DNA from: Spinacia oleracea
Taxonomy: Eukaryota > Streptophyta > Magnoliopsida > Caryophyllales > Amaranthaceae
Direction: 5' to 3'
Assembly (NCBI RefSeq): GCF_020520425.1
Contig: NC_079492.1
Span: forward strand, 2,108,001-2,172,000
DNA length: 64,000 nt
Part shown: positions 1 through 64,000 of the stretch, piece after piece
Layout: every line of letters starts with the position of its first letter
Position numbering within the stretch: position 1 is the stretch's first letter
Program-made: the position numbers and the translations under genes
Notes under the pieces: generated by a model
Databases searched by the model: none
What the model was told of the DNA's origin: nothing
The model's input: only the letters and a program-made list of their open reading frames with translations

Positions 1-734
1 GGAGGCATTCCCTAGGCTAATTGATCTCATGCTATGTATACAACAGAGTTTATTGGCAAATGTTACATTTTATGTCTTTCTTTCTATTGTTGTTAGAGAG
101 TTAGCTATGTGTTAACTATGTGTTAACTTCGTTTAGTGCCTACTAAGGCATATTAATCATGATTAGTTAATGTTGCGTCTTAATTGTAAGTTACTTTATT
201 TGCATTACATAATAAACTCTGTTGCTACTAATATAAGCTCCATCTTCACTATTTTCTTCCATATGTTATGACCGATTTATGAATGTGTAGGTCGATATGT
301 TATGAGTTTATGACCAGTAAATCAATGTCTAAATCATAACATTATTTGATATAGGCAAATTAATGGAAAATAATTCCTGATAATTGCTCGTGTACAGTCA
401 TGAGAGCCTCTTATCTAGGGAGAAGGCTTGGACAACAACAACGATCATCCATTTTGAACACAAACCATCTTTACCGGTAGTGATTAGTTTGTTACTGGTA
501 GTGAGTAGCACCAATAAAGATTTTGTGAGTACGAATAAAGCATAAAGTCCATTTGCACAGTGATTAATAGTGTATTTAGTATAACCAATAATATACAAAT
601 GAAACTGCATAACTTGTGCCAATACAGATTGTTAGCCAATTCCCTATCTTGTAGCTAAGCTTGAAAGTCAAAGAACATTAGGTACAACTTGGTCAATAAC
701 CTAAAATGTGATCTTGGTAATCACATATTCACAT

Positions 735-865
735 TCACGTGACAAGAAAGTGTTATGTTTAGAATCTGGACTGCTGCCTAAAAGGTAGCATATGGGCCTT
801 GCTTTAGTTCGAGTACCCACTCCCACTAATAGGCCAGCCAATTGCCATGGAAATTTTAAGGGATG
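735..865 (-). repeat. Possible tRNA-derived SINE fragment
   Basis: Read on the minus strand the segment has a box-A-like stretch (TGGCAATTGGCTGG) followed about 30 bases later by a box-B-like GGGTACTCGAACT, the layout of a tRNA-derived SINE head. No poly-A or poly-T tail and no target duplication were found, so it is a weak call. Confidence 0.3.
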
Positions 866-1072
866 GATTGAAATTAAGAGCAAGTACTAATACTTTCAAA
901 TAAAATAAATAGGTCGGATTTAATTTCACTTATCTACCTCTATCCAGATTTTGTTGTCATGTCATTCACGTTAATGTTATAACAACGTTGTACAAATATG
1001 GATTTTTCCGACCAACTTAAATCTTGATGAAGATAAGGTACACTGAAGTAGAAAGAATTGTACCAATTATTT

Positions 1073-1210
1073 ATTGGTTCAGTGGTGATTTGGGCTGAAC
1101 TTGGTAGGGAGAACTCGTGTTCGATCCCCCGCAACAACAATTGGGAGGGAACTGAAACTTATCTACTCAATACTCGCCCCGAATCTGGATTACCCCTTAG
1201 AGTATCAAAC
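1073..1210 (+). repeat. tRNA-derived SINE-like repeat
   Basis: It contains a box-A-like stretch (GGTTCAGTGGTGATTTGGGC) and a good box B (GTGTTCGATCCCCC) about 40 bases apart. It continues into a non-tRNA body ending near the ACCCCTTAGAG segment. This is the usual architecture of plant tRNA-derived SINEs. It does not fold into a complete cloverleaf that I could draw, so it is not called a tRNA gene. Confidence 0.45.
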
Positions 1211-2277
1211 TCAAAAATAAACCCGATTTCAAATTAAGTTTATCATACCCTCTTTAATTAGAGTTTGCCTCCTACATTCATCAAGTTTTCTTAAGGTAGA
1301 TTTAATTATTCACTTGTATCGAATGAAAAATATAATCTATACTAATATATTGAAAAGTGTACGTTCATAATAAAGAATATGTGTCACATGGAACTACTTA
1401 GCAAGAAATACGTGTATAACTTAACCATCTTAATCAATCATTATATTATATATATTTTATTGCACGTAAATATAAAATTTGAAATGTTCAAGTTTATATT
1501 TTATACTAACTTTTCATATAATACACACCATAATATAATATTTAAAGTAGTAACTTGAAGCATCATCCATGCTAAACACCAGTGAGTATTCACTAAAAGG
1601 AAGAAAAAAAAAGAAAAGAGTTTATCGCTTTTAGGTGTTTCCGGATAGAGAATTAGAGACTTTGACATTTGTGCAATGTTTAGAATGATCCATTGCTTAT
1701 AACTTTGAAGGAATTTCTTGAAGATATGGTCACCCACTCCACCATTTCTTGTTTTTTTTTTATCAAAGATATAATCTGTGTATTAAAAATCATTTGGTTA
1801 TGCTACGATTATTAGCTACAAAAAAAACTTTACGAAAATTCATAGTGGAAAATTATAGGCATTGCATTATACTACGTACATCTTTTCAACCAAGCATTTG
1901 CATATAGCGACAATAGACTAGTAGTGTATACATCATATGATCATATGTAACACAAACAAGTTTTGACTGTCCTGTCGACATCGATAGCAAAAACAAGTTT
2001 ACTTAATCTTTGATCAAAGACATTGATTTGAGTCTTAAACTATGAGTCTTTTATTATACTCCTTCCGTCTCAAATTAGTTTCGACACTACACATAGTTTT
2101 AGCTCATAGTTTTTCACCATTTTGTAGTTTGTTCTATATTATTTTATCTAAACTTGTATAATACGTAGTATAAACTTATTTTCTCTACGGCAAAACTTAT
2201 TCTCTGAACTTATTTTGACTGAAATAAGTTGAAACCAAAGCGGGGTTTAGGACTTCGAAAGAATTTGAACCAAGTGC

Positions 2278-2396
2278 TACCATCATCATCATATCAATAC
2301 CTCATTGCCTTCAAAGAGGCTACCGCAACAAGTGGGGTCAAGAGGTCAAACGTACGAACGAAACCTTACCCTACAATTGCAGAGGCTAACAAACAA
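2278..2396 (+). repeat. Au-like SINE fragment, copy 1
   Basis: The segment shares an ordered set of short words with 13556-13672: CATCAT runs, CATTGCCTTCAAAGAGGCT, CGCAACAAG, the ACGTACG core, CCTTACCC and CAATTGC. Both resemble the conserved 3' half of the widespread plant Au SINE family (GGGG...GTACGCAACCTTACCCC), which I name from memory. The 66-codon open frame across it is a by-product of the repeat. Confidence 0.4.
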
Positions 2397-2669
2397 AAAG
2401 CGGAATCCCCGGAAGTGGAAGAAGATTAGAGAGTAAAACAAGAAACTAATTAAGATTGCTGCAATGTTGAATTAAGAGTAATTTATAGCACTATATCTAA
2501 ATTTCTATAGTGATATAGTCTCTAGTCAATAGACTATGCAACTGCCGCACTCATAGGATTGACCAATGTTGTATAAAGAATATCAAAAGGAATGTCTTCT
2601 AGCAAATCAATTCAATGATTGAATAATTATTGATATTTGTTTAATGGAACTTGAAGGACTTGACATGTG

Positions 2670-2677
2670 TATATAAA
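2670..2677 (+). promoter_or_regulatory. TATA box of the glycine-rich protein gene
   Basis: TATATAAA lies 149 bases before the ATG at 2819. A start site about 30 bases downstream would give a leader near 115-120 bases, normal for a plant gene. Confidence 0.55.
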
Positions 2678-2818
2678 GTACGGAACCCTCGAGCTAAAAT
2701 ATCATGTCTATCAAAGTGGGATACAAATCACTTACTAAAAGAATTTGATCATATCATCACTTATACATACTTACTACATAAAAGTCCCACTAAAACCACA
2801 CTTAATTGTGATAGAGCC

Positions 2819-4654
2819 ATGGTTGTGTCTGCCAAAGCTCGGTATTCGATTGCACTCGTTCTCATGATAACACTTGCTTCTTTAAGCATTACAATTCATG
2901 GTGACGAAGAGGAGGATGATGGGGTTTTTAGTCATTGCATGTATCGATGGAGGGGTTGTGGAAGCTTTTTCAGCAATGCATTTGGTGGTGGGGGGAGGCG
3001 TGGTGGTAGCTATGGAGGAGGTGGGAGAAGAGAAAAGCTTAGTAGTGTAGGTGAGGGTGTAGGACATGGTGAAGGATATGGAGCGAGAGGGGGTATTGGC
3101 AATGGAGAAGCTGGAGGTGATGGAGGGGGTAGTGGTGGTGGTTCAATAGAAGGTTTAGGCCATGCGGAAGGGCATGGAGAAGGAGTCGGGGCTGGAATTG
3201 GAGTTGCAAGTGGTGGAGGTGGAGGAGGAGAAGGTGGTGGCTCAACAGAAGGATTAGCAGGTCATGCCGAAGGGCATGGGAGTGGTGGTGGGGTTGGAGT
3301 TGGAAGTGCAGCTGGAGGTGGTGTTGCAGGAGGGGGTGGAGGGGGCGCAGGTGGTAGTGCAACAGAAGGGTCAGGTACACATGCCGAAGGGCATGGACAT
3401 GGCATTGGTGCCGGTACAGGAGAGTCAAGTGGTGGTGTTGCGGGAGGAGGTGGTAGTGGCGGAGGAGGAGGTTCAACAGAATCATTAGGTGGACATGCTG
3501 AAGGGCATGGACAAGGCATTGGTGCCGGTATAGGAGACTCAAGTGGTGGTGTTGCGGGAGGAGGTGGTAGTGGCGGAGGAGGAGGTTCAACGAAAGAATT
3601 AGGTGGACAAGCCGAAGGGCATGGAGAAGGTGCTGGTATTGGTGTCACAAGCGGTGGTGTTACGGGTGGAGGTGGTGCAGGAGGTGGAGGTGGTTCAACT
3701 GAAGGGATAAGTGGACATAATGAAGGGCATGGAGAAGGTTTTGGTGCTGGTGGAGTCACAAGTGGTGGTGGTGCAGGAGGAGGTGGTGGAGGAGAGGGAG
3801 GAGGTTCAACGGAAGGGTTAGGCGGACACGCTGAAGGGCATGGAGAAGGTTTTGGAGTCGGAATCACAAGTGACAGTACTACAGGAGGAGGTGGTGGAGG
3901 ACGGGGAGGAGGTTCAACGGAAGGGTTGGGCGGACATGTTGAAGGGCATGGAGAAGGTTTTGGCGGCGGTGTTGGAGTTACAAGAGGAGGTACTGCTGGT
4001 GGAGTTGGAGGCGGAGGTGGAGGTGGAGGTTCAACGGAAGAGTTAGACGGACATGCTGGAGGGTATGGAGAAGGTTTTGGCGCCGGTGTTGGAGGGACAA
4101 GCGGAGGTAGTGCTGGAGGAGGGGGAGGTGGAGGAGGTAGTGGTGGTGGTTCAGTACAAGGCTTAGGTCATGGTGAAGGACATGGAGAAGGTGCCGGTGG
4201 TGGAGTTGGCTTTTCAAGTGAAGGTGGTGGTGGTGGTGGTGGTGGAGGTGGAGGAGGAAAAAGTGGAGGTGTTGGGGAAGGTTTTGGCCATGGAAGTGGA
4301 TATGGGGTTGGAGGTGGTAGTAGGGGTGGTTTTGGCTCCGAAAGAGGGTTCGGTCATGGTATTGGCTTTGGTGCAGGTTTTGGAATAGGTGGTGGCAGTG
4401 GCGGTGGCGGTGGCAGTGGCAGAGGAGGAGGAGGTGGAGAAGGGGGTGAAAGTGGAGGTTATAGTCAAGGATATGGTCAAGGACAAGGTAGCGGGTTTGG
4501 GTTTGGTTCAGGATATAGCGGCGGAAGAGGTTATGGTGGCAACCAAGGAATAGGCATGGGATTTGGCATGGGTATGGGTTTTGGGTTTGGAATTGGTGTA
4601 GGTACTAATGAACATCGAGATACCAATACCAATGTTGAAGATCACAAGCCCTAA
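2819..4654 (+). CDS. Secreted glycine-rich structural protein with about ten HAEGHG repeats
   Basis: Single-exon gene for a 611-residue glycine-rich protein. The frame stays open upstream to a TTG at 2651, but the first ATG is at 2819. It starts a clear signal peptide: charged MVVSAKARYS, then a hydrophobic core ALVLMITLASLSI, ending near the acidic DEEEDD. A short segment with CMYRWRGCG and an RR-rich patch follows. Then come about ten units of 33-40 residues, each with a core like STEGLGGHAEGHGEG between poly-glycine runs with occasional Val, Ile and Ser. The last 120 residues are richer in GF, GY and GM pairs and end in a polar tail (NEHRDTNTNVEDHKP). This is the layout of plant cell-wall glycine-rich proteins. 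Regular His and Glu in the repeats are unusual and could bind metal or respond to pH, which is only inference. The proline-rich frame on the opposite strand is a shadow. Confidence 0.85.
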   Translation: MVVSAKARYSIALVLMITLASLSITIHGDEEEDDGVFSHCMYRWRGCGSFFSNAFGGGGRRGGSYGGGGRREKLSSVGEGVGHGEGYGARGGIGNGEAGGDGGGSGGGSIEGLGHAEGHGEGVGAGIGVASGGGGGGEGGGSTEGLAGHAEGHGSGGGVGVGSAAGGGVAGGGGGGAGGSATEGSGTHAEGHGHGIGAGTGESSGGVAGGGGSGGGGGSTESLGGHAEGHGQGIGAGIGDSSGGVAGGGGSGGGGGSTKELGGQAEGHGEGAGIGVTSGGVTGGGGAGGGGGSTEGISGHNEGHGEGFGAGGVTSGGGAGGGGGGEGGGSTEGLGGHAEGHGEGFGVGITSDSTTGGGGGGRGGGSTEGLGGHVEGHGEGFGGGVGVTRGGTAGGVGGGGGGGGSTEELDGHAGGYGEGFGAGVGGTSGGSAGGGGGGGGSGGGSVQGLGHGEGHGEGAGGGVGFSSEGGGGGGGGGGGGKSGGVGEGFGHGSGYGVGGGSRGGFGSERGFGHGIGFGAGFGIGGGSGGGGGSGRGGGGGEGGESGGYSQGYGQGQGSGFGFGSGYSGGRGYGGNQGIGMGFGMGMGFGFGIGVGTNEHRDTNTNVEDHKP

Positions 4655-5203
4655 GTTTCTAAGAGAAAACCATAACATCTTTTTTTTTTTTCTTTTATCA
4701 GTTAGTAGAAAAGAAAGGGTAAAAATCAGAGAAATTTTATTGAAGAATAATGTTTCATTATGTATTCTGTAATAATTCTTTTCAAAGTTATTATTGTGTT
4801 CATAAAAAAGAATCTACATCGACATTTATTATGGTACTGTCTTTTCCTCAAGTGTATTTTGAGTTCAGATCATGCATTGACACTTCTGTACAAATGACAA
4901 ATTCACGAAGTAAAGTAGTAAATTACTCCTGATTCATGAACTGTAAATCTTATCTGGTTATTAGATTATCTGTAAATAGCAAAATCACTAAGAAATGCTA
5001 CGGAGTAAGATTTTCAAACCATTTTGATAAAAGTAACTCGAAATGAAAGGGTGATGAAGAATTATTCCAGCAATATAACATAGAAGTAGAAAAATGTGAC
5101 ATATAAGTATAATCATTTTGATGCACGTGTAAGATTTACCGCTCTGCATTTCTTGTCGCTGAGAACAAGAAACCGAGATCTTCTCCCTTCAAATAATGCA
5201 GAA

Positions 5204-8200
5204 CTATGCCTGAGGCCACTGCGGACTAACCACCTGCATAAACAAGAACTAGAGTAAACTTCACTCTATTCAATCTCACTCCACGAACACTCAAACTGGA
5301 AGCAACATCAGAATATGCACAAATGACTACATCAAATTCTAGAGATTTAATAACAATACTAAGATATCGATTGTTTCTGAAGTTTCGACCATTAAAATGG
5401 TTCTTCATTGAATCAGGGACTCTCAATATAAAGTCCCGCACCAAAAAAAAAAACCCATGCAACTTTTACAAGTCGAGATACATTTAACAAAAGCTCGCGA
5501 ATAAAATTGGCATGTAACAAAAGACAAACATGTACTGAGATGAGTGAATCGACATGGTGAAAATGAAGAATGTGAAAAAAAATTGGTAAGGAAAAGGGTT
5601 TAGGAAGACTCACCTCTAGGGTACTGAATACCAAACGCATTCTACTCGCAACAACAGAAGGTTCCTCAGCATGTCCTGCCACTGCCATCTGCTCTAATTG
5701 AAGTGTCTTCACAGGAAGCCTTTCAGTCATGAAAAAAAGCGGCCTCATTATAAATATTAAACACTACAAATAAAACTTCAATTACTCCGTAACAGAATAG
5801 TAAACAGTTAAAAATCAAATTTCTTTTCAAATGAGTGAATGAAACACATACTTCAGTAATAATACGAATGGAACTATTCTTTTGAGAATTTAAGCCAATA
5901 TAGCAAAATGGATATTTTTTATTAAGCTCTTTGGACGGGATTGGAAGAGTGAGTAACTGGGACAGATGGCTGGGAGAATTAAAAAGGGGGGTCTAGAAAT
6001 ACAATCGTTCTGTTTATTTATTTATTTATTTATTTAATTCTTCCTCTATCTGAATCCTGTACATGGATGATCTAGATTCTAGAATCTGCAGAAAATCCTC
6101 CTTCCTTAGGATGATATTTGTAGTGATACAGCCAACTAGTTAAAACCTATCAATCACAGGGTTACATTACTTTTTATAGTTTAGCTCCGGCGAATGGTTT
6201 CAATTATGTAGGTTGGCCTCCTGAACATTCACTGTGAAAAAAATCTCAGCTGGAAAGAAGGTCTAGTTGTATAAAGGAAAAAGGCCATTCTGATGTATAC
6301 CTCAAATCATCAATATTTTCCACTCTTTTACTATAGTGAATAAAAGTAAAGAAAAGGTAAACAACATTAATGCCATCATGAAGATTAATAGTTAACTGGA
6401 TGAATTGACAGTGAAAAGAATGCCAAGTTAGGCAAGGGTTTCCTCACCCAACGATCTCCTGTGTGACCAGTGACGCCCGCGAGCGCAACTTCTTTGCAGG
6501 AAGCTACTATGGAGAAGGTTATTGAATGGAATTACTTGACTTTCAATGTTGGTGTTACTTATATATTGTATTCGCTGTTACTTTTCTTGTTTTACTGCAG
6601 TTTCTTCAATTTCATGTTAGAGATTCCTTGTATAGACTGGTGGTACTTGGTATTTTATACCGGTGTTACTTATACCTTGTATTCGTTGTTACTTTTCTTG
6701 TTTTATTTCAGTTTCATGTTAGATGTTTCTTGTATAGAATGGTGTTACTTGACTTTTATGTTGGTGTTACTTATACATTACTCCCTCCGTCCCTTAATAC
6801 TCTACCTGTTTTGACCGAACACGTTTACCAATTCACAACTTTGACCACCAATTTTTTTAACTACATATTATAAAAACTTAAAAAAATATTAATATTTTGA
6901 AAATATATATTAAGATGAAGCCAACAATATATTATATACTAACATTTGTTTTCATAAACTAGAAATAAAATAGGGTCAAAGTGAATTATGTAAATAGTGC
7001 AAAAAGTCAAAATAGGTCGAGTATTAAAGGACGGAGGGAGTACATTGTATTCGGTGTTACTTTTCTTGTTTTATTGCAGTTTCATGTTAAATGTTCATTG
7101 TATAGATGGGTGTTACTTGACTTTCTATGTTGGTGTTACTTATACATTGTAATCGCCGTTATTTTTCTTGTTTTATTGCAGTTTATAGGGGTGCGCACCA
7201 CAACTGCAGCTGACAATATGGTCCTAACGGGAGAAGGAGCCACGTGGCATGCTAACATACAGGCGCAAGAAGACAAACTAGGTAGACTATCTTTTGGGGG
7301 ATTTGTGAATACTAGGAATAGGGTATGTCATTTGTATTCTGAGTAGTTTGTGCTACTTTTGGGAGAGATAGTGAGCTCTTGAATTCTCACTTAGCTATCC
7401 TCATCTATTTCCAGTAATAAATAAACCTTACCTTGAGTGAGCAAACACCATTGTTACTCTGTTTTTCTGTTATTGTGAATGTTTTTCTGTTATTGTGAAT
7501 GGTGTGTTGGGTTAACAGATGAAGGGGTGAAGGAGTAACCGGAGTGTTCCACGTGGTATTAGATCGGTGCGATCCATGACGCGGAGCCAGCAACGCAACC
7601 TAGAGACCGTGGAGGAGGAAAGAGATCAGGAGTTGGAGGCAAGGATGGAACGATTGGAGACCACCTTAGAGAGCATCGTCTCCAACGCAATTAAGGAGGC
7701 GATGACCACCTTAGAGAGCATTGTCTCCAACGCAGGTCTCTTTCTGACCAACTCAAGGCTTCCGCAGAAGAGGAGGCGAAGAAGGCTCAAGAAAGAGCTG
7801 AGGAGCTTGAGGGCAAAGTCAATCGCTTTCGTGATGAGATTAGGATGTTGGTAGCGGATAACAGAGAGGTGGGGAAGAACCGGAATAACCGACACTGTGA
7901 GACAGAGGATGAGGAGGACAGGAGTTTCAGTGTAGGTGGTTGCCATGGAGGGAACGGGGGTAGAAACTGGCGGTTCCGAAAGCTTGACATGCCGATTTTT
8001 TAGGGCGACGACCCTGATGGATGATCTTAAGGGCGAAGAGGTATTTCAACTTTCATAAGAGGAGCGGATGGTTTCGGCCGTGGTGGCAGTGGAGGGCGAT
8101 GCTCTCCATTTCTTTCAATGGGAGAATTGTCGTCGGCCGATAGAGGGGTGGTGAGACTTGAAGGAGAGAATGTTGTAAGGAGTTTAGGTCGTCGAAGGTC

Positions 8201-11200
8201 GGAATGCTACACCAACAACGGTTCTACAACCCTATAACCTCAAACAAGCCATGAATCTGGCACTTCGGCTTGAAGATCGAGACCGGGTCGAAAAGTAAAC
8301 GGGTCTGGGAAGTTGGGCCAACACATTTGGATCCAACAAGTCCAATTTCGGGAGTTCCTTGTCAATAGTTGGGCCGAACAACCAGCAGCCCTAATCAGCG
8401 AATATCAGCGAATATCTGGGGTACGCTCAACCCAATCCTCGGTAGCATCTCCCCGCAACAACACTTTCAGATCGGGGGTGAGGTGGTTGTCGGAGAGTGA
8501 GCTTCAAGAGAAGAGAGCAAAGGGATTGTGCTTCCGATGTGACGGAAAGTGGGAGGCCAACCATGTGTGCAAACGCAAGTAATTGGTCGAAAGCAGCGCC
8601 GACGAGAGTGAAGAGGAAGAGCCGCCAGAAGAAAACTACAGCGATGAAAGGGTTGCGACACCTGAGGTGTCCTTGTACTAAGTCGTCGGACATACCCATC
8701 CCAAAACAAGACGATGAGGTTGGGGGAAGAATCAACCAGAGTGAGGTTACCGTAATGATCGACCCAGGCAACCCATAATTTTATATCATCGAAGGTGGTA
8801 GAGCGTTTGAGTCTTCAGCTGATGGGAACATAACAGTTTGGTGGGAACGGCGAAGTCGTTCAAGGGGCGGGAGTTTGTCGGGCAGTGGTATTGCATTTGG
8901 AGGGAGGAATTGAGGTGAACGAGGATTTTTTGCCATTGCAATTGGGGGGTTCAGATGTGATATTGGGGGTTCAGTGGTTAGAGAAACTTGGGGCAGTGAT
9001 CACTAATCACTAACTGGAAAACACAAGTCATAAAGTTCCAAGGGGGGTAATCAGTGTGTGATCAAGGGGGACGCTACTTTGGCCCGATTGAGGATCTCAC
9101 TAAAAGCTATGTTGAAAACCTTACAGATAACGGGGGAAGGGATAGTGGTGGAGTGTAACAAGTTGGAAGCGGAAGGAGAGGAGCTACAAGAAAACAACAA
9201 TGAACATCCCTTTTTGGAGGAGGTGTTGCAGCATTACAAGCAGGTATTTGAGATGGCCATTGGGTTACCACCTTCCCGGGAACATGAACATGCTATAGTG
9301 TTACGAGAAGGGTGCAACCCGGTTAGTGTGTGACCGTATCGCTATCCCCATTTTCAGAAAAATGAAATCGAAAAATTGATACACGAGATGCTACAGGCAG
9401 GAGTAATTCGACCCTCAGTAAGTCCCTTTTCGAGCCCGGTTTTATTAGTGAAGAAGGAAGGATCGTGGCGATTTTGCGTTGATTATCGAGCCTTGAACAA
9501 AGAAACAGTGTCGGATAAGTATCCAATTTCTGTGATTGATGAGTTATTGGACGAGTTACACGGGTTAGTCATTTTCTCAAGTTGGATTTAAAGTCTGGTC
9601 ACCAGATATTGGTGAAACTCGAAGATACTCACAAGACGGCTTTTCGAACTAACGAGGGACATTACGAGTTCCTATTAATGCCCTTCCGATTGATGAACGC
9701 ACTTGCAACGTTCCAGTCCCTGTTGAACGATATTTTTCAGCCGTTTTTGTGTAAGTGTGTTTTGGTTTTTTTTTATGATATTTTGATTTATAGTGCAACA
9801 GAGGCAGAGCATAAGCAGCACATGGCAGTGGTTGTCAGCATTCTGGCCGAGCAGAAACTTTATGTCAACCGTAAGAAGTGAGTTGGGGAGGAGGGAGGTT
9901 ACCTACCTGGAAGGGGTAGCCATGGATATGGATAAGGTGAGGGCAATGTTGGAGTGGGAAACACCAAAGAACCTTCGTGAGCTTCGTGGATTTCTGGGGT
10001 TAACGGGCTATTATCGTAAGTTTATATTGCGATACGCACAAGTTGCACAAGTGTTGACCGAGCAACTCAAAAAGGATAATTTTGGGGGGTCGGAGAAGGC
10101 TAGTGAGGCCTTTAATGCCTTGAAGGAGGCTATGGTGGCAGCCCATGTATTAGTGATGCCTTTTCAAAAACATTCATGCTTGAAACGGACGCATCAGGTT
10201 ACGAGTTGGATGCGTTTCTGATGCAAGAGGGTCAGCCAATGGCGTGCGTATGCACATTACAGTAAACTTTTAGGCCCGAGAAATCAAAGCAAATCAATAT
10301 ATGAGAAAGAATTAATGGCGGTATGCTTATCAATACTCAAATGGAAACACTATTTAATGGGGAGACATTTCACAGTTCGAAGTGATCAACAAAGTCTAAC
10401 ACAACGGGAAATCGCAGCAGATTATCAGAAATGGATTAGCAAACTAATGGCATATGACTTTGAGGTCCAGTATAAGCCCGGGACTTCCAACCGTGTTGAT
10501 GATGTATGGTCACTAATATCTGGCGGAGAGGTGGAGTTGGGCCTCATGTTGAGTTCGAGGGAAGTAGACTGGGAAGAGTTGCACAAAGAAATTGAATCGG
10601 ATAAGGTACTGGCAAAGATCAACAAAGATCAGGCAGACTTGCTAGCAGGAGATGAGAGTGCTTTTACATTAGAAGAAGGCAAGTTAATGTACAAGGGGAG
10701 GCTAGTCATACCCAAGGGATTGTCCATGATCCTTACCTTGTTATTATTTCTAGGGGATTTCAACCCATTGGAATTGAATTGGTATTATTTCTAGGGGATT
10801 TCAACCCCTTGGAATTGAGACCATCCTTAAGAAAAACACTGCCTATCACACCCAAACGGACGACCAGAGTGAAGTAGTGAACAAGTGTTTAGAGACTTAT
10901 TTGCGGTGCTTTGCAGAAGGGCAATGGGCACTGTGGTTATCTTGGGCTGAATTCTCTTATAATACCTCTATGCATACGTCCACCAAAATTTCCCAATTTC
11001 AGATGGTATATGGGAGAGAGCCACCACACCTGCTGAGAATTGGGAAGGGGAAAACTCTGGTTGACAGTTTGGAAGACATGCTACAGGAGAGGGATGAGAT
11101 GTTGGCTGAGTTACAATTGAACTTAGTTAAGGGTCAGCACCGAATGAAGATGAATGCAGATCGTAAAAGGAGGGAGGAGTCATATGAAGGAGAGCTGGTA

Positions 11201-14200
11201 TATCTCAAACTGCAGCCTTATCGACAAAAATCACTTGCTCATAGGCCATTTGAGAAGCTTGCAGCTCGCTTCTATGGGCCATACAAGGTGCTTCAGAAAG
11301 TGGGAAGTGTTGCCTACAAGTTGGAGTTACCAGAAGCTTGTAAGATTCACCCCGTATTCCATGTCTCGCAGCTTAAGAGAGCAGTTGGAGAGGATGTCAC
11401 CACTACATCAATTCCTGCACAGATTTCAGCTGACCTAGAACTAGTAGCAGAACCCGAGGAGGTATTAGAAGTGCGCATCAGGGCAGTAGGAAGGAAAGTA
11501 ATACAGGAAGTGTTGATTAAGTGGAAGCATCTCCCAGCTTTTGAGGCCACTTGGGAAAAGGCTACAGCCATTCAGGAAGGATTTCTCACCTTCCACCTTG
11601 AGGACAAGGTGGTACTTGAGGAGGAGGGTGATGTAACAAGCCCGCCAGGGGTGCGCACCACAACTGCAGTTGATAATACAGCAGATGGTCCTAACGGGCA
11701 GAAGGAGCCACGTGGCATGCTAACATACAGCAGCGCAAAAAGACAAACTAGGCAGACTATTTTTTTGGGGACTTGTGTATAAAGGGGAAGGAATATTGGG
11801 AATAGGGTATGTCATTTGTATTGTGAGAAGTTTGTGCTACTTTTGGGAGAGATAGTGAGCTCTCGAATTCTCACTTAGCTATCCTCATCTATTTCCAGTA
11901 ATAAATAAACCTTACCTTGGGTGAGCAAACATCATTGTTACTCTGTTTTTCTATTATTGTGAATTTGTGCAGGTGTGTGTGTTGGGTGTGTTGGGTTAAC
12001 GGGTGAAGGAGTAGCCGGCGTTCCATTTCATGTTAGAAGTTCCTTGTATAGACTGGTGTAACTTAACTTCCTATGCTGGTGTTACTTATACATTGTATTC
12101 ACGGTTATTTTCTTGTTTTATTGCAGTTTATTCAATTTTATGTTTGAGGTTCCTTGTATAGAGGAGTGTTACTTGACTTTCTATGCTGGTGTTACTTATA
12201 CATTGTATTCGTTGTTACTTTTCTTGTTTTATTGCAGGTTCTTCAATTTCATGTTAGAGATTCCTTGTATACATGGGTGTTACTTGATTTTCTATGTTAG
12301 TGTTACTTTTAGTTATTGAAGTTTCTTCAATTTCATGTGTTAGAGCTGAGGTTCCTTGTATATACTGGTGTTACTTGACTTTCTATGCTGGTGTTACTTA
12401 TACATTGTATTCGTTGTTACTTTTCTTGTTTTATTGCAGTTTCATGATAGAGGTTTCTTATATACACTGGTGTTATTTTATTTTCTATGTTGGTGTTACT
12501 TTTAGATTTCGTTAACCAACGCGATGTGCTTTAAACGCGTTGGGCTTGTTTAAAAGTGTGAACACGTCCCACCATCAAGTTGATGGTGTGGCTGGTCACA
12601 TATAAGACTTGAGGTTCCTCACCAGTCTAGTACAATAAAATCAGTGAAGACTAAGGACTGAAGAGGTGCAAATATATTTGGGGGTCCTTGCCTATATTGT
12701 TTGCAGCAACTCGACACAATTACTACTGTATCTTTGAAACATACAATAAAAGAAATGGCTTACCATGCCATTCCTCTCACATAATATGCATTTGCAATGA
12801 TTGCACAAAAGCCTTTCCACTGATGTAATACATCTTCAGAGACTGGAGGTGAAGCAGACCATCTAACTACGGTTGGCTGTGGTGTACACAAGATGGTGAT
12901 ACATATAATGCTCAACCAAAGAATGCACTCATCAACCTGCATTTTAAAGGGGACACATGCATAAATACCGGGTTTTCATATTTTCACTGGGCGAGTTCAA
13001 GCTATGATTTATATAAGATAAATGAATTGCAATGCAGATCATAACCTGAAGATGTTTACATATGCACAAGCAGCACAATGCATTGAACAAAGAGCAGTAA
13101 TCAGTAATAACCAAAAGCCAGGCAAAACATATAAAATGACCAATGCAAGTGAAACAAATAATAAAAATTCCACTAAACGTAGGTAGTTAAAGAAAGGGGT
13201 ACACATAGAATGCCATAGTAGTCAGTTAATTTCATGATTCTAGATTTAAATTCAAGTTCATACAAGTTTAAGCTGAGAAATGCTAAAATAATAGGCACGT
13301 ACACAAAGAGTAACAAAATCCCCTTTTGTCTGTCATTTGACCTGAACCAATCCTAAATTGAAAACTTCGGGTCACAACCAAGAATTTTCTTGAAGGAAAC
13401 CGAAATTATTGGACTTGTAGCTGATCCAACCCCACTCTACCTAAGCCAAAACCAGCCTCACCCACTTTGTTAACAGGTCTAAATTTAGCACCACATCTAC
13501 CACAGAAGCTTGGGGAAAATGGTATTAAAGAAAAATAAAAGAGTTATTCCAGTATAATTCATCATTATCATTATCATTACCCCATTGCCTCAAAGAGGCT
13601 CCCGCAAAAAGCAGGGTAGGGGGGGTCGGACGTACGCAACCTTACCCCTGCAATTGCTGAGGGGTTGTATAATTCATTAAAAACAAATTAGATACGAGGT
13701 TCACGGTGTAAAAGAACGCACAACTCACTTCCTCGTATAATATTTTGGACCTCAGGCTGGTGCGTCCGCCATAAATTTCCATTGATTCTATTTCAACTCC
13801 AGATTCTTTCATATTGGACAGCTCTTTCCTCAAACCTTCATCAGTGCAACCTAATGCATAAGCATTTACCCCAGCTTCAATGAACTCCTATGTCATCAGA
13901 GAAAAAAAATTAATTAAAAGAGAACAATGATCTCTCACAAGTCACAACATAAAATGTGATTGCTAAAATGTTTTCCCAACCTTAAGATTATCAGTGCCAC
14001 CACGATCAATCACATTTCTGTATCGTCTGAATAAGCTGACAGCAATATTTGTTGATGAACGATAATCATCATCTGATGAAGCAGGATCTAAAGACCGGCA
14101 CTGGAACATGTGTTGTCAACAATCAAAACCAGACAATTCAACGGAAAATAATTGAAAAGAAAAAGAAAAAAAATAAGACATACCAGCCACCTCTTGGTAA

Positions 14201-14429
14201 CACTGTCCTGAGAGAGGGAACAGCCTTTCAATTGCCCATGGCCTTGTCTGGGAAGAAAGCAGTTGCGCAAGCCTTCGGTATTGGAAAAACTTGGTTGACT
14301 AGGACAGCCTAGAGGACTGAGTAACGGAGTGAAATTTGCAGCCTTTGAAAGACTAAACTCCTGAAATATATTGTTATCTAAATAACTCAAGCACTTCCTG
14401 ATAGCTCCCCCAGCATGCACCGTCAACAT
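5204..14429 (-). CDS. Conserved, probably plastid-targeted protein of unknown function (277 aa, six exons)
   Basis: I assemble six minus-strand exons whose GT/AG borders keep phase throughout: 14429-14184, 14100-13981, 13887-13729, 12936-12764, 5719-5614 and 5233-5204 (TAG). The product has a Ser-rich N-terminus, low in acidic residues until about position 75, that looks like a transit peptide. A charged domain follows ([18 protein letters not shown], then [16 protein letters not shown]). Next is a hydrophobic stretch, [14 protein letters not shown], near residue 180, then a conserved-looking end with [13 protein letters not shown] and VVSPQWPQA. The Trp codon split between exons 4 and 5 supports joining exons 7 kb apart. 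That intron (12763-5720) is filled with repeats and an old LTR element. An out-of-frame five-codon ORF (ATG at 14440) overlaps the chosen start, and an upstream exon may exist. I do not recognise the family. The exon chain is secure; the N-terminus is less so. Confidence 0.75.
5750..6440. other. Intronic stretch with no recognisable feature
   Basis: This is the 3' part of the 7-kb intron of the 277-residue gene. It is AT-rich and includes a short TTTA run near 6016-6035. I see no gene, RNA or clear element. Confidence 0.5.
6532..7190. repeat. Minisatellite, left block (~100-110 bp unit)
   Basis: About three to four imperfect units built from words such as TTCCTTGTATAGACTGG, GGTGTTACTTATACATTGTA, TTTTCTTGTTTTATTGCAG and TTTCATGTTAGAG, spaced 91-111 bases apart. 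The block is interrupted at 6781-7040 and resumes after the chromovirus at about 12025. Confidence 0.8.
6781..7040. mobile_element. Stowaway-like miniature element
   Basis: A 260-base element whose ends are inverted repeats: CTCCCTCCGTCCCTTAATAC on the left and GTATTAAAGGACGGAGGGAG on the right, flanked by TA. It interrupts a minisatellite unit. Comparison with intact units suggests the duplicated target could instead be TACAT, a small ambiguity against a pure TA target. Confidence 0.8.
7192..12024 (+). mobile_element. Old Ty3/gypsy chromovirus, broken (fossil)
   Basis: LTR-like ends at about 7192-7550 and 11652-12024 share long stretches (GTGCGCACCACAACTGCAG, GAGCCACGTGGCATGC, TCACTTAGCTATCCTCATC) but differ by many substitutions and small indels, so the insertion is old. 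A primer-binding-like site (TGGTATTAGATC) follows the left LTR. Recognisable parts in order are gag remnants with a zinc-knuckle-like piece, reverse transcriptase ([15 protein letters not shown]), RNase H, part of integrase, and a C-terminal chromodomain with VLIKWKHLP and ATWE. The chromodomain marks it as a chromovirus. It is clearly broken, with more than five breaks, and is not expected to be active. Confidence 0.85.
12025..12510. repeat. Minisatellite, right block
   Basis: About five further units of the array at 6532-7190. The shared words TTCCTTGTATA start near 12040, 12150, 12261 and 12352, with a more diverged copy near 12452. The chromovirus inserted within this array. Confidence 0.8.
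13556..13672 (+). repeat. Au-like SINE fragment, copy 2
   Basis: Related to 2278-2396, with ATTATCATTACCCCATTGCC, CAAAGAGGCTCCCGCAAAAA, a G-run, GTCGGACGTACGCAACC and TTACCCCTGCAATTGCTGAG. It lies in the third intron of the 277-residue gene. The family name is given from memory of the plant Au SINE 3' half. Confidence 0.45.
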
Positions 14430-14439
14430 GGTTGAACCA

Positions 14440-15100
14440 TGATATATGTGTCTTCAGAATACAAATGGGAGCAAAGAAAGAATGAGAATACCATGGGAAA
14501 ATTATAAAATCAATTCAAAAGAAGTTACAATAAAGATTAGTCCATAAAGTTTCTTTTTCCTTAAAGTTTGCACTTCAGGCAGGTGCTATTGTGATTGGCA
14601 GATCACTGTTATTATACTTCCCAGAGAAGCTTAAGTCACTAATATTTTATCTGATTCAGAACAAATAATACGAAGCATCCGAATTTCAGGTCTCTAACCT
14701 TCTGAGATTCAACTAATAGCGTAACGGAATACACATTCATAACATGAATAATCAAGATATGATTTGGTGGAAATAACGCAATAATAAGGCAACATTCTCT
14801 AGTCATCAACAACTTGAATATTCAGGGAATCATCCAACCCCCTTTATGATTCTTCTGAATGGAAAATTCTGGTAATTATACTTGTCCAAGAAATATTATC
14901 ATTTATCAATTGCTCTTGGGGTTGTCTTTCCCAACTTTAGAAAATGCTTCCCTCCGAAGTCCGAAGACACCATTTATACTACAATTTTGTTCATAGTCAA
15001 TCGCTGCAGCATGCAGATCTCAGAAACAAAGTTTCATCTTGCTGCTGGTTATTTAGCTCTTAGGGGTATGCTGTTAGACCTCAGCTAACCTTGCAGAAGG
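14440..15100. other. 5' flank of the 277-residue gene, nothing recognised
   Basis: AT-rich sequence upstream (minus sense) of the proposed start. It may hold leader or non-coding exons of the 277-residue gene, but I could not place a promoter or splice pair. Confidence 0.4.
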
Positions 15101-15114
15101 CTCTGGAAGGCTGG

Positions 15115-15365
15115 ACGAATGTGTTTGGATAGCAAGATAGAAGGGAAAGGAAGAGGAGGGAAAGAGGAGGAAGGGGAGGGGGATGCGAACTCCATTTTTC
15201 CTCCCAATCTCTCCAATTTTGAAGGGATGGAGTTTATTTAATAGGGTTGGAAAATGGATCCCTCCGCTTACTTCCTCCAACCTTTTATCCAAACAAGGGA
15301 GCTTCTTTCCCTCCCTTTCTCCCCGTTTCCTCTTATCCAAAAAACGTTTGATGTTAGGGTGGTTT
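15115..15365. mobile_element. Possible fold-back (hAT-like) miniature element
   Basis: The left part (GTTTGGATAGCAAGATAG then a GGGAAAGGAAGAGG purine run) and the right part (CCTCTTATCCAAAAAACG after a pyrimidine run) are imperfect inverted repeats. The TTTGGATA-type ends are common in plant hAT miniature elements. No target duplication was found. Confidence 0.4.
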
Positions 15366-17045
15366 AGGAAAATTATCATGGAAAATCACTCTTTTTCCCA
15401 CACCACACATATTATTAAGCACAAATTTGACCTTCAATTTCCTACTTCGAAGGATTAAGACATGAAGGCTTCCATTTATGCCTGCCATGACTCACACGGT
15501 AAAATTGCTGAATCCTACAATTTCTCTGACCACTTTGAAAGGACGGTGAGGAAGAGAGAATGACCCAACTTCCGCCTAAATCTAAAGGAAGTAATCAAAG
15601 ACTTGGTGCTTGGATGCCTGGAAGGCTCGAACACCCACAAAACCATCACACTGGAGGGTCATCCATAGGGCTTAGTCCTTGGAGGGTACGGTTGATAAGC
15701 AGCATATGTGTCAATAAGCTACATCTCAAACCTCAGAACTCAACAGCAATCACAGGACAGGTTTTAATGGAACCAAGTGACAAAATATCATTTTTTTGCT
15801 TGCCATATAATGTGCATGATCAAGATTGGGTGCCTCCATAACTCGCTACTATTCTTTGATTTCTAGACCACTCAAACTCGCTCTCCCCCAAAATCAATCA
15901 AGGAATTCCACCATTGGAAATAGTTGCATTGTGATTCAGTAAGTCCTCTTAAATTGAGTTATTTTACAACAATTCTAAATATGAAGCAGATTCCTCATCA
16001 TCTAATACCTATTCATGCTGTTTCCGGAACCGCCATTAAACTTTCGACCGAGATGAACATCATATTCAAAAGGTTCTTTTTCTGGTCATGCTTAAACTAA
16101 TAAAAGAAATCAACTCAGACTAACATTCAGAACCCAAATGCAGGAAAGTTGCTCTATTTTACATCAAGCATTTTTAGATGTACTCTCTAGATTACAGGTA
16201 GCCACTTTCCAAGTGCAAAATCATTGCCTTCCAGATTACAATAACTATATTTAGTAAAACTAATCATTGGTTTAAGAAACCACACATAAATTCTTTCCTC
16301 CATACCATTTTAGGTGGCAGCCACAATGCAAATATCACCATATAATTGGTTCAGTCCACCCAAAACTAAATAAATTGCATCAACTTACAAAGACTACAAC
16401 TTTATATATATGAGGTAGTTCATTTGTCAATTGATAAACTTAAGTCAAGCATAACATGAATTAAAGTTGTGCAACATGACATAAAATTAAAATTACCATA
16501 GCAATCTGAATGAAGAAAATGGCAGAAAGTTCACCTTTTGCAGGGAAACTATGATTGCCAGTAAAATTACCAAAGCAACCTGAATGAAGAAGAAAACCCT
16601 CGAAAATTAACAGAGGAACCCAGAAATTATCTTGGCAATTGTTAAAAACTAGGAGGAGAGAAGAAGAATCAGTTACGGTTATACAAACCACCAGCTTATT
16701 GTATGGTTCCAAAAGATTCATGGGGAATTTTGAAAATTGATTGAGCAGAAAATGAAAGGAGAGATCTTTTTTCATATTTTCTGGTGTTCGACAGAGTTAG
16801 GAAGTCATGCCTCATTCTTTTTCGAGTAAGAAGTCATGCTCAGTCCGATCAAATTATGCACCGGTTGTACTCTAATCCTAAAACAGCAATCAAATTGTTG
16901 GGTTTGGTTCGAAGTGGTTCTTAGTACAATGCATATTGTCGGGTTTGTTTCGGGTTTGGTTCGAAGTGGTTCTTAGTATAGTGCATACTGCTTTAGGTGG
17001 GTATGGGGTACGGGCTATGTATAAGTAACTTTGGGTTATTATGAA
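15366..17045. other. Intergenic stretch without a supported gene
   Basis: Contains only short open frames. The longest, on the minus strand at 16775-16461, is hydrophobic and could be part of a leader or exon of the 277-residue gene, but it lacks a clear splice link. I see no RNA gene. Confidence 0.4.
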
Positions 17046-17049
17046 TATT

Positions 17050-17516
17050 TGCTTAACGAGCCGAGCTGCTTGCGAACTATTCGATACTGGGCTCGACAAA
17101 GCTCGGCTTGAGCAGGCTCGACTCAAGCTCGGGTTTCTTTTCGAGAATTTAATGAGCCAAGCCTAAGCTATCAATGACTCGACTCGAAAGCTCGTGAACA
17201 AGCTCGAGTTCTTTTTAATATATGTATTTTTTATATTTTAACATATAAAACATGAAAAAATTGATAAACATGTTTCTTAATTAAACATTTGTTGTTCAAC
17301 CTCGAGCGAGTCTATCAAGCTTCGAGCCGAACCGAGTTCGGTTTTAATGTTTCGAGCTCGAGCACAATTTTACAGGCTCGACAAGCTTCGAACTCGAGCC
17401 GAGCCTATGCTCACGAGTTTTATACTCGAGGCTCGGCTCGGTCTCGGTCTCAGCCTCGGCTCGGCTCGGCTCGGTCTCGGTCTCGGTCTCAGCCTCGGCT
17501 CGGCTCATTAACATCC
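17050..17516. mobile_element. hAT-like element rich in CTCGAGC/GGCTCG words
   Basis: Bounded by TTAACGAGCCGAGCTGC on the left and GGCTCGGCTCATTAAC on the right, an inverted pair. The interior has many CTCGAGC and GGCTCGGTCTCG words. The end sequence matches the better-defined hAT element at 43608-44967 (TAGGGGTGTTAACGAGCC). The outermost bases look eroded and no 8-base duplication was seen. Confidence 0.5.
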
Positions 17517-17955
17517 ATAGTCACAAGTGTGTCAACCAAAAACAAGGCTCAAGGCCCATATTTAGGCTGATTGCTCTCCTCCATCCAACATCAAGGAATG
17601 CCATTATAGTATGGACTATGGACTATGGACTATGGACTCTTGGAGTATAAGGATTCAGATATTGTACAAGTGCAACATGTGAAGGGATGTGGAAGTGTAA
17701 GTATACACCAAATGTGTTACGGATCTTCTTAAAAATATTGCTCAGTCGCACTAAAAAAGTATACTCCGTATTGTTTACACCATTGGTTAATGGTTATAGA
17801 CACAAAAAATATATAACAAAACAAGAAAACCAAAACTTTGAGTAATTTCATCCACCAAAATAATTGACATGGGTTCGATAAATCAATATAGCTCGATAAT
17901 TACTTTGGGTAATCTATAATATATTTCCGTGAACACCAAAACATAATCTTACGTG

Positions 17956-17961
17956 CACGTG
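17956..17961 (+). promoter_or_regulatory. G-box (CACGTG) upstream of the T-protein gene
   Basis: CACGTG sits inside the larger palindrome ACGTGCACGT, about 420 bases before the TATA box. G-boxes are known light and bZIP/bHLH sites. Photorespiratory genes are light-induced, so a role is plausible but unproven. Confidence 0.35.
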
Positions 17962-18380
17962 TCCATGCCTCGTGCCCTGTGATCTCGAGACTATATTGGA
18001 TTTTACGTATACCAATCTAGTCATTTAGCAAAATAACAAGAGATAACAAAGCACTCTTCACTCACTCTTTGGTGGATTGTTGGTTGGATTGTTGGTTATC
18101 ATTTAGAGGGTCCAAGAAAGCATATAGATTTTATCACAAAAAGCAGTGAGTTATGGTAAAATCACACACAAACAAATCTATCCCACAAACAGAGAACAAA
18201 GAGAAAAGATAGAGTGTGGTAAGTGGTAACCACTCGCTAAAGATTGGGCCTTTCTATCCTTTTTTTTGCGCCTAAGGAACCCTCCTCCACCCACCACATA
18301 CCACCAACCCCATCATTTTAAAATTTTTTTGTCGATAATTATGATAAATATAAATAAAATAATTATTTATATGTTTACAC

Positions 18381-18388
18381 ATATAAAG
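18381..18388 (+). promoter_or_regulatory. Likely TATA box of the T-protein gene
   Basis: An ATATAAAG word lies about 100 bases before the donor at 18486/18487 of a probable non-coding first exon (CTTTCTGGAG|GTAAAC). The matching acceptor is 19807-19808, eighteen bases before the ATG. The resulting leader intron is about 1.3 kb. Confidence 0.45.
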
Positions 18389-18994
18389 ACGATTTCTTTA
18401 TTCTTGTCCAGATTAATTGGGTAACACCCACTTCATTTTTTCAGATTCTCTCAAAGCTGAACAGCCAAGGAGTCTGCTTTCTGGAGGTAAACTTTTGTCT
18501 GATGCATTTTATCGAACACCTTGTGATCAACTTTTTATCTCCATTTTTGCTGAAAGTGAGATCTAGATTAGTTTTCTTGCTTCATGGGTTTTTGTTGTTG
18601 TTTGGCCTTACTTTCCATGCCAATGTCACCCATTGTCCTTGATAAGTGTGCATAATTTATGCAAAAAGTATTGAACTGTGTTGGGCTTTTTGCAATTTTC
18701 TTTTTATTGTTGTATTGATATGATGTAATAGTTTATTGATATGATGCAAGAAAAGTAATCGATAATCTATTTACATTTTGCAATGTGTGATTGTTAATTC
18801 TTGTATTCTCTCACTCATTTGAATCTTTTGGGATGTGGGAAATGAGGTAGGATAATATTTAAAGTTTTAGATGCTTAGTTAGTTAGTTGGTTCCATGGAT
18901 TTCTAAACACCAGAACATATTGTGGTTTAATCTTCAGTCTAATCATAGAATTTGTATGTTTTCTGAATAAACTTGTGCTAGGGAGTGTAATTAG

Positions 18995-19082
18995 TGGATA
19001 CCTATTAGCTTAATTGGTTAGTTCGTTAAAGGTTGGGGTGTTATCCAAGACCTTGGATCGAATCCCGTCTAAATCACCATTC
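18995..19082 (+). repeat. tRNA-derived SINE-like repeat in the T-protein leader intron
   Basis: Has a box A (TAGCTTAATTGGTTAG) and a box B (GGATCGAATCC) at tRNA-like spacing. The arms do not pair well enough for a functional tRNA, so I call it a SINE head or tRNA relic. Confidence 0.5.
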
Positions 19083-19452
19083 TTTGTGACTTTCCATGCT
19101 ATGAAAGTATTTTGGTAGATTCAAAGTGTCTTCCAAATTTCAGCAATCAAGCATTGGTGTAGAAACTTTAATTACGGTTTAAACAATTTTATTGGGAAGA
19201 TTTCTTCTTCATGTGGAAAGGATCATGTAATAGTTTCCAGGAGACTAGTTGCTTGGAATACTTTCATAATGGATTTTGATGACTGACCATAAAACTCAAT
19301 CCTAGTATTCTTTCCTAGACCATTATGTAATCTTCTGTTTGGACTTAAAGTTACATGTCCTAGATTGTCTTGTACACTTAATGTGTGTCGAAATGGTCCC
19401 AGCCTTCCCTGAAGAGATTCAGAACTAAACTCCTTTCACTTATTAATACTGA

Positions 19453-19760
19453 CGGCCCGTTTGGTAGCTGGTAATGCATGGTTGGAATGGGAATAAATCT
19501 AAGCGTTATTTGTCAAGAAAATAACATCATGATGTCCATGGTAATGAAATTTTGTATCAAACATGGTGTTTTTCTTCATAGTTTTGCATTCCCACCTAAT
19601 ACCATTCCCCAAATGATAATGGACGGTAATGAAAATTTATAAAGAGATAATTTTGAGTAAACTAGCATTACCATGGGCATAGAGATTAATTTTCCTTACA
19701 AATTTACATACAAAATCATTCCCATTGACACCATTTATGGCCGGCTACCAAACAGGCCGT
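19453..19760. mobile_element. hAT-like miniature element in the T-protein leader intron
   Basis: The ends CGGCCCGTTTGGTAGC and GCTACCAAACAGGCCG form near-perfect inverted repeats around a 308-base, coding-free interior. The (G)GCCCGTTTGGT start is typical of plant hAT miniature elements. Confidence 0.7.
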
Positions 19761-19826
19761 GAATGTTTTTCCCTGATCTTGAAATTCCATTTTCTGTTGT
19801 GTGTTCAGAAGTTTTGATATAAAGAT

Positions 19827-22480
19827 ATGAGAGGAGGAGGGCTATGGCAGCTTGGGCAATCAATCACCAGGCGTCTTGCACAGGCTGATAAGAAAGTTGT
19901 TGGTCGTCGATGTTTTTCAAGTGAAGGAGATCTCAAAAAGACAGCACTTTATGACTTCCATGTTGCAAATGGTGGGAAGATGGTCCCTTTTGCTGGTTGG
20001 GGAATGCCAATTCAATATAAGGACTCAATAATGGATTCTACTGTCAATTGTAGAGAGAATGGAAGTCTTTTTGATGTCGCTCACATGTGTGGTTTGAGCC
20101 TTAAGGGGAAGGATTGCATTCCTTTCCTCGAAAAACTTGTTGTTGGTGATATTGCTGGACTTGCCCCTGGCACTGGAACCTTATCGGTTTTCACAAATGA
20201 GAAGGGTGGAGCAATTGATGATACTGTGATCACCAAGGTGACGGATGATCACATATATTTGGTTGTGAATGCGGGTTGCAGAGATAAGGATCTGGCACAT
20301 ATTGAGGAGCATATGAAGGCGTTCAAGTCTAAAGGTGGTGATGTCTCATGGCATATCCATGACGAGAGATCTCTTATTGCCTTGCAGGTTTATACTTTGA
20401 TCCGTCATTTCTTTGTTTTACAATTGATTACCCTCCTTGAAAGAGTTATATGCTCTATGTCCTTTTGTTACCCTATATTCACCATTATAGCTGTATAACC
20501 TTAAGGCTCCGTTTGGTTTGGTGTAAAACGTTTTCAGTGGAAAATGGTTATTCATGTAAAACATTTTCCAAGGAAAAACGCAATTTCAAACTAGTTTTCC
20601 TTTGTTTGGTTCATTAAAAGAAAATGTGAGAAGATGGTGAAGATTAAGGGGGAAAAGGGAGGGGGAGATAAGGAGGAAAAGGTGGAAAAGTGGTTTCCTT
20701 CCCTTCCAAATGAAAAAAGGGTTTTTCAACTTTGAGGAAGTTATTGAAAATTATTTTTCATCTCTTGCAAAACCAAACAACGTAAAATGAATGAAAAGGG
20801 GAAAATCGTTTTCCATGAAAATGTTTTACACCCACCAAGCAAAGCCTAAGAGTAGGTACTCCATATAATACTTGGAGATTGATTATTATTGTTTTCTTCA
20901 TCTCTCCGAGTTTTCACCTCCACGTGCAAAATGTGTCAGACTGATAAACAGATTGTAGTCTGTATCAATATTTCTTAGTTTGATTTGGTCAGCTGTGCTG
21001 TGGAAGGTGATGAGGGATGCTGACCCTCTTAACCTGCTGCTATTTCTAAGACTAAAACCCTCTTAATCTGTGGAAGGGGGATGCTGACCCTTGGATTACA
21101 CATTTGGTGGAAACAAATTTTTGGTATTTCAGTTTTGGACATCACTTTATTTGGAGGATGAAAATTCTCTTCAACTGTCGTATATCTGTTAGTTTATTGT
21201 TCAAATCGCAATGTAATTATATTTACTCTTCATGATTTATTGATGATTTCTCTCAAGGTTTCCAATATTGTTATCCTTCCCCTGTGCAGCAAATAATGAA
21301 CCTTATGTGAATGCGTTTTTGTCAGGGTCCCCTTGCTGCTCCCGTTCTTCAACATTTGACCAAGTATGATCTAAGCAAGTTTTACTTTGGAGAATTTTGT
21401 ATGACTGATGTCAGTGGATTCCCCTGCTATCTCACTAGAACAGGGTATGATCCTCCCTCTTCCATTCCGTGCGTTGTGTGTAATTTACGAACTGCGTCTG
21501 TTATAATCTAATGGATTCCTTTGGTAGAAGCTTGTGGCAACATAATTAGACAATTGCACGTTTTATACCTTGAATATTTCGGTGTCTTGCATGCTTGATG
21601 GGCAATCGGTAGAACAAAAAATATATGTGATTTTAAACTGTAAAAATGTTTTTAAACCGTAAAAATGTGCTTTAAAACCGTTAAAATGTGCTTTTAACCC
21701 GTAAAAATGTGTTTTTAACTCAGTTGCATGTAGAGCTACATACAACCAGGTGCACCTTCTAATTTGTGTCTGATGGGACTTGTTTAAGCTTGTGTTCTCC
21801 CACTTCCTGCTTTTACAGTTCTATTTATTCAATTGCTCAACTCTAACATACACAGAATACCTAATGAATTGGGTATTGAATTACTTTTCCTAGAATATCC
21901 TTTTGACATGAAAGTTTTGTATTTAATTTTTAGATACACTGGTGAAGACGGGTTTGAAATTTCAGTCCCCGATGAGCATGCAGTAGACCTTACAAAGCAA
22001 ATCTTGGAGAAATCCGAAGGAAAGATAAGACTTACAGGGCTAGGTGCACGAGACAGTTTAAGGCTCGAGGCAGGATTATGTCTATATGGAAACGATCTCG
22101 AACAGCATATTACACCCGTTGAAGCGGGTCTAACATGGGCTATCGGAAAAAGGAGGAGGGCAGAAGGCAACTTCCTCGGTGCAGAAATCATCCTCAAACA
22201 AATTGCTGACGGTCCGAAAATAAGGCGTGCGGGATTTATTTCTTCGGGGCCACCTGCTAGAGGTCACAGCGAAATTCAGAACGAAAAGGGTGAAAACATT
22301 GGTGAAATTACTAGTGGTGGATTCAGTCCTTGCCTTAAGAAGAACATAGCCATGGGTTATGTGAAGTCTGGTAACCATAAGGCAGGCACTAAGGTTAGCA
22401 TTTTGGTAAGGGGAAAGCCTTATGAAGGAGTTGTTACTAAAATGCCCTTTGTGCCCACAAAATACTTCAAGCCAACTTAA
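19827..22480 (+). CDS. GDCST: Aminomethyltransferase, T-protein of the mitochondrial glycine cleavage system
   Basis: T-protein takes the aminomethyl group held on lipoylated H-protein and, with tetrahydrofolate, makes methylene-THF and ammonia, the photorespiratory glycine step in the mitochondrial matrix. Three coding exons join in phase: 19827-20387, 21326-21444 and 21934-22480, giving 408 residues, the usual plant length. Residues 1-30 ([20 protein letters not shown], then RRCFSS) are a typical mitochondrial presequence. The GGAIDD motif holds the Asp region that contacts folate (D131/D132). The [11 protein letters not shown] motif follows residue 227, with a split Gly codon at the exon 2/3 border. 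[19 protein letters not shown] and the C-terminal barrel (KMPFVPTKY) are intact. The leader intron and intron 1 each carry a miniature transposon. The gene converges on the succinyltransferase gene, with about 0.9 kb between stops. Confidence 0.95.
20502..20849. mobile_element. hAT-like miniature element, family M copy 1 (T-protein intron 1)
   Basis: Inverted ends TTAAGGCTCCGTTTGGTTTG and (inverted) CTTAGGCTTTGCTTGG, each followed by GTGTAAAACRTTTTC. The interior is shared over most of its length with 54960-55262 (words such as AAGTGGTTTCCTTC, TTGCAAAACCAAACAAC and AAAAGGGGAAAATCGTTTTC). Confidence 0.8.
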
Positions 22481-23391
22481 TTGAGAGTTGTGTTCCTATC
22501 TGCTACATTTTTCTTGTTTTTCTTGTTCCTGAAATGTGTAGTAAAACTTGTTTATCTGCTACATTTTTAGTCCTAGTTTGAAATAATGAGAATGCATATG
22601 GTAATACGAAGTACTTCATTTTGTTGCAGAGAGGTTTCGATAGCTATTTTCATAGTATTAGAATCAACTGTGTTTCTTATTTACGCAGCTTACAAGCACG
22701 ATTGCCACCAATACGGCTTGAATATGCTAGTTGTGAATATTTCTTCCTTTCCTTTGCAAAAAGCAGTCTCTGTTGGTGGTGTTGTTCTTTTCATTGCTTA
22801 TCTTTTGTGGGAAGGATGATGACATTCCATTGTTTCCTATTATTGTAACTCAGACTACCCTCCATCCATATTACACAACTGCACAATCAATGTAATCTCT
22901 ATTTTATAAGGAAACTCCTAAGATTACTAGCATAAATAAGTTTTTGGTGTCTTCCTATAGAAAAGACTAAAAAGCCGTTTCAAACTACAAATTATATTAG
23001 CATTAATTATTCAATACAATATAAAGGCAAAGATAGGCTACATGCTGAGGCTATACAGATTGGAGTGAACCATACTTGAAACTTTGGAAGTACCATAATC
23101 ACAAAGAGTCAAAACACCAACTCATTATTGCAAAAAAATTGCCAACTATTTTCCGAGTGTTGTATTGTACTCTTTCTGAAAGAGCGAATCTCAAAAATTT
23201 CAGAAATAGTCAGAGCCAGGGAGTCTATAAATTACATCCCTAGATGCTTGAGGGAAGTATGTCAAAATCATAATGCACCAGTTAATAAATGCAGGGTGAA
23301 ATTTGACCCCCAAAATTATGTGATTACAAGACATGGTAAATTTATTTTACTATGAGTGAAAATAGAACCATACTTTGTTTTTTTTACCATC
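22481..23391. other. Convergent intergenic region between T-protein and succinyltransferase genes
   Basis: Holds the two 3' ends. A 77-codon hydrophobic frame at 22586-22819 lacks gene context and is probably 3' flank. A possible polyadenylation word, AATAAT, is near 22581. Confidence 0.5.
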
Positions 23392-25190
23392 TCATATATC
23401 AAGAAGCAACCTCCTGGGATCTTCCACCACATCCTTGATGCGGCGCAAGAAGAGAACTGCCTCTCTTCCATCAATCAGCCTGTGATCATATGTTAGAGCA
23501 ACATTCATCATTGGCCTTGAAACTACCTGACCACCAACCACCATCGGACGGTTCACAATTGAGTGCATACCCAATATTGCCGACTGCCAAAATTGAAGAG
23601 GAAAACAACATTAGACCGGAAAAAGAATCTATAAGCGTTTCTACAAACGTTTACATGCCACGTGGTGCTCTCCCTCAATCTACAAATCCATGTTATATAA
23701 CAACTTTTATTTAAAAAAAAGACATATGGTTTGCATAAGATTCAAACCCGCAACCTCCACTTTCAACACTAGACCATTAATCAATTGAGCTATAATCTTT
23801 TACATGGTATCTATGCAAAATTAATATTAACATAATATAGAAAAATTATCTTCTGAAAAAAACTCAAGCAAAATTTCATTTAAAAAATATGATAATTATT
23901 GTTATTCACGAAATACTAGTTTGTGCAATTTTTCCAACACAAAATGACTGAGAAATCCTCTTTACCTGTGGAGGGTTGATAATTGGGGTACTCAGAAGAC
24001 TTCCATAAACACCACCATTAGATATTGTGAATGATCCTCCAGCCATCTCGTCAATTGATATTGTTCCTTCAGTGGCCTTCTTGGCGAGAGTGTTAATTCC
24101 CTTTTCTATATCGGCAAAGTTCATTTTATCCGCGTCACGGATAACAGGAACCACAAGACCCTTGAAACAATAAACCAACATCATAATCCAAGTTAGACAA
24201 CTTCAGTTGAAGTCAGAGATAACAAAATTGGAAAGGAAAGGCAAGCCAGCCTAAAACTGTTTGGGTAACTAATACTTATCATCACACATTCAGCTCACAA
24301 GGTCAATCACTAATCCAAATACTCAGCTATCTAGTAACCTCCATATGACTTTAGAGTACATGCACAAGTAATGTTCGGATGAAGATGTATATACATATGC
24401 ACTATTCAGGTTCCAAACAAAATAATGTGAAATCTATGAAAATCCCTCAAAAATGATCTTGTGAAATACTTCCTCCGTATTTAAATAGGAGCCACATATG
24501 GCCGGGCACGGGTATTAAAGAAGAATAGTTGAATGAAATAAAATAATAAAGCAAGTGGGGTTGGGGTAAATATTTTAATCAAGTAAACAAGTGGGGACCA
24601 TTAAATTTTGGAGGGGTGGGGGGTTTCTGAAATTAATTGTTTAATGTGGCGGTGGGTCATAGGTAAATTAGATATATTGTTTAATTAGATGGTGGGTAGA
24701 AAAGTTACTAAAAATGGAAATGTGACTCCTAATAAAATACGGCCGGAAATGGTAAGTGTGACTCCTAATAAAATACGGAGGGAGTAATAAACTGTTTCTC
24801 TTCAAGCTGACGAAACAATAGACAAATGTTCCAGAGTAGTGGTCTCAAACAATGATTATATTTTAATAATCATGTACAAGAGATACAATTCGCATGGTTC
24901 TCCATTCTGTATCTCTGCTGTTATACTCTGGCTATAGATAGAAATGTGATCATACAAAATATAAATCTTATTACCATATTTCATTTCTCCATAGACCACA
25001 ATGTTGAGAGTCATAATCTACTTCAACCTATTACTATTTGTCTTTACCACAGAAAGTATATCAGCAAAATGAACTTTGTTGCAAATAACAAGAAAAATGA
25101 AATTTGTTGCAATTGGCAACTAAAATGGCTTTGGATCACTCGATTATAGATGTATGCTCTTTCCATGGGGGGAGGGGGTGTTTGTTTATA

Positions 25191-25247
<57 letters not shown>

Positions 25248-28200
25248 TCAGACCTTAGGGGTGCCCACAGCAATACTGATATCAATGTATTCTCGGTATA
25301 TAATGTCATCGCCATCAATAACAGCATTAACAATAGGTTGGCTCTGAAGTGCACTCACTGCCCCCTAGAAGTCATAATCATAACAAAGAAAACAACATTA
25401 GCAATTCTAACCAGTGACTAGTTAGAAATGAGAAATCGCAGCAAAGTGACTTACTTTGACAAATCCTGACATAAATCCCAACTTTACTCCATGCTTCTCG
25501 ACAAAGGCGTCTTTGTAATCAGAGCGCAGCTTCATCAAGTTTGTCCTAATAACATTATATAGTCCACATCAGGCAATTGCATATACGTAAACGAATCTTT
25601 CCTCACCCTCTCAATGCAGAGATACATTATTAAACTTCCACAACATATTAAAAGATGGTAAAGCTTCTATTTTTAGCAATTCAAGAACATGGTTAAACTT
25701 ACATTGAAATTATTTAAAAACAAGATATTTGGGGGCTTTAGCGCTAGTAGTCAGTGAAGAGTATGCAAGAAATGATGTTTCCTTAATAGCCTGATGCTTT
25801 TTTATCAAAAATTCAACTTTTGGGACAAAGTGTGAAATAAAAGTGATACATGAAGTGACATACTGACATGTATATATGCTTAAACTAGAATTACTAAGTT
25901 AAAATAATAAAAAGCACAAGAATGTGGAAGTATATTAATTTTGGGACTTTTGGCAGTTCTATACTTATAAAGTCCCTTTGTTTCGAAATTTATCCCACTT
26001 CATCTTTTGAAGTCAAAACATATTGATTTAACGTTATTTTTAAGGTTCTTTTTTTACTTTTACCGCCTACTAAAATTGTGTTTTACCACCCAAAAAATAT
26101 TAAAATTCTGATTTTGACATCACTTAACAGATTCCGTCCAAAAATCTGTTGGTGGGGCCCACATCTTCGTTTACCCTCTTTGTTTTCCACAATTTTTGTT
26201 ATTTTTCCTCTTCTTTCACTTCTTTTAAGCTCAATGTACAGACATAAATCTACCACCCTTTCCCACATTCCTACCTTAACCTTCCCATTCCAATGCACTA
26301 CAACACAACACTCATTTTCTTCTTCAAACAACACTTTCTTTCTCCTCAAAGCTCCAATGGCTTCCCTCATTTTGTCTCTCCTCTTCCTCTCTCCAACTCC
26401 TATTTTCTCTCTTCAATTCTTACCCTCCCTTTCAAAAAACACCCTTCATCAAGCCAGTACTTGACCCGAATCCATCACTGACCTCGCCTCGAACCCGCTC
26501 AACTCTTAACCCAGCTCCCCTAAACCCAGCAGTCCACCACCAACCACTGAAGCTCCGTCCAGTGCACCTTTGCCACCACACCCAATTGTGTACATCATCT
26601 CCAAACTCCTTTTAATTATTGAATCAGCCCAATCAGTCCACCACCCACCACTCCCTCTTCCCCAGCTCCCCTAAACCCACCAGTCCACCACCCAACACTG
26701 AAGCTCCGTCCAGTGCACCTTTGCCACCACACCCAATTGTGTACATCATCTCCAAACTCCTTTTAATTATTGAATCAGCCCAATCCAATTAATGGACTAA
26801 TAAACTAAAGGTATAAAATAAAACAAGAAAAAAACAAAATAAAAAAAGAAGTACAAAAGGAGAGGGAGATCATTTTTTTGTGTGTGAATTGAGGTTAAAG
26901 GAAGTGAAAGAGGGGGAGAGAAGAAGGAAAATCGTGGAAAGTTGTAGGAAAATGAAGATGTGGGCCCATTTTTGAACAGAATCCGTTAGATGGTGCGAAA
27001 TCAAATTTTCATTAAAAAAAAAAGGTGGTAAAATACAACTTTGTTTTTAGTAGGTGGTAAAACACAAATCGAGCCTTATTTAGGTGGTAAAAGTTTTTTT
27101 AAAAAAAGTAACCTAATCTTAATCATCACATCACTGGATAAACAACAAAATGATAATCTCAAAAAAGTTATTTAAGGTAAATATTGAAAGGTTTTTCTAA
27201 CATTACAACTGAATACAGATTCACAAGAAAATTGATGCTCAAATTTAGCACGTTTTAACCACTAAAGTCAAGTTTAGCAAATTATTTTAGGAAGGAGGTC
27301 ATCAGTCCCAAGTTCCTAACTAAATTAGAAAGTAATGACTTACATATCAACTTCATTGAAAGTAGTTAACATGGCATATGTGTTCTGAGAATCCTTCAAA
27401 CGTGTAGCAACTCGCTTTCTCAGTCTTGTCATCGGAACCTGAACATAATTATAGTTCATAAAAATTCCTCGTAAAACAACAGGAAACAATGAACTTAAAG
27501 CAATAATTCAATCGTCAAATATTTACAAATAGAATAGAAGGATCCCTCCAGAATGATTTTGGAAGAAAGAAATATACTTACTCTTCTCTCTCTATCCTTG
27601 GGAGGTAGTTGAGGTTCTGACGGTGAGAGTTTTGAAGATGGTGGAGAAGGGGCTTTAGGCTTATCCTTGGGAGCAGAATCTTCCAATTTAGGCTTCTCTT
27701 GAGCAGGACTCTTAGCATTTGCTTTCTCATCTGGCTTTTCCTTCTTGGTTGCATCAGCCTTGCTGGTCGGTGACTCTGACGGAGCTACATGTGCATGATC
27801 GCTGGATTTTGAAATTGTAGCTATCTTAGCGCCAGGCTCTACAGTATCACCTACTTTGGCTAAAAGCTGAAGTTAAAGGAAAGACACATTAGTTAATAAG
27901 AGGGTGTAAAATTCAAAAACAGGACTAGAGCATAACCCGGAGAAATTGAAGATCTAATGAAACAAATCCACTTACCTGATGAACGATACCAGCTTCAGGA
28001 CTACCAACATCTATAGTGACCTGGTCAAAAAAAAATCATCACTCCATAAATTAATCGATGAAAATTTACAGAAATAAGGTGGCAATTATGCAAAGGTACC
28101 TTATCCGTTTCAATTTGTGCAATTGGTTCATCAACTTCAACACGGTCCCCAGGATCTGATTAGCAAAGGAATTGATTTGCATGAGATAAAGATGAAACTA

Positions 28201-31027
28201 ATCTTCTTTAGCCAACTAACTAGCATCTTGCTCAAATGCGAAGGAAATATCAAAAATCAGAAAAACATACGCTTCAAAAATGCAGCCAAAGTGCCATCGG
28301 TAATTGACTCTCCCATGAAGGGTACAACGGCTTCCACAACATCACCTGTATTGGAAGAAACAAACTGGACCGTATAACCATCTAACTCGAAACAAAACGA
28401 ATATCAACAGAGATCAGTGAAAGGATATCATCCCACCATCTGATGAGTAGGACCTCTTCCATATTTGCCTCGAAGGATCTATTTGCAAATACGATCCAAC
28501 TTGCCTATGCATTCAAATATTACAAGCAAACAAACAAATATAAGTAAAATCCAGGGATGTCGTGGATGAACTATTATCAACTTTTGTAGATGAGAAACAG
28601 AAGTATTATAAATTATCAAATTAATAAAAATAGGTAAAGGAATGAATAAGGCAAGGCCATAAACAAACCTTAACGACTTAACACTAGCTGGAAAACCTGT
28701 GATAAGTACGGAAGACGATTTAGATTGAAGAACATATAACAGATTTGCATAATTAGTTTGTTTGTAGATTGTAAGCAAACATGCCTGAATTCCCATGTAG
28801 ACTAATAATCCTTACAAGCTTCGATCCTGGTCTGAGAAGCAAAGCCTACACAAAAACATGCATAATTTGAAAATAAGAAATAATTCTAAATATACATCCA
28901 AAGTTCCAAACACATCTCTGCTAAAAGATGTTCCCTCCGGCTCTAAAAGATTGCCCAAATTTCCTTTTCAGTCCGTCCCTTGAGTTTGCCCCATACCATT
29001 TATAGTATGTGGTCCTCACATGTCTCCTTCACATTTTGTTATTTAAATTAGCAAAATGACAAAACTATCAACCTACTTGCTTTTCTTTTGCCTTCTTTCT
29101 TAACAAAGTGAAAAATATTATTTGGGGCAATCTTTTAGGGACGGAGAGAGTAATTGTTAAGACATGACTCAGAACACTATCATATCTACCAAAGTCACAC
29201 CAAAAAAACAATGTCGCAATAAACACGTAATTAGTGATTCTTCAAATATCACATTATATAACTAGCCACAGACATTGAGATATCTGATTCGTAAGACAGA
29301 TATGATAATACCTTCTGAAATCATGGGCAATGGCGTTGCATACTGAACTGAACACAACAAATCAGAACCCAAACAGAGGAAATATTTTATACCAAGATAG
29401 TCTGATTCTGTGTCCTTTCAGATATGTCAATATGTGGCCTAGAAGGGTCCTAGTTTTGCGGATAGGGTCAGGAACATTTGTCAGCAGAATGTGCTTTTTT
29501 CAAGTTATTAAAAACTTTAGCTGTTTGAACCTTCTTTTTGACAACAGAAAAGTGGATGATGGCTTTTTAGAAGCTGATTGAATGCCAAACAATACTGCAA
29601 ATGGCTCCAGAATTCACAGCTTGCCAGCAATGAAAAAAGTATTATCCAGGAACTCAGGAAGTACAAAAGTACAATCCTTGGGCTAGAGATAGCTTTTGAA
29701 GCAGCAATCCATGATTCAGTGGCTACAAGAGTAGGATCGAAACACCAAATGTGGCTTCATACTTGTGACACTTGTCCCAGGCAAGGGAAAAAAAGAAGCC
29801 CGGTTTATTTCGTCAAGGATGTCAATGGTGCAGATCCAATTATCCATGTGCTATGCCTTAAGGCATCGGTTGACTGTCACAACAGTCTTCTGGTATTAAT
29901 TTTGTCCATAGATCTTGTGAATATTACACTGGTGAGGAACAGGCATTGATCAGTGATGACTAGATATCTTTCTAATTTGGGTTTTTAAAAAGATCTGATC
30001 CAGATGATTTGGAAGCACACTTTTGGGAGGAGATTGAATAAGTGTGTTAGATTTCATTGCAAGTGGACAATTGGTAAGCTTCTTATCTTAGGCAGGTAAA
30101 ACTATGTCCTGAACTATGATACTTAAAGTAACTAAGCCTGAATAAGATAGAATTCTCATGCATACAGTCTGTATACAAGGAGTCTTCTTAACAAATTCAT
30201 CAACCTCGTACGAGTCACATAAGGCACACAAGGTCAAATATTACCATGCTAACGAATTTCCTCTTGAACCAAAGAGGTGATTCCCGTTTAACTCTAAAAC
30301 GGAAAAGCGTCTATCGATTTACCACTTCAAAACAAGTTTGTTCTATAAATTGTTACCAAAACTGCAAAACAAAAAAGGTTCAATTCTTGAGTAACAGAGG
30401 TAAGCCATTTTCCCTATATAATACAGCTAAGATTGACACAAACTATGAGAACATCATGTTGTTTGAATCAGGTCACTTAATTCGCTAATTCCTTCCATAA
30501 ACCGCGAGCAAAGGTATTAATACACAAAAGTGGTACATTTTGGCCTGATTTAATAAACTAGGTAGCCAATTATGCTCCTATACCCAATTTTGTAAGCAAA
30601 TTAAGTAAAGGTGGTCTAAAAATTCAGGACCTTCATATTCCCAACCTAAAGCACACATCATGAGGCGAAAACCAGAGTAAGTACCACTCAAACAACACGA
30701 AATCCAGCTAAAATCCTCAACTCCACATATGCAACACAAAAGCTACACAAATTTCCTACTAGTTGAACTTACTAGCTAATAACTGGTCAATTACCTCTTT
30801 TCCAGCAGTAGCATAGCCATGAGATCCAAAAGGAGGTGCAGATGGTCCAGAGTTCCTCTGAATTTGGCGCCCTAAGACCTGAAAACACCGCAATAACAGC
30901 AATTTTAATCAATGTAAATTTCACAAACACATAAAAATACAAAATCACTAGAAATGAAATCAGGAGGTTCATCCGAAATTACCGAAACACCACCGCGAAC
31001 AGCTTTTCGCCGCGCAATCCCTAGCAT
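23392..31027 (-). CDS. Dihydrolipoyllysine succinyltransferase, E2 of the 2-oxoglutarate dehydrogenase complex
   Basis: E2 moves the succinyl group from its lipoyl arm to CoA in the TCA cycle, in the mitochondrial matrix. Twelve coding exons keep phase: 31027-30983, 30878-30795, 28831-28816, 28478-28437, 28345-28271, 28155-28100, 28020-27976, 27866-27582, 27438-27344, 25545-25455, 25364-25254, 24160-23966, plus the last exon 23583-23392 (thirteen blocks if the 16-base exon is counted separately). The protein is about 443 residues: presequence ([13 protein letters not shown]), lipoyl domain with [12 protein letters not shown] and ETDKV (lipoyl Lys near 106), a Lys/Pro/Ser linker (about 145-216), and a catalytic domain from [14 protein letters not shown]. 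The catalytic motif is DHRLIDG (His 414, Asp 418). A leader intron (31298-31033) is likely. Introns carry several miniature elements. Family identity is certain; the microexon is inferred. Confidence 0.93.
23727..23806 (-). repeat. tRNA-derived SINE-like piece in the last succinyltransferase intron
   Basis: On the minus strand it has TATAGCTCAATTGATTAATG (box A) and GGGTTTGAATCTT (box B) at tRNA spacing. It lies in the intron between the last two coding exons. Confidence 0.45.
24469..24784. mobile_element. Stowaway-like miniature element in a succinyltransferase intron
   Basis: Flanked by TA on both sides. The ends CTTCCTCCGTATTTAAATAG and (inverted) CTCCCTCCGTATTTTATTAG match, as does the following GAGCCAC/GAGTCAC. 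Part of the right inverted repeat is duplicated internally (CTCCTAATAAAATACGG occurs twice near 24726 and 24763). Confidence 0.8.
25195..25242. repeat. (GA)n microsatellite
   Basis: A pure GA dinucleotide run of roughly 24 units, ten bases past the 3' border of the exon 25364-25254 (minus sense). It is near the donor and may be polymorphic. Confidence 0.95.
26050..27095. mobile_element. Long-TIR element (fold-back or Mutator-like) in a succinyltransferase intron
   Basis: The two ends are inverted repeats of about 190 bases. The left has ACTTTTACCGCCTAC, GTGTTTTACCACC and GGGCCCACATCTTC; the right has these inverted, including GATGTGGGCCC and GTGGTAAAAGT. The interior, 26511-26790, holds a direct repeat of about 130 bases with period 151 (both copies have GAAGCTCCGTCCAGTGCACC). 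No transposase frame is present. The termini run into T-rich DNA, so the target duplication is unclear. Confidence 0.7.
28931..29151. mobile_element. Stowaway-like miniature element in succinyltransferase intron 2
   Basis: The left end CCCTCCGGCTCTAAAAGATT and the right end AATCTTTTAGGGACGGAG are inverted repeats followed by GCCCAAAT/GCCCCAAAT. A TA follows the right end. Length is about 220 bases, with no coding content. Confidence 0.75.
29160..30780. other. Intronic stretch with a gene-like fragment
   Basis: Part of succinyltransferase intron 2. A plus-strand open frame at 29578-29949 has ordinary protein composition ([20 protein letters not shown], then a His/Cys segment [12 protein letters not shown]). 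It could be a captured gene piece, but I recognise no family and see no start, promoter or splice signals that make a gene. Confidence 0.3.
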
Positions 31028-31479
31028 TTTCTCTGCAATGTAAAAAATCGACACAAATTTTTTTCAGAAATATTCTCTCCTCTAGTATTGAAGATTCATC
31101 AATCGAAAAATGAGTCGACAAATTGCGAAAAATATCAGCAGAAATCGATTTTCACCGAAAATTTCCGAGGATGATTAAAATTTAGACCAAACGATTCAAA
31201 ACTTTCGGCAGAAGATTAGTGAATAAAATTGTATTATCGAATCAAAAACTGATGAAGATGGAAATAATAGATCTAAGTAAAAGAGAGAGAAAGATAACCT
31301 AGTTGCCGGAAGCGCAGAAGAATCCCGTAGAAAAGCGCGACTTCTCTAGATGAAGAAGAAAGTGGGAGGAAACGCCGCCGTGTCTGACTGGGGAATGGTT
31401 TAAAATACTCGTAACAGATTGTTAGGTTGCAAATGTGCTTTGTCTTAAAATATACAAAAAGGGTTCCAAATGTAAAAAG

Positions 31480-31980
31480 CATTAAGCCATTAAGCTTGAG
31501 TTGGGTGAATTGGGTGGGTCACTTTGGGTGCGGTGTGGTCAATGATGATTTTAGTCATCAGCTTTACTTTTTATTTTTTTAAGGTAAAATTAATTAAATT
31601 AATAAAATAATTATAAGACAATTACAATAGGAATCAAAACTAACAAATCCAACGTAATATGGATCAAACGAAATTTTAATCTGCAAAACCACGGTCATTG
31701 TGGATGAGAATTGAATACCTTATTTTATATCGTTGTTCGATAAATCCTTTAACAAGGGAGTATTTCGATGTGCTGTAATTTTGATATTGAATTAAATTCG
31801 ATTCAATTGATGGTAGAAGTAAACTGACATTTGTTGTAACACCGCACAAATCTTTATCAATAAATCAATCTTTATTAGTTGAGTTGTTGGGTTTATTGAT
31901 TTGATGTTCACTTTAATGACAACTAGTTTTCTATGCACGCGTTGCGTGCTTGTAATTTAAAAATATACATGTAATAATAG
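31480..31980. other. Upstream flank of the succinyltransferase gene
   Basis: AT-rich intergenic DNA between the probable leader exon (about 31430-31299) and a Stowaway-like end at 31984. No other feature is visible. Confidence 0.5.
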
Positions 31981-32008
31981 TTACTCCCTCCGGTCGTCTC
32001 TATTTGTT

Positions 32009-32013
32009 CTAGT
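32009..32013. repeat. Left copy of the copia target-site duplication (CTAGT)
   Basis: CTAGT directly precedes the left LTR. The same five bases follow the right LTR at 42462-42466. Confidence 0.9.
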
Positions 32014-33400
32014 TGAAGGAAATAATGCCCTTGGTCCAAGTATGCATTCTATGTTAAGTCTAATAAATGCGGTTCAGTATTAATTAACAAGTTAATAATT
32101 CAGTGAGATCAAGTGAGCTGAATGCCTAGCTAGAGGCCGCTTCAGTTCAAGTGGAATTAATGATATTAATCCACAGCTTACTCTTGACTGAACCCGTAGG
32201 GTCACACAAATAGTACGTAAACGGATCAAGTATTTAATGGCATTAAATACTCCATCTATGAATATTCGGAACCGACGGATCTTGGTTTCAGTGGGAGCTA
32301 AGATCGTCACAGGCAAGAAATGAATACTCCGGAAACGATGATATTGCCGGAAACGGAAATATGGATCGTATCGGGAATATGAATATTATCCAAGTCGTAG
32401 ATGTTGCCGGAAACGGAAACATGGTACGTATCGGAAAATATTATTGGAAATGGAAATATTACCAGAATCGGAAATATTACCGGAAACGGAAATATTGTCA
32501 GAATCGGAAATATTGCCGGAATCGGAAAATAATTCCGGAAACGGAAATATTAAAATATTTGTTCGAAACGGAAATTAATTCCGGAATCGGAAATATTAAA
32601 TATTGTTCGTATCGGAAATAGATTCCGGAAATGGAAATTTAATCGGAAGCGTATCGTACGAATTAGCATCGGACGAGGCTTGCCGGACGAAGGCCCAGCA
32701 CGAAGCCGGGGCCAATCGCCCAGCAAGCATGCGCGCCACAAGCCCAGCCAAGGCAGCGCCCAGGCCTACCGCAAGGCAGGCCCAGCGCGCGCCAAGGGCC
32801 GCGACTGCGTGGGTCGTGCTGCGCGGGCTGCTGCTCGCACGCGCATGGGCAGCCCTTGTGGCTGCCGTGTGTGTGTGAGTTTGTGCTCATGCGTGATTCC
32901 TGAATCTACAAGAGTCAGTGTATGATTAAATTTCTATTCCTAATTGGATAAATTAATTAAATAGAATTCATGTAGGATTCTAATTCCAATTAATTCGCAT
33001 CCTACTAGGATTACGATTCCTTTTCCATAACTCTATAAATAAAGGCCTAGGGGTCATAATTTATACAGAAGTTTCAAAGTATTCAAAAGTGAGTTTTTTG
33101 AGAGAAAATTAAAACACACATCTTGCTCAAAAGTCCCGAAATTTTCTAGTACCTTAAGGGCGATTCTAGTTGGTCAATCTTAAGGCGGATCCGGACGTGC
33201 TGTGGACTATCTACGGAGGGACGACACTTGGAGTCCTAAAAGACTTGTTCTTGTTCGGTTCGGGCGCAGCTAGGGAGGGCACGCAACAAAGAGTATGCAT
33301 CTAAATTATGCTATATGATTATGTGTAAATAATATGTTGTCCTTGGTTAATGGTTGTTTCCGCATGATCTATGTAGTGTCATATGTATCATAACCTAACA
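32014..33400 (+). repeat. Left LTR of the copia element
   Basis: 1387 bases, nearly identical to 41075-42461. It contains an array of CCGGAAACGGAAATAT-like words (32326-32650), a GC-rich block (32690-32870) and a TATA-like TATAAATAAAGG near 33032, so transcription probably starts in the last 350 bases. Frames shared by both LTRs are not genes. Confidence 0.95.
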
Positions 33401-34189
33401 GTGGTATCACGAGCCCCTTATTATTTTCATAATCTAAATTGCATGAACATGGTTAAATATTACAAATTTGCAAGAATTAAAAGGGGTGATTAATTTTCGT
33501 AATTGTTAATTAATTGCAAATTGCGTTTATTTAATTATATGTACGCAGTTTTTCGGCAGTTTCTTCATTACTCATCCGAATTGAGTGATTTTTGTGTCAA
33601 TTCCGCATGTAAAAGGCATTCTAAAATTTTGACAAAAATAGTTTTTTTCTGCCGAACCCAGAATTCTCAAATTCGAAGCCTAACTATGACTTTTCGAAGG
33701 TTTTAGTTTTTCGAATGCAAAATTTCGTAAATTTAAGATGTTAAATTAAATATTTGCTATTCCTGTTGATAAATCTTGAATTTTTGATTGACCTACTGCA
33801 TATGTTTAACAAGTTTGAATGCCTAGTCTTGTTAATTATGCAATCTAATTTGTAATTATGATTAATTTGGTGAAAATTAGAATAATTTAGAATTAATTTG
33901 ATTTTCATAATTAATTGTAATTTAATTAGAAACCTATGATTAAAAACCACCATAAAAATTGTAAATTTACGATAAATTTTAAATTTTTATGACCTAGACT
34001 TGAATCCATATCAATCGGAAATCAATTGGATAATAAATTTTCGATTTTTTCGCCCTAAAATTATGAAATTAATAATATTTATTAATTTGTCATTAATTTT
34101 AAATATAAATTTTAAATTTTTATGCGATTCGTTCAAATAACTTGCACGCACGAAGCAATGGACGCTTCGTGTTACCCTTAAGGGGTGTT

Positions 34190-34800
34190 GTATAATGCGG
34201 GCATGCGACGACGAGCAAGGGAGCTCGTCGCCCGTGCGGCACGAATGCAATGAGCAAGGGCGGAGTGCACGAGCACAAGGCAGCAGCCCTGCCTTGTGTC
34301 GTGTGCCACGAGCAATGAGCGAATGGGCATGGGCGAAGGGCGAGCCAAGGCAGTCGCGTGTGGGCAGCAAGCGAGCTGCGCCACAACGCGCGCTACCTCG
34401 CACAAGTGCGCGCAGCCTCGCGCGCAGCGAGCGCAAGCTCGCGTGCCACGAGCGCTGCGCCCAGCACTGCTCGCGCGCGCAGCGCGCGATGTCGCTCGCC
34501 CAGCGAGCGATGTCGCGCCCCAGCGAGCGATGGCTCGCGCGCGCAGCGCGCGATGTCGCTCGCCCAGCGAGCGATGTCGCGCCCCAGCGAGCGATGGCTC
34601 GCGCGCACAGCGAGCGAGCCAGCGCGCCCAGCGTGCGATCTCGCGCGCGCGCACTGCGAGCGATAGCTCGCGTGCGATGGGGCGCTGTGCGGAGGCTTGC
34701 GATAGGACAGCAGCAGCTATGCGACGAGCGCATGGGCTGCGCGCACATGGCCAGCAATGGCTGTGTGCGTACGGCCCATGGGCGTGCAACGCGTAGGGTG
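34190..34800. repeat. GC-rich tandem repeat in the copia leader
   Basis: Words such as GCGATGTCGCTCGCCCAGCG and GCGAGCGATGGCTCGCGC recur. The block around 34476-34620 is a direct repeat of about 75 bases, about two copies. It is far richer in G and C than its AT-rich surroundings and gives long spurious open frames on both strands. Confidence 0.8.
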
Positions 34801-36244
34801 TTTGCGTTACGATTAGATCGTTTTGAATGTTTAATTTGAAAATTTCAGTTCACGTAATTTTAATTAATTTTAAAATTAATAATTTAAATTAATTTCTTGG
34901 ATTTTAATTTTGAATATTATAATTATAATAAATGGAATTTATTCTAATTATTTTACTAAAATTAAAATCATGAATTAATTTAAATGCGACTGAAATTAAA
35001 TTAAATTTTGGATTCAATTATAAATTTATATGAGCTTTAAATTTTAATTAAATTTGTATGTTTCCGGTTAGACTAGAAATACAATTTTATGTTTAAAATT
35101 AGTAAAGCATATGAATTTATTGGTTTGAGTGGGAGCGCTTTTTAGTCATAAACTCTTGATTAGGTCTACAAATCCTTAAGGTTAAAACAACTCGATTAGA
35201 ATTAATAAGGACTGAATAATTGGTAGATTATTGGTGCCCTTGATTAATTGCTGCAAATGTTTACGTGATGCATAATGTGTTTTACTAACCAGCTATGTGG
35301 GCCATTCATGATAATGAATGGGTGAATGGTATATATTATATATGTACTGTTTTGCAGGTTATGAAGTGACTAGTATGGCCCAAATAGGATAGAAAATATG
35401 GTCTGCGTACCATTAATTTGAATGTAATTGGTCTAAAGCACCAAAGTTATTTTTCAATTCAAATATGGTCTGCGTACCATCAAATAGTTGTAATTAGTTA
35501 TAGCTTATCCTATTTGAAGAAAATGGTGCCTCCCACGGAGATTTTCAAGACGGACTTTGAAGTCAAAGCTTCAAGATGAAGTCGGGCCATACTAGATCAC
35601 AAATATCTTATGCATGTTTTAAGTTATTTATTGTTTTAAATATGTCTTAAAATGCATGAGATCATAAGCTTGATTATGTTGCATGATTAAGGATTTTAGT
35701 TCACTTAAAATCTAACCAACATAGTAAGAGCCTTAAGTTCCAAACCTAAAAATTGAGTTAAAAGGTGCCATGCCAAAATATACACTTGCTTGGATATCCT
35801 TTACATCAATCTAGTAATAGTTTTCGCTCAGCGAGGTGTTACTTATTGGTCCTAAAGGGGCAAGGTACACAAATAATTGTGAGTACATGTTAGTTTTGGT
35901 GAAACTCAACGATATAAGTAAGGAGTCCTTTTATGTCGTGGCAAATTCGATAGGTTTACCTAATAAGTTCTTAGACGTACCTATCAACCAAGAATAGTTT
36001 CTAGACTATTAGCAAAAGGCTTTTGCTTACCTAAGATGTTCTAGGATTAAGTCGACAAACTGTGCTTAGTTCTTCAATGATTTTAGGATCTTGGAATCAT
36101 TTTATTCACACCTGCCGGAACACATAACTTGAATAAAATGCTTAATAAACATTGAATTATGCATGTATGCTAGAATTTAAGTTTATTAAGAGAAACTGTG
36201 AATGGTTATTTATTTGTTTATTCTTTTCAATTGTAGTTTTTAAT

Positions 36245-39200
36245 ATGGCAAACAACAATTCATTCAACATTCGATCAATTCTCGAAAAGGAGAAGTTGAA
36301 CGGGAAAAACTTCCTTGACTGGCAAAGGAACTTGCAAATAGTTCTTATGCAGGAAGAAAAGGAGTATGTCCTGGATGAGGCGATGCCCGAAGCTCCTGGC
36401 GACGGGGTCACTCAGGCTGCCCTCAATCGTTGGATTGATGCCAACAAGGATGTGAAATGTCTAATGCTCGCCACCATGAGTGCGGATCTGCAGAAAACGT
36501 TCATCAACTCAGATGCTTTCACAATCATCAGTGAGTTGAAGAACATGTTCCAAGATCTGGCTCGAGTCGAAAGATTCGAGACTCATAGGCAAATTCTTGA
36601 GACCAAGCTTAAGAAAGGCGAGCCCGTAAGTCCACATGTTCTCAAAATGATTGGACTCATTGAGAATATGAGTCGGCTGGATCAGCAATTTTCTCAGGAA
36701 ATGGCTATAGACACCATCCTCCATTCTCTTCATAGCGGGTATGATCAGTTCAAACTGAACTACAGTATGAATAGTCTGGACAAAACGCTCACTGAGCTTC
36801 ACGGTATGCTGAAGACCGCTGAAAAGACGCTCAAAAGTGATAAGCAGGATGTGCTTATGGTGCGTGGGGGCAAGTTCAAGAAATCTGGAAAGAAGAGGAA
36901 TGCTAAGAAAGGTGGCAACAAGGCCAGCCCAACTAAGCAAACTGGCGCCAAATCTGCAAAGAGGAAGGTCAGTCAACCCACTTCTGAATCCGAATGCTTC
37001 TACTGCAAGAAGAAGGGGCATTGGAAGAGAGATTGCTTGAAGCTAAAGGAAGATCTGAAGAACGGAACAGTCGTTCCATCTTCAGGTATTTTCGTTATAG
37101 ACTGTATACTTGCTAATTCAACTTCTTGGGTATTAGATACAGGTTGTGGCTCACACTTATGTTCCAATCCACAGGGACTAAGAAGAAGTAGAAAGTTAAG
37201 CAAGGGTGAAGTCGACCTACGAGTGGGAAATGGAGCACGGATTGCTGCATTAGCTGTAGGAACTTACTATTTGTCGTTGCCCTCCGGGCTAGTTTTGGAA
37301 CTGGAAGAATGTTTCCATGTTCCAAGTCTTACTAAAAACATCATTTCAGTTTCTTGCTTAGATGCTAAGGGATTTTCCTTTATAATAAAAGACAATAGTT
37401 GTTCGTTTTATTTTAAAGAGATGTTTTATGGATCTGCTAGATTAGTCAATGGACTTTATTTATTAGATCACGACAAACAAGTATATAACATAAATACCAA
37501 AAAGGCCAAAAAGGATGATTCAGATCTCACCTATCTGTGGCATTGTCGATTAGGCCATATAAACTTGAAACGCTTAGAAAGACTTCAAAGGGAAGGAATT
37601 CTAGAACCATTTGACTTAGAGGATTATGGTAAATGCGAATCATGTTTACTTGGCAAAATGACAAAGCAACCTTTCTCTAAAGTTGGAGAAAGAGCAAATG
37701 AACTATTGGGTTTAATCCATACAGATGTATGTGGACCAATGAGTACAAATGCTAGAGGTGGTTTCAGCTACTTTATCACTTTCACTGATGACTTCAGTAG
37801 GTATGGTTATGTCTACCTAATGAAGCATAAGTCTGAATCCTTTGACAAATTCAAGGAATTTCAGAGTGAAGTAGAGAATCAATTAGGCAAGAAGATTAAG
37901 GCACTGCGGTCTGATAGAGGCGGTGAATATCTGAGCTATGAATTTGATGACCATCTGAAAGAATGTGGAATTCTATCAGAATTGACTCCTCCTGGAACAC
38001 CACAATGGAACGGTGTGTCAGAACGGAGGAACAGAACCTTGCTAGACATGGTCAGGTCAATGATGGGTCAGGCCGAACTTCCATTAGAATTTTGGGGACA
38101 TGCACTAAATACAGCTGCACTCACTATAAATAGAGCTCCGTCTAAAGCTGTCGAAAAGACTCCATACGAATTATGGTTTGGAAAGCCTCCAAATGTGTCT
38201 TTTCTTAAGATTTGGGGATGTGAAGTATACGTCAAACGATTAATTTCAGACAAACTTCATCCAAAATCTGACAAATGTATCCTTGTGGGCTATCCAAAGG
38301 AAACAAAGGGGTATTACTTCTACAATACATCTGAGAACAAAGTGTTTGTTGCTCGAGATGGTGTCTTTTTGGAGAAGGATCACATTTCCAAAATGACAAG
38401 TGGGAGAAAAGTAGACCTCGAAGAAATTCGAGTCGAACAACAAACTCTAGAGAATGCTCAAGATGACATTCAGGATGAAACTCAGAGATCTTTAGAAGTA
38501 TCTGGTGAGAATCATGGTCAATCTAGAAATGTTACCCCGCGTAGATCGCAAAGATATAGATCTCAACCGGAAAGGTACTTAGGTATTTTGACGAACGAGA
38601 GCTATGACGTTCTATTACTTGAAAGTGATGAACCTGCGACTTACAAGCAAGCTATGACGAGCCCTAGCTCCAAGCAGTGGCAAGAAGCCATGCAATCTGA
38701 ATTAGACTCCATGTCTGAAAACCAAGTATGGGATTTGGTCGATTTGCCAGATGGCTACCAAGCCATTGGAAGCAAATGGGTTTTCAAACTGAAAAAGGAC
38801 AAGGATGGGAAACTTGAAGTTTTCAAAGCTAGATTGGTTGCAAAAGGTTACAGGCAAGTCCACGGTGTGGATTACGATGAAACCTTTTCACCAGTTGCAA
38901 TGCTAAAGTCTATTCGAATAATGTTAGCAATCGCTGCATATTACGATTACGAAATATGGCAGATGGATGTCAAAACTGCTTTCTTAAACGGCGTTTTAAC
39001 AGAAACTGTGTTTATGACACAGCCTGAAGGTTTTGAGGATCCAAAGAATGCTAAAAAGGTATGCAAGCTAAAGAAGTCAATCTACGGATTGAAGCAGGCA
39101 TCCAGGAGCTGGAATATACGTTTTGATGAAGCAGTCAGTGACTTTGGTTTCATCAAGAACGCAGACGAATCTTGTGTATACAAGAAGGTCAGTGGGAGAA

Positions 39201-40210
39201 AAATTGCTTTCCTAGTATTATATGTCGACGACATATTGCTTATCGGAAATGACATTCCTATGTTGAACTCTGTCAAGATTTGGCTTGGGAAATGTTTTTC
39301 GATGAAGGATCTAGGAGAAGCACAGTACATATTGGGCATCAAGATTTACAGAGATAGATCTAAAAAGATGATTGGACTTAGTCAAAGCACTTATATCAAT
39401 AAGGTGCTTGATAGGTTCAAGATGGCGGACTCCAAGCGAGGCTACCTACCCATGTCTCATGGAATGACTCTAAGCAAGACTCAGTGCCCAAAAACACTTG
39501 ATGAGCGTAGACGAATGAATGGGATTCCATATGCATCATTGATTGGTTCAATAATGTATGCTATGATATGTACACGCCCGGATGTTGCGTACGCACTCAG
39601 TGCTACGAGCAGATACCAGTCAGACCCAGGAGAGGCGCATTGGACTGCTGCCAAGAACATTCTGAAGTACCTGAAAAGGCACAAAGATGACTTCCTGGTC
39701 TATGGTGGAGATGATGAATTAATTGTTAAAGGCTATACGGACGCAAGTTTCCAAACCGACAAAGATGATTTCAGATCACAGTCTGGGTTTGTCTTCTGCC
39801 TCAACGGAGGAGCAGTAAGTTGGAAAAGTGCTAAGCAAAGCACCATTGCGGATTCTACAACTGAAGCGGAGTACATTGCTGCACATGAAGCAGCAAAGGA
39901 AGCTATATGGCTAAGGAAGTTCATAGGATAACTTGGTGTAGTCCCCTCCATTAAAGGACCAATAGCCCTGTATTGTGATAATAACGGAGCTATTGCACAG
40001 GCAAAAGAGCCTAGACACCACCAGAGAGTCAAGCATGTACTTCGTAGATTTCACCTTCTACGAGAGTTCGTTGAAAGAAAAGAAGTCGAGATAAGCAAAA
40101 TTGGAACTGATGACAACATATCAGATCCATTAACTAAACCTCTGCCGCAAGCGAAGCACAACTCGCACACTGCAGCTATGGGAATCAAGCATATTGGAGA
40201 ATGGCTTTGA
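36245..40210 (+). mobile_element. gag-pol coding region of the copia element (fossil)
   Basis: Starts at an ATG encoding MANNNSFNIRS. Visible parts in order: a gag domain (about the first 250 codons), a zinc knuckle (CFYCKKKGHWKRDC), an aspartic protease (WVLDTGCGSHLC), the integrase zinc-binding and core region (HCRLGHIN, then DRGGEY and ERRNRTLLDM), reverse transcriptase (QMDVKTAFLNG, YVDDILL), and RNase H (a DASFQTDKDD-type motif). The region looks almost intact, with about one break. Confidence 0.95.
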
Positions 40211-41074
40211 TGTCTCTGTTTAATGTTTTAAAGTTTTAGAGTTTAAATCTTTGTAAAACATTATTGGTTAATCATTCACAATAAATGAAAGGAATTCATT
40301 TTTCCATTTAATTTGTGGTTTATTAAATGATGAGTCCCTTCAACTTGACGATATATTCAAGATAGACTGTCAGGACCAGTCCTGTGACTAAGAAATGTCT
40401 ATCAAGTGAACTTGAATGTCAAAGGTTGAAAATGGTCCCTAATCGGAGTTTTCTATAAAATTGGACGCATAGAAAACGTTAGACGATTAGAATGCAAGAT
40501 GACTAGTAGTTCTGTTTCTTGAACTATGTGGACATGGCAATGTCATAATCATTTGCATAGATACTTACTTTGGGAAGACTAGTATCGGACAAGACCTATG
40601 AAACTTTACTGTAAGAGATGAAAGTCTGTCATAAGTAAATTTCATTAAATTATTAGACACTAAATCCTCAATACCTGAGTGATTTGAGATTACTTGTTTG
40701 AGAACTGGTTGCTTTGACGTTGACCAACCGTCGCACCGTAAAAGGAGGCTATAAAGGCAACGCTCAGGTAATCACCTATCAAACGAAGTCTAATCTCAAG
40801 ATCGCAAGATTGGGATTGTCCTCCCATAAATCGGGATGAGATGCTTAAAAGTTGTACAAGGCCACTCGGAGAGCTAGAAACTGTGAAATGCATGGCCGTG
40901 CTCGGATGAATCATAGGCTATGATTATCTGTTTATTTGATCAGTTGAACTCTGAAACCGAGGAACACCTCTGGACATAATAAGGATGACAACTCTTACCT
41001 TATGTTCAAGAGCAAGCATCGAGCGACAAAGGAATTAGGAAATGCACACTTGTCCCTAAGGACAAGTGGGAGAC

Positions 41075-42461
41075 TGAAGGAAATAATGCCCTTGGTCCAA
41101 GTATGCATTCTATGTTAAGTCTAATAAATGCGGTTCAGTATTAATTAACAAGTTAATAATTCAGTGAGATCAAGTGAGCTGAATGCCTAGCTAGAGGCCG
41201 CTTCAGTTCAAGTGGAATTAATGATATTAATCCACAGCTTACTCTTGACTGAACCCGTAGGGTCACACAAATAGTACGTAAACGGATCAAGTATTTAATG
41301 GCATTAAATACTCCATCTATGAATATTCGGAACCGACGGATCTTGGTTTCAGTGGGAGCTAAGATCGTCACAGGCAAGAAATGAATACTCCGGAAACGAT
41401 GATATTGCCGGAAACGGAAATATGGATCGTATCGGGAATATGAATATTATCCAAGTCGTAGATGTTGCCGGAAACGGAAACATGGTACGTATCGGAAAAT
41501 ATTATTGGAAATGGAAATATTACCAGAATCGGAAATATTACCGGAAACGGAAATATTGTCAGAATCGGAAATATTGCCGGAATCGGAAAATAATTCCGGA
41601 AACGGAAATATTAAAATATTTGTTCGAAACGGAAATTAATTCCGGAATCGGAAATATTAAATATTGTTCGTATCGGAAATAGATTCCGGAAATGGAAATT
41701 TAATCGGAAGCGTATCGTACGAATTAGCATCGGACGAGGCTTGCCGGACGAAGGCCCAGCACGAAGCCGGGGCCAATCGCCCAGCAAGCATGCGCGCCAC
41801 AAGCCCAGCCAAGGCAGCGCCCAGGCCTACCGCAAGGCAGGCCCAGCGCGCGCCAAGGGCCGCGACTGCGTGGGCCGTGCTGCGCGGGCTGCTGCTCGCA
41901 CGCGCATGGGCAGCCCTTGTGGCTGCCGTGTGTGTGTGAGTTTGTGCTCATGCGTGATTCCTGAATCTACAAGAGTCAGTGTATGATTAAATTTCTATTC
42001 CTAATTGGATAAATTAATTAAATAGAATTCATGTAGGATTCTAATTCCAATTAATTCGCATCCTACTAGGATTACGATTCCTTTTCCATAACTCTATAAA
42101 TAAAGGCCTAGGGGTCATAATTTATACAGAAGTTTCAAAGTATTCAAAAGTGAGTTTTTTGAGAGAAAATTAAAACACACATCTTGCTCAAAAGTCCCGA
42201 AATTTTCTAGTACCTTAAGGGCGATTCTAGTTGGTCAATCTTAAGGCGGATCCGGACGTGCTGTGGACTATCTACGGAGGGACGACACTTGGAGTCCTAA
42301 AAGACTTGTTCTTGTTCGGTTCGGGCGCAGCTAGGGAGGGCACGCAACAAAGAGTATGCATCTAAATTATGCTATATGATTATGTGTAAATAATATGTTG
42401 TCCTGGGTTAATGGTTGTTTCCGCATGATCTATGTAGTGTCATATGTATCATAACCTAACA
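41075..42461 (+). repeat. Right LTR of the copia element
   Basis: 1387 bases, about 99.8% identical by eye to the left LTR. It is preceded by a purine-rich tract (AAGTGGGAGA) and followed by the CTAGT target duplication at 42462-42466. Confidence 0.95.
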
Positions 42462-42539
42462 CTAGTTTCATGCTTTGAATCTTTTTGTGAGACAAAAAAA
42501 GTCAAATCATGAAGAATATATAGAGACTGAGTGAGTAAT

Positions 42540-43440
42540 TGGTTAATTAATTTTGCTCTTTTTATTGATATTTTCATAGTTTTAATATTTAGTGATTTTG
42601 GTTTAAATTGATTCCCTTATAGTGTGTTAGTAATGTAAATTGTGTTTGTGTTTAATTTGTTTTAGGGTTTAGGGTTTAGGGCGATGGATGTTGCAGACCT
42701 TGACGACGAGTTTGAAGACTAACAGATTTTACGAAAACTAACGATATAGGAAAATATATGGACTAATAATACCAGTTTATCGATCTATAACAGTCCAGTT
42801 AAGGAAGATGTTGTAGATAAATCACTGAAGGCTATGGGAAGCTGAAATGTCGACTGAGGCATGGAAAGGAAGCACAGAAGACTTCAAAAGATAGGGTTAG
42901 TTCCATCTTTACTTTCTCAAAGAAAAACATCTTATTTACTAATTGGCTAGATTTAGTAAGAAATACCTTAGTTCAAGAAACAATGAAGGAAACAAACTAA
43001 TTTTTCAACTTTCTAAATCCAGATTTGTGAGGCGGCTGACTGAATTTTGAGATTTGAGTTTTTTTCCCTCTTAGTTAAACTAGGGTTTCTAGATAGAAGG
43101 AAGAACCCTTCTCTTTTGAAATCTAAAGGCGCATGTGGTTATACTCATATACATAGCAAATGTTTGTAATCCCTTCCATTTATAATTAGACAACACATTA
43201 CACCAGAGCATGGTGGATGTTTGTATTTTGATGTGATATATTTTTCATTAGCGAAAAACATCCAAGAATTGAAGTAATGAATGTTTGGATGGTTCCTATC
43301 TCATAAGGAAGCTAATTTCGCCGCTGACTAGTTAGTAAACTCGATGTTATGTTGGTTTCTAAGTTGGTTCTCCTCAAGGCAGTGCCAAAAAGTTTTCGTG
43401 CTATTTTATTGGAGGATTTGAGTGAGGTTAAATATAGCCC
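42540..43440. other. Intergenic stretch with telomere-like repeats and a possible gene-start relic
   Basis: 42661-42684 holds three TTTAGGG-type units. Right after them ATGGATGTTGCAGACCTTGA opens a 12-codon frame (MDVADLDDEFED). TTTAGGG/AAACCCTA boxes are common in leaders of plant translation genes, so this may be a dead gene start. Nothing downstream reads as a gene. Confidence 0.3.
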
Positions 43441-43461
43441 GAGACTCGACCCGCCGCGACA

Positions 43462-43600
43462 CAAAAAAAGCCCGCCCCCACACGAGCAAGAAAAAAGCCC
43501 TCCCCAGCACGAGCACGAAAAAAGCCCTCCCGGCACGAGCACGAAAAAAGCACATCCTGTCACGAGCACGAAAAAAGCACGGCCCGACACAAGCACATAA
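43462..43600. repeat. Short minisatellite of CACGAGCACGAAAAAAGC units
   Basis: About five imperfect units of 25-30 bases (CACGAGCACGAAAAAAGCCC and variants). The same word types resume after the hAT element (GGCCGTGTGCCGCA at 44974), so the hAT inserted into an older repeat. Confidence 0.7.
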
Positions 43601-43607
43601 TCGTAGG

Positions 43608-44967
43608 TAGGGGTGTTAACGAGCCGAACCGAGACCGAACTTAGGCAGGCTCGGCTCGAGCTCGAAACTCTTGAGCATAGGCTCGGCTCGAGCTCGAAGC
43701 TCGACGAGCCTGAAAAATTGAGTTCGAGCTCGAGCTCGAAACAAGGCTCGACTCGGCTCAAAACTCAACGAGCCTATAAAATCTCAAGAATGAAACTCAA
43801 CGAGCTTATAAAAGCTCGATATTGAATCTTGTACACTGCTCAGCTCAATTGCTAAAGCTAGCTTAAATTGTCAATTCAGCCCAACTAAAATTATAAGGCC
43901 CAAATTGTTGCATTTTAAGCAAGGAGATAACTTGTAAGCGCATTTTTATTTTATAACTTCTCATTTATTTTGCTTTAAGATATCCAACCGATGTGGGACA
44001 AGTTAATTTATTTTTTTAACCATCTCTAGAATATCAGGCATATTACTCCAATTCATTATACTTTTTGCTATATTTAGAGGTAATTAAACCAAAAAAATAA
44101 GCAAATTTAGAGGTAATTAAACCATAATATGCAATCAAAAATCGCTTCTTTCGCTAGGTTACACCCAAACTACCCGGTTGCTCGCTGGAACAAAAGAACA
44201 TGGTTAGTGATTTTGTACCTTAATTCAGATGTTGGATGCAGTTTTCCAAATCATTGAAAGGTCTTCTTTTTATACTGGGTATAGCCATACAGGGGCTCAA
44301 AAACACTCCAAGTGAATGTAATGATGTACTCCGTACGAAGTTGGTTATGCTAGCTAATGATATTCGTACAATACTTGATGAGGAAATTGTCCATTTTAGG
44401 ACTACTATCGAGGACAAGCAGCAAGAGACAAAAAGAATACATTGCCTAGTTTATGAATGCTCATGTGCCAAAGGATGAAGTAGACACTTGGCTAGAAGAT
44501 ATGCAAATATGTGTCTTCACTGTATTTGGTATCTCTATACCAGCATATTATCGTGAGATGTATCAGGAGAGGGGAAAATAGTGGGGGAGCTTAATTAAAG
44601 AACTAAGGTTGTAGTTCCTAAGATATATCAATTCATATTACACTCATGTAGTAAAATAAATGAGTCGCTCCTCTATTAGTAATAGTGTTATGTTAATGTT
44701 GGTGTCCTTATATATTCCGAAAAACTTTCCAACATATGTACATCCACCAATGTGGGACTCCAAATCACAAAATATTTTAGACTATAAAGAAAGTCGAGCT
44801 TGTTCACGAGCTTTCGAGCCGAGCCAAGGATAGCTCGGGCTTGGCTCGTTAAGATCTCGAGCCGAACTCGAACTCGAGTCGAGCCCACTCGAGCCGAGCT
44901 TTGGCCGAGTTTTGTCGAGCCGAGTATCGAGTAGTTCACGAGCAGGCTCAGCTCATTAACACCCCTA
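43608..44967. mobile_element. Non-autonomous hAT element with 8-bp target duplication
   Basis: The ends TAGGGGTGTTAACGAGCC and (inverted) TAGGGGTGTTAATGAGCTGA are terminal inverted repeats. They are flanked by the perfect 8-base duplication ATCGTAGG (43600-43607 and 44968-44975), diagnostic of hAT transposition. The subterminal zones are full of CTCGAGC and GGCTCG words, usual for hAT transposase binding. No transposase is encoded. The centre (44220-44600) has a gene-like piece with DIRTILDEEIVHFRTTIEDK and, in another frame, KDEVDTWLEDMQ, perhaps captured host sequence. Confidence 0.85.
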
Positions 44968-45398
44968 ATCGTAGGCCGTGTGCCGCATTTTTTAGTAAAG
45001 CATGATAAGGCACCACCTGACTCAACCCGACAAGACAAAACACGCTTAATTTAGTAAAATTAGGCTTAGGCACGACTGCCCGTGGGACTAGATCGGACCC
45101 TATTTTACAACTGCTGACCCGATCCACCACGACACGATAAATAATGGGCTTGGCCCATCCCGGAAAGAGGCCTGGCCCGATCCAGCCCACAGCCACCTTT
45201 AGGTAACACGGGCTAGAAACTTAGAATGGTTCAGAATCTGACGGCCTAATGTGTTTCCGGAATTCCGGGCTTTGCCGGTTTGTTCCCTCCTTCCAAACAA
45301 ATAAAAATCTTTTTATTTTTATTTTATTTTTATTTTATTTTTATAGTCACTCATCTTTTTACAGTTTTAGCGTCAAGCTTCACTCTCCCGGTCTCCCC

Positions 45399-45408
45399 TA
45401 ACCCTAAC
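45399..45408 (+). promoter_or_regulatory. Telo-box-like CCTAACCCTAAC before the IBB exon ATG
   Basis: A CCCTAACCCTAAC word lies directly before the ATG at 45412. Telo-boxes (AAACCCTAA) are known leader elements of plant ribosomal and translation genes, which fits a ribosome-export gene such as NMD3. Confidence 0.4.
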
Positions 45409-45411
45409 ACA

Positions 45412-45600
45412 ATGACGGAAACTCGACGTGGTAATCGCTCGAAATCATATAAGCTTACGAATGATTTTGGCGAATCTCGAGCTAAACGATCATCCAAATT
45501 TATGGAGATAAGAAGGCTCAAGAGGGAGGATTTATATCTGCGGAAACGTAATTTCGAGTATTTCAATGGCGATTCTTCTCAAATCATGCAAAATAAACTG
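45412..45600 (+). CDS. Exon encoding an importin-beta-binding (IBB) domain
   Basis: Sixty-three codons from ATG 45412 to a good donor (AAACTG|GTAAAC). The product RRGNRSKSYKLTNDFGESRA then KRSSKFMEIRRLKREDLYLR then KRNFE matches the importin-alpha IBB pattern: basic start, YK, acidic/basic middle, and (V/M)EIRK-KRE--L-KR. IBB domains bind importin-beta to bring proteins into the nucleus. No armadillo repeats follow in the next 900 bases. The next clear exon, in phase, is NMD3 at 46537. An optional in-phase 38-codon exon (45946-46059, product FSDRTLKLIGDEKLRTIDKH...) lies between them. This exon may be the N-terminus of an IBB-NMD3 fusion, the remains of an importin-alpha gene, or a separate tiny gene. 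Confidence 0.6.
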
Positions 45601-46536
45601 GTAAACAATTATACTAGTAGTCATTTTAATTTGGTTACTAAATTGTTTAATTGATTTTTAGGATTTATGCTAATTATGATAATAATCGGAAATTAAATTG
45701 TCGAATTGATTTGTTTAATCGATTTTTTAGGATTCATGCTAATCAGTTTTGTTTGTAAAGCACTACGTATAATTTATTGTAGTATGCCAAAATTGGTAGG
45801 AATAATTTTGTTTTGTAAAATTTTGGCACTTCATAAGAAAATTAAGCAGATTTTGTGTTATATTTGGTACACTTGTAACAAAATCATCGTTTTTGTAAGG
45901 ACTAATTATCACGTTGATTGTGTAATCTGAACTAATAGTAATGAGTTTTCTGATCGAACCCTAAAATTAATCGGGGATGAGAAGTTGAGAACGATTGACA
46001 AACATGTACGGATTGTATTTTGGCGAAATCATAGTGAACCCTTGATTATGGAGCTTGAGGTAATGCAGAAATTATTTGGAACCAGACGGGGCATAAAATG
46101 AATACAATACAGCTGGTTGAATTGCCTGAGTTTGGTTTGATACTTTGATATACCCCTAATTCTTTGCTCTATTTGGTTTTTTCCGGTCTCTAAGACGTGA
46201 CTTAAACGTAAATATTTTGGATTCTATACGCGTAAAAATTATAAAAAGTTATACTTTGGAACGAGTCTAACAAGATTCACATGACTATATTATCTCTTAT
46301 ACGCTATTGAGAATTCACGGTCAAAGTTTTAAAAGTTTGACAAAAAAATGTAATGGGGCAGACATTTAGGGGGGAGTATGAAACACAATACTTGCTAGAG
46401 TATAAGCTGACAATTTAGAAATAGATTGATATTTGCCTGATTACATGGCAAGTATGAATTTTCTTTGGCTTTTTAGCAAAGTTTGTGGGTCTTTTCATAA
46501 AGTATGAAGTGTAATTCATTCACTTTTATCTTTCAG

Positions 46537-48045
46537 ATGACAAAATCAGGAGCTAGTCAAGAACTGAGCTGCTTGCTAGCGGGGAATCTGACAATTAGTC
46601 AAATATTGTGTTCCATATGTGGTACTGCAACTCCTCCAAACAACGTAAACATGTGTCCGAACTGTCTATGTTTGAAAATCCCCATTACGAGTGATCTACC
46701 AAGTCGTGTCAGCATTGTACATTGCCCGGATTGTGTAACCTACTTGCAGCCTCCATCAACTTGGTTAAGAGCCGAAAGAGACTCCAAGGAGTTGCTATCA
46801 TTTTGTCTCAAAACACTGAAAAAATTAGCTGAATTTCGGTTGATTGATGCAAAATTCTTGTTGACAGAACCTCGTTCTAGGAGGAGGATGATAAAGCTGC
46901 GGGTTAAAGTTCAAAGAGAAGTCCTTGATCGAGTATATGTTGAGAAATCCCACGACATTGAGTATGTTGTTGTCCATCAAAGGTGTCCATCTTGTTGTAT
47001 GGCATTGCCATTGCCAGCAAACCCTGATCATTGGGAAGCAGTTGTTCAAGCTAGGCAATATGTCCCTCATATGCGCACATTCTTATACCTAGAGGACCTT
47101 ATTAAAAAACACTCAGCAGCAAATTCAGCAGTGAGACTTAAACGGGTAAACCAAGGTCTTGATTTCTTCTTTGCTAAGAAGCGTGATGCTGTGAAATTCT
47201 TCGAGTTCATGTGTAGTGTTGTTCCTGTGAAATCACAAACCTTTCACAAAACAGCTTTCACAAGATTTAGCATGGCTGCAGTTATAAGCCCTATTTGCCA
47301 CGATGATCTTATTTATATCTCGCCTAAGCTGCTCTCTTCCAAATTAGGACAGATTGGTCCTCTTGTGATCTGCACAAAAGTGAAGAACACAATCACTTTG
47401 TTGAATCCTTTCACATTGGTTGATTGTGTTATTGATGGAGATCAGTATTGGAGAGCGCCTTTTGAACCTATATTAAGTAGTAAGCAGCTAATCGAGTATA
47501 TTGTATTGGATGTTGTTATGATTGTTTCTGCTGAAGTTGACAACAACAGCAAGAGAAACACGTTGGCGGATGTTGAAATTGCGAGGGTGTCAGATTTCGG
47601 AAAGAATGACAGAATCATTTCGGTAAGAACACATCTCGGTCATCTTTTGAAGACTGGTGATCATGCTCTCGGTTATGACTTAGATGGAGCGAATTTTAAC
47701 AACGCCGAAGCAGAAGAGAACAGAGGTTTGTTTCCATCCGCAGTTCTGATAAAGAAAAAGTTCTCTGATGATGATAACTGGCAGGAGAAGAAGACTTTGA
47801 AAAAAGCTTGTTCGAAGAAGAAGACTAATAATAATAATGATTCAGAGTATGAACAGTTTCTTAGAGATTTGGAGGACGACCCTGGAAAAAGGTTTAATAT
47901 ATCGTTGGATACGAGTGTCGAAGATGAATGTTCACATAAGGTGGAGTCTACTGCAACCGGTGCAGATGCAGTGCCGTTTAGCCAATTGGAAGATGTTTTT
48001 GCTGATCTGGATTTGAGCGATGGTTGCATCACTGATGCAGAGTAG
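46537..48045 (+). CDS. NMD3: Divergent NMD3, adaptor for nuclear export of 60S ribosomal subunits
   Basis: NMD3 binds the 60S subunit in the nucleus and links it to the exportin CRM1. This exon encodes 502 residues from ATG 46537, which lies directly after an AG acceptor (TATCTTTCAG|ATG). Zinc-binding pairs are present: CSICGTA with MCPNC, HCPDCVTYLQPPSTW, and RCPSC. The central domain keeps NPDHWEA, ARQYVPHMRTFLYLEDLI, VNQGLDFFF, GPLVICTKV and GDHALGYDLDGAN. The C-terminus keeps SEYEQFLRDLEDDP and FNISLD, a Lys-rich stretch and a leucine-rich export-type tail (LEDVFADLDLSD). Many positions differ from plant NMD3 as I remember it, so it looks like a fast-evolving or duplicated copy. The open frame extends 11 codons upstream of the acceptor, but that part is intron. 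No break was seen, so it is probably functional. Confidence 0.92.
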   Translation: MTKSGASQELSCLLAGNLTISQILCSICGTATPPNNVNMCPNCLCLKIPITSDLPSRVSIVHCPDCVTYLQPPSTWLRAERDSKELLSFCLKTLKKLAEFRLIDAKFLLTEPRSRRRMIKLRVKVQREVLDRVYVEKSHDIEYVVVHQRCPSCCMALPLPANPDHWEAVVQARQYVPHMRTFLYLEDLIKKHSAANSAVRLKRVNQGLDFFFAKKRDAVKFFEFMCSVVPVKSQTFHKTAFTRFSMAAVISPICHDDLIYISPKLLSSKLGQIGPLVICTKVKNTITLLNPFTLVDCVIDGDQYWRAPFEPILSSKQLIEYIVLDVVMIVSAEVDNNSKRNTLADVEIARVSDFGKNDRIISVRTHLGHLLKTGDHALGYDLDGANFNNAEAEENRGLFPSAVLIKKKFSDDDNWQEKKTLKKACSKKKTNNNNDSEYEQFLRDLEDDPGKRFNISLDTSVEDECSHKVESTATGADAVPFSQLEDVFADLDLSDGCITDAE

Positions 48046-48332
48046 GTTATTCTGTTAGCCACTTAGCCCTTTTACAGTTTATCTATACAACTTTTAATCT
48101 TAGGTTTCAGTTTCAAGTATTCGCTATGGCTCGTTTACTTTACTTGCAAGACCCAATATTTTCGGGTTGGGTCGATTTTTGGCAGGTCTAAAGCTAAGGT
48201 TAGAAAAGTATCTATTCCAATCGTAGTACATAGAATAATTGTTATACCTAAACAAAGTCTAGTTATACTTGTGTTACTTCTATGGTTTTTAGTTATCTTT
48301 ATAGGTGACATTATTTAAACAGTAATTTAGTA

Positions 48333-48552
48333 CTCCCTCCGTTCCTAAATAAGTGTCACTTTTGGGCATCGACACGGTGTTTAAGAAAATTGTAAAGTGT
48401 TTAAGAGTTAATGATTGAGAATGTTTTTTTTTGGGAGAGGATAAAGTAGATAATTGTTTAATTGAATATAAGTACAAAGAAAAGTGTATGTGGGGATTGA
48501 AAAGTGGAACGCCAAAAATGGAAAAGTGACACTTATTTAGGAACGGAGGGAG
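48333..48552. mobile_element. Stowaway-like miniature element downstream of NMD3
   Basis: 220 bases flanked by TA. The ends CTCCCTCCGTTCCTAAATAA and (inverted) the same sequence match almost perfectly, followed by GTGTCACTT on both sides. Confidence 0.9.
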
Positions 48553-48570
48553 TACTATTGAATTGATTGG

Positions 48571-49662
48571 GGAAAATTTGTAATTATTAATCCAACCTTT
48601 GCCCGATTATCTTTAATTAAGCCTACCTATGCGATATTCCTAAATAATCCAACCTTTATGGCCCAACTACTATTATTAAGCCTAACAAGTTACTAACCTG
48701 CTATAGGCGGTATTCATCCTTACGTGGCATATAAAAATTATAATTTATTTATTTTCCTTTATTTTCTTTAATTGCTATTTTAATTTTCGTTCCTTTCTCC
48801 TCTGCGATTTTCTGCTTCATCTCTGAACTCCTCTCCATTATTTCTCTTCTACCTCTTCTCCACCATTGTCGATCCCTCATACCTCTCCATTCGAAGTTCA
48901 TCAAAAATAATCAGCACTTGCTATGGCTGGGGTAAAACAATTGCCTGTTGGATCTGGATCTTCTTCAAATTCAAGGTGTTTTTTTTCTTTCTAAATTTTC
49001 AACAAGACCACAATAACCAACATCCCACAACATAAAAAAAACTATATTATTGCAACAGCTCGGGTTTTACGAACTGACCATCAAGGAAGCCCAAAATTCA
49101 AAATTTACCAAAAAAGGAACAAAAACTTTAAGGTTCGTAAGTTCATGCGCGTGGATGAAGTCACCTATTTCCACAAGAAAATCGCTGATGATATCATGAA
49201 CCAGTACAATTGTGGTTGAAGCAGCAGTAATGGAGGAGAGAGGAATTGAAACACGGTACAGAGAAGAGAAGGGTTTTTGGGGAAAAAAAAATGAAATCCT
49301 TGTTTAGGTGGCAAGTGATGATGACGTGTCCAATATTTTAGCAGAGAAACCAACTTTAGGTTGTCAACGTTTTTAACGTTGACTTTGTAGCAAATAACCG
49401 GTCATCCAGGCTTAATAATAGTAGTTGGGTCATAAAGGTTGAATTATTTAGAAATATCGCATAGATAGGATTAATTAAAGAAAATCGGGCAAAGGCTGGA
49501 TAAATAATTACAAAATTTCCTTGACTTTGTAGCAGGTAACTGGTCATCCAGACTTAATAATAGTAGTTGGGTCATAAAGGTTGGATTATTTAGAAATATC
49601 GCATAGGTAAGCTTAATTAAAGAAAACCGGGCAAAGGTTGGATTAATAATTACAAATTTTCC
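48571..49662. mobile_element. Mutator-like (possible Pack-MULE) element with 9-bp target duplication
   Basis: The left end (GGAAAATTTGTAATTATTAA, about 130 bases) is repeated inverted at the right end with few differences. Flanks carry the perfect 9-base duplication ATTGATTGG (48562-48570 and 49663-49671), diagnostic of Mutator transposition. A second, more diverged copy of the right terminal repeat sits just inside (about 49375-49520). The interior has no transposase. It has a leader-like pyrimidine-rich segment, then ATG 48923 with MAGVKQLPVGSGSSSNSR followed by a GTGTTTTTTT that could be a donor. That looks like a captured first exon of a host gene. Confidence 0.88.
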
Positions 49663-49889
49663 ATTGATTGGAGTATAAATCATTGATCATCTCCCAATAT
49701 TTATACTATAATAATGTCATATTTCCCAATACATGAGCTACGTAAAATGTCATAAATCATTCCTACATGTACAAAATCATCTAAATTTTAGTCTATACAG
49801 ACAATAGTGTCATCTTCAGAACTGATAAAAGAATGAAAGAATTTCCTGATCACAAATCACAAATGTACAGCAACTAATTGATTGATTAA

Positions 49890-51140
49890 TTAAAAGAGCT
49901 TGCTTGCAAACTCATCTACTGAACCTTCATTTCTTCTTGATTTCTCAGCAAAATCCCTGAGTTCAGACAGGCTTCTACCCAAATGCAAAGCCATCTTCAA
50001 CTCAAAAACCTCTCCATTTTCTCTTTTCCCTAAATCTTCCTCATTTAAGGTAGACTCAACAGTCTCTTCCAACAACTTAAAAAAACCAGCACAATTCCTG
50101 TACATCTCAAACACCATTCCTACTTGTCCACCATGTTCTACGGTGTTCACCGCAGCAGCCATGGACCCCGCCACCGCCGCCACAAGTCCGCCCCACTGCC
50201 CACCACCAGCGGCTCCAACAGCCGCAATGCCGGTCAAAAGTGGGCCCGAGACAGCCAACATTTTGCTCAACTTCAATGCCTTGTTTCCTAACCTAATATA
50301 ATCCTCAATATCCCTTGTCTTTGTCACCCCTACAATTTCCCTTACATTATCCTCCAACTCCCTAGTCCACCCATTTCGGTCACAATGTTTATGTTTTGGT
50401 GAAGAAGAAGATGATTGTTTCATAGACGGCCACCATACAGCAGGCTGTAAACTCTCGGGGTATTTATCAATCATAGCCCCTAAAAGAGGTAAAGGGTACG
50501 CCCTATCCAAAGCCAACACCTTCGCCATCGCCACCTCGACATCTTCCCGACTCGGTTTTCTGACAGAAAGAGTGGTCTGAATGTTATTCTGAAGTCTCTT
50601 GAAAAGTCTGACAGCATTCCTTTGTTCCTCAACTAACTGAGAAGGTTGAATCTTGTTCATTACTAAAAGTAATCCTGTACCCGCTACAAAGAGTAAAGTT
50701 GAAGACACCTTCAACCCGAACCCGTTTGACGACCCACTAGCTTCGGCTAGACCCGCCATTGTAACCGCGGTTAAGGTGATCATGTTAACAGAGTTCAACA
50801 ACAAGGAGTTCCAATTCTCGCGTTGATCACCGATGTTTTGGTGCATTTCAATCCTATCACTAACAGATTCTAAGATTGTATACAGTTTGATTGTTTCAAT
50901 TGAGGTTTTCGCGGTGGCGGAGGTGGTGGTGGTGGTGGTGGATTTTGGTTCTCTTAATGGGAGATTAGTAGTAAGCTTATTAAGCTCCTCAATGAGTTGC
51001 TGTTTTTGAACATGATTTGGTAGTTTTGGGACTGTGATTTTGGGGTACCTAAAGTATTTTGGACCACTAATTGAACTTGTTATGCTAATTTTGCTTGAAG
51101 ATGATGATAACAAAGATGTGGAATTTTGTAAAGAAACCAT
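49890..51140 (-). CDS. At4g22030-family protein (annotated 'probable F-box'), copy 1
   Basis: Single-exon gene for 416 residues. The frame extends upstream, but the first good start is MVSLQNSTSLL at 51140, which gives the family's Ser-rich N-terminus. Family landmarks: IEMHQNIGDQRENWNSLLLN (about 97-116), a hydrophobic NMITLTAVTMAGLA, STLLFVAGTGLLLVMNKIQP (147-166), QLVEEQRNAV, VLALDRAYPLPLLG (208-221) and PAVWWP. A second small-residue-rich hydrophobic region follows (GGLVAAVAGSMAAAVNTVEHGGQ). The database name 'probable F-box' is from memory; I see no F-box. Two hydrophobic segments and a transit-like N-terminus suggest an organelle membrane association, which is inference. A TATA-like TATAAATAC lies about 75 bases upstream. 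Its paralogue is at 60722. Confidence 0.88.
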   Translation of the reverse strand: MVSLQNSTSLLSSSSSKISITSSISGPKYFRYPKITVPKLPNHVQKQQLIEELNKLTTNLPLREPKSTTTTTTSATAKTSIETIKLYTILESVSDRIEMHQNIGDQRENWNSLLLNSVNMITLTAVTMAGLAEASGSSNGFGLKVSSTLLFVAGTGLLLVMNKIQPSQLVEEQRNAVRLFKRLQNNIQTTLSVRKPSREDVEVAMAKVLALDRAYPLPLLGAMIDKYPESLQPAVWWPSMKQSSSSSPKHKHCDRNGWTRELEDNVREIVGVTKTRDIEDYIRLGNKALKLSKMLAVSGPLLTGIAAVGAAGGGQWGGLVAAVAGSMAAAVNTVEHGGQVGMVFEMYRNCAGFFKLLEETVESTLNEEDLGKRENGEVFELKMALHLGRSLSELRDFAEKSRRNEGSVDEFASKLF

Positions 51141-51212
51141 TTTTTTTGCTCTGTATTTTGTGGGTTTGTTGAAAAATTGTGAATATGGTAGAATGGTTGT
51201 TGGGGTTGTTAA

Positions 51213-51221
51213 GTATTTATA
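51213..51221 (-). promoter_or_regulatory. Likely TATA box of the 416-residue paralogue
   Basis: TATAAATAC on the minus strand, about 75 bases before the ATG at 51140. Confidence 0.45.
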
Positions 51222-51299
51222 CTTGTTTAAAACCACACAAAAAAAAAAAAAAAACAAAAAAACTTGGTCAACTTTGAAAATGTTGACTGATTTGTAAGT

Positions 51300-53740
51300 T
51301 TTTTTTGTTTTTGAGATTTTGACTTGGCCGTTTGAGGTAAAGGGTTAGACTTTTTCATGGTTTGCATACTAAACCAAAACTATTCAACTATTCAAAGTTC
51401 AATATTGGTGTAGTAAAATTCGACCATGTACTTTGATTAATTACCACTTAACCACCATAGCTTAATTAGGTCGTATGTTTGACATTTTAGTGCTTAATTA
51501 GAATGGAATTATAGAATGCCATGTCACCGATTTCAAAGATTTAACTAGTAGGAATAAATTTTAGGAGGTCTATATTTGACAGGTTAGTGCTTTATTAGCA
51601 TGGATTGCAGTCTTATAAAATGCCATGTCTTTTTTTTTTGACATCGGATAAACATTAAAAAGTTCACGAATTACAACTGATACTAAAACTACTTAAACTT
51701 TGGGGGCCGATCAAGACTCTTACACATCCAAAGCTACTAAAAATGTCATGTCAATGATGTTTAGAGAATTAGAGATTCAACTAGTAGGAACGAAATTAAG
51801 CAAAGTGTTAAAAGGGCGAATATATAACAATAAAAAAGTGTATGAGTTTACTAGGGTAGGAGAAATTACATATTTTGTACTCCGTATTTAATACTCTTTC
51901 TTGATAGGGTTGGCTCGTACAACTTTTTACAGTCCGTTCTTATAGAATACCAGTAGTTTTTTAGTACTTGGTCAATTCTCGGGGTTTTCTCCCTAAATTT
52001 GTTACTTATTTGATTATAAAATCTACTAAAATGCCCTATATATATATGGTTATATATGCATGTCAAAGACCCAAACCATAACAAAGAATGTAAAAGACCC
52101 AAACCACACTCATCTTTCTATCACCCCTCAGTCCCTCATCCTTTCTCTTCACCTACTAAACACACTATACTACAATAAGTATTAGAAAAAAGTAACAAAA
52201 CTTTTTTCTCTCATTCTTTTTCCATTTTCTTTGTATTTTCATACTCAACAACTCATGTAACTAAGAGTTAGCATGAAATTAACTGATATATTTACCTAAC
52301 AAATGAATAAATTAACCGATATAAAACAAAAATAACTATTGTATAAATCGGTAATTTCTTTGTCATAGGATTTGGGCAGCACACATGTTATTGTAGGCCC
52401 TAATATAAGCACATTTCATTATTTCAACCTTCCACATATGAACAGGGTATTTCTGAGTATTTCTTTCATGTTTTTTCTAAGCATTATCTCAAACATGAGT
52501 TTAACACATTTTCTATGTCTATCAACTTCTCATGTGAACATCATCATCTAGGTTTAGCTGTTTAGGCTAAAGCTATTTCCCTAATGTAAGGAATCTATTA
52601 GCCATTCAGTAGGTACCCAGGAGAGCACGTTGTCACGTGTTGACATTTTTCCGATGCTAAGTCTCAGCATGTCTCATATGAGGCGAGGCGCGCAACTCCC
52701 ATGAGCATGTGTGTCTTTACTGATACATGTATCTTGCTGCAGGTTAGTATCATTACGTGTTGTGCATATAGGATAGGCTGGCGTGGATCAAGCTTGGGGA
52801 TTCAGACGTCGCGCATAAAGTCAAAAGGCCCGTCCGTGACAACGTAATGTAATAACAACAAACCCGCAACCTTATAAGAGAATTTGTAAGAGAGATCGCT
52901 TTGTTTTTGTCAAAATTTCGGTATTTTGAGTAATTTTTGGGAAAAAAATCATCTTCTATCATTTCCACATAATTTCGAACATGTAGTCCTAGACACTCTT
53001 GCATAGTTTAATACTCACTGCCCTTTTTCAACGGTGCCGCGGACGGTTTAGGTAGGAACGCCAAAAAAGAGATCCCATAATTAGTTAACATAAACGACTA
53101 GTGTAAATGCAGTACTAAACACAATCACAACTACACCTTAATAGTACTATCCGTACATATAATTACACTCTGCCAATAAAGCAGAAAGAATGTTTATATT
53201 TGATTATTGACTCTTGCTTCTTCTAACCGACATTTTACACACAAAAAAAAAAAAAAACTGTTGCGGTATTAAGTCTGAACTCTAAACTATCCTTTTCAGA
53301 TAAAATAAGTTCAGATAAGTTCAGATAATATAAGTCAAGTTCAGATAAGTCGAATAGAAATGGAGAATAAACCTACACTGGGCGCCTAGGCATGATAACA
53401 AACTGAGCAGAGCCAAGCTCGAACTTGACAAGGCGCCTTTTTGACAAACAAATAACATGTTCGAAACTGTAGTAATCAATTCAATGAGCAATCAAATAAC
53501 AATGCTTTATTGTTCGCTTTCTTGCATTAAGATGATTGAATAGAGACTACAAGCAGATTTATAAGTTACAGAAGTATAAGAGATATGGCTAATCGAAATA
53601 CTGCAATTCAACTTCATGTTCAATATACTAATAACTATATGATAGGATAGTAGGATAGCCCTGATTCTGCTTGCAGTAAGTGCTTCTTCCTAGTGGATGG
53701 CGGCTTATTATAGTGAAGAACTAGATACAACGCGACTTTA
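51300..53740. other. Gene-free AT-rich intergenic region
   Basis: No supported gene. AT-rich, with simple TATATA runs near 52036. Around 53300-53350 there are repeated CAGATAAGTT words that recur at 57370-57620. Open frames are short and without splice context. Confidence 0.5.
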
Positions 53741-53747
53741 GTTTTTC

Positions 53748-56700
53748 TCAAGGTTTGGGAAGAAGCATAGACCTTGCTCGTAAGTTCAAAAATATCCCCC
53801 TGAAAAAAGTTACAAGAAAACACAGAACTCATAAGTATCGGGTTTTTTGTTATAAATCTATTACATTATACTAAAACAGACACCAGGATTGTCACATGTC
53901 ACTTCCTGGTGAAAATACATGGTTTTGTTATAAATTTGTGTATACATACATACATATAGACAAACAGCGCAAAAATGGGAATGTAGAGAGTAAAGTTCAT
54001 TACCAGCAAAAGGCAATTGAGCTTTGGAAGATCACACGCAAGTGCAATGGCACATACTTGTGGTTAATCCACCCAAAAACGGGCCAAAACTGAACCAAAC
54101 CATCAAATAGAGAATGTTAGATTTGAAAATAAAATCAGAATTCCATCTTAAACAAAGACTGAATTGAGATAAATATTTGTATAATATACCGTCCATGCTG
54201 TCAACTGCACTGATGGATAATCTTTCCTAATTCTACTTCTGACCTGAGTCCATGGTCTTCCTGCATTTCACATTGTGAATGTTCAATTTAATACTTAATA
54301 GCTCCATAAAATTAGTTAACTATCAAAAGAAACCCAGATTAAGATTTTGGCTGTGCGATTATTTTTAAACACAAATGCTCATATGAGATTCAACTGTACA
54401 TGAAGCATCATCGAAGCAGAGAGAAGTGGAGATGATGACCAATGGACTGCGTTAGCAGATAAACATTGTACGATGTAAAGAGTTTTGAAGGTTTACGATT
54501 GCTAGAAAGAATTTTATTTACAAAAAGTAGTCAAGCTGAGCGGTCAACAATCAACATGTGTGTTAAGCAACTGGTGATATAAATCAAAACATATCACTGG
54601 AAATCCATACACCATAATGAACAATGTTAAGTGGCAATGCATAAGCTGCACTTAGTTTTACATAGCAGATTAAAAACTGCACAATAATAAAGTGAGATCA
54701 ACTTACCCTCAACAATCCATCCGTAATATACCATAAAAAGCATGTTGTTTAACGGGGAAACAGTTAATTGTTCTACAAGAACCTGAAACATACAAAATAT
54801 AGATGATATGAGCACTTTTACTAGTTCTCCCTTTCTAGTTCACAGTAGAAAAACGTGGCAGTGAATCAAAACAACGGTAATATTGTTGACCTAAGCTTAT
54901 GGGTGATAAGTATATTACTCACCCTAGTCTGCTTGAGTGGACACAGATGCACGTCCACGAGCCAAATTTTTCATGGAAAACAATTTTCAAGGAAAACACA
55001 ATTCCAAACTAATTTCCTTTGTTTGGTTCTTTAAAAGAAAATGGGAGAAGGTGGTGAAGATTAAGGGGAAGGGGGAGGGAGGTAAGGAGGGAAGGTAGAA
55101 AAGTGGTTTCCTTCACTTTCAAATGGAAAAGGTTTTTCCACCTTGGAGGGAGTTATGGAAAACTATTTTCCATCCCTTGCAAAACCAAACAACTTAAAAT
55201 GATTGAAAAGGGGAAAATCGTTTTCCAACGAAACATTTTACACCCTACCAAACGGGGCCTTAGTCTACAAAGAACATGTCAAGTCCATATACATGTTGGA
55301 TCATTCAGGATGTGACACAGGTTCTTGAGGTGAAATGAAAAGTTCAATTAACACTTTAACATACTGAGAAAAGTGGCTTATCAACTTCTATTGTTTTTTT
55401 TTTTATATTCAGTTTAGATAAATGAGGATGTCTATGAATGATACCTTCTTAGCCACTGTCTTTGGATCCTGCTTCCCCTTGAAAACCTTATCAAGCATCA
55501 TGTGAAAGAAATGTCCGAACGGTCCAAGATAAGCGAATCCAAAAAGCTGCATTGAGCCCACATAGGTTGGTAAATGGAAACAAAGTAATAGATATCAGAA
55601 AAACTTGAACACATACACAATACTACAAGATACTAGCAAATCTTCTAAAAGGGTCATTGACTCATTTATACTTATTCTAATTTGAAATTTGAAGTACTTA
55701 AATATCAAATTTTACACTAGCAATCCTCTAAAAGTGTCGTCTTTGTTTATTCTAATCTGAAGTTAGATAGTGCATATATTAGCCATCTTCTAAAAAATCT
55801 CGTCTATGCTTATTCTTGTATGAAGTCAGAGTACCATAGCGCCGTCTATGTTTATTCACAATTGAACCAGCATAATGTGTATAGCAGCAAACAAGATCGT
55901 ACACAATGGTAAGTCAAATTCGGCTCCAACAACACCCATCAAAAAAAGCAATGAGTTGACGATCCTTTATTTTAATCACTCCCCACAACCAATTCAAACT
56001 AGGAGTAATAAGTAGTACTCCGTAAAGGATAAGGCAATTGTTGGCACACGGTACCTCTTCATAATCTTTAATCTATTGACTTATGCTTATTCTAATTTGA
56101 AGTACTTAAATGTCAAACTTTACACTAACAATCCTCTAAAAGTGTCGTCTTTGTTTATTCTAATATGAAGTTGCATAATGTAATATACTTCGTATTAGCT
56201 ATCTTGTAAAAAGCTCGTCTATGCTTATTCTAATATGAAGTCTGAGTACCATAGTGTGTGTATACTAGCTATTCTGCTAAACCGCCTATGTTTATTCGAA
56301 TTTGAACTATAACATAGTGTGTATAGCAGCAAACAAGATCCTAGAGTCCTAGACAATTGCAAGTCAAATTCCGCTCCAACAACACCCATCAAAAAAAAGC
56401 AATGAGTTTGATGATCCTTTATTTTAATCACTCCCGACAAGCAATTCAAACTAATAAGTAGTACTCCGTAAAGGATAAGGCAATTGTCGGTACACTGTAG
56501 CTCTTTCATAATCTTCAATCTACGTTTAGATATTGACTTTGTAATTTTCACTAATTATCTATTCTTTTCTTGATTAGCAAGCTATACAGAAAGAAGTAAA
56601 CCCTTATTAAAAGTTAAAGTTTGAACTTTGAATCACTGCAATCTTGAATATTAATTTGACTGATGTTTGAACAAATCCAATACAAAATCTAACTTCCAAG

Positions 56701-57177
56701 CACTTCATCATTCATTGCGTCACAAAATAAAGCTAATAAAAGGGGAGTTTTTTGTTTTGAAGAAGTCAAATACATAAATCAATTAAAATTGAAAAAATTG
56801 GGGATCAATTCAAAATCCCAGAAAACAATTGATTAATGGATTAGTCAAAAACCAATTCTAATTACACTAAAAAGGGGCAAAATTTTATACCACTTTGAGT
56901 AAAATACGGCGGATTTGAAGCTTTTGAATGCCAGAAAGTTTCTGGGAAACTATGTCGCTAATTGCTGATAAAACCCCAGCAGTAATTGCCTGAAATTATC
57001 ATCAGAAAAGATTGAACAAGAAAATTAACAAAAACCCCATAAAATCAACAGCTAAAATTGAAAACAAAAATTACCCAGATTGTAAAATTCAAGAGAAAGT
57101 ACCTTAGTTCGTAAGGGGTGACGTTGAAGCTGGGACAAATAACTTTGTAAACTTTTCTTAGCAACGTTTCCAGTCAT
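53748..57177 (-). CDS. PMP22: PMP22/Mpv17-family peroxisomal membrane protein
   Basis: Seven exons keep phase: 57177-57103, 56989-56891, 55546-55445, 54782-54707, 54260-54190, 54089-54004 and 53799-53748 (TGA). The product is 186 residues, close to the roughly 190 of plant PMP22. It starts MTGNVAKKSLQSYLSQLQ, followed by the family signatures HPLRTKAITAGVLSAISDIV, SQKLSGIQKLQIRRIL, YLGPFGHFFHMMLDK and VEQLTVSPLNNMLFMVYYGW. It ends with QLTAWTFWPVFGWINHKYVP and RARSMLLPKP. Mpv17/PMP22 proteins span the membrane four times and are linked to small-solute passage in peroxisomes or mitochondria. The Arabidopsis PMP22 orthologue, which this resembles most, is peroxisomal. The Gly codon (exons 4/5) and Trp codon (6/7) are split. 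Intron 3 holds a miniature element and intron 2 a 415-base tandem duplication. Confidence 0.93.
54960..55262. mobile_element. hAT-like miniature element, family M copy 2 (PMP22 intron 3)
   Basis: Shares order and most words with 20502-20849, including AAAATGGGAGAAGGTGGTGA, AAGTGGTTTCCTTC, TTGCAAAACCAAACAAC and GGGGAAAATCGTTTTCC. The right end is intact (CTACCAAACGGGGCCTTAG). The left end looks eroded. Confidence 0.75.
55671..56530. repeat. 415-bp tandem duplication in PMP22 intron 2
   Basis: CTTATTCTAATTTGA starts at 55671 and again at 56086. Both copies then share CCTCTAAAAGTGTCGTCTTT, AGCAGCAAACAAGATC, CTCCAACAACACCCATCAAA and CCGTAAAGGATAAGGCAATT in the same order. Differences between copies show the duplication is not recent. 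Confidence 0.85.
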
Positions 57178-57369
57178 GGTGTTTTGTTTCTGTGAAATTG
57201 TTTTCGAGTGAGAAAGATGAATGCAAAATTGGTTCAGCAGTCACTGTATTATTGTTTCTGATTTTTTTTAAACACTTTTCTTTTTGTGATTGCGATTTGG
57301 GTATTTTGGGCATGGGCCCGGGCCCGGGCTTTAGATAATATTGCATGTCTTATGGAATTACTTCCTACT

Positions 57370-57620
57370 TGGTTCACTTTGATAAATTCGAATAGATAAG
57401 TTCATATAAGATAAATTTGAATAGATAATTTCAAATAAAATAAATTTAGATAAGTTTAGACGGAGAAAAATACAGAGTAAATTTATTTCAGACAAAATAA
57501 GTTTTCAGATAAAGTAAAATAAGTTTAGATAAACTCGAATAAGTAGAGGTAAAGTCAGAACGATAGAATAAGATAAATTCAAATAAGTTCAGATAATATA
57601 ATCTCAGACAAAATAAGTTG
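57370..57620. repeat. Degenerate ATAAGTTCAGATAA-type simple repeat
   Basis: Upstream flank of PMP22, built from variants of GATAAGTT(C/T)(A)(G)ATA and AAAATAAGTT. Similar words occur at 53300-53350 and 58540-58640. Confidence 0.5.
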
Positions 57621-57654
57621 AATAAAATGGAGCCTTGTGCTCCATGTGAAATTA

Positions 57655-58525
57655 CAACGCGTCTCCTGTGAGACCAGTCACATGCACCATCAACTTGATG
57701 GTGTGACGAGCGTGAAACCAATAGCGTACCTTTCCTAAAACTATAAAAAAAGTAACAGATCTAAACTATAGAAGTAACCTACCTAAACTAAAAAAGTACC
57801 TCTTCTAAAATTATATATAAAAAAAAGTAACATGTCTAAACTATAGAAGTAACATACCTAAACTAAAAATGTACCTCCCCTAACACTATTCCGTATAAAA
57901 AAAGTAACATGTCTAAACTATAGAAGTAACATACCTAAACTAAAAATGTACCTCCCCTAACACTATTCCGTATAAAAAAAGTAACATGTCTAAACTATAG
58001 AAGTAACATACCTAAACTAAAAATGTACCTCCCCTAACACTATTCCGTATAAAAAAAGTAACATGTCTAAACTATAGAACTAAAAAAAAATACCTCTTCT
58101 AAAATTATTAAAAAAAAAAAGTAACATGTCTAAACTATAGAAGTAACATACCTAAACTAAGAAGGTATTTCCCCTAAAACTACTTCGTATAAAAAAAGTA
58201 ACATGTATAAACTATAGAAGTAACATACCTAAACTAAAAAAAGTACTTCCTCTAAAATTATATAAAAAAAAGTAACATGTTTAAACTATAGAAGAAACAT
58301 ACCTAAACTAAGAAGGTATCTCCCCTAAAACTACTCCGTATAAAAAAAAAGTAACATGTATAAACTATAAAAGTAACATACCTAAACTAAAAAAAAAGTA
58401 CCTCCTCTAAAATTATATAAAAAAGTAACATGTCTAAACTATAGAAGTAACATACCTAAATTCGCAAGTATGAACTGGTCTAACCATCAGTTGACGGTGA
58501 GGACAGTCTCATATAAGAATTTGGG
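57655..58525. mobile_element. Putative TIR element carrying a 77-bp minisatellite
   Basis: The left end CTCCTGTGAGACCAGTCACA with the palindrome ACCATCAACTTGATGGT and the inverted right end TATATGAGACTGTCCTCACC (then GTCAACTGATGGTTAGACC) form imperfect inverted repeats. The interior is almost wholly the tandem array at 57735-58455. The ends are related to those of the element at 6445-12612. Exact termini and duplication are unresolved. Confidence 0.5.
57735..58455. repeat. Minisatellite, about nine units of ~77 bp
   Basis: The word GTAACATGTCTAAACTATAG recurs at 57904, 57981 and 58058, an exact 77-base period, with more diverged units on both sides. Units also hold GAAGTAACATACCTAAACTA and CCTCCCCTAACACTATTCCG. 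The central three units are nearly identical, implying recent homogenisation. Confidence 0.9.
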
Positions 58526-58529
58526 GTGA

Positions 58530-60540
58530 AATTAACTGAAAACTTTATTTTAAAATATACTCCGTATATAAGAACCTTATTTTGTGTTAAATTGATTGAA
58601 AAACTTATTTTTTTCGAAAAAACAATTACTACGTGATGAACTTATCGAACTTAACTTGTTTTTTTTGTAAATGAGCCAAAACAAATTAATATAAGTTGAA
58701 ACAAACACACACTGCACGGCTTATTAAGATGGATTCTCTTTGAGAAAACGCTTGAGATATTGTTGGATTCCTATCGTTACACATTTTCAAAATATCAAAA
58801 CAAATTCATAAAAGAATTACATATGTAATAGGTTATTTAATTATCATTTAGTATGCATTGGAGACAATGAAAAATAAAGTGTAACAAAAAAAACGAAGGG
58901 AGTATATAAAATAACTTTAAATACGAGTGGATCGAATAACTTTATTTTAGGATGAATAAGTATTTTTTCAATCTATTATTGATTCGTAAAATAAGTGTTT
59001 TTATGACAACATAAGTTTTTCCCTACAAAATAAGCAAGATAAAATAAATTCAAATAAATTTAGGAAAAAAAATCGAATGAAAAAATTTAATGGTTATTGT
59101 TAATTCTTATACAGAGTAGTTGTATACAACATCAGTTAGACAGTTAATGAAACACTATATATTAAAACAAATAAAGAATCATGAATTCGGGATAATTGAA
59201 TTGAGGCAAAACAACATCATAAAATGAAAAACTCAAGCCTTTGATCTTTATATATTTTCTTAAAGTCTTTGTATTTATCCAATAGGAAAATTATAGATTT
59301 ATAAGTATATTTTGCCTGAGTTTTCTTTCTTAATAGAAGAAAAGAATAATAAAATGATGACAAACTCGTATGAGTACGAATGACATGAAATTGGTGATGT
59401 GTGCAACCACTAGAAACCCAAATAAATGTACCAAAAGAAATAAATAACTAATTTGAAACATGAAACCAAACCATAAAAATTGAAAAATTTAATTGTAATA
59501 CTTACTTGGATATTAAAGGTAATAGTTTTTGTATAGGATATTTGCAAAATAATATTTTCATAATAGCATAAGACAAATTAAATAAATCACAAATAAAAAG
59601 GAGTGATGAAGATTTAAAAAAAAAAAGTTTTATTACGTCACAGTAAGGGATGTATTACAATTGAATTGGATATATATAGAAATAAAATTAAAATTAGAAT
59701 GTGATTGATCTCGATCCAATATTAGAATAAACAGGGTAATAAACAAACTAATAACCCCAATGTTTTAGATAAGGGGAAAAGGGCCACAAGATAGATCGAA
59801 GATGGAAGAACATGTAAAACTCTCCCCCTAGCTAAAAAAAAAAAAGTAATTTCAATTAGAAAAATCCCAATTTCAACTATCTCACACATTAAAAATAAGC
59901 CTAAAATTCTATATTGGTTAAAATGACCCCCAAGTAAGCCACGAGAGCAATACGATTTATAAATGGAGAAAGAGAACATGGATTTTTCGATCTATGACCT
60001 AATGTTCACAAACCCTCGCTCTTAACTACCAGATAAAAACTTCTTTGGTAAAATGAGCCAAATAAATAATAACGCAGGAAGCAATTCCTAAAAAAATGCT
60101 TTCAAATTTATTAATCCACTTTACAAGATCAAAAAAGGGGGATATCAATGTGTGTGGTCTTAAGTCTTAACTTAGGCCGAGAACATACATACAGTAGATC
60201 GATAGGTCACATACTAGAGTTTCTTTCTTTTCATTTCGTAATTTCTAATGTACGTACGTCTATGTGGCTCATCCGGATAAAAAATTGGTAAATGTTGGGC
60301 AACTGAGAAAGCCCCTTAATCCTTAATTAACACACGAAGATTGCAGCAGTATTGGTCTGAAACTCTGAATAGTTCGTGCATGGACATCGTCAGATTTTGT
60401 GACCCAATTTTGCAAGTTTAGAAGAAAAGTATTCCAAAAATTAAGAAAGAAAGAATGAATAGGTCTATTCAATGGGCTTAGTCAAACCGGATTACCTTGT
60501 ACGTTATTTGGTCAACATTGTCAAACGGTGTACTCTTACC
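58530..60540. other. Gene-free AT-rich region
   Basis: About 2 kb without a supported gene, RNA or clear transposon. It holds poly-A and TATATA runs. The longest open frame (minus, 59979-59722) is hydrophobic and has no start context. Confidence 0.5.
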
Positions 60541-60552
60541 AACTTTGCATAC

Positions 60553-60562
60553 ATATATATAA
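60553..60562 (+). promoter_or_regulatory. Likely TATA box of the 430-residue paralogue
   Basis: A TATATATAAG word about 165 bases before the ATG at 60722, followed by an A/C-rich leader of the sort common in plants. Confidence 0.45.
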
Positions 60563-60721
60563 GTTTAACGCCACAAACTGAATTAACAAACTCCATCCTC
60601 ACATTATATTTCTCCTCTTAACAAGCCTAAAATCAAACCATCATCAAACATTCAATTCAATTCAACAAAACCAAAATCTTTGATCCATCATATATTAATT
60701 ACAATTTACAACCTAGCTTCA

Positions 60722-62014
60722 ATGACTACATTGCAATCTTTGTCAAAGGGTTCGATATCAACATTTAGATTGGACCATATCACACAGTCTTATTTTGTTC
60801 GTTCCATGAATAATCATGCTGGTCTCCAAATTAAATCCGCCATATCAATTCCAAAGTTACCAAACTTTAAGCATTTGAAAGAGTTGAATATGTCCAATAT
60901 TGCTACCAATACCCTCTTTAAGAAAAACACAAAAACAACAATAATCCCAAAAGAAGTTGTTATTAGTCATGATAATGAGGATCATAGTGATCATCATGCA
61001 ACATTGGAAACCATTAAACTACATGTGGTTTTGGAAGCCGTATTAGATAGAATAGAGATGCACCATAACATTGGTGAGCAACGTGAGAATTGGAACTCTT
61101 TATTGTTGAACTCCCTCAACATGATCACCCTAACCGCCGCCACCATGGCCGGTATGGTAGGGTTTTCCGGCGAGCATCATTCCTTAGGGTTAAACGTAGC
61201 TTCAACCCTACTCTTTGCTGCGGGGACCGGAATCCTTTTGATAATGAACAAGATCCAGCCTTCTCAACTAGTCGAGGAGCAAAGGAACGCGGTAAGGCAT
61301 CTAAAGCAACTCAAAAACAAGATCCAAATGATTATTTCTCTCCGGCCACCAGCACAAGAAGACGTGGAGGCGGCCGTGGAGGAGGTTTTAGCCCTAGATA
61401 GAGCATACCCTCTTCCTCTCCTAGGGTCCATGCTTGAAAAGTTTCCCAATACTTTCAAGCCCGCCGTGTGGTGGCCCGCAGAAAAACCTGGAAATATCAA
61501 TGCTCCAAAAGAAAACTTGGTTGTCAAGAAAGGGGTAGTGAATAATGGATGGAGTAAGGAGTTGGAGGAAGAAATGAAGCAAATTGTTGGAGTAATAGAT
61601 AGGAGGGATATAGAAGATTATGTTAAACTAGGGAATAAAGCATTGAAGTTTAACAAAACCCTAGCCAAGTGTGGCCCGTTGTTAATGGGTGTCGCCACCG
61701 TAGGAGCGGCTTTCGGTGGGCCGTGGGGAGGGCTCGTGGCGGCCGTAGCGGGGTCCACAGCTAGTGTGGTGAATAGCATAGAGCATGGTGGACAAGTAGG
61801 GATGGTGTTTGAGATGTATAGGAATTGTGGTGGAGCTTTTAAGTTGTTGGAAGAGACAATTGAGTCAAACTTAGAAGAGAAAGATTTAGAGAAGAGGGAA
61901 AATGGTGAGTTGTTTGAGATGAAAGTGGCTTTGCATTTGGGAAGGAGTTTGTCTGAGCTTAGAGATTTTGCGGCCTCTAGTCCCAAAGGTGAATTTGCAA
62001 GCAAGCTTATTTAA
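60722..62014 (+). CDS. At4g22030-family protein (annotated 'probable F-box'), copy 2
   Basis: Single-exon gene for 430 residues, starting MTTLQSLSKGSISTF. The frame runs 14 codons further upstream without a better start. It keeps all the landmarks of the copy at 51140-49890: IEMHHNIGEQRENWNSLLLN, NMITLTAATMAGMVGFSG, LLFAAGTGILLIMNKIQPSQ, EEQRNAV, LALDRAYPLPLLGSM, PAVWWP, DIEDYVKLGNKALKFNK, a GGPWGGLVAAVAGSTA hydrophobic patch, GGQVGMVFEMYRNCGGAFKL, and the C-terminal ALHLGRSLSELRDFA with FASKL at the end. The N-terminal 85 residues differ strongly from copy 1, including a His/Asp-rich HDNEDHSDHH. The conserved C-terminal FASKL resembles but is not at a peroxisomal SKL terminus. Function unknown; the F-box label is doubtful. 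Confidence 0.88.
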   Translation: MTTLQSLSKGSISTFRLDHITQSYFVRSMNNHAGLQIKSAISIPKLPNFKHLKELNMSNIATNTLFKKNTKTTIIPKEVVISHDNEDHSDHHATLETIKLHVVLEAVLDRIEMHHNIGEQRENWNSLLLNSLNMITLTAATMAGMVGFSGEHHSLGLNVASTLLFAAGTGILLIMNKIQPSQLVEEQRNAVRHLKQLKNKIQMIISLRPPAQEDVEAAVEEVLALDRAYPLPLLGSMLEKFPNTFKPAVWWPAEKPGNINAPKENLVVKKGVVNNGWSKELEEEMKQIVGVIDRRDIEDYVKLGNKALKFNKTLAKCGPLLMGVATVGAAFGGPWGGLVAAVAGSTASVVNSIEHGGQVGMVFEMYRNCGGAFKLLEETIESNLEEKDLEKRENGELFEMKVALHLGRSLSELRDFAASSPKGEFASKLI

Positions 62015-62029
62015 TTTATTTTTTTATAA

Positions 62030-62875
62030 TTAGAAAATGTGTATATTTAATTAGCTAGCTAGGAGAAATTATTTATTCTTTCATTTATTCATTAATTAAT
62101 TCAGGGTTAATATTGTACACATTTGTATAGGATGTACAATTTTAACCCCATCTTGTTTTACTAAATTGGTAAAACATTAAATTCACTCGTAGTTGCATAT
62201 TGCATCTATTGTAATTAATCTAAAGAGGTTTGAGTTAATAATGACATTGCGATAAATTCTTCGATTTTAATATTTGTTTTTTGGCATAGGCTAAACGAAC
62301 AATGTTACAAACTACTAGCACATTAGATTATAGTACAATATATACCAGCTACTAGCACGGTAAAACTTTTATATAGGTGGTCTGGTCGGGCATACACTGC
62401 ACCTAATAATGTACGCACTTGTATATCGATCACATCGTAAATGTGAAATTAAGGTCAAGGTAATAATGGTTTGTGGCAATTGGCAAACGTACACTAGGGA
62501 AATTTTATTGGGACGAAGGAAATATTAACTTGATATCTATCATATTATTTTTCTACATTTGTTGAATTTAGCTTTATATTTGCGTGAAAACTGTAGCAAC
62601 GTAACTGATAATAATATGCATGGATGTTAACCTTAGGCTTAATTATAATATTAGCATATGTCTTTGTCACTTTAAAGAGACAAGTTATATATAGGAACAT
62701 GATAGGGAAAGGAATGATAAACTATGTCATAATTATTTTAGCTAATGATATGATCCATAAAAGCTTTTTTAGGCTGACATGACACATAAGTGTTAGATAC
62801 TTAGATTTCTGCTCATCTAAATGAATACTCCGTAGCTAATAAGATTGCTTAATTTGAGTACCCTTGATTCTAGAT
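62030..62875. other. 3' flank of the 430-residue gene, nothing recognised
   Basis: AT-rich sequence with no gene-like frame, repeat pair or RNA that I can support. Confidence 0.5.
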
Positions 62876-62879
62876 ATAG

Positions 62880-63534
62880 GGCGTGTTCGGCAGTAGCGTT
62901 TGAGGTAGCGGGTAGTGTTTTGACCTAGTTAAGACGCTACTTGTAAAATTTGTGAGTGTTTGGTAAGGTAGCGGTTAGCGGTAGAGGTAGCGTTTGGGTA
63001 GCTTTTGTCAAACGATAAAATTAGTAGCTTTTAAGGTAGCGGGTAGTTTTTGACAAATTTATAATAAAGTTTTTAAAAAATATTCTACTTTTATCTTATT
63101 TTAGAATATCAACCGCTACTTTTACCGAACACACATATCAGTTAGCCGCTACTTTGACAACTAACCGTTACCCGCTACCATTCACCGCTACCCGCACTAC
63201 AAGAAATTGTACTATTAACGACGGGAAATCCCGTCGCGAAAGGCCAATAATCGTTGATTAACGACGGGATTTCCTGTCGCGAACCCGTCATAAAAAGGGG
63301 GTCGTCGTTAATAGAAATCCCATCGTAAATCCGTCGTGAACCCGTCGTAAAAGACATTTGCGACGGTTATTCCCGTCATTGTTTGGCTGTTTGCCCCGTC
63401 GCAAAAGGCTTTTGCGACGGGATTTTTGACCCGTCGTAATTAGGTTGTCGTTAAAGACACAAATTCTTGTAGTGCCGCTACTCGAACCGCTACCCTCTAC
63501 TCAACCGCTAACCGCTAATTTTGCCGAACAGGGC
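62880..63534. mobile_element. hAT-like miniature element interrupted by a CACTA element
   Basis: The ends GGGCGTGTTCGGCAGTAGCG and (inverted) GGCCCTGTTCGGCAAAATTA are inverted repeats. The subterminal zones are filled with GGTAGCGGTTAGCGG-type words, inverted on the right. No duplication could be fixed. A CACTA element sits inside at 63195-63474. Confidence 0.7.
63195..63474. mobile_element. CACTA-type miniature element with 3-bp target duplication
   Basis: Begins CACTACAAGAAATTGT and ends ACAAATTCTTGTAGTG, flanked by the 3-base duplication CCG (63192-63194 and 63475-63477). The 280-base interior is made of many CCCGTCGC/GCGACGGG words in both orientations, typical of CACTA subterminal repeats. 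No coding capacity. Confidence 0.92.
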
Positions 63535-63760
63535 CATACTCGGTATAAATAAGAACTTATTATACTTTAGTTATACTACATACTTTGTATATACTTCAGT
63601 TATACTCCGTACTCCGTATATGTTTACCGTCATTAATTTTCACAAAATACTCGTAGTGCTTTTTTTTTTTTTTTTAGGGAAAGATCGGGAGGGGGGAGCT
63701 TAAAATACTCGTAGTGCTTGAAATATAGAAATTAACTGAAACCCACCAAAATTTAATTAA

Positions 63761-63965
63761 GGGCCCGTTTGGTTTTTTTTTTGTTTTTTTATAAAATTAA
63801 GAACCAAAATATGAAAATCATAAAAAGTAGTTTTTACTTTGTGTTGTCAGTTCCGGATGTCAATATGATCATTTTACGTATTACTATTTTTAGTTGATGA
63901 TTCAATAAAAATCATATGACTTTCAAACCAAAACTAGAAACCGACAGTGATACCGAACGAGTCCT
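63761..63965. mobile_element. hAT-like miniature element at the window end
   Basis: The left end AGGGCCCGTTTGGTTTTTTT and the inverted right end TAGGACTCGTTCGGTATC are imperfect inverted repeats around a 170-base AT-rich interior. Confidence 0.5.
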
Positions 63966-64000
63966 AAGGTACTTAAACTGTAAACTGAAGATTCAAAAAG

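Follow-up and report, generated by a model that had tools for sequence, protein, structure and literature searches.

A candidate fusion of an importin-beta-binding exon to a divergent NMD3 gene in spinach

Importin-beta-binding (IBB) domains are found mainly on dedicated import adaptors, and the CxxC pairs of the ribosome-export factor NMD3 have a zinc role. Among the described systems, snurportin 1 carries its IBB on a specialised RNP adaptor and leaves the nucleus via XPO1/CRM1, according to the accessible part of the source (PMC10636164), and the IBB treated in the available portions of two other papers is that of importin-alpha (PMC13034042 and PMC5425277). As far as the corresponding excerpt goes, an importin-alpha IBB truncated of Arg13 and/or Lys18 is severely abrogated in importin-beta binding (PMC9396022). 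For AtNMD3, the portion of the paper at hand places the NLS at residues 396-428 and two NESs at 453-472 and 481-500 (PMC3338764). No IBB-NMD3 protein was found in the open-licence papers on NMD3, importin and IBB, and the union of these two known families would be, if real, a new combination.

The locus considered here lies on spinach contig C6, within a stretch of 64,000 nucleotides (C6:2108001-2172000) that was analysed as a whole and is called the window, and the genome searches covered an assembly of 894,210,420 bases in 242 contigs. Positions 45412-48045 of the window could encode, in two exons, a 565-residue chimera of IBB and NMD3 (63 + 502 residues) that uses importin-beta to enter the nucleus and CRM1 to leave it, a reading that we hold to be somewhat more probable than its contrary. 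An earlier note on this DNA had proposed such a fusion, with an optional exon between the two parts. Its domain call and its phases stood, but the optional exon did not and the donor was found to have competitors. The fusion of the IBB exon to NMD3 is the most likely gene model and the one with the best support; its splicing, importin-beta recruitment and 60S binding are inferred.

The candidate IBB exon and its relationship to importin-alpha

Exon 1 (45412..45600, forward strand) has 63 codons, and its assignment draws on Pfam, shuffled alignments, tblastn and AlphaFold2. The IBB signature that had been noticed in it was borne out by Pfam IBB (PF01749): residues 9-50 of the translation scored 28.4 bits against a cut-off of 23.8, with E 2.4e-6, the match spanning profile positions 1-43 of 89 only. 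In a six-frame search of the 894-Mb genome with this profile, exon 1 reached 30 bits (E 5.1e-4) at rank 4, and was one of four places above the cut-off among the 11 matches listed (12 candidates scored), the other three being importin-alpha first exons. Local alignment to three same-genome importin-alpha first exons gave scores of 95, 80 and 74, compared with shuffle maxima of 56, 57 and 54, and the observed score was reached by 0/1000 shuffles in each case. Both the Pfam match and these three alignments are significant, which favours the fusion model. Additionally, three importin-alpha ORFs matched exon 1 by tblastn (E 3.5e-6 to 1.9e-5). Single-sequence searches, which are weaker than the profile, gave the C4 importin-alpha as the best other place in the 894-Mb genome (E 0.011, 45% identity) and an importin alpha as the best PDB chain (E 0.095). 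In a weak test with four sequences, AlphaFold2 predicted a helix over residues 9-62, with a block of pLDDT 80-92 at 21-50 and a mean of 70.2.

Equivalents of Arg13 and Lys18 are both present in the alignment, at the R and the final K of RSKSYK, where we place them by assuming the R-x4-K spacing of KPNA2, and their presence favours an IBB function in the fusion model. The helix also retains E-I-R-R-L-K-R-E-D...R-K-R. Where the same-genome importin-alphas have RRRRED, exon 1 has RAKRSS, so that half of the RRRR stretch and the ED after it differ; these changes count against the IBB-NMD3 model. A divergent IBB can still bind importin-beta: that of KPNA7 does so strongly in the part of the source available (PMC2929220).

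Judged by alignment, 45412-45600 was copied from an importin-alpha exon 1, phase-0 end included, and has since diverged. The closest importin-alpha is the C4 copy at 6.30 Mb, whose VSQNMEKK/GT aligns with the 3' end of exon 1, SSQIMQNKL/GT (here and below, slashes mark exon boundaries), and the phase-0 GT is present in exon 1 and in all three importin-alpha first exons. This shared exon end, together with the shared phase, points to descent from a genuinely spliced exon. On the 5' side, the in-frame stretch at 45391..45411 (forward strand), which contains a telo-box, reads VSPNPNT where importin-alphas have MSLRPNS or MSLRPNA. Adding the in-frame codons from 45391 lifts the alignment scores to 108, 94 and 88, and with tblastn the three importin-alpha ORFs match from 45391 or 45403 onwards. 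This suggests that the ancestral importin Met was lost and that homology reaches 5' of the present ATG, although the match is only suggestive because it is short and because the CCTAAC repeats of the telo-box by themselves spell PNPN.

The persistence of this frame was compared with neutral decay. Against the importin-alphas L021, L022 and L023, synonymous sites of exon 1 are saturated (pS 0.78, 0.82 and 0.93) and pN is 0.38, 0.34 and 0.43, and its dN to the importin-alphas is 0.45-0.65, compared with 0.07, 0.25 and 0.26 among the importin-alphas themselves. The frame has 0 stops and 0 frameshifts relative to them, with two alignment gaps, one after the N-terminal RR and one in the linker. In neutral simulation of the 74 differences to the C4 copy, the observed protein score was retained in 0/5000 runs, 712/5000 being stop-free, and an all-neutral simulation repeated with the three references kept the observed similarity in 0, 0 and 0 of 2000. 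When the importin side was restricted to synonymous changes, a moderate setting left the similarity in 0, 1 and 0 of 2000 runs for L021, L022 and L023, and the extreme setting in 73, 33 and 0 of 2000. The observed pair has the advantage of an optimised alignment, whereas that of the simulated pairs was kept fixed, and the outcome of the harshest form of the test (73 and 33 of 2000) is only moderate. Because synonymous sites are saturated, yet the IBB similarity lies beyond nearly all neutral-decay simulations, our reading is that the protein sequence of exon 1 was probably constrained over much of its past, while clearly accelerated in its change.

The surroundings of exon 1 were searched for the rest of an importin-alpha gene. 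With ORFs of the importin locus as queries, no armadillo exon was detected in 40-56 kb, where the best match besides exon 1 had E 0.069 (46 matches at E<=1); the same ORF method, run between paralogues, found 13 and 15 ORFs at E<=1e-3. Likewise, Pfam reported no ARM repeat in any of the four frames scanned. That no armadillo exon was found in 40-56 kb by a method that does detect paralogue ORFs favours the fusion. An importin-alpha gene around NMD3b, whole or decayed, was ruled out within 40-56 kb, no remainder having been found.

Capture of the exon through segmental duplication was also considered and rejected. Window ORFs of at least 50 aa were compared with about 30 kb at the C4 importin-alpha, about 30 kb at the canonical NMD3 on C1 and some 10 kb at each of the three remaining loci, which gave 19 matches at E<=1e-4. 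Apart from the NMD3 and IBB genes as such, these are short matches, to 44.7-45.1, 48.3-48.6 and 63.0-63.5 kb and to the copia-like frame, that by eye look like repeats. A search of the genome for a further DNA copy of exon 1, in which 40 of 279 candidates were scored, yielded none; apart from the window itself, those scored fall in the intron.

The NMD3 body and the other NMD3 copies of the genome

Exon 2 (46537..48045, forward strand; 502 codons plus stop), identified by Pfam and alignment and here called NMD3b, is one of three NMD3 loci found in the genome, together with the canonical copy and a third one, NMD3c (L003; C1:113.95 Mb, minus strand). By domain content and alignment, NMD3b is a divergent but intact NMD3. 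Its Pfam scores were all above cut-off (NMD3 158.5, NMD_SH3 43.6 and NMD3_OB 85.1 bits), and its 502 residues are 48% identical to the 516-residue canonical copy, with a dN of 0.42 and a dS of about 3.7, which is saturated. At the 146 positions common to human, yeast and the canonical copy, NMD3b keeps 97 residues and NMD3c keeps 75. All four CxxC pairs of NMD3b are intact, starting at C25, C40, C63 and C150, and NMD3c is without the first two. A five-sequence tree joined NMD3b and NMD3c as sisters (support 91/88), NMD3c forming a long branch. An AlphaFold2 model of NMD3b from three sequences had a pLDDT of 45.4, too poor for use.

The region matching the canonical NMD3 NLS (47752..47847, forward strand) was located by alignment and by the position of the AtNMD3 NLS given in the available part of the source (PMC3338764). 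It reads KKKFSDDDNWQEKKTLKKACSKKKTNNNNDSE in NMD3b and is basic, with 10 K/R of 32 residues (net +4), compared with 14 K/R (net +6) in the canonical copy. Its RxWKLK core, which human, yeast and the canonical copy have in common, is lost, with R, W, K and L replaced. After this loss the protein could benefit from an import signal at another site; since the replacement is still basic, import may not need the IBB. Further downstream, the leucine-rich LEDVFADLDL (47986..48015, forward strand) is NES-like, and we take it to fit the NES spacing L-x2-V-x3-L-x-L. It aligns, as a sequence match only, with LDELLAELDI at the final NES of the canonical copy, this NES having been located by alignments and by the portion of the AtNMD3 paper at hand (PMC3338764).

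The comparison with another NMD3 copy, to which the earlier note had pointed, was run on both other copies. In the canonical NMD3, a 5'UTR intron seems to end 14 nt 5' of the ATG, where an acceptor-like AG was recognised by reading. Therefore, an upstream exon is plausible for NMD3b too, and the IBB exon fits, lying where the canonical gene seems to have a 5'UTR exon. In NMD3c, a 56-codon basic ORF lies upstream with a phase-0 GT, and phase-0 AGs precede the NMD3 frame. This ORF was not recognisable as an IBB, as 594, 357 and 702 of 1000 shuffles equalled its scores against the importin-alphas, and 108/1000 shuffles were as good in its comparison with exon 1; by these shuffle tests NMD3c was ruled out as a second IBB-NMD3. 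Its upstream ORF neither supports nor excludes the IBB join; perhaps both divergent copies have acquired coding 5' exons, or in-phase frames of this kind come about readily. That NMD3c, the sister of NMD3b, has a non-IBB upstream ORF counts against the IBB-NMD3 model.

The join between the exons and the competing readings

Between the two exons, the sequence offers a candidate GT...AG intron (45601..46536, forward strand) that is in phase 0 at both ends and has a dispersed repeat inside at about 46154-46380. The presence of a phase-0, acceptor-like AG on the ATG of the NMD3 exon was confirmed: the candidate acceptor, ACTTTTATCTTTCAG/A, sits immediately on the ATG and has 13/15 pyrimidines before CAG. 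The donor had been described as good and in phase 0, of which the phase is correct and the strength is not, since CTG/GTAAAC at 45601 is middling, with 5/8 consensus positions. There are 11 GTs between 45412 and 45720; that at 45548 outscores it (6/8, phase 1, frame-breaking), and those at 45431 and 45634 tie with it at 5/8, 45634 likewise being in phase 0. By eye, the donor falls inside the range of 11 same-genome importin-alpha donors (e.g. AAG/GTGATA and AAG/GTCTAT), which favours the fusion. The fusion is also favoured by the start codons: the ATG at 45412, with no earlier ATG by reading across 45340-45411, stands in aacacaATGac, which we take to be a plant-like start context, while the ATG at 46537 would come, by reading, after CTG in the spliced message. 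Points against the fusion are the higher score of the GT at 45548, an AATAAA at 45592 and the coincidence of the acceptor with an ATG that belongs to NMD3b itself.

The telo-box that had been reported 5' of the IBB ATG is present, as AACCCTAA at 45400, and AACCCTAA or TTAGGGTT occurs five times in the 64-kb window. A second telo-box, at 45957, falls within the proposed optional exon, and telo-boxes were also found in the 5' regions of the canonical NMD3 and NMD3c.

The optional 38-codon exon itself (45946..46059, forward strand) proved unsupported and is only an open frame: Pfam gave nothing at E<=10, its acceptor tract is poor by eye, and 899, 924 and 952 of 1000 shuffles were as good against the three importin-alpha references. 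A likeness to importin-alpha exon 2/3, seen by eye around SDDxxLQLE, was rejected in the same way, 899-978 of 1000 shuffles being equal with two exon-containing references, a range that covers both the optional exon and a longer frame.

Left unspliced, the IBB frame stays open beyond the donor for 80 codons in all, to a stop at 45652-45654, and NMD3b has an ATG of its own at the acceptor. The locus may accordingly be imagined as two transcripts, one for a short IBB-only protein (80 codons, or spliced elsewhere) that could titrate importin-beta, and a separate one for NMD3b, translated from 46537, with its own 5'UTR exon in 45655-46536. The non-coding 5' exon that canonical NMD3 apparently has, by reading, agrees with such an arrangement. 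Two motifs could presumably act as poly(A) signals, an AATAAA at 45592, hard by the 3' border of exon 1, and an ATTAAA at 45692. However, exon 1 ends at the phase-0 position of importin-alpha exon 1, which suggests that this donor is in use; an inspection made without a dedicated tool revealed neither a second promoter nor a further 5' exon, and the ATG at 46537 would stand in poor context after CTG. Two transcripts are regarded as unlikely, though less so than the other alternatives.

It is still less probable, in our estimation, that the IBB exon is a relic in the 5'UTR or in untranscribed DNA, its frame being irrelevant and NMD3b being translated from 46537. The dN of exon 1 exceeds the mutual dN of the importin-alphas, the importin Met is apparently lost, and the higher-scoring donor at 45548 breaks the frame, all of which speak for decay. 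Against it stand the IBB signature and the stop-free frame kept in spite of saturated synonymous sites, similarity that was retained in 0/5000 plain simulations and in 73, 33 and 0 of 2000 harshest ones, and the fact that any mRNA starting in 45340-45411 would have the IBB ATG as its first AUG. A real fusion whose extension is not an IBB, but an ordinary NLS used via importin-alpha (the bipartite RRLKRED...LRKRN) or a regulator of 60S binding, would agree with the 17 K/R in 63 residues, with the change of importin-alpha RRRRED to RAKRSS, and with the ability of the importin-alpha IBB itself to bind importin-alpha NLS sites, as described in the accessible part of one source (PMC10636164). We consider it very improbable, as the R13/K18 equivalents and E-I-R-x-x-K-R-E-D are retained beyond what an NLS needs.

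Proposed working and comparison with known systems

In the IBB-NMD3 fusion, the IBB helix would bind importin-beta in the cytoplasm, importin-alpha being dispensed with, and RanGTP would free the chimera from importin-beta inside the nucleus. The NMD3 body would then bind pre-60S subunits, and the C-terminal NES would recruit CRM1/RanGTP, leading to export. Entry through the IBB combined with exit through CRM1 would result in a shuttling cycle like that of snurportin. On the evolutionary side, an adaptor with one handle for importin-beta and another for CRM1 could have arisen in the plant lineage by capture of importin-alpha exon 1 in place of a 5'UTR exon, bypassing importin-alpha and replacing the decayed internal NLS, as a snurportin-like but independent solution for ribosomes; this scenario is tentative, and we lend it slightly less than even weight. 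If true, the shuffling of an IBB exon onto a ribosome-export factor would show a one-step origin of a shuttling receptor, would provide a natural setting in which to test whether 60S export is limited by the rate of NMD3 import, and would define a divergent class of plant NMD3 alongside the canonical gene.

Compared with importin-alpha, the candidate gene has in common the homologous IBB exon with its phase-0 end, and differs in having NMD3 in place of the armadillo cargo-binding part. With AtNMD3, human NMD3 and yeast Nmd3 it shares the NMD3, SH3 and OB domains, the four CxxC pairs and the putative C-terminal NES, whereas the candidate N-terminal IBB exon, the retention of only 97 of 146 shared positions and the loss of the NLS-region core set it apart from the usual NMD3. 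NMD3c resembles it in its divergence, its upstream telo-box and its in-phase basic ORF, but this ORF is not an IBB and the first two CxxC pairs are lost. In snurportin 1, the cargo part is an m3G-cap-binding domain and serves import, whereas here it would be NMD3 and serve 60S export; the m3G-cap-binding domain is absent from the frames given, in which the Pfam matches above cut-off are the IBB and NMD3 domains only. In architecture, snurportin 1 is nevertheless the analogue of this gene, since it combines an IBB with exit through CRM1, an arrangement for which the spinach locus is, from its sequence, a candidate.

Repeats around the IBB exon

Upstream of the exon encoding the importin-beta-binding (IBB) domain, positions 43608-44967 probably correspond to a hAT-like DNA element, as judged from terminal inverted repeats (43608-43630/44945-44967, 87% complementarity) and a flanking duplication, ATCGTAGG, identical on both sides. 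The hAT label was assigned because this duplication is 8 bp long, a length that we take to be indicative of such elements. The IBB ATG lies ~445 bp downstream of the element's end. Additionally, genome matches revealed a dispersed repeat at 46154-46380, within the candidate intron (45601-46536), part of which was matched at 72-79% identity by 38 of the 40 genome places scored, out of 279 candidates.

A third NMD3 copy

The third NMD3 copy of this genome (L003; C1:113.95 Mb, minus strand) is very divergent and has lost the N-terminal CxxC pairs. A basic ORF of 56 codons is found in phase upstream of it; this ORF was ruled out as an IBB.

Other genes in the window

A long open frame of 1260 aa (36149-39931), read by eye, resembles a copia-type retrotransposon polyprotein. 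A gene for the glycine cleavage T-protein has exons at 19818-22480, with GCV_T and GCV_T_C domains found at 21788-22477 and 19818-20498 assigned by eye. Finally, the Pfam domain 'Petal formation-expressed' (PF14476) identified two genes in divergent orientation, at 49890-51344 (minus strand; 482 bits) and 60587-62014 (plus strand; 473 bits).
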